Virus record (IMG/VR): IMGVR_UViG_3300011114_000781
Coordinates: 1 to 21,208 of that record
DNA: 21,208 nt
Strand: one strand, 5' to 3'
From: a virus
Position 1 is the stretch's first letter; each line of letters begins with the position of its first letter. The position numbers were made by a program, and so were the translations under genes. A model generated the notes under the pieces. It was given only the letters and a program-made list of their open reading frames with translations, ran no database searches and had not been told where the DNA came from. Of the stretch, positions 1 to 21,208 are shown in pieces.

Positions 1-90
1 CGATACTTCTTCAGGGGCTATTATTTTAAAAATAACCTCTGTATCGTCTTTATAACGTCTTAGTTCTTTTATTAGGTCTTTTATTTTCAT
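1..90 (-). CDS. Partial small phage protein (N-terminus only)
   Basis: An ATG at 88-90 opens a leftward frame that runs off the left edge after 30 codons. The visible N-terminus reads KIKDLIKELRRYKDDTEVIF and then continues. This is a helix followed by the charged D-x-x-V-x-F strand pattern seen at the start of many short phage proteins; the function is unknown. The start is supported by an ATGA overlap with the stop of the gene upstream (87-200), so it is the last visible gene of the leftward operon. Confidence 0.6.
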   Translation of the reverse strand, partial: MKIKDLIKELRRYKDDTEVIFKIIAPEEVS

Positions 91-200
91 TTTCTTTTCT
101 TCCTTTTAGTTGGTTTCTTTCTTTGATTACCAAAGGCATCATATTTTCTATGATATGCTTTTAATAACTTCTTTATTGCTTTGAGATATCTACTTGTCAT
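87..200 (-). CDS. Very basic 37-residue peptide
   Basis: This 37-codon frame starts at the ATG at 198-200 and stops at the TGA at 87-89. The product is strongly cationic, rich in Lys and Arg, and ends in KKPTKRKKRK, so nucleic-acid or membrane binding is plausible but unproven. The start was chosen because its ATG overlaps the TGA of the upstream frame (ATGA at 197-200), and its own stop overlaps the next start in the same way. An in-frame ATG two codons earlier (204-206) is possible. No family was recognised; the operon packing is the main evidence that it is real. Confidence 0.5.
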   Translation of the reverse strand: MTSRYLKAIKKLLKAYHRKYDAFGNQRKKPTKRKKRK

Positions 201-292
201 TTCCATACTATGATTGAAACAATTAGTAATAACCAAGTACAAACAATAAATAGTACCCAAAAATTTGGGTCTGGTAGTTTATTTAAGTTCAT
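197..292 (-). CDS. 31-residue single-pass membrane peptide
   Basis: A short frame from the ATG at 290-292 to the TGA at 197-199. After the polar start MNLNKLPDPN it is one continuous hydrophobic stretch (FWVLFIVCTWLLLIVSIIVW) ending in a single Lys, the layout of a one-helix inner-membrane peptide. It overlaps the 3' end of the gene upstream by 14 bases and the next gene by ATGA, so translation is probably coupled. Its role is unknown; short phage membrane peptides in early operons sometimes modify the host envelope or exclude other phages, which is only a suggestion here. Confidence 0.5.
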   Translation of the reverse strand: MNLNKLPDPNFWVLFIVCTWLLLIVSIIVWK

Positions 293-485
293 TTTTTACT
301 CCTAACTGATTGTTGTTTAGTTTTTCTTTTTCGTAATCTAACGCTATTTGCATTTCTTCTTCAGTAATCATTCCAAGTATCTTTTGCATTTCGCAATAAG
401 TTTCTTGTCCCGATTGACTTAGTCTGTCGTAGTCAAAGGCAAGGTCGTTGAATAGGTGTAGAAATCTTTTATTGATACCCATCAT
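279..485 (-). CDS. Unknown 68-residue early protein
   Basis: The 68-residue frame starts with two consecutive Met codons; the ATG at 483-485 overlaps the upstream stop (ATGA), which favours that start. The product is mainly helical, with a Tyr/Asp-rich first half (FDYDRLSQSGQETYCEM) and an acidic-basic second half (EEEMQIALDYEKEKLN). No domain was recognised. Position inside a series of overlapping genes, all on the minus strand, argues it is expressed. Confidence 0.65.
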   Translation of the reverse strand: MMGINKRFLHLFNDLAFDYDRLSQSGQETYCEMQKILGMITEEEMQIALDYEKEKLNNNQLGVKNELK

Positions 486-709
486 GTCCTACTCCCAAAG
501 GCCTTAGTGTCTTGTTCCATGTCACACGGAACACGGCTCACGGAATATTTAGGATCAAACTTTGCGCCTAATATCCAAGCCAATAGTTCTTGCGACATTC
601 TGTATCTAATCTCATCTGCCTTAGATACGTAATTGTGTTGTTCTACTGCCATTTCAAAATGCGCTAACTCCTCCTCGAGCCACGCTACTACGTCTTTTAT
701 GTCTTTCAT
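482..709 (-). CDS. Unknown 75-residue early protein
   Basis: A 75-residue acidic helical protein starting at the ATG at 707-709, preceded on the minus strand by an AGAGGA Shine-Dalgarno. The N-terminus carries WLEEELAHFEMAVEQH, which looks like an amphipathic helix, followed by a YRMSQELLAWILGAKF segment. No family was recognised. Near the 3' end, positions 525-543 hold three CACGG words exactly 7 bases apart, a GC-rich repeat that reappears elsewhere in the window and is unlike the surrounding AT-rich coding sequence. Confidence 0.65.
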   Translation of the reverse strand: MKDIKDVVAWLEEELAHFEMAVEQHNYVSKADEIRYRMSQELLAWILGAKFDPKYSVSRVPCDMEQDTKAFGSRT

Positions 710-726
710 TTTTCCTCTTTTATTGG

Positions 727-1182
727 TTAAAGTACATTTTTAACATTTTGTTCAAACATATCTAATATTTTTTTATGTTCGGACATCACATTAACAAATT
801 CATTATGAGTGAATGATCGTCTGTTAACTATATTGTTAAATGAAGATATTAATGTTTCCCTACATTTATCAATAACTTGTAAATTTAAATTAACATATAA
901 ATGATTTTGTTCATTTTTATTGTTTTCATTTTTTGGATTAAAATAATGATCTATTTCTGGGAAATGCTCATCATTATCTGAAAATTTAAAACCCCAAATT
1001 AGAAAAGCCTCTTTGATATCTTGTATAGATTTTTTTCCAATATTAGGTATTCTTGCAAAATGAGACAAAGAATATTTATTTGCTAATATATCCTCCATAG
1101 TAATATTTTCTTTTTGAAAAGTTTTTACTACTCTAGGTCTTAAACCTAAATCATACATTGTTGCTTTGCTTAAAGCGCTCAT
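727..1182 (-). CDS. RNA polymerase alpha C-terminal-domain-like protein
   Basis: The first ~67 residues of this 151-residue protein align by eye with the C-terminal domain of the bacterial RNA polymerase alpha subunit. A helix starting LGLRPRVV (residues 12-19) is followed by the helix-hairpin-helix IPNIGKKSIQDIKEAF (45-60), against TPNLGKKSLTEIKDVL in E. coli. By that alignment R15, G49, K51 and S52 correspond to E. coli R265, G296, K298 and S299, which contact UP-element DNA; the N268 position is Val. The alpha N-terminal assembly domain is absent. Residues 70-151 are a polar, Asn-rich extension without a recognised fold. The start has a strong AAGGAGG four bases before the leftward ATG spacer. 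A free-standing alpha-CTD could act as a promoter decoy or a transcription-factor adaptor; a generic helix-hairpin-helix DNA-binding role is the alternative. Confidence 0.75.
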   Translation of the reverse strand: MSALSKATMYDLGLRPRVVKTFQKENITMEDILANKYSLSHFARIPNIGKKSIQDIKEAFLIWGFKFSDNDEHFPEIDHYFNPKNENNKNEQNHLYVNLNLQVIDKCRETLISSFNNIVNRRSFTHNEFVNVMSEHKKILDMFEQNVKNVL

Positions 1183-1194
1183 TTTTCCTCCTTG

Positions 1195-1500
1195 TTAAGT
1201 GTTTATTCTGTCGTATTTGATTGAAATAGTGCCACGCTCTTGGTCAAAGGGCTTTTCACAAACGAAATAACAAAGCCTATTCACGAGCCACGCACCATTT
1301 TGTATCCACGTATATTTGTCGCCCTCAACCAATGTCCAAATTTTACTATGGTCTTGGTTTGCAACAAATTCTTTTTCTGCGCCGTATGTTTCAAAACTAT
1401 AATTAACACTATCTATTCCACAGTATGTTCCATTTTTATCAATGTGGTTTGGAATAGGTTTATATGTTTCAAACCATTTTACAAAATTTAGTTTTTTCAT
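1195..1500 (-). CDS. Unknown 101-residue early protein
   Basis: A 101-residue protein rich in aromatic residues (KWFETYKP, YSFETYGAE, YTWIQNGAWLVNRLCYFVCEKPF), suggesting a compact beta-rich fold. The phrase W-I-Q-N-G-A-W-L-V-N-R-x-x-Y-F-V is the sort of pattern seen in phage proteins of unknown function. The start is set by ATGA overlap with the upstream stop and by AAGGAGG just before it; that ribosome-binding site lies inside the end of the upstream gene, where it encodes KEEL. No function assigned. Confidence 0.65.
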   Translation of the reverse strand: MKKLNFVKWFETYKPIPNHIDKNGTYCGIDSVNYSFETYGAEKEFVANQDHSKIWTLVEGDKYTWIQNGAWLVNRLCYFVCEKPFDQERGTISIKYDRINT

Positions 1501-1745
1501 AGTTCCTCCTTGTATTCATTAAATTTTTGTTCTTCTATGTCCTCTAAATCACATAAAAGTTCCTCTGCTGAATTTTCTATTGTATTTTCATCAAAGCCCT
1601 CGTCTTTTGCTTTTTCAATAAAATCTTGCAAAGCGTCCTCTGGTGTCATAATCATTCCATTTTTAGTTAATTTGCCACTTGCATATTTCATTAGTGTTGT
1701 TTCATAAAGAAAACCAATAGGAACATCTACATCTGGTATGCTCAT
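1497..1745 (-). CDS. Unknown acidic 82-residue protein (start corrected)
   Basis: The frame is open from 1769, but the ATG at 1743-1745 is the better start. It sits just downstream of AAGGAGG and its ATG overlaps the TGA of the upstream gene (ATGA), the same arrangement as its neighbours, whereas the longer version would overlap that gene by 28 bases without a ribosome-binding site. The product is an acidic protein with helical segments (TPEDALQDFIEKAKDEGF, ENSAEELLCDLEDIEEQ). No family was recognised. Confidence 0.65.
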   Translation of the reverse strand: MSIPDVDVPIGFLYETTLMKYASGKLTKNGMIMTPEDALQDFIEKAKDEGFDENTIENSAEELLCDLEDIEEQKFNEYKEEL

Positions 1746-1987
1746 ACTGACCTCCTTATTATTTTCCATTCATTTTCATAAGGCATTTGTTTAAAACAAT
1801 ATTCATTACAGAATATTCCACCTAGTTCATCTTCAACATAAGATTTTAATGGATATTCCATACAATATTCACACTCTAAAACATAATGGCCTTTATTTTT
1901 TATTTGTATGCTTTCACACTCTAAACAAGTGTAGTTGCCTTTTACGTCACAAGTTTTACAATGTTTGTTAGGTTTTAAATGTCCCAT
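1742..1987 (-). CDS. Four-pair cysteine zinc-ribbon protein
   Basis: An 81-residue protein with four cysteine pairs: C10/C13, C21/C24, C39/C42 and C60/C64. The spacing fits two small zinc-binding knuckle pairs, so two structural zinc ions are likely. The last pair (FCNEYCFKQM) resembles treble-clef or MYM/FYVE-like ends. Such proteins in phage early regions usually bind nucleic acid or host proteins, but no specific family was recognised. It begins within the 3' end of the upstream gene (13-base overlap), so translation is coupled. Its end encodes the ribosome-binding site of the next gene (the RRSV tail). Confidence 0.65.
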   Translation of the reverse strand: MGHLKPNKHCKTCDVKGNYTCLECESIQIKNKGHYVLECEYCMEYPLKSYVEDELGGIFCNEYCFKQMPYENEWKIIRRSV

Positions 1988-2259
1988 TTATATACCCTCT
2001 TTTTATTTTTAAAGTATCCTACTTTTTTAAGTAAGTCATAACCATTAGTTATAGCTGATCTAAAATGTTCAGTTCTAAATTCTGGTGGACAATCTTCATC
2101 TGCATTACTACACATTGTTGCTAATGCCTCTTGTAATTGTTTGTGTTCTTTTATGAGTTTACTTGCAATTTTTCTTTGTGCCACTAATACATCATCTAAA
2201 TCATTTACTGCATTCATTAATTTTGTATCGGCCTCATTTATTAATTTAATATCAATCAT
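1975..2259 (-). CDS. Unknown 94-residue helical protein
   Basis: The 94-residue product is predicted helical: a long N-terminal amphipathic stretch (NDLDDVLVAQRKIASKLIKEH) then a segment around CSNADEDCPPEFRTEHFRSA, which recalls small phage proteins of unknown function with a conserved P-E-F-R-T motif. The C-terminus is basic. The start at 2257-2259 overlaps the stop of the upstream 57-codon gene as ATGA. No catalytic motif is visible. Confidence 0.65.
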   Translation of the reverse strand: MIDIKLINEADTKLMNAVNDLDDVLVAQRKIASKLIKEHKQLQEALATMCSNADEDCPPEFRTEHFRSAITNGYDLLKKVGYFKNKKRVYKWDI

Positions 2260-2429
2260 TGTTTTATTTCTTCCATTTTTAAGTTATCCCACTCCTCGTC
2301 ATCGTAGTCCTTTTCTATGAGTTCTATTTTATCGTTTAGCCAGTTTTCATAGGCCTCTTTTTTATTTTTACCTATGACTTTCCATTTTCTAATTAGCTTT
2401 GGATATTCTGTTATTACAAAAGTTTTCAT
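2256..2429 (-). CDS. Small acidic protein, 57 residues
   Basis: A 57-codon frame from the ATG at 2427-2429 to the TGA at 2256-2258, with ATGA overlaps at both ends, which is strong evidence for a real gene despite its size. The N-terminus MKTFVITEYPKLIRKWKV and the following NKKEAYENW fit a short beta-beta-alpha phage fold; the second half is very acidic (EKDYDDEEWDN). Function unknown. Confidence 0.6.
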   Translation of the reverse strand: MKTFVITEYPKLIRKWKVIGKNKKEAYENWLNDKIELIEKDYDDEEWDNLKMEEIKQ

Positions 2430-2593
2430 ACTCCAATCCCCCTTGTATCTATTTCTTGTTTAATGAAATCTTTAAAATAGTTTTCAAGTATTGTTGGCTT
2501 TTCAAGTGAGGTATATAATCTATATTCCTCTCTTAACTTTCTGTCGTTAAAAGTTTTAATGTACTGTTTAATGATTTGTATATCTTCTTTCAT
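2426..2593 (-). CDS. Small charged protein, 55 residues
   Basis: A 55-codon frame from the ATG at 2591-2593 to the TGA at 2426-2428. It is preceded by AGGAG overlapping the stop of the upstream gene and overlaps the next gene as ATGA. The product is helical and charged, with FNDRKLREEYRLYTSLEKP in the middle. No family was recognised. Confidence 0.6.
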   Translation of the reverse strand: MKEDIQIIKQYIKTFNDRKLREEYRLYTSLEKPTILENYFKDFIKQEIDTRGIGV

Positions 2594-2595
2594 AT

Positions 2596-2799
2596 TTACT
2601 CCTTTTCTGTTTCATATCTAAAATCGTAATTAAAATATTTTTTTAATTTCTTTTCTAGGTTTAATAATATTTTTTGTTTATGAGTTGCGTCTTTAATATC
2701 TTCTTTTTCTTTAAAGTCGTATGGATTACAAAAGTCTTGCCCATAGTTCCAAAGAGCAACTGATAACGCATTTTTTTCGTTTTGGTTTAGTTTAGTCAT
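2596..2799 (-). CDS. Unknown 67-residue early protein
   Basis: A 67-residue polar protein with an N-terminal helix (NEKNALSVALWNYGQDFC) and a basic middle (HKQKILLNLEKKLKKYF). Its ATG at 2797-2799 overlaps the upstream TGA. Two bases separate its stop from the next start. No recognised domain. Confidence 0.65.
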   Translation of the reverse strand: MTKLNQNEKNALSVALWNYGQDFCNPYDFKEKEDIKDATHKQKILLNLEKKLKKYFNYDFRYETEKE

Positions 2800-3140
2800 G
2801 CTACTTTCCTTTCTAGTTTTTTAGCGTCCATCATAAATCTTTTAGGTTGAAGATTTACTAACCAATCACTTACTGACGGGATAAATCCACAATCTTCCAT
2901 AATATGTTGTTCGCCGATTGTTTTTACTGGTACTTTTTTATTGTCCGAGTTCACAATGTAATCGCCAAACTTTTCAACACACTCCTCAACACCTAATGAG
3001 TGGTGTCGTAATGCTCTGTGTCTAAAATCTGGGTGGTAAGACTTTGTAAAATCAAACCACTTATGGATTGCGATATAATCTTCTATACGGCCTCCATAAC
3101 GATTTACTGTTGCTTGGGCGTGGATTACTGGGGTTGCCAT
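2796..3140 (-). CDS. DUF6915-like conserved phage protein
   Basis: The 114-residue sequence carries a pattern I recognise from a widespread family of phage and prophage proteins of unknown function (I believe DUF6915). It has an H-A at the N-terminus, RYGGRIEDYIAIHKWFDFTK, then DFRHRALRHHSLGVEECVEK, NSDNKKVPVKTIGEQHIMED and CGFIPSVSDWLVNL. The many conserved His residues (H23-like, HRALRHH, EQH) could bind a metal, but no reaction is known. The start overlaps the upstream TAA (TAATG); the end overlaps the next gene as ATGA. The family match is from memory; the name is less certain than the homology. Confidence 0.7.
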   Translation of the reverse strand: MATPVIHAQATVNRYGGRIEDYIAIHKWFDFTKSYHPDFRHRALRHHSLGVEECVEKFGDYIVNSDNKKVPVKTIGEQHIMEDCGFIPSVSDWLVNLQPKRFMMDAKKLERKVA

Positions 3141-3718
3141 TATAGTTCCCCCTCATCATCACTCGATAGTGTTCCGTCATCATAGTTTCTCTCGTAAGTT
3201 TCAACGCTTTCTTGTCCGTCTCTTTCCCAAGTATAATTAAATACATCTAGTTTTACAGTTCCAGTCACACTAAATTCCCCCGCAAAACTTCCGTATTCTT
3301 CCAATGCACCCGTAGAATAAAGTGTATCTTCAAGTACATCTAAAAGATTTTTTTCACTATTTGTTATAGTGTAGAAAACAGAAATCTTTTTTGCTTTCTC
3401 ATTTTCATAAGTGTAAATATTTTTTTTACTTACAAAAAATCTAAAGTCTCGTCTAAAGTCAAAATCTTCTTTTATGACAATTTCTTTTTCTTCATGATTT
3501 GCAAGATAAACATTATCAAAACCACCCTCATCATTACCACCAGAAAATGTTCCAATAATATATTTTACATTATGTCTTATAAAAGTATCTTTTAATTCTT
3601 TTAAGATTTCTTTTACGTATTCTCGTTCTGCTTTTTTTTCTAAAGTTTCTACTTTTTTTCGTGCATCATAATCGTAGCTACTTTTTGTTTTTATGTCTTG
3701 TATAAGCGTCAAGCTCAT
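3140..3718 (-). CDS. First gene of leftward operon, DUF6878-like
   Basis: A 192-residue acidic protein and the promoter-proximal gene of the leftward operon. It starts at an ATG preceded by AAGGAG eight bases upstream. An N-terminal basic helix (residues ~15-45) leads to GTFSGGNDEGGFDNV (about 56-70), and the C-terminal third contains YGSFAGEFSVTGTVKLDV. These two patterns, G-x-G-D-x-G and Y-G-x-F-x-G-E-F followed by a strand, resemble the DUF6878 family found on plasmids and phages; function unknown. The C-terminus is strongly acidic (YDDGTLSSDDEGEL). Family assignment is tentative. Confidence 0.6.
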   Translation of the reverse strand: MSLTLIQDIKTKSSYDYDARKKVETLEKKAEREYVKEILKELKDTFIRHNVKYIIGTFSGGNDEGGFDNVYLANHEEKEIVIKEDFDFRRDFRFFVSKKNIYTYENEKAKKISVFYTITNSEKNLLDVLEDTLYSTGALEEYGSFAGEFSVTGTVKLDVFNYTWERDGQESVETYERNYDDGTLSSDDEGEL

Positions 3719-3772
3719 TTTTTTTTACTCCTTTGTTTGTTTGTGTGATTAAACTCTAGGGCTACTCCTATT

Positions 3773-3932
3773 TTGACGAAATTTCATTCTCGTATTAATC
3801 ACGAATTGACAGTTAATTTATTTGTCAAAAGTTGTCAAAATAAAAATTGACAAAAATATTAAGTCATTGATTTTATTGTCAAATAACTTGTAAAAGTTAT
3901 TTATTGACACTTTTTTAAAATTTCTGTAAGAT
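3773..3932. promoter_or_regulatory. TTGACA cluster with candidate divergent promoters
   Basis: Six exact -35-type hexamers lie within about 105 bases: TTGACA on the plus strand at 3806, 3847 and 3904, and on the minus strand (TGTCAA) at 3823, 3833 and 3877. The best complete promoter is rightward: TTGACA 3904-3909, a 17-base spacer, then TAAGAT 3927-3932. Leftward, the minus TTGACA at 3882-3877 has TATTTT 18 bases on and could drive the 3718-to-1 operon. The alternating orientation could also be an operator array for a repressor recognising TTGACA/TGTCAA half-sites. Confidence 0.5.
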
Positions 3933-3938
3933 TTAGCT

Positions 3939-4006
3939 GTAAAAATTGAGTTCATTCATTTTTACGTCCTTTCTTGGCTAGGGGTAGCTTATTCTGCCCC
4001 TAGTTT
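3939..4006 (+). ncRNA. Candidate small structured RNA (two hairpins)
   Basis: A transcript from the TTGACA-17-TAAGAT promoter would begin near 3939. Exactly there starts a perfect 8-base inverted repeat (GTAAAAAT 3939-3946 / ATTTTTAC 3958-3965). It is followed by a perfect 7-base repeat CTAGGGG 3978-3984 / CCCCTAG 3997-4003 and then TTTATC. No open frame follows for over 600 bases. This fits a short regulatory RNA, but the U-run after the second stem is short, so the 3' end is a guess. Confidence 0.3.
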
Positions 4007-4081
4007 ATCAAGTTCCTTGTTCCGTGATTGTTGGGTATTGTTTCACTTGACATTTTAATTTTTATAAAATAATTGTGTGCT

Positions 4082-4141
4082 GTTAATATTTGCTATTAAC
4101 GATTCCCGTCAAATGCTAGGGTACTGTCATAGGTACCCTAG
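4082..4141. repeat. Two further inverted repeats in the control region
   Basis: GTTAATA at 4082-4088 pairs perfectly with TATTAAC at 4094-4100 (5-base loop). CTAGGGTAC at 4116-4124 pairs perfectly with GTACCCTAG at 4133-4141 (8-base loop). Neither is followed by a clear U-run, so they are more likely protein-binding sites or RNA structure than terminators. The second shares the CTAGGG word with the stem at 3978-3984 and with a partial copy at 3755-3760. Confidence 0.5.
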
Positions 4142-4162
4142 TTAAAAATCAAGGAAAACGAT

Positions 4163-4175
4163 ACACGGCTCACGG
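4163..4175. repeat. CACGG heptad repeat, copy 2 of 3
   Basis: ACACGGCTCACGG here is an exact 13-base match to positions 531-543 inside an early gene, with CACGG words spaced 7 bases apart. The same heptad on the opposite strand (CCGTG-TG-CCGTG) occurs at 8678-8689 upstream of the large terminase gene. The element is much richer in GC than its surroundings and is unexplained. Confidence 0.5.
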
Positions 4176-4213
4176 CTCTTGGATAAGTTATTGATTTATA
4201 TGTATTCTTGAAA

Positions 4214-4478
4214 CTAGGAAATTTTAGGAATTTTCGGAAAAAATAAGCTAGGAAACACGCCAATTTTCCCAGAAATGTACCCACTAAGGTAGTTTGTATA
4301 CAAAAAAATTTTAAAAAGTATGTGTGGATTTAGGTCAAAAACTAGGAAAAATTGACAAAAATGCCAAATTATCTATATATATCAATGGTTTAATCATTCC
4401 CAGTTTTTTCCTAGATACTGGGAAAAGCCAATAAAATCAACACTTATTTTTTCCCAGTTTTTTGTCATTTCTGGGAAA
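4214..4478. repeat. CTRGGAAA octamer array, origin or operator candidate
   Basis: Eight exact CTRGGAAA octamers lie in 265 bases. Plus-strand copies are at 4214, 4248, 4342, 4418 and 4471; minus-strand copies (TTTCCYAG) are at 4265-4272, 4407-4414 and 4450-4457, with a near copy at 4396-4403. Four of them pair into two inverted repeats, TTCCCAG 4397-4403 / CTGGGAA 4418-4424 and TTCCCAG 4451-4457 / CTGGGAA 4471-4477. These form a 54-base direct repeat, each unit ending AAAGYCAATAAAAT. Repeated short sites in a gene-free AT-rich stretch suit a replication origin (iterons) or a repressor/activator array. Confidence 0.55.
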
Positions 4479-4570
4479 AGTCAATAAAATAGCCATTTAT
4501 TGATTTTTAGTCAACAAAATTAGTAAACAAATGATTACTAAACGGAAACAAATGTATGCAAAAAAATTTT
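4295..4570. repeat. Flanking 18-base direct repeat
   Basis: TGTATACAAAAAAATTTT at 4295-4312 recurs as TGTATGCAAAAAAATTTT at 4553-4570 (17 of 18 identical), 258 bases apart. Both are followed by an A-run and both precede a TTTAGG word. The first copy is part of a perfect 12-base palindrome, TTTGTATACAAA at 4293-4304. The second lies just upstream of the terminase small subunit gene, where TATATA at 4585-4590 is a possible -10 without a good -35. Part of the similarity is A/T-run composition. Confidence 0.4.
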
Positions 4571-4622
4571 TAAAAAAATATTTGTATATAGATTACTTTA
4601 GGGAAAACAGTTAAAATGGTTT

Positions 4623-5135
4623 ATGCCTCAAAAGAAGAATACTTTAAAAACCACTAATGATTTAACACCTAAACAAAGAAAATTTGTTGATATCCTTGTT
4701 GCAAAATGGGGAACAATTACAAAGTCAGATGCGTGTATCGAGGCTGGATATGCAACTAAAGACGGCTCAAAACCATATGAAACTGCAAGTAAGTTAACAA
4801 ACCCAGAATTAAATCCTCATGTTGTTAGATATTTAGAAAAAAGACTATCGCAAGAATTACAAAAATATGAAAAAGATAAATTGCGTTCTTATAAAGTTTT
4901 TGAAAGATTGAGAAATAAAGCTGAAGAAAAAAATCAGTTTAACTCTGCCGTCCAATCAGAATTTCGTATGGGACAATTATCTGGTTTCTATATAGATAAA
5001 AAAGAAATTTCTCATATTGGTTTAGAGGGCATGAGCCGTGAACAGCTAGAAAAAAGATTGTCAGAATTAGAAAATAAATTAGATGAAAACAAAGCGATTA
5101 TTGACATCACGGCTGAAACAGAAATTGTTAAATAG
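4623..5135 (+). CDS. terS: Terminase small subunit
   Basis: This 170-residue protein should recognise phage DNA at the packaging start and hand it to the large subunit. The N-terminal region (about residues 13-65) has the classic pattern LTPKQRKFVDIL, then ITKSDACIEAGYATKDGSKPYETASKL, NPELNPHVVRYLEKRL, matching the Terminase_2-type helix-turn-helix. The middle is helical (oligomerisation) and the C-terminus is charged (REQLEKRLSELENKLDENK). Its length is normal for the family. The ribosome-binding site is weak. Unusually, the large subunit gene lies 3.7 kb downstream, behind a leftward operon; the two are normally adjacent. Confidence 0.85.
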   Translation: MPQKKNTLKTTNDLTPKQRKFVDILVAKWGTITKSDACIEAGYATKDGSKPYETASKLTNPELNPHVVRYLEKRLSQELQKYEKDKLRSYKVFERLRNKAEEKNQFNSAVQSEFRMGQLSGFYIDKKEISHIGLEGMSREQLEKRLSELENKLDENKAIIDITAETEIVK

Positions 5136-5221
5136 TTCTTGGGAAAGTTTTATTCACACTTTTAACAAGGTACACAATAGCCATTTAACAACAAAACTTG
5201 GAATTGTAGCAATTAGAATTA

Positions 5222-5521
5222 ATGACAAAAAGAAAATTGGCGATAAATAAAAAAGCAAAAAGAGAAATAGATAAATTTCCTCTTGTTGAAATTAAGTGGC
5301 TAGACATTACAAGCGATAGTTCATGGCAAGATATAGAGGATTTTTTAAAAACAAAACTTCCTTTGTGTACCACTAAAGGCCATTTATTATCACAATCAAA
5401 AGGCCTAACAAGAGTATTTGGCGACTTTGCCCTAAAGGACGAAAAATCGGGGCAAATTGATGAAATTGCCAATACAACTATTATTCCAAATAGTGTTATT
5501 GTTGAAATTAAAAAAATTTAA
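5222..5521 (+). CDS. Conserved small phage protein of unknown function
   Basis: A 99-residue protein. After a basic N-terminus the pattern PLVEIKWLDITSDSSWQDIEDF, then CTTKGHLLSQSKGLTRVFGD, then IDEIANTTIIPNSVIVEIKKI matches a family of short phage proteins common in environmental viromes: a small beta-rich fold with W-x-D-I and a C-terminal I-P-x-x-V-I-x-I-x-x-I strand. The function is not known. It follows terS by 86 bases with only a weak ribosome-binding site and ends head-on against the leftward operon, the two stop codons overlapping within 5518-5521 and leaving no room for a terminator. Confidence 0.65.
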   Translation: MTKRKLAINKKAKREIDKFPLVEIKWLDITSDSSWQDIEDFLKTKLPLCTTKGHLLSQSKGLTRVFGDFALKDEKSGQIDEIANTTIIPNSVIVEIKKI

Positions 5522-5856
5522 GCAACTAAAAAAATATCAACTATTTTTGTTTTGTCTAAATGTATTTCTATATCACAATCACTAACTAAAAGATTATCAC
5601 TGTCTTTGGTTAATGGTTTTTCTATATTGCATTTATAACTAAAAACCTTGTTAACTTGTCTTAAAAATTCTGGTTTTTTATTATAATCACAAGCATATTC
5701 AATGGGCAATAATGTTATTTCATCATTTATTTTTTTAAAGTATGTTGTGCTATTTTCTATTTCCTTATATTGCCATGCGACTGTCTTACACTTATCAATT
5801 AAGTTAAAAAACCAATCTTCGTTTAAATAGTGTTTAAATGAGGTATGACCCGCCAT
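5518..5856 (-). CDS. Unknown 112-residue protein, last of second leftward operon
   Basis: A 112-residue protein with several Cys (K-C-K-T, Y-A-C-D-Y, Y-K-C-N, S-D-C-D) not arranged as a clear zinc site, and alternating strand-like stretches toward the C-terminus (CDIEIHLDKTKIVDIFLVA). The start at 5854-5856 follows AGGAAG by several bases and lies one base after the upstream stop. No family was recognised. It is the final gene of the leftward run and its stop overlaps the convergent rightward gene. Confidence 0.6.
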   Translation of the reverse strand: MAGHTSFKHYLNEDWFFNLIDKCKTVAWQYKEIENSTTYFKKINDEITLLPIEYACDYNKKPEFLRQVNKVFSYKCNIEKPLTKDSDNLLVSDCDIEIHLDKTKIVDIFLVA

Positions 5857-5857
5857 G

Positions 5858-6118
5858 TTATTTTCTTCCTATCTTTTTTTGCGTTGGTAAGTATCTCTCT
5901 AAATTTAGATTAAAACTATTTGTTTTACTATTGTAATCTAATGAATTTTCATAATTTTCATAAAAATTTATTAAAAATTCTATTGCTTTTGGTATGCTTA
6001 CTGGAACACCACAAGCCGTGTTAGATATTTTAAATAATCTCTCATATACTTTTAAATTTAATGAGAAATTTTTTTGATTTTTTGCTTTGTCTAAATCCCC
6101 AATATGTAGTTTTTTCAT
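5858..6118 (-). CDS. Possible ribbon-helix-helix protein
   Basis: In this 86-residue protein the segment FSLNLKVYERLFKISNTACG followed by VPVSIPKAIEFLINFYENY (about residues 18-57) has the order short strand, helix, turn, helix ending in a hydrophobic pair. This resembles ribbon-helix-helix (CopG/MetJ-like) DNA-binding domains. The remainder is polar and ends basic (TQKKIGRK). If correct it could autoregulate this operon, but the match is by pattern only and no DNA-contacting residue can be confirmed. GAGAGGA precedes the ATG and overlaps the end of the gene upstream. Confidence 0.5.
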   Translation of the reverse strand: MKKLHIGDLDKAKNQKNFSLNLKVYERLFKISNTACGVPVSIPKAIEFLINFYENYENSLDYNSKTNSFNLNLERYLPTQKKIGRK

Positions 6119-6381
6119 TTTTTTATTTCCTCTCTTTCAAAATAAAACCAACTTGAACAATTTGGACAATGTACTGAATTGCAAATGTCATCTTGATTTA
6201 TTTTTTTATTTTTTAATAATTTTTTTATTTCTTTTTGTGTGTACTGTGTGCCTTTAATTTCTTGGAAATTATCATTTTCTGCCCAGTAATCCCCAATAAA
6301 ATTACATTGTTCACATTTCATTAAAGTATTATCAGCAACACAATACCAACCTTGATTAATTGCCTTTTGTGCTAGTTTCAT
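6115..6381 (-). CDS. Zinc-ribbon protein, 88 residues
   Basis: Two CxxC knuckles, C23-E-Q-C26 and C72-P-N-C75, separated by a Lys-rich insert (KEIKKLLKNKKINQ), form a typical zinc ribbon. C14 and C67 are additional cysteines. The aromatic W78-F-Y-F after the second knuckle is a usual end of the ribbon sheet. A nucleic-acid or protein binding role is likely; no specific family. It overlaps the genes on either side by ATGA, and its C-terminal REEIKK is encoded by the ribosome-binding site of the next gene. Confidence 0.65.
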   Translation of the reverse strand: MKLAQKAINQGWYCVADNTLMKCEQCNFIGDYWAENDNFQEIKGTQYTQKEIKKLLKNKKINQDDICNSVHCPNCSSWFYFEREEIKK

Positions 6382-6530
6382 TTTTTAGTCCTTTCTTGTT
6401 TAATTGAATAATATAAATCATCACTCAATTTTATTTTTTTAAATCTATTCATTATTACACCGATTAAACACATAATTACAATAAAATTAAATGGCATTAA
6501 TAAAATAAACCAAAATATTATATCTTTCAT
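6378..6530 (-). CDS. 50-residue single-pass membrane protein
   Basis: A 50-codon frame from the ATG at 6528-6530 to the TGA at 6378-6380 (ATGA with the next gene). Residues 4-27 are strongly hydrophobic (IIFWFILLMPFNFIVIMCLI), followed by the basic NRFKKIKLS and a polar tail, so the N-terminus would face the periplasm and the tail the cytoplasm by the positive-inside rule. GAAAGGA precedes the start. Role unknown. Confidence 0.55.
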   Translation of the reverse strand: MKDIIFWFILLMPFNFIVIMCLIGVIMNRFKKIKLSDDLYYSIKQERTKK

Positions 6531-6701
6531 TTATTTAATCCTTTCAATGTTTGTTATTTCATGGTCTTGCAAATCAATGTCATGTTGTTCAGCAAATTGT
6601 AATTTTAATGTGTCAATATAATCTTTTTTTGATTTTGCCTCATGATTGTTTATGTGAAAACTAACTGTAATTGTGCTTGTATATTCTTTTAACTTAGTCA
6701 T
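6531..6701 (-). CDS. 56-residue unknown protein
   Basis: A 56-codon frame from the ATG at 6699-6701 to the TAA at 6531-6533. AGAAAGGA lies upstream of the start, and the start overlaps the previous stop as ATGA. The product begins with a beta-like stretch (LKEYTSTITVSFHINNHEA) and continues as a charged helix with DIDLQDHEITNIERIK at the end. This resembles short phage proteins with one strand pair and a helix; the function is unknown. Confidence 0.55.
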   Translation of the reverse strand: MTKLKEYTSTITVSFHINNHEAKSKKDYIDTLKLQFAEQHDIDLQDHEITNIERIK

Positions 6702-6823
6702 TTTGTTTTCCTTTCTGTTTTATTTTTTAATAAATTAAAAAACCCTTTGTATTCTTTTGACAAATCTTCATTATATGCAAAATGCCAAAGTTTCTTAATT
6801 TCTTTTAATGTATATTTTTTCAT
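6698..6823 (-). CDS. 41-residue basic peptide
   Basis: A 41-codon frame from the ATG at 6821-6823 to the TGA at 6698-6700, preceded by AGAAAGGA and overlapping the next start as ATGA. The product is a helical basic peptide (KKYTLKEIKKLWHFAYNED) whose last residues, TERKTK, are encoded by the downstream ribosome-binding site. No family recognised. Confidence 0.5.
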   Translation of the reverse strand: MKKYTLKEIKKLWHFAYNEDLSKEYKGFFNLLKNKTERKTK

Positions 6824-7029
6824 TTTTTTATCCTTTCTGTTTGTTTTTCTAATTTCTTCCAACCCAAACTGAAATTATAAAATCCGTCTTTGTCATATTG
6901 GTAATAATATTCAGTTATTAAGTCAGCATAAATTGGAATTGATTTAAGTTTATTATAGGCAGATTTTGGACTTGTTGCCTTTATATCAATTCTAAAATTA
7001 TCTTTTGTTTGAAAAGCATAGGTTTTCAT
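6820..7029 (-). CDS. Unknown 69-residue protein
   Basis: A 69-residue basic protein. The opening KTYAFQTKDNFRIDIKATSPKSAYNKL, split as two strands and a helix, matches a recurring small phage fold in which a hydrophobic-polar hairpin is followed by S-x-x-x-A-Y-x-x-L. The second half is aromatic (YYYQYDKDGFYNFSLGW). The start is one base after the upstream stop, with GAAAGGA upstream. Its TERIKK tail carries the next ribosome-binding site. Confidence 0.6.
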   Translation of the reverse strand: MKTYAFQTKDNFRIDIKATSPKSAYNKLKSIPIYADLITEYYYQYDKDGFYNFSLGWKKLEKQTERIKK

Positions 7030-7030
7030 A

Positions 7031-7207
7031 TCATTGTCCTTTCTTTTTATTCATTAAAACAACATTAACTTCGTTGTCTTGCTTATCAAAATAAACTTTG
7101 ACTTTCTTATCTTTTGCGTTTTCAAAGTCTTTTAATTCTACATAAGACCAATTATTCAAGTCGCTGTTTATGTAGTCTAAATAACTATTGTATGTTTTTG
7201 TTTTCAT
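7031..7207 (-). CDS. 58-residue unknown protein
   Basis: A 58-codon frame from the ATG at 7205-7207 to the TGA at 7031-7033. It lies 23 bases inside the end of the upstream gene, with GAAAGGA about 14 bases before the ATG. The product is charged, with YNSYLDYINSDLNNW at the start and a likely strand pair KKVKVYFD and NEVNVVLM near the end. No family recognised. Confidence 0.5.
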   Translation of the reverse strand: MKTKTYNSYLDYINSDLNNWSYVELKDFENAKDKKVKVYFDKQDNEVNVVLMNKKKGQ

Positions 7208-7394
7208 TGTTTTGTGCTTTCCTTTCTTTTATTTCTTGTTTTATTTTTTTGACTATCTCTGTCCGTGTGTAATCAATATATTTTTTAGTAAAATAATCAT
7301 CATCACTACGAACAGAGGCCAAGACTATACCCGTTAAATGATAGGTAATATTTATAAAATAGTCTTTATATGTAAAATTATATTCTTTAATCAT
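7185..7394 (-). CDS. Unknown 69-residue protein
   Basis: A 69-residue protein whose N-terminal half looks like a beta sheet (KEYNFTYKDYFINITYHL, TGIVLASVRSDDDY). The C-terminal half is a basic amphipathic helix (TRTEIVKKIKQEIKERK). The start at 7392-7394 overlaps the upstream stop at 7391-7393 (ATGA). It overlaps the next gene by 23 bases. The function is unknown. Confidence 0.55.
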   Translation of the reverse strand: MIKEYNFTYKDYFINITYHLTGIVLASVRSDDDYFTKKYIDYTRTEIVKKIKQEIKERKAQNNENKNIQ

Positions 7395-7843
7395 CTGTTT
7401 AAATTAAAGTTTTCAATTTTTTCAAGTCTTTTTGTTTTTTCTTCCTCTGGCAAAGTGTCCCAGTCTTCAGGAAAATTTAGGCCTTGCACATTGTCAAAAA
7501 ATCGTTTTTTCTGTGCATTAACTTTGGCCTTATCCTCTGACTGTGTCATCATGCCAAACATAGCAGAAACCATAGAAACAGTTTTTAAAAAATCTGGCTC
7601 TGGTTTATGTTGTCTTAATAACTGATTAAATTCATCTGGCTTTAATCTGTCCTTTTTGTTTCCGTTATCAATCCAACTTAAATGTTTTGCTGTTGTCACA
7701 GTCCATTGATTTTCCGACACTTTTAAAATGCCGTCAATTTCAAGGGCTACGGGTGTATTATATGAATAAAAAACCTTTAAATTTGGTTTTTCTTGCACAT
7801 AATAACAATTTTTTGTTGTGCGTAGATAGTATTTTTTTGTCAT
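7391..7843 (-). CDS. DUF8033-like domain protein
   Basis: The largest gene of the second leftward operon (150 residues). The N-terminal half has FYSYNTPVALEIDGILKVSE, then QWTVTTAKHLSWI, a pattern (S-Y-x-T-P-V-A, later T-T-x-x-H) shared by many small phage and archaeal-virus proteins; I believe this is the DUF8033 group, of unknown function. The C-terminal half is helical and charged and ends EEEKTKRLEKIENFNLNR. The start follows AGAAAGGA, with tandem hairpins immediately upstream (7873-7915). The family name is from memory. Confidence 0.55.
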   Translation of the reverse strand: MTKKYYLRTTKNCYYVQEKPNLKVFYSYNTPVALEIDGILKVSENQWTVTTAKHLSWIDNGNKKDRLKPDEFNQLLRQHKPEPDFLKTVSMVSAMFGMMTQSEDKAKVNAQKKRFFDNVQGLNFPEDWDTLPEEEKTKRLEKIENFNLNR

Positions 7844-7872
7844 GTTTTAGTCCTTTCTTTTTGTTTGTTTGT

Positions 7873-7915
7873 GATAGTTTTTAACTATCCTATAACCCTA
7901 AAATATAGGGTTATA
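7873..7915. repeat. Two perfect hairpins in tandem
   Basis: GATAGTT 7873-7879 pairs with AACTATC 7883-7889 (3-base loop). One base on, TATAACCCTA 7891-7900 pairs perfectly with TAGGGTTATA 7906-7915 (5-base loop). They lie in the 78-base gap between two leftward genes. There is no U-run on either side, so a simple intrinsic terminator is unlikely; an RNA processing, attenuation or stability element is a better guess. Confidence 0.6.
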
Positions 7916-7921
7916 AGTTAA

Positions 7922-8065
7922 TTAATCTTTTTTATCTCTTAACAAATCTAAATTATCATATTTTAATATTGCGTTTAAATCTTTTTTAGAAAATTCCCAT
8001 AAAATTCTATCTTTTAATTTTCTAAGATTAAGCCAATATTTAAAAAAATAAATAAATTTATTCAT
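7922..8065 (-). CDS. 47-residue basic protein, first of second leftward operon
   Basis: A 47-codon frame from the ATG at 8063-8065 to the TAA at 7922-7924, with AGAAAGGA upstream of the start. An aromatic N-terminal helix (NKFIYFFKYWLNLRKLKDR) is followed by a charged tail (KKDLNAILKYDNLDLLRDKK); it may sit at the membrane surface. It is the promoter-proximal gene of this leftward run. No family was recognised. Confidence 0.5.
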   Translation of the reverse strand: MNKFIYFFKYWLNLRKLKDRILWEFSKKDLNAILKYDNLDLLRDKKD

Positions 8066-8235
8066 TTTTAATCCTTTCTAATTAGTTAATATAAATACCC
8101 TTAAATCATGGGTAATTTTAAAAATAAAGAAAAAAATGAGGGCAATTAGTGGGTGTTGATAGTTTTATACACTACTAATAGTATGCTATACAAAATACAT
8201 CTTTAAGTTGTATAACTTACCCAGATTAAAACAAC
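8066..8235. promoter_or_regulatory. Divergent control region between leftward operon and nuclease
   Basis: A 170-base AT-rich gap separates two divergent transcription units, so both should start here. An inverted repeat AAGTT-GTAT-AACTT at 8205-8218 sits 18 bases before the nuclease start and could be an operator. The stretch around 8166-8191 repeats TATAC words about TACTAATAGTA. Leftward, TATATT near 8090 is a possible -10. No promoter with both boxes in good agreement was found. Confidence 0.35.
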
Positions 8236-8640
8236 ATGAGCAAAAAACCAGAGACAGTATTTTCACAAAGAATAAAAGACCTAAAAAAATTAAATAAAAA
8301 CTATTATTTTCAAGCAATAGAAACATATACTAGCTGTGGGGTTGCTGACCTTTTTACAGTAATAAATGGCCAGTCTTTCTGGTTAGAATTAAAGGTCAAT
8401 CACACTAAGAAAGCCACCCTAAATATTGGACTAAGTAAGTACCAAACAGCATGGCAAACTGTGTTGAACAAACATGGGGGACATTGTTTTAACTTAGTTA
8501 GAGCCCTCTCTCAGAGAGTGCTCAAAACTTATAGGCAAGAGCCGAGAGGGTTGAGGGAATTGTCCACGCACCAAGACACGCAAGACGGGTTGTGCGAGGC
8601 ACTCGAACACTTGGCCGAGATAGTTCGTAGTAGTCGCTAA
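8236..8640 (+). CDS. PD-(D/E)XK (VRR-NUC-like) nuclease
   Basis: A 134-residue probable DNA nuclease, perhaps resolving branched DNA or trimming ends before packaging. The core is GVADLFTV (D38) followed by FWLELKV (E51-x-K53), the catalytic D...ExK of the PD-(D/E)XK superfamily, then LSKYQTAWQ and GGHCFNLVRA, the usual end of the VRR-NUC/Holliday-resolvase-like fold. The domain ends near residue 90. The last ~45 residues are encoded by GC-richer sequence with different codon use and contain a near-palindrome at 8501-8523, suggesting this tail has another origin or a second job as DNA. Position just before the large terminase fits a role in DNA maturation. Confidence 0.75.
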   Translation: MSKKPETVFSQRIKDLKKLNKNYYFQAIETYTSCGVADLFTVINGQSFWLELKVNHTKKATLNIGLSKYQTAWQTVLNKHGGHCFNLVRALSQRVLKTYRQEPRGLRELSTHQDTQDGLCEALEHLAEIVRSSR

Positions 8641-8852
8641 AAGTTCCGATAATCTTTACTTATCACTACCCATAAAGCCGTGTGCCGTGAGGGTAGAGGC
8701 ACGGCTCAATGTCCTAAGGGTCATAACTCAGTTGACCTTATACTTTTTAAAAAATTCCAAAAATACAACCTAAACGAGAATTAGTAAGGCTCAGGCAAGA
8801 TGAGCTTGAGCAGGATTCATAAACGTAGTAAGGTCAGAATTAGCACGGTATA
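8641..8852. promoter_or_regulatory. Structured leader upstream of large terminase
   Basis: This 212-base gap has no gene but is structured. AGCCG 8676-8680 pairs with CGGCT 8702-8706 and, past a 2-base bulge, TGCC 8683-8686 with GGCA 8698-8701. AAGGGTCA 8716-8723 pairs with TGACCTT 8733-8739 (one bulge) before a TACTTTTT run. TAGTAAGG-C-TCAG 8782-8794 recurs as TAGTAAGGTCAG at 8826-8837. GCTCA 8789-8793 faces TGAGC 8801-8805. The first stem contains the CCGTG heptad repeat. The place and content suit a packaging (cos/pac) site, a terminator plus promoter, or both. Confidence 0.4.
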
Positions 8853-10343
8853 ATGAAAATAGGACCCATGGAAAAAGAATTCTTAACAACTGAGCGATTA
8901 AGAGAAGAAGTAGAAAAGAAATGGATAAAACATATCCAGCTCTGTCAGGATAATTTTCTATATTTTGTTCAAGAGGTTTGGCCTGATATTATCATGCGTA
9001 AAGAAAAGGACTCTTCAAAGTGGGGCCATCACCAAATCATGGCTAAAGAGTTCACTTCTATTGCTAATCAGAAAAAGGGGCGCCTTATTGTTAACATGCC
9101 TCCCCGACATACCAAATCAGAATTTGCATCCGTGTTCTTTCCAGCGTGGATGATGGGTAAGTTTCCAAAATTAAAATTAATGCAAGTAACACACAATGCT
9201 GAATTATCAGCAAGGTTCGGAGCGAAGATCCGTAATCTAATTGATTCAAAAGAATACAAACAAATATTTGGGGATGTTAAGTTACGAGAAGATTCTAAGG
9301 CTAAAGGTAGATGGGAAACCAATCATGGCGGTGAGTATTTTGCTGCGGGTGTTGGTGGAGCGATTACTGGACGAGGTGCTGATTTATTAATTATAGATGA
9401 TCCACATACAGAACAAGACTCATTGTCTAAGAAAGCTATGGAGCGAACTTATGAGTGGTATACATCAGGACCCAGACAGCGTTTACAACCTGGCGGATCT
9501 ATAGTTCTTGTTATGACAAGATGGGCCGAGAACGATTTAACAGGGATGTTAATTAGAGGACAAAAAGAAAATAAAGCAGACAAATGGAAACTAATATCTT
9601 TTCCTGCAATATTAGAATCAGGTCAACCTTTGTGGCCAGAGTTCTGGCAATTGGAAGAACTTGAAAGAGTTAAAGCAACGTTACCAGTTCGTAACTGGTC
9701 TGCACAATATATGCAGAACCCAACATCAGAAGAAGGTGCAATATTAAAACGTGATTGGTGGAGACCTTGGGAGAAAGAAGCAATACCACATCTACAACAT
9801 GTTATACAAAGTTATGATACTGCATTTAGTGCAAAAGAATCTGCCGATTATTCTGCTATTACTACGTGGGGTATATTTACTCCAGAAGAAGGAGGCGCAC
9901 CTAATTTAATATTGTTAGATGCTATGAAAGGTAAATATGATTTTCCAGAATTAAAAGCAGTTGCAATGGATCAATATAAATACTGGGAACCTGAATCTGT
10001 TATTATTGAAGCGAAAGCTTCTGGTGAGCCTTTGACCCATGAGTTTAGAAGAATGGGTATTCCAGTAATTCCTTTTATGCCATCTCGTGGAAAAGATAAG
10101 CATACCAGAGTAAATGCGTGTGCGCCTGTATTTGAAGCAGGGTCCGTATGGTATCCAGAGGGAGCTCACTTTGCAGAAGAGGTTATTGAGGAATGTGCTG
10201 CGTTTCCTCATGGAGAGTACGATGACTATGTTGATAGTACTACACAAGCTGTGTTAAGATACCGTCAAGGTAACTTTATTGAAACAGGGTCCGATTGGAA
10301 AGACCCTATGGATCGAGTGCCAAAAGAATATAAATATTACTAG
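8853..10343 (+). CDS. terL: Terminase large subunit
   Basis: The packaging ATPase and nuclease that pumps DNA into the procapsid. The N-terminal ATPase has an atypical Walker A, PPRHTKS (residues 83-89), Walker B LLIIDDP (178-184) and the coupling motif VMTRWAENDLTG (220-231). The C-terminal RNase H-like nuclease has QSYDTAF (D322), IIEAKASGEP (E386) and DDYVDS (D457, D458, D461). The length of 496 is normal. The start is uncertain: ATG 8853 overlaps a TATAAT (8849-8854) and lacks a ribosome-binding site, while ATG 8868 follows AGGA closely and would give 491 residues; the conserved part is unaffected. It leads the late block. Confidence 0.95.
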   Translation: MKIGPMEKEFLTTERLREEVEKKWIKHIQLCQDNFLYFVQEVWPDIIMRKEKDSSKWGHHQIMAKEFTSIANQKKGRLIVNMPPRHTKSEFASVFFPAWMMGKFPKLKLMQVTHNAELSARFGAKIRNLIDSKEYKQIFGDVKLREDSKAKGRWETNHGGEYFAAGVGGAITGRGADLLIIDDPHTEQDSLSKKAMERTYEWYTSGPRQRLQPGGSIVLVMTRWAENDLTGMLIRGQKENKADKWKLISFPAILESGQPLWPEFWQLEELERVKATLPVRNWSAQYMQNPTSEEGAILKRDWWRPWEKEAIPHLQHVIQSYDTAFSAKESADYSAITTWGIFTPEEGGAPNLILLDAMKGKYDFPELKAVAMDQYKYWEPESVIIEAKASGEPLTHEFRRMGIPVIPFMPSRGKDKHTRVNACAPVFEAGSVWYPEGAHFAEEVIEECAAFPHGEYDDYVDSTTQAVLRYRQGNFIETGSDWKDPMDRVPKEYKYY

Positions 10344-10350
10344 GAGTCTT

Positions 10351-10908
10351 ATGAACAAGTTTAAAAATTTTGAAAAGAAGTATATGCAAAAATTATCTGG
10401 AGCTACTGTATCTGATGCAGAGAGAAAAAAATTAATGGACGATATGCCAAATGAATATATGAAAGATCTTGCAGGCGCTACAATATCAGATGCTGAAAGA
10501 GAAAAATTAATGCAATCAATGCCAAAACAAAAGAAAGGTGGTGTTATGAAGAAGAAAGCAAAAGACATGTCTAAAGAACACGAGTCTATGGAATCAAAAG
10601 CTGAAGAAGCTAAAGAATATAAAATGGAAGAAGAAGGTTACGAAGAAACTGAATCTGGTAAAATGGTTAAATCAGCTAAAGGTGGTATGACTAAAGCTCA
10701 AAAGAAAATTGGTAAAGTCATGAGAGAATTCAAAGCTGGTAAATTACATTCTGGAAAAAAAGGTCCAGTTGTAAAAAATCCTAAACAAGCAATTGCTATT
10801 GCATTATCTGAAGCTGGTAAATCTAAATCACAAAAGATGGCAACAGGTGGCATGGTCCGTGGAACGGGTGCCGCGATTAAAGGAATTAGAGCAGCTAAAT
10901 TATCCTAA
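10351..10908 (+). CDS. DUF6496-domain basic protein with internal repeat
   Basis: A 185-residue, Lys-rich protein. The start at 10351 has GGAG four bases before it, overlapping the terL stop; the frame is open further upstream only inside terL. Residues 11-35 and 36-60 are a tandem duplication (YMQKLSGATVSDAER / YMKDLAGATISDAER). Residues 114-158 (TKAQKKIGKVMREFKAGKLH, then KGPVVKNPKQAIAIALSEAG) match the DUF6496 pattern common in phage and bacterial small basic proteins, possibly DNA-binding. A GG motif occurs at 63-64, 111-112 and 166-167, and the tail is GGMVRGTGAAIKGIRAAK. A virion-internal or DNA-associated role is inferred. Confidence 0.75.
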   Translation: MNKFKNFEKKYMQKLSGATVSDAERKKLMDDMPNEYMKDLAGATISDAEREKLMQSMPKQKKGGVMKKKAKDMSKEHESMESKAEEAKEYKMEEEGYEETESGKMVKSAKGGMTKAQKKIGKVMREFKAGKLHSGKKGPVVKNPKQAIAIALSEAGKSKSQKMATGGMVRGTGAAIKGIRAAKLS

Positions 10909-11159
10909 TGGCTAAAAAGAAAAAAGATCCTTACATGAGTCGTAATGAATTCAAAGAAGGATTCTACGACCAAAAAGATAAACCTCCTATTACTGCAGAA
11001 ACAATGTATGGTAAAGGAACTAAAAAACAACTTGAGTATCCAACTGTTGATCCTGATACAAAAATGATGGAAGATGCAGCAGGTTATGTTGAAGGTGGAT
11101 TTGCTCGAGGACAAAAACCAATTCAAATTAAAAAGGTTCCATTCAGAGGAATATTCTAA
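10908..11159 (+). CDS. Small late protein with GG motif
   Basis: An 83-residue basic protein that starts in the TAATG overlap with the gene before. It begins with a Lys-rich stretch (AKKKKDPYMSRNEF) and has a polar middle with PPITAETMYGKGTKKQ. Near the end is AAGYVEGGFARGQKPIQIKK, carrying the GG signature shared with its neighbours. No known domain. It lies between terL and portal in a run of short genes and so is probably a minor virion or assembly protein; this is inferred from position. Confidence 0.6.
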   Translation: MAKKKKDPYMSRNEFKEGFYDQKDKPPITAETMYGKGTKKQLEYPTVDPDTKMMEDAAGYVEGGFARGQKPIQIKKVPFRGIF

Positions 11160-11552
11160 ATGGGTGCTCTAGATAAAATTATCAAAGGACTTGGTAACAA
11201 GATTGTAGGAACTGGAGTTGATGTTACTGATTTAGTAGGATCAGATTTATTAGATAGTTCAAAAGGAGAATATGCAACCGTAGGTGCTGGTGTAGATATT
11301 GAAAAACAAAAACCAGTCATAGGAGCAACTGTTAAGAAGGGTCAAACAGAATACGGTATTGCAGGATCAAGCTCCACGGACCTCGGACTTGGTGCACAAT
11401 ATACTTCAGAAGATGAATCAACTACTGCTGGTTTTGGTGTATCAAAAAATCCACAAGGAAAAGAAATCAGATTTGGTATTACTAAAAGATTTAAATCAGG
11501 TGGAGAAGTTGAAGTTGGAAAAGGAAAAGATTACATTAAGGATTTAATATAA
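11160..11552 (+). CDS. Glycine/threonine-rich protein with GGE tail
   Basis: A 130-residue protein dominated by short glycine-separated strands (GEYATVGAGVDIEKQKPVIG, GIAGSSSTDLGLGAQY, TTAGFGVSKNPQGKEIRFGI), suggesting a repetitive beta structure. The C-terminus is RFKSGGEVEVGKGKDYIKDLI. The next gene ends in an obviously related tail (GGEIKV-KGGGYINDLL), so the two share a terminal module even though the rest differs. The start directly abuts the previous stop; translational coupling is likely. The function is unknown. Confidence 0.65.
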   Translation: MGALDKIIKGLGNKIVGTGVDVTDLVGSDLLDSSKGEYATVGAGVDIEKQKPVIGATVKKGQTEYGIAGSSSTDLGLGAQYTSEDESTTAGFGVSKNPQGKEIRFGITKRFKSGGEVEVGKGKDYIKDLI

Positions 11553-11722
11553 TGCCAAGTAGATTAAAACAATTATTACAGTTATTAGAAGAAGCTAAAA
11601 TTAAAGGAGATACCGATCAGGTCGGTATATTAGAACAAGAGCTTTTTACCATGAAAGACAAGAAGCGAGAAGGTGGAGAAATCAAGGTAAAAGGTGGCGG
11701 ATATATTAACGATTTACTGTAA
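11552..11722 (+). CDS. 56-residue protein sharing the GGE tail
   Basis: A 56-codon frame in the TAATG overlap with the gene before (ATG 11552-11554, TAA 11720-11722). The first 35 residues form a charged amphipathic helix (RLKQLLQLLEEAKIKGD). The end, REGGEIKVKGGGYINDLL, matches the tail of the preceding protein at GGE-[VI]-x-V and YI-x-DL. The tail match is the strongest evidence the gene is real. Confidence 0.65.
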   Translation: MPSRLKQLLQLLEEAKIKGDTDQVGILEQELFTMKDKKREGGEIKVKGGGYINDLL

Positions 11723-11741
11723 AGTATAGTCCTAATTATCA

Positions 11742-11769
11742 TTGCATGTTAGAATAAACTTGTTATAAC
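11742..11769 (+). promoter_or_regulatory. Candidate rightward promoter
   Basis: TTGCAT (11742-11747), a 16-base spacer and TATAAC (11764-11769) form a moderate sigma-70-type promoter in the only gap of this stretch. It lies upstream of the 173-residue gene and portal. TTGTTATAACAA at 11760-11771 is a perfect 12-base palindrome covering the -10 and could be an operator. AAGGAG at 11773-11778 serves the next ATG. Confidence 0.35.
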
Positions 11770-11786
11770 AACAAGGAGAAACAACC

Positions 11787-12308
11787 ATGGCAAGAAAAAA
11801 ATTACAAGATTTAGCTAAGATTGGTTTAGGGTTAGCAGCCGCATATGGCGCATCTAAAGTATTAGGACAAAAAAGTCCTATGGATATAGCTAAGCTTGAA
11901 GGCGCAGAAGCAGATATCAACGCAATGGAAGGACCAGCGCGTAGATCAATGTACGCAGGACCACAATCTAGTATTGATATTGCAAGAAGAGAAGCAAGAG
12001 ACACTGCATTTAATCAAATGGAAGGTGCAGATAAACAATCAATGACAGCATCAACAACGTCACCAAGAGGATCTGTTGAAGCATTCAAAGCGGATGAAGC
12101 TGCAAGAAGAGCTAGAATAGAAGCATTACGAGGAAGTCAAATGTCTGATAGAAAAATGGCTCTATCTGCTTTTGATGAAAAAGTTAGAAACTATAATCGT
12201 TTAATGACAGGTGCTAAAAAAGGTAAAATGATTAAAGCATCTAAAGGTGGATCAGTCGTTGCAAAAGGAAATAAATTAGCAAGAAGTAAACCTACAAAAC
12301 TTTACTAA
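11787..12308 (+). CDS. Small late protein before portal, GG-motif tail
   Basis: A 173-residue basic protein with a good AAGGAG eight bases before its start. Residues ~12-28 (IGLGLAAAYGASKVLG) are a short hydrophobic helix. The middle is helical and polar, with two similar phrases, AEADINAMEGPARRSMY and TAFNQMEGADKQSMT, suggesting a diverged internal repeat. The tail KMIKASKGGSVVAKGNKLAR carries the same Lys/Gly-Gly signature as other short proteins here. Its stop overlaps the portal start (TAATG). It could be a virion-internal or ejected protein, but there is no direct evidence. Confidence 0.65.
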   Translation: MARKKLQDLAKIGLGLAAAYGASKVLGQKSPMDIAKLEGAEADINAMEGPARRSMYAGPQSSIDIARREARDTAFNQMEGADKQSMTASTTSPRGSVEAFKADEAARRARIEALRGSQMSDRKMALSAFDEKVRNYNRLMTGAKKGKMIKASKGGSVVAKGNKLARSKPTKLY

Positions 12309-14653
12309 TGGCTGAAGTCGAAAAGATTAATGAAGAAATTCTAACGGAGGACAACTCTATTCCTGAAGAAGGATTAGAAGTTCTTCTTCCTGAAGAAGAG
12401 TCAGTTCCGCAAGAAGTTGTAAAAGAAAACTTTTACAAGAACCTTGCTGAAGATATGGACGAAAGAGTATTGAGTCGTCTAGCATTAGATCTTATTGCCG
12501 ACTATAAAAAAGATAGAGTATCAAGATTAGATTGGGAACAAACTTATGTTCAAGGTTTAGATCTATTAGGATTTAAATACCAAGACATGACTAGACCGTT
12601 CCAAGGAGCAACAGGAGTTACACATCCTTTACTTGCAGAATCAGTTACACAATTTCAAGCACAAGCATATAAAGAATTATTACCAGCAGAAGGCCCTGTA
12701 AGAGCAGAGGTTGTTGGATTAGAGACACCAGATATTTTAAGACAAGCAGAAAGAGTTAAAGATTTCATGAACTATATGTTGATGGAAAAAATGGAAGAGT
12801 ATACTCCAGACTTTGACCAATTATTATTTTATTTACCATTATCAGGATCTGCATTTAAAAAAGTTTATTACGATGAAATACTACAAAGAGCAGTATCTAA
12901 ATTTGTACCTGCAGATGATTTAGTAGTTCCATATTATGCAACTGATCTTAAAGATTGTGAGCGTATTACTCACCTTGTTAAGATGAATGAGAATGATGTT
13001 ATTAAATATCAAAAAGCTGGATTCTATTTAGATGTAGAATTAATTCCTAAACAACCAGAACAAACAGCAATACAACAAAAATTATCAGAGATTGAAGGTG
13101 TTAAACCAAGTGGAGATACAACTTATCAATATAATATTTTAGAAATGCATGTTGATTTAGATTTAAGTGAATATGAAACAACAGCAGAAAAAGAAGAAAA
13201 AAATATAAAAGTACCTTATGTAGTAACAATTGATGAAGGCTCACAACAAGTTTTATCTATATACAGAAATTATGATCAAGACGATCCATTAAAAACTAGA
13301 AAAGAATACTTTGTACATTATAAATTTTTACCAGGTTTAGGATTCTATGGCTTTGGATTAATTCATATGATTGGTGGATTATCTAGAACTGCTACTTCTA
13401 GCTTAAGACAGTTATTAGATGCAGGTACTCTTGCTAATTTACCAGCAGGATTCAAGAGCCGTGGTATTAGAATCAGGGATGATGACCAACCATTCCAGCC
13501 AGGTGAGTTTAGAGACGTAGATGCACCAGGCGGAAACATAAAAGATCAGTTCCAAATACTACCATTTAAGGAACCTTCACAAACTTTATTTCAATTATTA
13601 GGATTTGTAGTACAAGCTGGACAAAGATTTGCATCCATCGCCGACATGCAAGTAGGAGATGGTAATCAACAAGCAGCTGTTGGTACTACAATTGCATTAT
13701 TAGAACGAGGATCACGTGTAATGTCAGCTATTCATAAGCGATGTTACTACGCAATGAAACAAGAATTTAGAATTTTAGCTGGAGTTTTTGCAGATTACTT
13801 ACCACCAGAATATCCATACGCAGTTTATGGTGCAGATAGAAACATTAAACAAGAAGATTTTAATGATAGAGTAGATGTAATTCCAGTTGCAGACCCAAGT
13901 ATTTACTCAATGGCACAAAGAGTAACTCTTGCAAATGAAAATTTAAAGATTGCAATGTCAAATCCACAGATGCATAACCTAAGAGAAGCGTACAGAAGAG
14001 TGTATGAAGCATTAGGAACTAGACAAATTGATGATTTATTAATTCCAGAACAAGAACCAATGCCAGAAGATCCAGCAACGGAGAACTCTAAAGCATTAAG
14101 AATGGAATTATTAAAAGTTTTTCCAGAGCAAGACCATGTTTCTCACATTAGTGCGCATGCAATCTTCATGCAAAGTAGAATGGTACAAACAAATCCAATG
14201 GTTTATGCTCTGCTTCAAGGACATATTTCAGATCATATCGCATATCAAGCTCATGGAGAGGTTGGAGCAGCGATGTCAGAGAACCCACAGAACGCTATAA
14301 TGCAACAACAAGATCCAAATGGCTATCAAGTTCAATTTAATTCACTAGTTGCTAAACGAATTGTAGAATTAACTCAACAATTAGTACAAGCAGAAGGTGG
14401 ACAACAACAAGATCCGTTAGTAATGTTGAAACAAAGAGAGTTAGATCTTAAAGCTTTAGATATTCAAAGACGTGCAAGAGAGTCTCAACAAGAAATGGAG
14501 AGAAAATCTTTTGAATTTGAAGATAGAATTGATGTTGAGAAGATGAAAGTAGAAAATCAAGAGCAACAAGCTGCACAAAGAATTAAAGTTGCAGAAGAAA
14601 AATTAAAAATTGCTAGAGAAAAACAACAACAAGCGTTTGTTCCTAAAAGATAA
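12308..14653 (+). CDS. Portal protein
   Basis: The dodecameric ring through which DNA enters and leaves the capsid. The 781-residue protein has an acidic, disordered N-terminus (1-40), then the recognisable portal core: RLDWEQTYVQGLDLLGF, RPFQGATGVTHPLLAES, QFQAQAYKELLPAEGPV and LFYLPLSGSAFKKVYYD, followed later by GFGLIHMIGGLSRTATSSLR and an AAVGTTIALLERGSRVMSAI helix. Residues ~690-781 are a Gln/Glu-rich coiled coil (EQQAAQRIKVAEEKLKIARE), like the barrel extension of large podovirus portals. The length is in the P22/marine podovirus range. It lies between the small late genes and the lysis genes. Confidence 0.9.
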   Translation: MAEVEKINEEILTEDNSIPEEGLEVLLPEEESVPQEVVKENFYKNLAEDMDERVLSRLALDLIADYKKDRVSRLDWEQTYVQGLDLLGFKYQDMTRPFQGATGVTHPLLAESVTQFQAQAYKELLPAEGPVRAEVVGLETPDILRQAERVKDFMNYMLMEKMEEYTPDFDQLLFYLPLSGSAFKKVYYDEILQRAVSKFVPADDLVVPYYATDLKDCERITHLVKMNENDVIKYQKAGFYLDVELIPKQPEQTAIQQKLSEIEGVKPSGDTTYQYNILEMHVDLDLSEYETTAEKEEKNIKVPYVVTIDEGSQQVLSIYRNYDQDDPLKTRKEYFVHYKFLPGLGFYGFGLIHMIGGLSRTATSSLRQLLDAGTLANLPAGFKSRGIRIRDDDQPFQPGEFRDVDAPGGNIKDQFQILPFKEPSQTLFQLLGFVVQAGQRFASIADMQVGDGNQQAAVGTTIALLERGSRVMSAIHKRCYYAMKQEFRILAGVFADYLPPEYPYAVYGADRNIKQEDFNDRVDVIPVADPSIYSMAQRVTLANENLKIAMSNPQMHNLREAYRRVYEALGTRQIDDLLIPEQEPMPEDPATENSKALRMELLKVFPEQDHVSHISAHAIFMQSRMVQTNPMVYALLQGHISDHIAYQAHGEVGAAMSENPQNAIMQQQDPNGYQVQFNSLVAKRIVELTQQLVQAEGGQQQDPLVMLKQRELDLKALDIQRRARESQQEMERKSFEFEDRIDVEKMKVENQEQQAAQRIKVAEEKLKIAREKQQQAFVPKR

Positions 14654-14655
14654 CC

Positions 14656-14838
14656 ATGAAAATTGGTATTCCTAAGATTAAACAGCCTAAAATTAGTAAA
14701 ATTAAAAAACCATCAATACAAAAAATCAAAAAGATCAAAATGCCAGGCGTAAGATTTGGCCCACCTCCTAAAAAAGGACCTGCTTCTCAAGGTATGAAAT
14801 TAGGTGGATATATTTCTAGACAAAAGAAAAATAAATAG
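14656..14838 (+). CDS. 60-residue lysine/isoleucine repeat peptide
   Basis: A 60-residue, extremely basic peptide beginning two bases after the portal stop. The first half repeats a K-I-x-K-P/K-x-I pattern (KIGIPKIKQPKISKIKKPSI), and it ends GPASQGMKLGGYISRQKKNK, again with the GG signature of this region. It probably binds DNA or an acidic surface. No family was recognised; composition is the only clue. No strong ribosome-binding site is visible, so coupling to portal translation is likely. Confidence 0.6.
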   Translation: MKIGIPKIKQPKISKIKKPSIQKIKKIKMPGVRFGPPPKKGPASQGMKLGGYISRQKKNK

Positions 14839-14867
14839 TATACATTTCTTAAAAACAAAAGGGATAT

Positions 14868-15290
14868 ATGCTAGAACAAAAATATAAATCGTTATCAAAA
14901 GAACAAAAATTAATATTTCTTGCAGGAGTATTTGAAGGTGAAGGATCATTTGGTTTTTGGGGAAAAGTAGGTAAATCAAATAGATATCTTAGAGCACAAA
15001 TAAGAATGTGTGATGAAGATATTGTTGTAAGATTTATTAATTATTTTAAATTAGGATCAATTAGTACTCATTTACCAAAGAATAATAAACATAGTAGATC
15101 ATGGACATGGACAGTTTCAGGAGATAGAGCTATAGATGTGATGTTGCAACTTATACCATATCTTGGTATAAGGAGACAGGAGAAATTTACAGAATGTTAC
15201 CAGTTTTACAAGCAATCGCACCCCTTGCAAAAATCTTATTCAACACCGTTGATAAAGCAGTTGCCGACAAAGACCTCGCAGCTAAATTAA
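14868..15290 (+). CDS. LAGLIDADG homing endonuclease
   Basis: A selfish endonuclease that cuts alleles lacking its own gene. The 140-residue protein has one LAGLIDADG helix, FLAGVFEGEGSF (residues 17-28), with E25 at the catalytic acidic position. This is followed by a DNA-binding sheet (YLRAQIRMCDEDIVVRFI) and WTWTVSGDRAIDVMLQLI, then PYLGIRRQEKFTEC, the normal end of the domain. A single motif means it should act as a homodimer. It is free-standing, not visibly inside an intron or intein. The domain ends near residue 112; the remaining codons overlap the holin gene by 97 bases in another frame, so the tail may have been acquired on insertion. Confidence 0.85.
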   Translation: MLEQKYKSLSKEQKLIFLAGVFEGEGSFGFWGKVGKSNRYLRAQIRMCDEDIVVRFINYFKLGSISTHLPKNNKHSRSWTWTVSGDRAIDVMLQLIPYLGIRRQEKFTECYQFYKQSHPLQKSYSTPLIKQLPTKTSQLN

Positions 15291-15622
15291 AAGCAGATCT
15301 GCAAACGCAGATGTTGCAATCACACACTCAAGAACTACAAGCCGCAGCTAAAATAGTTGAGGCAGAAGCAAAAGCAGGATGGTTTGCAGCTAGTTGGAGA
15401 CCCTTACTAATGTATGTATTAATATTTATATTGGTATGGAACTATGTATTAGGTCCTGTAGTTTTATTTTTCTTTAAAGCATCTATTACTATAGAACTTC
15501 CTGGCGATGTTTGGAGTCTTCTCCAGATAGGTTTAGGCGGTTATGTACTGGGACGATCTGCAGAATCAGTTGCTAGAACTATGGCAAACAAACCTCAACC
15601 AAAAGACCAAGAAAACGGCTAG
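15194..15622 (+). CDS. Holin (3TM, gene-transfer-agent release type)
   Basis: A membrane protein expected to make the lysis hole. The N-terminal half (1-65) is an Ala-rich amphipathic helix (APLAKILFNTV, DKDLAAKLKADLQ). Then comes KAGWFAASWRPLLMYVLIFI, starting a hydrophobic segment (71-94), the LPGDVW turn and a second segment with LLQIGLGGYVLGRSAES (109-125). This W-R-P ... L-x-x-G-L-G-G-Y-V-x-G-R-S pattern fits the holin family named for gene-transfer-agent release (PF11351), common in alphaproteobacterial phages. The start is supported by AGGAG 11 bases upstream, within the homing endonuclease gene. No endolysin gene is in view. Confidence 0.8.
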   Translation: MLPVLQAIAPLAKILFNTVDKAVADKDLAAKLKADLQTQMLQSHTQELQAAAKIVEAEAKAGWFAASWRPLLMYVLIFILVWNYVLGPVVLFFFKASITIELPGDVWSLLQIGLGGYVLGRSAESVARTMANKPQPKDQENG

Positions 15623-15720
15623 TGAAATACATAGTTGTTTTATTATTGCTTTTTTCATGCAATAATGTAAATTCACCAAATATAGATAAACCAATATTAA
15701 AAATAGAAAAGGCATTTTAA
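15622..15720 (+). CDS. 32-residue lipoprotein behind the holin
   Basis: A GTG at 15622-15624 overlaps the holin stop (TAGTG) and opens a 32-codon frame ending at the TAA at 15718-15720. The product is a complete miniature lipoprotein: positively charged start (MKY), a hydrophobic stretch IVVLLLLF and the lipobox LFSC with the acylated Cys at position 13. The mature peptide would be 20 residues, CNNVNSPNIDKPILKIEKAF. A place next to the holin suggests an Rz1-like outer-membrane spanin subunit, although typical Rz1 is longer and proline-rich and no inner-membrane partner is obvious. Overlap with both neighbours supports its reality. Confidence 0.6.
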   Translation: MKYIVVLLLLFSCNNVNSPNIDKPILKIEKAF

Positions 15721-15914
15721 TGTTAGAAAGATTAAAAGATTTAATAGCTAAAAATTTTTCTTCTAAAGAAATAGAAAAGAAAAATAATGCTTTACTTAGA
15801 AGCAGAAAAGAAGTTGAGATTAATGGTAATGGAACTTCTGGTTATACAATCAAAGAAGGTTCTCATAAAGGTACCGTTTTAGGTCACATCAAAAGAGATA
15901 AGAATGTTATTTAA
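15720..15914 (+). CDS. Unknown 64-residue basic protein
   Basis: A 64-residue protein that starts in the TAATG overlap with the lipoprotein gene. A basic amphipathic N-terminal helix (LERLKDLIAKNFSSKEIEKK) is followed by a short Gly-rich beta-like section (NGNGTSGYTIKEGSHKG). No family recognised. Genomic position in the holin cluster is the only hint of a lysis role. Confidence 0.55.
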   Translation: MLERLKDLIAKNFSSKEIEKKNNALLRSRKEVEINGNGTSGYTIKEGSHKGTVLGHIKRDKNVI

Positions 15915-16011
15915 CTTAATTAAAAAGTTATCTGCTAAATTAGATTATTGGATTTGGCGGCAAGAATTGAAGAAAAAAATAAAAAGATTTAAAAAAGATA
16001 AATTAATTTAG
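15904..16011 (+). CDS. 35-residue cationic amphipathic peptide
   Basis: A 35-codon frame (ATG 15904-15906, TAG 16009-16011) overlapping the previous gene by 11 bases. An aromatic-hydrophobic front (LFNLIKKLSAKLDYWIW) and a strongly basic end (KKKIKRFKKDK) make a membrane-active amphipathic helix. No homologue recognised. There is no clear ribosome-binding site, so confidence is limited. Confidence 0.4.
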   Translation: MLFNLIKKLSAKLDYWIWRQELKKKIKRFKKDKLI

Positions 16012-16023
16012 TAAAATAAATTT

Positions 16024-16254
16024 ATGATGGACATAAATACCCTGCAATATATAAGAAAATACGTGAAAAAACGTATAGAAGAAACTCGTCATGATATTTG
16101 CTATGGTATAGACACACTAGATAGGCTCCACTATGCTAAGGGCAGGCTCAGCGCATTAGAGACGCTGCTACAGGATCTAAAAGACCTGCAACATAAAGAG
16201 GAGAGTATAGATGACGATAGTGGTACCGAATCAGAAATTAGTTCTTCCAACTAA
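16024..16254 (+). CDS. Unknown helical 76-residue protein
   Basis: A 76-residue helical protein (TLQYIRKYVKKRIEETRHD, YAKGRLSALETLLQDLKDL) with an acidic/serine-rich end (DDDSGTESEISSSN). The Y-x-x-G-x-x-x-A-L-x-x-L pattern recalls short phage proteins found next to capsid genes. Two Met codons begin it; either could be the start. It overlaps the co-chaperonin gene by 44 bases, and the ribosome-binding site of that gene (GAGGAG) lies within its end. Confidence 0.6.
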   Translation: MMDINTLQYIRKYVKKRIEETRHDICYGIDTLDRLHYAKGRLSALETLLQDLKDLQHKEESIDDDSGTESEISSSN

Positions 16255-16657
16255 TGGTTCTGAAAAATCTAACGAGACATCCACAAAAATCCCAACAGAC
16301 GCAAAAGGCATCAAGGAGTATTTAGACTCGCTTCCAGATCCAATTGGTTACCGTATGTTAATACGACCATTTGCTGGAGAGGCGAAAACTAAAGGCGGAA
16401 TTATTTTATCCGAACAAACTCAAGATACAATTGCTATGACTACAGTTATTGGAATTGTAGTTAAAATGGGAGATCTTTGTTATTTAGATAAAGATAAATT
16501 TCCTACAGGAGCTTGGTGCAAAGAAGGCCAGTTCGTAATGTATGGAAGATATGCTGGATCTCGTTTTAAAACAAAATATGGTGAACATCGTATTTTGAAT
16601 GATGATGAAATCATAGGTATTGTTAAACGTCCTCAAGATATTCTCCACCTATACTAA
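16211..16657 (+). CDS. GroES-like co-chaperonin
   Basis: A 148-residue Cpn10-type lid expected to pair with the host GroEL and fold the phage coat protein, as gp31 does in T4. After an N-terminal extension of ~43 residues comes PIGYRMLIRPF (44-54), then the mobile loop AKTKGGIILSE (58-68) whose I64-I65-L66 matches the I-V-L tripeptide of GroES that docks on GroEL. Next is AMTTVIGIVVKMGDLCYLD, a charged insertion, GQFVMYGRYAGSRFK and ILNDDEIIGIV, the usual end. It is longer than bacterial GroES (~97) because of the N-terminal extension and the insertion. GAGGAG six bases before the ATG decides the start. Its place just before scaffold and coat fits. Confidence 0.85.
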   Translation: MTIVVPNQKLVLPTNGSEKSNETSTKIPTDAKGIKEYLDSLPDPIGYRMLIRPFAGEAKTKGGIILSEQTQDTIAMTTVIGIVVKMGDLCYLDKDKFPTGAWCKEGQFVMYGRYAGSRFKTKYGEHRILNDDEIIGIVKRPQDILHLY

Positions 16658-16668
16658 GGAGAACATAA

Positions 16669-17679
16669 ATGGTAGAAGAAAAGAAGACTCCAGAAGTGGA
16701 GCTTGATCTTGACGATGTTAAAGAACAAGAAATACAAATAAAAGAGGAGGCAAAGTCCGAGAAGAAAGCGCCAAGTTTAAATGTTGGTGAAGTTGATCTT
16801 GGTTATACATCTCACTCTAAAGATCAGAAAAAAGAAAAGGTTGAAGTTGAACAAGTAGAAGAAAAACCTACTGTAGTTGAAACTAAACCTATAGAACAGA
16901 AAGAAGAAGTTAAAACTGATGACTTATCAGAAATTTCTGAATCTGTTCAAAAGCGAATCGATAAACTAACTCGTAGATACAGAGAAGCAGAAAGAAGAGA
17001 ACAAGCTGCTTTAGAATTTGCAAAAGGTTTGCAAAAGAAATACAGCGATTACGAGAAGAAATTTGATACTGCTGATGAGAATTACTTGAAAGAATTTGAT
17101 GCAAGAGTAGATGCTCAAAGAGAACAAGTAAAAATCAAATTAAAAGCAGCTATTGAAGCTAATGATCCTAATAAGATCATGGAAGCTAACGATGAGTTAA
17201 CGCAATTAGCCGTTCAAAAAGAAAAAGCTAAATTGCAAATGGCTGATCGTCAGTTAAGAGCTAAACAACTTGAAGAACAGAAAAAACTTGAAGTTGAAGA
17301 AGCTAAAACACAAAAAGAAAACGTTGTAGTACCTAAACCTAGCGAAAAAGCTAAGTCTTGGGCTACTAAAAATACTTGGTTTGGCGATGATAAAATCATG
17401 ACCCAAGCCGCTTTTTCAATCCATGAAGAACTAGTTGGCAGTGGTGTTGAAGTTGAGAGCGATGAGTATTATAATGAGATAGATAAACGTATGAAGGGTT
17501 ATTTCCCTCATAAGTTTACTGTTGAAGAACAACGTAAACCCGTTCAAACTGTTGCTTCCGCTGGAAGAAAACAGGAGGGACGCAGAACTGTGAGACTCAC
17601 CAAATCACAAGTTGCTATTGCTAAAAAATTAGGGGTGCCACTAGAAGAATACGCTAAATACGTGAAGGAGGCAAATTAG
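16669..17679 (+). CDS. Capsid scaffolding protein
   Basis: A 336-residue internal scaffold that should guide coat assembly and then leave. The N-terminal ~90 residues are acidic, Glu/Lys-rich and disordered. A coiled coil spans roughly 90-220 (SVQKRIDKLTRRYREAERRE, QLRAKQLEEQKKLEVEEAK). The C-terminal segment SWATKNTWFGDDKIMTQAAF, then YYNEIDKRMKGYFPHKF is a pattern I associate with scaffold proteins of T7- and HMO-like marine phages; the basic tail (KSQVAIAKKLGV) probably binds the coat. AAGGAG lies shortly before the ATG. Gene order co-chaperonin, scaffold, coat supports the call. Confidence 0.8.
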   Translation: MVEEKKTPEVELDLDDVKEQEIQIKEEAKSEKKAPSLNVGEVDLGYTSHSKDQKKEKVEVEQVEEKPTVVETKPIEQKEEVKTDDLSEISESVQKRIDKLTRRYREAERREQAALEFAKGLQKKYSDYEKKFDTADENYLKEFDARVDAQREQVKIKLKAAIEANDPNKIMEANDELTQLAVQKEKAKLQMADRQLRAKQLEEQKKLEVEEAKTQKENVVVPKPSEKAKSWATKNTWFGDDKIMTQAAFSIHEELVGSGVEVESDEYYNEIDKRMKGYFPHKFTVEEQRKPVQTVASAGRKQEGRRTVRLTKSQVAIAKKLGVPLEEYAKYVKEAN

Positions 17680-17680
17680 T

Positions 17681-18154
17681 ATGAGCGATAAAGAAAACAA
17701 AAGATCTTCACGCGCGTCAGAAGAAATTAAGGTTGATAGAAATAAACCTTGGACGCCACCATCATCTCTGGATGCACCACCTGCGCCAGAAGGCTTTGTC
17801 CACAGATGGATCAGAGTCGAGTCAATGGGTTTTCAAGATACAGCGAATGTATCGAAGAAAATGAGAGAAGGTTGGGAGTTCGTTAGAGCCGAAGAAATTT
17901 TAAATAGATTCGGTAAAAACGCATACCCAGTTATCCATGACGGAAAATACGCAGGGTTGATCGGGGTTGCTGGCCTAGTGTTGGCTAGGATACCTGAAGA
18001 GATCGTTAAATCTCGCGCGGAGTACTTTAGAAGAGTTACTCAAGATAGAATAAACGCGATAGATGCCGATCTAATGAAGGAACAACGACCTGAGATGCCT
18101 ATTAATATTAATAGACAATCTCGCGTAACTTTTGGTGGTGGGACTAAAAAGTAA
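17681..18154 (+). CDS. Conserved capsid-module protein, function unknown
   Basis: A 157-residue protein between scaffold and decoration genes. It has a disordered basic N-terminus (1-40), a proline-rich stretch (PWTPPSSLDAPPAPEGFVHR), then WIRVESMGFQDTANVSKKMR, GWEFVRAEEIL, and DGKYAGLIGVAGLVLARIPE. This P-P-A-P-x-G-x-x-x-R-W-I-R ... G-K-Y-x-G-x-I-G-x-x-G-L pattern is repeatedly seen next to scaffold and coat genes in marine phages. It is probably a minor head or assembly protein; no biochemical role is known to me. AGGAGG lies close upstream of the ATG within the scaffold gene end. Confidence 0.65.
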   Translation: MSDKENKRSSRASEEIKVDRNKPWTPPSSLDAPPAPEGFVHRWIRVESMGFQDTANVSKKMREGWEFVRAEEILNRFGKNAYPVIHDGKYAGLIGVAGLVLARIPEEIVKSRAEYFRRVTQDRINAIDADLMKEQRPEMPININRQSRVTFGGGTKK

Positions 18155-18209
18155 TTTTTTTGTAATACCAACCAAAGTAAATATAAACTATAAACAAGGA
18201 GTATAAATA

Positions 18210-18788
18210 ATGCCCAATGTACTAGAAAAGTTTGGTCTTAGACCATCTAGACAACTAAATGGCAGCCCATTTATTAATGCTCAGAACAGATATAGAATAT
18301 CTGCAAATAATACTACTGCGATTTTCCAAGGAGATTTGGTTATACCAACTACTGCTGGAACAATCACAAGATATGTTGCGGGTACTACAACTTCTGTTGT
18401 GGGTGTTTTCAATGGTTGCTTTTATACAGACCCAACGACTCAAAAACCGACATGGAAAAATTATTATCCAGCAAGTACAAACGCTTCAGACATTACAGCG
18501 TTCGTGATTGATGGTCCAGACACGGTTTATGAAATCAATGCTAGCGGCACAGTGGCCGTTACTGGTCTGTTTTCAAACTATGATGTAACTAACGTAACTG
18601 GAAATACACAAACTGGTATTTCTTTTGTTCAGTTAGATCAAGGTTCAGCAAACACAACAAACACGTTACCGTTAATGGCAATTGATATATCACAAGATCC
18701 AAATAATAGTGATACAGCTGCTGCTAACGCTAACATAGTAGTGAGAATTAATAATCACTTCTATAAACAAAACCAAACAGGTCTATAA
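18210..18788 (+). CDS. Beta-rich capsid decoration-like protein
   Basis: A 192-residue Thr/Asn/Gly-rich protein with almost no Lys, as expected for an exposed beta structure. It starts EKFGLRPSRQLNG and shows NRYRISANNTTAIFQGDLVI, then VVGVFNGCFYTDPTTQKPTW, FVIDGPDTVYEIN, PLMAIDISQDPNNSD and VVRINNHFYKQ. The G-D-x-V, G-V-F-x-G-C-x-Y and D-D/G-P-x-x-x-Y-E-I/V words recur in phage proteins encoded directly before the coat, proposed as decoration or head-stabilising proteins. AAGGAG precedes the start. The role is inferred from position and composition. Confidence 0.65.
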   Translation: MPNVLEKFGLRPSRQLNGSPFINAQNRYRISANNTTAIFQGDLVIPTTAGTITRYVAGTTTSVVGVFNGCFYTDPTTQKPTWKNYYPASTNASDITAFVIDGPDTVYEINASGTVAVTGLFSNYDVTNVTGNTQTGISFVQLDQGSANTTNTLPLMAIDISQDPNNSDTAAANANIVVRINNHFYKQNQTGL

Positions 18789-18801
18789 TAGGAGATAATT
18801 T

Positions 18802-19728
18802 ATGGCTATATCACGTTCACAGCTAGTTAAAGAACTAGAGCCAGGATTGAATGCACTATTCGGCCTGGAATACAATAGATACGATAACGAAGACGCAGAA
18901 ATCTTTATAACAGAAACTTCAGATCGAGCTTTCGAAGAAGAAGTTATGTTAACAGGATTTGCAGGCGCTGAAATCAAACAAGAAGGTGCTCCAGTAGTAT
19001 TTGATAATGCTACAGAAGCATACACTTCTAGATACACTCATAATACGATTGCTTTAGCATTCGCAATTACTGAGGAAGCTATTGAAGATAACTTGTATGA
19101 CAGACTTGCTGCGAGATACACTAGAGCATTGGCAAGATCAATGTCGCAAACTAAGCAAACGATTGCGGCTAACATCTTGAACAATGGTTTTAGTTCATCT
19201 TACACAGGTGGCGATGGAAAAGCTTTATTAGCTAACGATCACCCACTTGCTAACGGAGGAACGTTTAGAAACATTCTTTCGACAGCTGCTGACTTATCAG
19301 AAACATCACTTGAGCAATCATTAATTGATATTGCTGCGTTTGTAGATGAAAGAGGATTAAAAATCGCTCTACAAGGTAGAAAATTAGTAATTCCAAAAGA
19401 ATTACAATTTACTGCTGAGAGAATTTTAAGAACTCCTTTATCAACAACTCCAGGTGGTTCAAATGCGTTCGCGAAAAACGACATCAACGCTATGTTAAAT
19501 ATGGGAATGATCCCAGAAGGTTACAGAGTTAACCATTTCTTAACAGACACTGATGCATTTTTCATCATAACTGACGCACCAAATGGTTTAAAACACTTTG
19601 TAAGATCGCCAATTAAAACGGCTATCGAAGGTGATTTTGACACTGGAAACGTTAGATTCAAAGCTAGAGAAAGATACAGCTACGGCTGGTCAGACCCTAG
19701 AGGAATCTTCGGTTCAGCAGGAGCTTAA
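18802..19728 (+). CDS. Major capsid protein
   Basis: The 308-residue coat protein, probably HK97 fold. N-terminal helix LVKELEPGLNALFGLEYNRY, then a region with FITETSDRAFEEEVMLTGF and YTHNTIALAFAITEEAIEDN, the spine-helix part with LAARYTRALARSMSQTKQTI, NDHPLANGGTFRN, then LKIALQGRKLVIPKELQFTA and HFVRSPIKTAIEGDFDTGNV, followed by RFKARERYSYGWSDPRGIFG at the end. The sequence resembles coat proteins of the Mu gpT-like group and of marine podoviruses. No prohead protease is visible, which agrees with a separate scaffold. AGGAG precedes the start, and a strong terminator follows. Confidence 0.9.
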   Translation: MAISRSQLVKELEPGLNALFGLEYNRYDNEDAEIFITETSDRAFEEEVMLTGFAGAEIKQEGAPVVFDNATEAYTSRYTHNTIALAFAITEEAIEDNLYDRLAARYTRALARSMSQTKQTIAANILNNGFSSSYTGGDGKALLANDHPLANGGTFRNILSTAADLSETSLEQSLIDIAAFVDERGLKIALQGRKLVIPKELQFTAERILRTPLSTTPGGSNAFAKNDINAMLNMGMIPEGYRVNHFLTDTDAFFIITDAPNGLKHFVRSPIKTAIEGDFDTGNVRFKARERYSYGWSDPRGIFGSAGA

Positions 19729-19740
19729 GAACTAATTATT

Positions 19741-19773
19741 ATACTGGGGCGTCTTTACGCCCCAGTATTTTTT
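19741..19773 (+). terminator. Strong intrinsic terminator after the coat gene
   Basis: ATACTGGGGCGT (19741-19752) pairs perfectly over 12 bases with ACGCCCCAGTAT (19757-19768) across a 4-base loop, and is followed by a run of T to 19773. It is the clearest terminator in the window and lies 13 bases after the major capsid gene. Probable function is to set the 3' end of abundant coat mRNA, with partial readthrough to the genes behind it. Confidence 0.9.
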
Positions 19774-19789
19774 AGGTACAATAGGAATT

Positions 19790-20119
19790 ATGGGTTTTAA
19801 ATCAGATATACAAGCTACAAGAATTACAGCGGCTACATCAACTGTAGTAGTTGCTCCATCAATAAGATTAAGAGGAATTATAGTTGCATCGTCAGGCGGT
19901 GGAACTGGAACTGTTGAATTAAAAACAGCAAGTGCTACTGGTACAACTTTATTTGTTGCAGATGTTCCAGCAGGAGATATTATTAATTTAAATTTTCCAG
20001 AAGATGGAATTTTATTTCCACAAGGAATTTATGTTTCAACATTTACTAGCATTGCAGCAGTAACATTACTTACAGATAAATATTCGGGTCCAGGCCCAAT
20101 GTATCAACCACAACCGTAA
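19790..20119 (+). CDS. Small beta-sandwich structural protein (putative)
   Basis: A 109-residue protein with alternating hydrophobic strands (STVVVAPSIRLRGIIVAS, GTVELKTASATGTTLFVADV, PQGIYVSTFTSIAAVTLLTD) and Gly/Ser loops, consistent with a small beta-sandwich. Such proteins encoded right after the coat are often head decoration or completion proteins in marine phages. AGGA lies 3 bases before the ATG. There is no clear separate promoter; expression probably depends on readthrough of the terminator upstream. The family is not named by me with certainty. Confidence 0.6.
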   Translation: MGFKSDIQATRITAATSTVVVAPSIRLRGIIVASSGGGTGTVELKTASATGTTLFVADVPAGDIINLNFPEDGILFPQGIYVSTFTSIAAVTLLTDKYSGPGPMYQPQP

Positions 20120-20128
20120 CATTTTAAA

Positions 20129-20527
20129 ATGCCTATTATACGATCAGGCACTTACTACGATACATTACAAGACTATTATGGTCTTGGTGAAGAATCTGAT
20201 AAAAATAAAAAATCAAAACAATTAAGAGCAAATTTAGGTCTCATGGTTGATCTTGCTAAAGGCGGGATGCCACCAAGAAATAAAAAAAATTTTAGATCTA
20301 CAGAAGCTGGTGCAGGTATGACACAAGCTGGTGTTAAAGCATACAGAAGAATGAATCCAGGTTCAAAGTTATCTACAGCTGTAACAGAAGATAAACCAGG
20401 CCCAAAAAGAGCTGCAAGAAGAAAATCATATTGTGCAAGATCTGCTGGACAAATGAAAATGTTTCCAAAAGCAGCAAAAGACCCCAATTCTAGATTAAGA
20501 CAAGCAAGACGAAGATGGAAATGTTAA
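20129..20527 (+). CDS. Conserved basic phage protein with CAR and RRWKC motifs
   Basis: A 132-residue, Arg/Lys-rich protein. The second half carries a highly recognisable phage pattern: GAGMTQAGVKAYRRMNPGSK, LSTAVTEDKPGPKRAARRKS, then YCARSAGQMKMFPKAA and DPNSRLRQARRRWKC at the very end. Related proteins are widespread in marine T4-like and podoviral genomes and gut phages (some are filed near DUF6321), all of unknown function; two conserved cysteines (in YCARS and the terminal WKC) and the basic charge suggest nucleic-acid or metal binding. The N-terminal part has an LAKGGMPPRNKK segment, again the GG signature. Confidence 0.7.
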   Translation: MPIIRSGTYYDTLQDYYGLGEESDKNKKSKQLRANLGLMVDLAKGGMPPRNKKNFRSTEAGAGMTQAGVKAYRRMNPGSKLSTAVTEDKPGPKRAARRKSYCARSAGQMKMFPKAAKDPNSRLRQARRRWKC

Positions 20528-20534
20528 GCTTGCA

Positions 20535-21200
20535 ATGTCTTATTTAAATGCTAATATTCCACCTATCTATTGCAAGATAAGGAGAGAATATTTATATGAC
20601 TTACGAGAACATCATGGCGAAACTGAAGATTGTGTGGTCTTTGCTATTGCAAGTATTCCAGGGCGTGCAATCTTATTTCATGCTTTACTTACGAATGGTG
20701 CAATATTCTGGAGGCTTCCTATCTCTGCTTTTCTTCAAAGAGGAAACAGCACTTCTTTGCATCAACGAGAAATGGAACATCAAGATCTCGAAGATCTTCA
20801 GCTATGGAATTCATTTAGTTATTATCCTGCTGTTACTACTTTTGATTTTTTAATAGGGCAACGTTGTAAATATTTAGGAAAGGATAAAAAATTTATTCAT
20901 GGAGAATATTTATTCACTTTGGATTGGGCACATCCAGAACCTAATATACTCGATACTGAACATTCTGAAATTCCCGATCAGCATAAGTGTGCTCACGTTT
21001 TGGCTCTTGATAACGGCAATTTTGCAGCTCAGCCTAATAATCGTATTCTGTGGAGTATTCCTAGCTTTACAACTTCAACACATTGGCCAGATTATAAAGT
21101 ACAAACTACAGAGTGGAATGTTGAAAATAAAAAATTTGTAACTGATGACACAGACAAATTTTTTTATGATATAATAGATAAGGATAAAAAAAATGAGTAG
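20535..21200 (+). CDS. Conserved phage protein downstream of coat
   Basis: A 221-residue protein. The patterns RREYLYDLREHHGE, EDCVVFAIASIPGRAILFHA, GAIFWRLPISAF, LQLWNSFSY, GEYLFTLDWAHPEPN, HKCAHVLALDNGNFAAQPNN and RILWSIPSFT make up a conserved family common in marine phages and often lying close to coat genes. The function is not known; it is often labelled structural. The conserved aromatics and the D-N-G-N-F-A-x-Q-P-N-N-R-I block suggest a compact enzyme-like or binding fold. No strong ribosome-binding site is visible. A hydrophobic out-of-phase frame inside it is not considered real. Confidence 0.7.
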   Translation: MSYLNANIPPIYCKIRREYLYDLREHHGETEDCVVFAIASIPGRAILFHALLTNGAIFWRLPISAFLQRGNSTSLHQREMEHQDLEDLQLWNSFSYYPAVTTFDFLIGQRCKYLGKDKKFIHGEYLFTLDWAHPEPNILDTEHSEIPDQHKCAHVLALDNGNFAAQPNNRILWSIPSFTTSTHWPDYKVQTTEWNVENKKFVTDDTDKFFYDIIDKDKKNE

Positions 21201-21208
21201 TGAGTTTA
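21193..21208 (+). CDS. Start of next late gene (partial)
   Basis: An ATG at 21193-21195 inside the end of the previous gene opens a frame reading MSSEF up to the right edge. The overlap arrangement matches other junctions here, but five codons cannot identify it; a tail or adaptor gene would be expected at this position. Confidence 0.3.

Follow-up and report, generated by a model that had tools for sequence, protein, structure and literature searches.

The window analysed here, a viral record of 21,208 bases taken at its full length, carries packaging and head genes related to those of the Pelagibacter phage HTVC023P (74.6 % over two pieces). The relatedness encompasses the terminase small and large subunits, the portal and the major head protein, gene order is similar, and the phage is related to those infecting the ocean bacterium SAR11. 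A gap (3719–4622) separates leftward small genes from the rightward terminase small subunit gene (4623–5135), and a second cluster of leftward genes occupies positions 5518–7843. All genes considered are simple open reading frame (ORF) calls rather than curated annotation, and none of the nine small leftward genes of the window searched in PHROGs received a name. Directly after the major head protein gene, a CTGGGGCGTCTTTACGCCCCAG hairpin with a T-rich tail (19744–19765) has the appearance of a terminator.

The left part of the gap contains a promoter-like sequence followed by two hairpins (Table 1). An earlier note on this DNA had described a well-formed rightward promoter here, and the sequence is indeed present: TTGACA (3904–3909) and TAAGAT (3927–3932), separated by 17 nt, score 10/12 and rank among the best promoter matches of the 3000–5200 region. 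Since promoter-like sites are about as numerous there as expected by chance (11 observed vs 10.0), such a match proves nothing by itself and needs other support. At all nine loci that carry the element, the arrangement TTGAC[AT]-17-TAANAT is followed by exactly 6 nt and GTAAAA, while the sequence of the 17-nt spacer varies. The start predicted from the consensus, position 3939, falls on the first base of the perfect 8-base inverted repeat GTAAAAAT (3939–3946)/ATTTTTAC (3958–3965), as the note had proposed, and the RNA would thus possess a promoter of its own with the start at its first base. The perfect CTAGGGG (3978–3984)/CCCCTAG (3997–4003) stem was also found, as part of a hairpin that is longer than first described (10 pairs, or up to 12 with two G.U pairs). 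The 3939–4008 segment folds at −24.8 kcal/mol (z = −5.25), which was equalled by 0/200 shuffles. A search of the whole window against Rfam gave no match at gathering score, and a tRNA search found nothing.

Table 1. Coordinates of the features discussed in the text
Feature	Position	Strand	Remarks
TTGACA/TGTCAA cluster	3806–3882	.	left of the RNA promoter; common to L008 and L011 only
45-codon ORF from the next ATG	3818–3955	−	other frame, overlapping the 8-codon ORF
Sigma-70 type promoter TTGACA-17-TAAGAT of the putative small RNA	3904–3932	+	hexamers and spacing kept in 9/9 loci
GAAAGGACGTAAAAATG, read as Shine-Dalgarno plus ATG, with 8-codon ORF MNELNFYS	3933–3973	−	alternative reading; peptides vary in nine loci
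Predicted small RNA	3939–4008	+	about 62–70 nt in nine loci; from fold and covariance model; 3′ end uncertain
Hairpin 1, GTAAAAAT/ATTTTTAC	3939–3965	+	G.U pairs on + in L009/L011
Unpaired linker GUCCUUUCUU, 10 nt, anti-Shine-Dalgarno	3966–3975	+	core CGUCCUUUC invariant
Hairpin 2, (GG)CUAGGGGUAG..CUGCCCCUAG(UU), with short U-rich tail	3976–4008	+	weak terminator-like end
Promoter-like TTGACA-17-TAATTG of the second module	4047–4075	+	conserved in L007 and L009
Second, paralogous RNA module: hairpin, CCCGTC linker, CTAGGGTAC..GTACCCTAG hairpin	4082–4143	+	R1/R2 models
Leftward genes with GAAAGGAC/GAAAGGA starts, best predicted targets	6115–7843	−	6115–6381, 7391–7843, 6820–7029

Related loci were gathered by means of the terminase small and large subunits and of patterns of the element itself. 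The element occurs at nine loci (the window, L007, L003, L008, L004, L009, L011, L131 and L142), which represent eight distinct RNA sequences of one clade. Seven of these loci were found through the terminase, and L131 and L142 through the element's own pattern, so that in the latter two the presence of hairpin 1 or 2 was to some extent imposed by the search. All nine contain both hairpins and the invariant CGTCCTTTC, as well as the invariant, unpaired CGUCCUUUC. The earlier note had tied its reading to the preservation of the stems in relatives; the stems, the promoter and the promoter–hairpin spacing are kept in 9/9 loci, and compensatory changes are present. The covariance model R1 built on the element recovers all nine (E <= 1e-10) and, across more than 1 Mb of related loci, no further convincing match; in whole records it finds one copy per genome in 8/14, with no match in the whole record of HTVC023P itself. 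Pairs are kept in 95.5 % of cells, compared to 42–54 % when the structure is slid along the alignment, and covariation reaches 0.173 vs 0.014–0.068. The compensatory changes of hairpin 2 (GC to UA and AU to GC, in L008 and L131) affect both sides at only two pairs; in L003, hairpin 1 has an all-A/T stem that is kept on both arms. Beyond this clade, a scan of bacterial and archaeal genomes for a host copy gave four scattered hits (Thioalkalivibrio, Saprospiraceae and Chloroflexi), which were taken as chance, and blastn of the region against the phage collection returned nothing. A scan of viral contigs for the promoter and hairpin 1 in which the linker was not required returned, besides the known homologues, only ten unrelated loci, none of which fits the model; no viral-contig locus convincingly combined promoter and hairpin 1 without the linker.

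The variation among the relatives also bears on the strand. Five core pair positions have variants that form G.U pairs on the plus strand, and none has variants that do so on the minus strand (there is no A.C on the plus strand); if both strands were equally likely, such an outcome would have a chance of 1 in 32. The plus-strand fold is the more stable one in 7/8 distinct sequences and equally stable in L008, and in L142 hairpin 2 is closed by GAAA, a typical RNA tetraloop. These three observations favour an RNA made from the plus strand over both a leader on the minus strand and a palindrome in the DNA, and the conserved structure belongs to one strand. The hairpins could in principle be DNA-level palindromes that serve as regulator, replication or packaging sites, as the region is rich in repeats and CTAGGAAA/TTTTCCCAG sites lie just downstream, but the G.U-type changes preserve RNA pairing while breaking DNA palindromes, and the promoter geometry and the unpaired linker are conserved as well, which makes this explanation very improbable. 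The structure, its conservation, the compensatory changes and the wobbles support the structured small RNA that the earlier note had proposed on the plus strand, and a small RNA at 3939–4008 is, on this evidence, likely.

To the right of this element lies a second module with the same plan: TTGACA-17-TAATTG, 6 nt, the hairpin GTTAATA..TATTAAC, the linker CCCGTC and the hairpin CTAGGGTAC..GTACCCTAG. At 21.6 bits it ranks second among the R1 matches of the region, and the covariance model R2 finds it in the window, L007 and L009. Compensatory changes are present in L007 and L009, and the opposite strand contains neither a ribosome site nor an ATG. A locus with a terminase small subunit 73 % identical (L189) has, in a similar place, the promoter core, a hairpin, a CUCCUUUU linker and a CTAG hairpin, again with no ATG opposite. 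The promoter core AATTTTTATAAAATAATC is common to L007, L009 and L189, and recurs less exactly as ATTTTTATAAAATAAT in the window.

Hairpin 2 has a strong stem but only a short U tail (UUUA/UUUU) for a Rho-independent terminator, and a terminator scan found none. The weak tail and the outcome of the scan would suit a long rightward transcript that has the RNA as its structured 5′ leader and reads into the terminase small subunit gene, with the leader regulating or stabilizing it; this is the gene that has the matching orientation and begins at 4623, 615 nt past the RNA, so the earlier remark that there is no gene for more than 600 bases downstream holds. However, 615 nt is long for a leader, the sequence between the element and the terminase region is unconserved and variable in length, and the second module has its own promoter-like site, so a leader appears rather unlikely.

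The main rival concerns the opposite strand, which reads GAAAGGACGTAAAAATG, the normal gene start of these phages and one that many of their genes use. The element would then be the 5′ hairpin, Shine-Dalgarno sequence (GAAAGGACG) and ATG of a small minus-strand leader peptide or of a type I toxin-like peptide, with the plus-strand RNA, if made, as its cis antisense. Hydrophobic ORFs of 19–20 aa in L004, L007 and L008 are consistent with such a gene, as are CTAG hairpins that unrelated phages have immediately before real ribosome sites. On the other hand, the encoded peptides measure 8, 20, 34, 19, 19, 13, 13, 14 and 25 aa in the nine loci and use another frame in L003 and L142, the alignment reveals no conserved leftward promoter to the right, the wobbles favour the plus strand, and both the second module and L189 share the anatomy with no ATG opposite. 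A leftward gene start is therefore considered unlikely, although it ranks above the other alternatives. A type I toxin–antitoxin pair in particular is not favoured, because no conserved small peptide lies opposite the RNA, frame and length differing among the nine loci.

The earlier note had further proposed that a whole cluster of TTGACA/TGTCAA hexamers drives the RNA. Six such hexamers are indeed found within 104 bp (3806–3909, given as about 105 bases), with TTGACA at 3806, 3847 and 3904 and TGTCAA at 3823, 3833 and 3877; only 0.7 are expected in the whole intergenic region, and five within 105 bp were reached by 0/2,000 dinucleotide shuffles of it. The role assigned to the cluster was not borne out, as the nearest relative, L007, lacks it and nevertheless keeps the single promoter and the RNA, which identifies these two, without the cluster, as the conserved unit. 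The TTGACA sites other than that of the promoter are unconserved and belong to a variable left region, and the 3806–3882 cluster is probably leftward promoter or operator DNA. Both the left flank and the next gene to the left vary among the loci; the flank, with the cluster in L008 and L011 and other sequence in its place in L007, L003 and L004, looks like a recombination boundary.

Taken together, the linker and the adjoining arm of hairpin 1 (CAUUUUUACGUCCUUUCUU) match, as reverse complement, the extended ribosome-binding site AAGAAAGGACGUAAAAAUG that many unrelated, mostly leftward genes of the phages with the RNA have in common. In the window, the duplexes computed for leftward gene starts have a mean energy of −13.7 kcal/mol, with 11/21 at or below −14, vs −7.8 kcal/mol and 0/23 for rightward starts; the other contigs show a bias in the same direction. 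The best predicted target, the gene at 6115–6381, reaches −25.1 kcal/mol, and those at 6820–7029 and 7391–7843 are also among the best. The unpaired seed is thus, by computation, complementary to several mRNAs encoded elsewhere. Shine-Dalgarno sequences are stronger on leftward genes, which accounts for part of the bias. The 16S tail also favours leftward starts, but less so than the RNA does, and Shine-Dalgarno strength as the sole cause was rejected for that reason. Across eight contigs, keeping the A/U arm in its order contributes a further −2.1 kcal/mol at leftward starts (p 9e-13), and rightward starts gain nothing from it. A general scan for an anti-Shine-Dalgarno stretch next to a CTAG hairpin mostly returned apparent ordinary gene starts; as such hairpins also stand immediately before real ribosome sites in phages without any relation to this one, the combination is not specific by itself.

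An RNA of this kind might instead act on host mRNAs, or block ribosome sites in general during host takeover. Any mRNA rich in Shine-Dalgarno sequence could pair with it, and the linker shares UCCUUUCU with the 3′ tail of alphaproteobacterial 16S rRNA. The extended match (the C after GGA, the A-rich spacer and the AUG) nevertheless fits the leftward starts of the phage better than the 16S tail does, at −10.2 kcal/mol vs −7.8 kcal/mol, and AAGGAC starts are lineage-specific, which renders a host-directed role improbable. Among phages with the RNA, 19 protein families have AAGGAC starts (18 if the element's own ORF is set aside), while in relatives without it such starts occur in 1 family vs 42 with other AAGGAx starts (Fisher 7e-5), a comparison in which the family count overstates independence, because RNA and AAGGAC starts co-occur once in descent (one lineage), and in which gene content differs between the two phage groups. 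A C after AAGGA departs from the Shine-Dalgarno optimum, so the spread of AAGGAC over unrelated genes would be unexpected unless it is read, and the RNA is a candidate reader. Alternatively, the RNA may have been born from a lineage habit of gene starts, and against the target model it must be said that an RNA antisense to any one ribosome site would partly fit the others of this phage. That the RNA represses the translation of the phage's own leftward genes is accordingly regarded as plausible, although slightly short of an even chance.

We propose, with a probability of about 0.5, that the element is the first of tandem phage small RNAs and an antisense repressor of translation that docks on the phage's own leftward genes through linker and arm. 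The proposal is based on promoter geometry, strand, structure, conservation, complementarity and the enrichment of matching sites, all of them read from sequence. A host sigma-70 promoter would direct the synthesis of an RNA of ~70 nt from position 3939, consisting of an A/U hairpin, the 10-nt unpaired linker and a strong CUAG hairpin at which the RNA probably ends. The linker would dock on the GAAAGGAC Shine-Dalgarno sequence of own, mainly leftward phage genes, the weak hairpin 1 would open, and its UUUUUA/CAU arm would pair with the A-rich spacer and the AUG. Such pairing may hide the ribosome-binding site and lower the translation of the target gene set, probably at the time when the phage turns to its rightward genes for packaging and structure. 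A transcriptome has been published for the lytic phage HTVC027P, which is of the HTVC023P type and none of whose early genes has a known function (PMC12753301). Since the small leftward genes searched in the window likewise lack named families, repression at the early-to-late transition would be a reasonable setting for the RNA.

A more speculative extension, which we consider doubtful, is that the regulon is defined by the ribosome site AAAGGACRTAAAAAATG on unrelated accessory genes, that a single mirror RNA silences them all, and that RNA and site evolve as lock and key. In relatives, the linkers of RNAs with the same anatomy differ (CUCCUUUU in L189 and CUCCUUUC in the L025 group) and would fit other sites. 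If this holds, an abundant phage group would control a set of its own, mostly unknown genes translationally by means of one ~70-nt RNA, a new gene could join the set merely by carrying the tagged ribosome site, and the RNA would give access to the timing and the mechanism of their shut-off.

Phage antisense RNAs that block translation have been described before. The Sar RNA of P22 lies over a phage ribosome-binding site and blocks its translation, and the c4 RNA of phages P1/P7 covers the ribosome-binding site of a phage mRNA with the same effect (PMC12197685). The RNA of the window resembles both in being phage-encoded and, by prediction, antisense to a phage ribosome-binding site. However, c4 and Sar have one target, in or opposite the same operon, whereas the RNA described here is predicted to have many that share an extended ribosome site; the ORF opposite it is unconserved, matching sites occur in many genes, and it shows no sequence relation to either RNA (no Rfam match). 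Cuckoo/CcsR RNAs are alphaproteobacterial small RNAs that expose anti-Shine-Dalgarno stretches; in Cuckoo RNAs, which follow a DUF1127 gene, CCUCCUCCC is exposed in hairpin loops. The exposed stretch and the host lineage are similar here, but GUCCUUUCUU lies in a linker between hairpins, and in a phage. Trans-acting small RNAs of the DicF and RsaE type combine a C/U-rich unpaired seed against the Shine-Dalgarno sequence with a terminator-like 3′ hairpin. The element shares the short unpaired seed and has a 3′ hairpin that is weakly terminator-like; in contrast, no sequence relation is seen, and its proposed targets are phage genes. Structured RNA candidates of Pelagibacter were likewise predicted computationally, in a related host group, but these are chromosomal, and the word 'phage' is absent from the main text of that paper (PMC2704228). 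In the literature searched, which was of limited coverage, a single phage RNA aimed at the ribosome-site consensus of many own genes was not found. Phage RNAs antisense to ribosome sites are known, as are anti-Shine-Dalgarno small RNAs in Alphaproteobacteria; what is new is the match of linker and arm to an extended ribosome site common to many phage genes, together with the second module (4047–4143).

The second module, L189 and two further sets of elements constitute leads for a wider class. In a distant group (L025, L026, L028, L030, L034 and L036), the other strand carries a hairpin-CUCCUUUC-hairpin arrangement upstream of the terminase gene; the look-alikes in L025/L036 are weaker (E about 0.007) and are leads, not members. 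The same applies to four elements that distant relatives have upstream of their terminase small subunit gene (L233 at 2357, L249 at 2363, L251 at 583 and L252 at 2703, minus strand). In these, a UCCUUUC element (UCCUUUCGUUA) precedes a long AGCACATA..TATGTGCT hairpin with seven Ts after it; they are possibly further small RNAs with a canonical terminator. HTVC023P contains a strong GGAATAGGCATT..AATGCCTATTCC hairpin in the gap before its terminase small subunit gene (L002, about 6970–7010), which could be an analogous structured RNA. In unrelated phages (L151–L153, L157 and comparable viral contigs), CTAGGG..CCCTAG hairpins stand directly upstream of apparent Shine-Dalgarno sites of ordinary genes.

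Upstream of the terminase small subunit gene, the window also contains iteron-like CTAGGAAA and TTTTCCCAG/CTGGGAAAA repeats (4211–4480), which are kept in close relatives and appear as ACTAGGAAA repeats in HTVC023P (L002, about 7170–7265); they are possible packaging, origin or regulator sites. Repeated TGTATACAAAAAAATTTT/TGTATGCAAAAAAATTTT blocks (4295–4310 and 4553–4595), largely kept in relatives, frame the repeats before the terminase gene. Short tandem ACACGG/CTCACGG units (4160–4180) vary in copy number among the relatives (e.g. ACACGGAACACGGAACACGG in L009).
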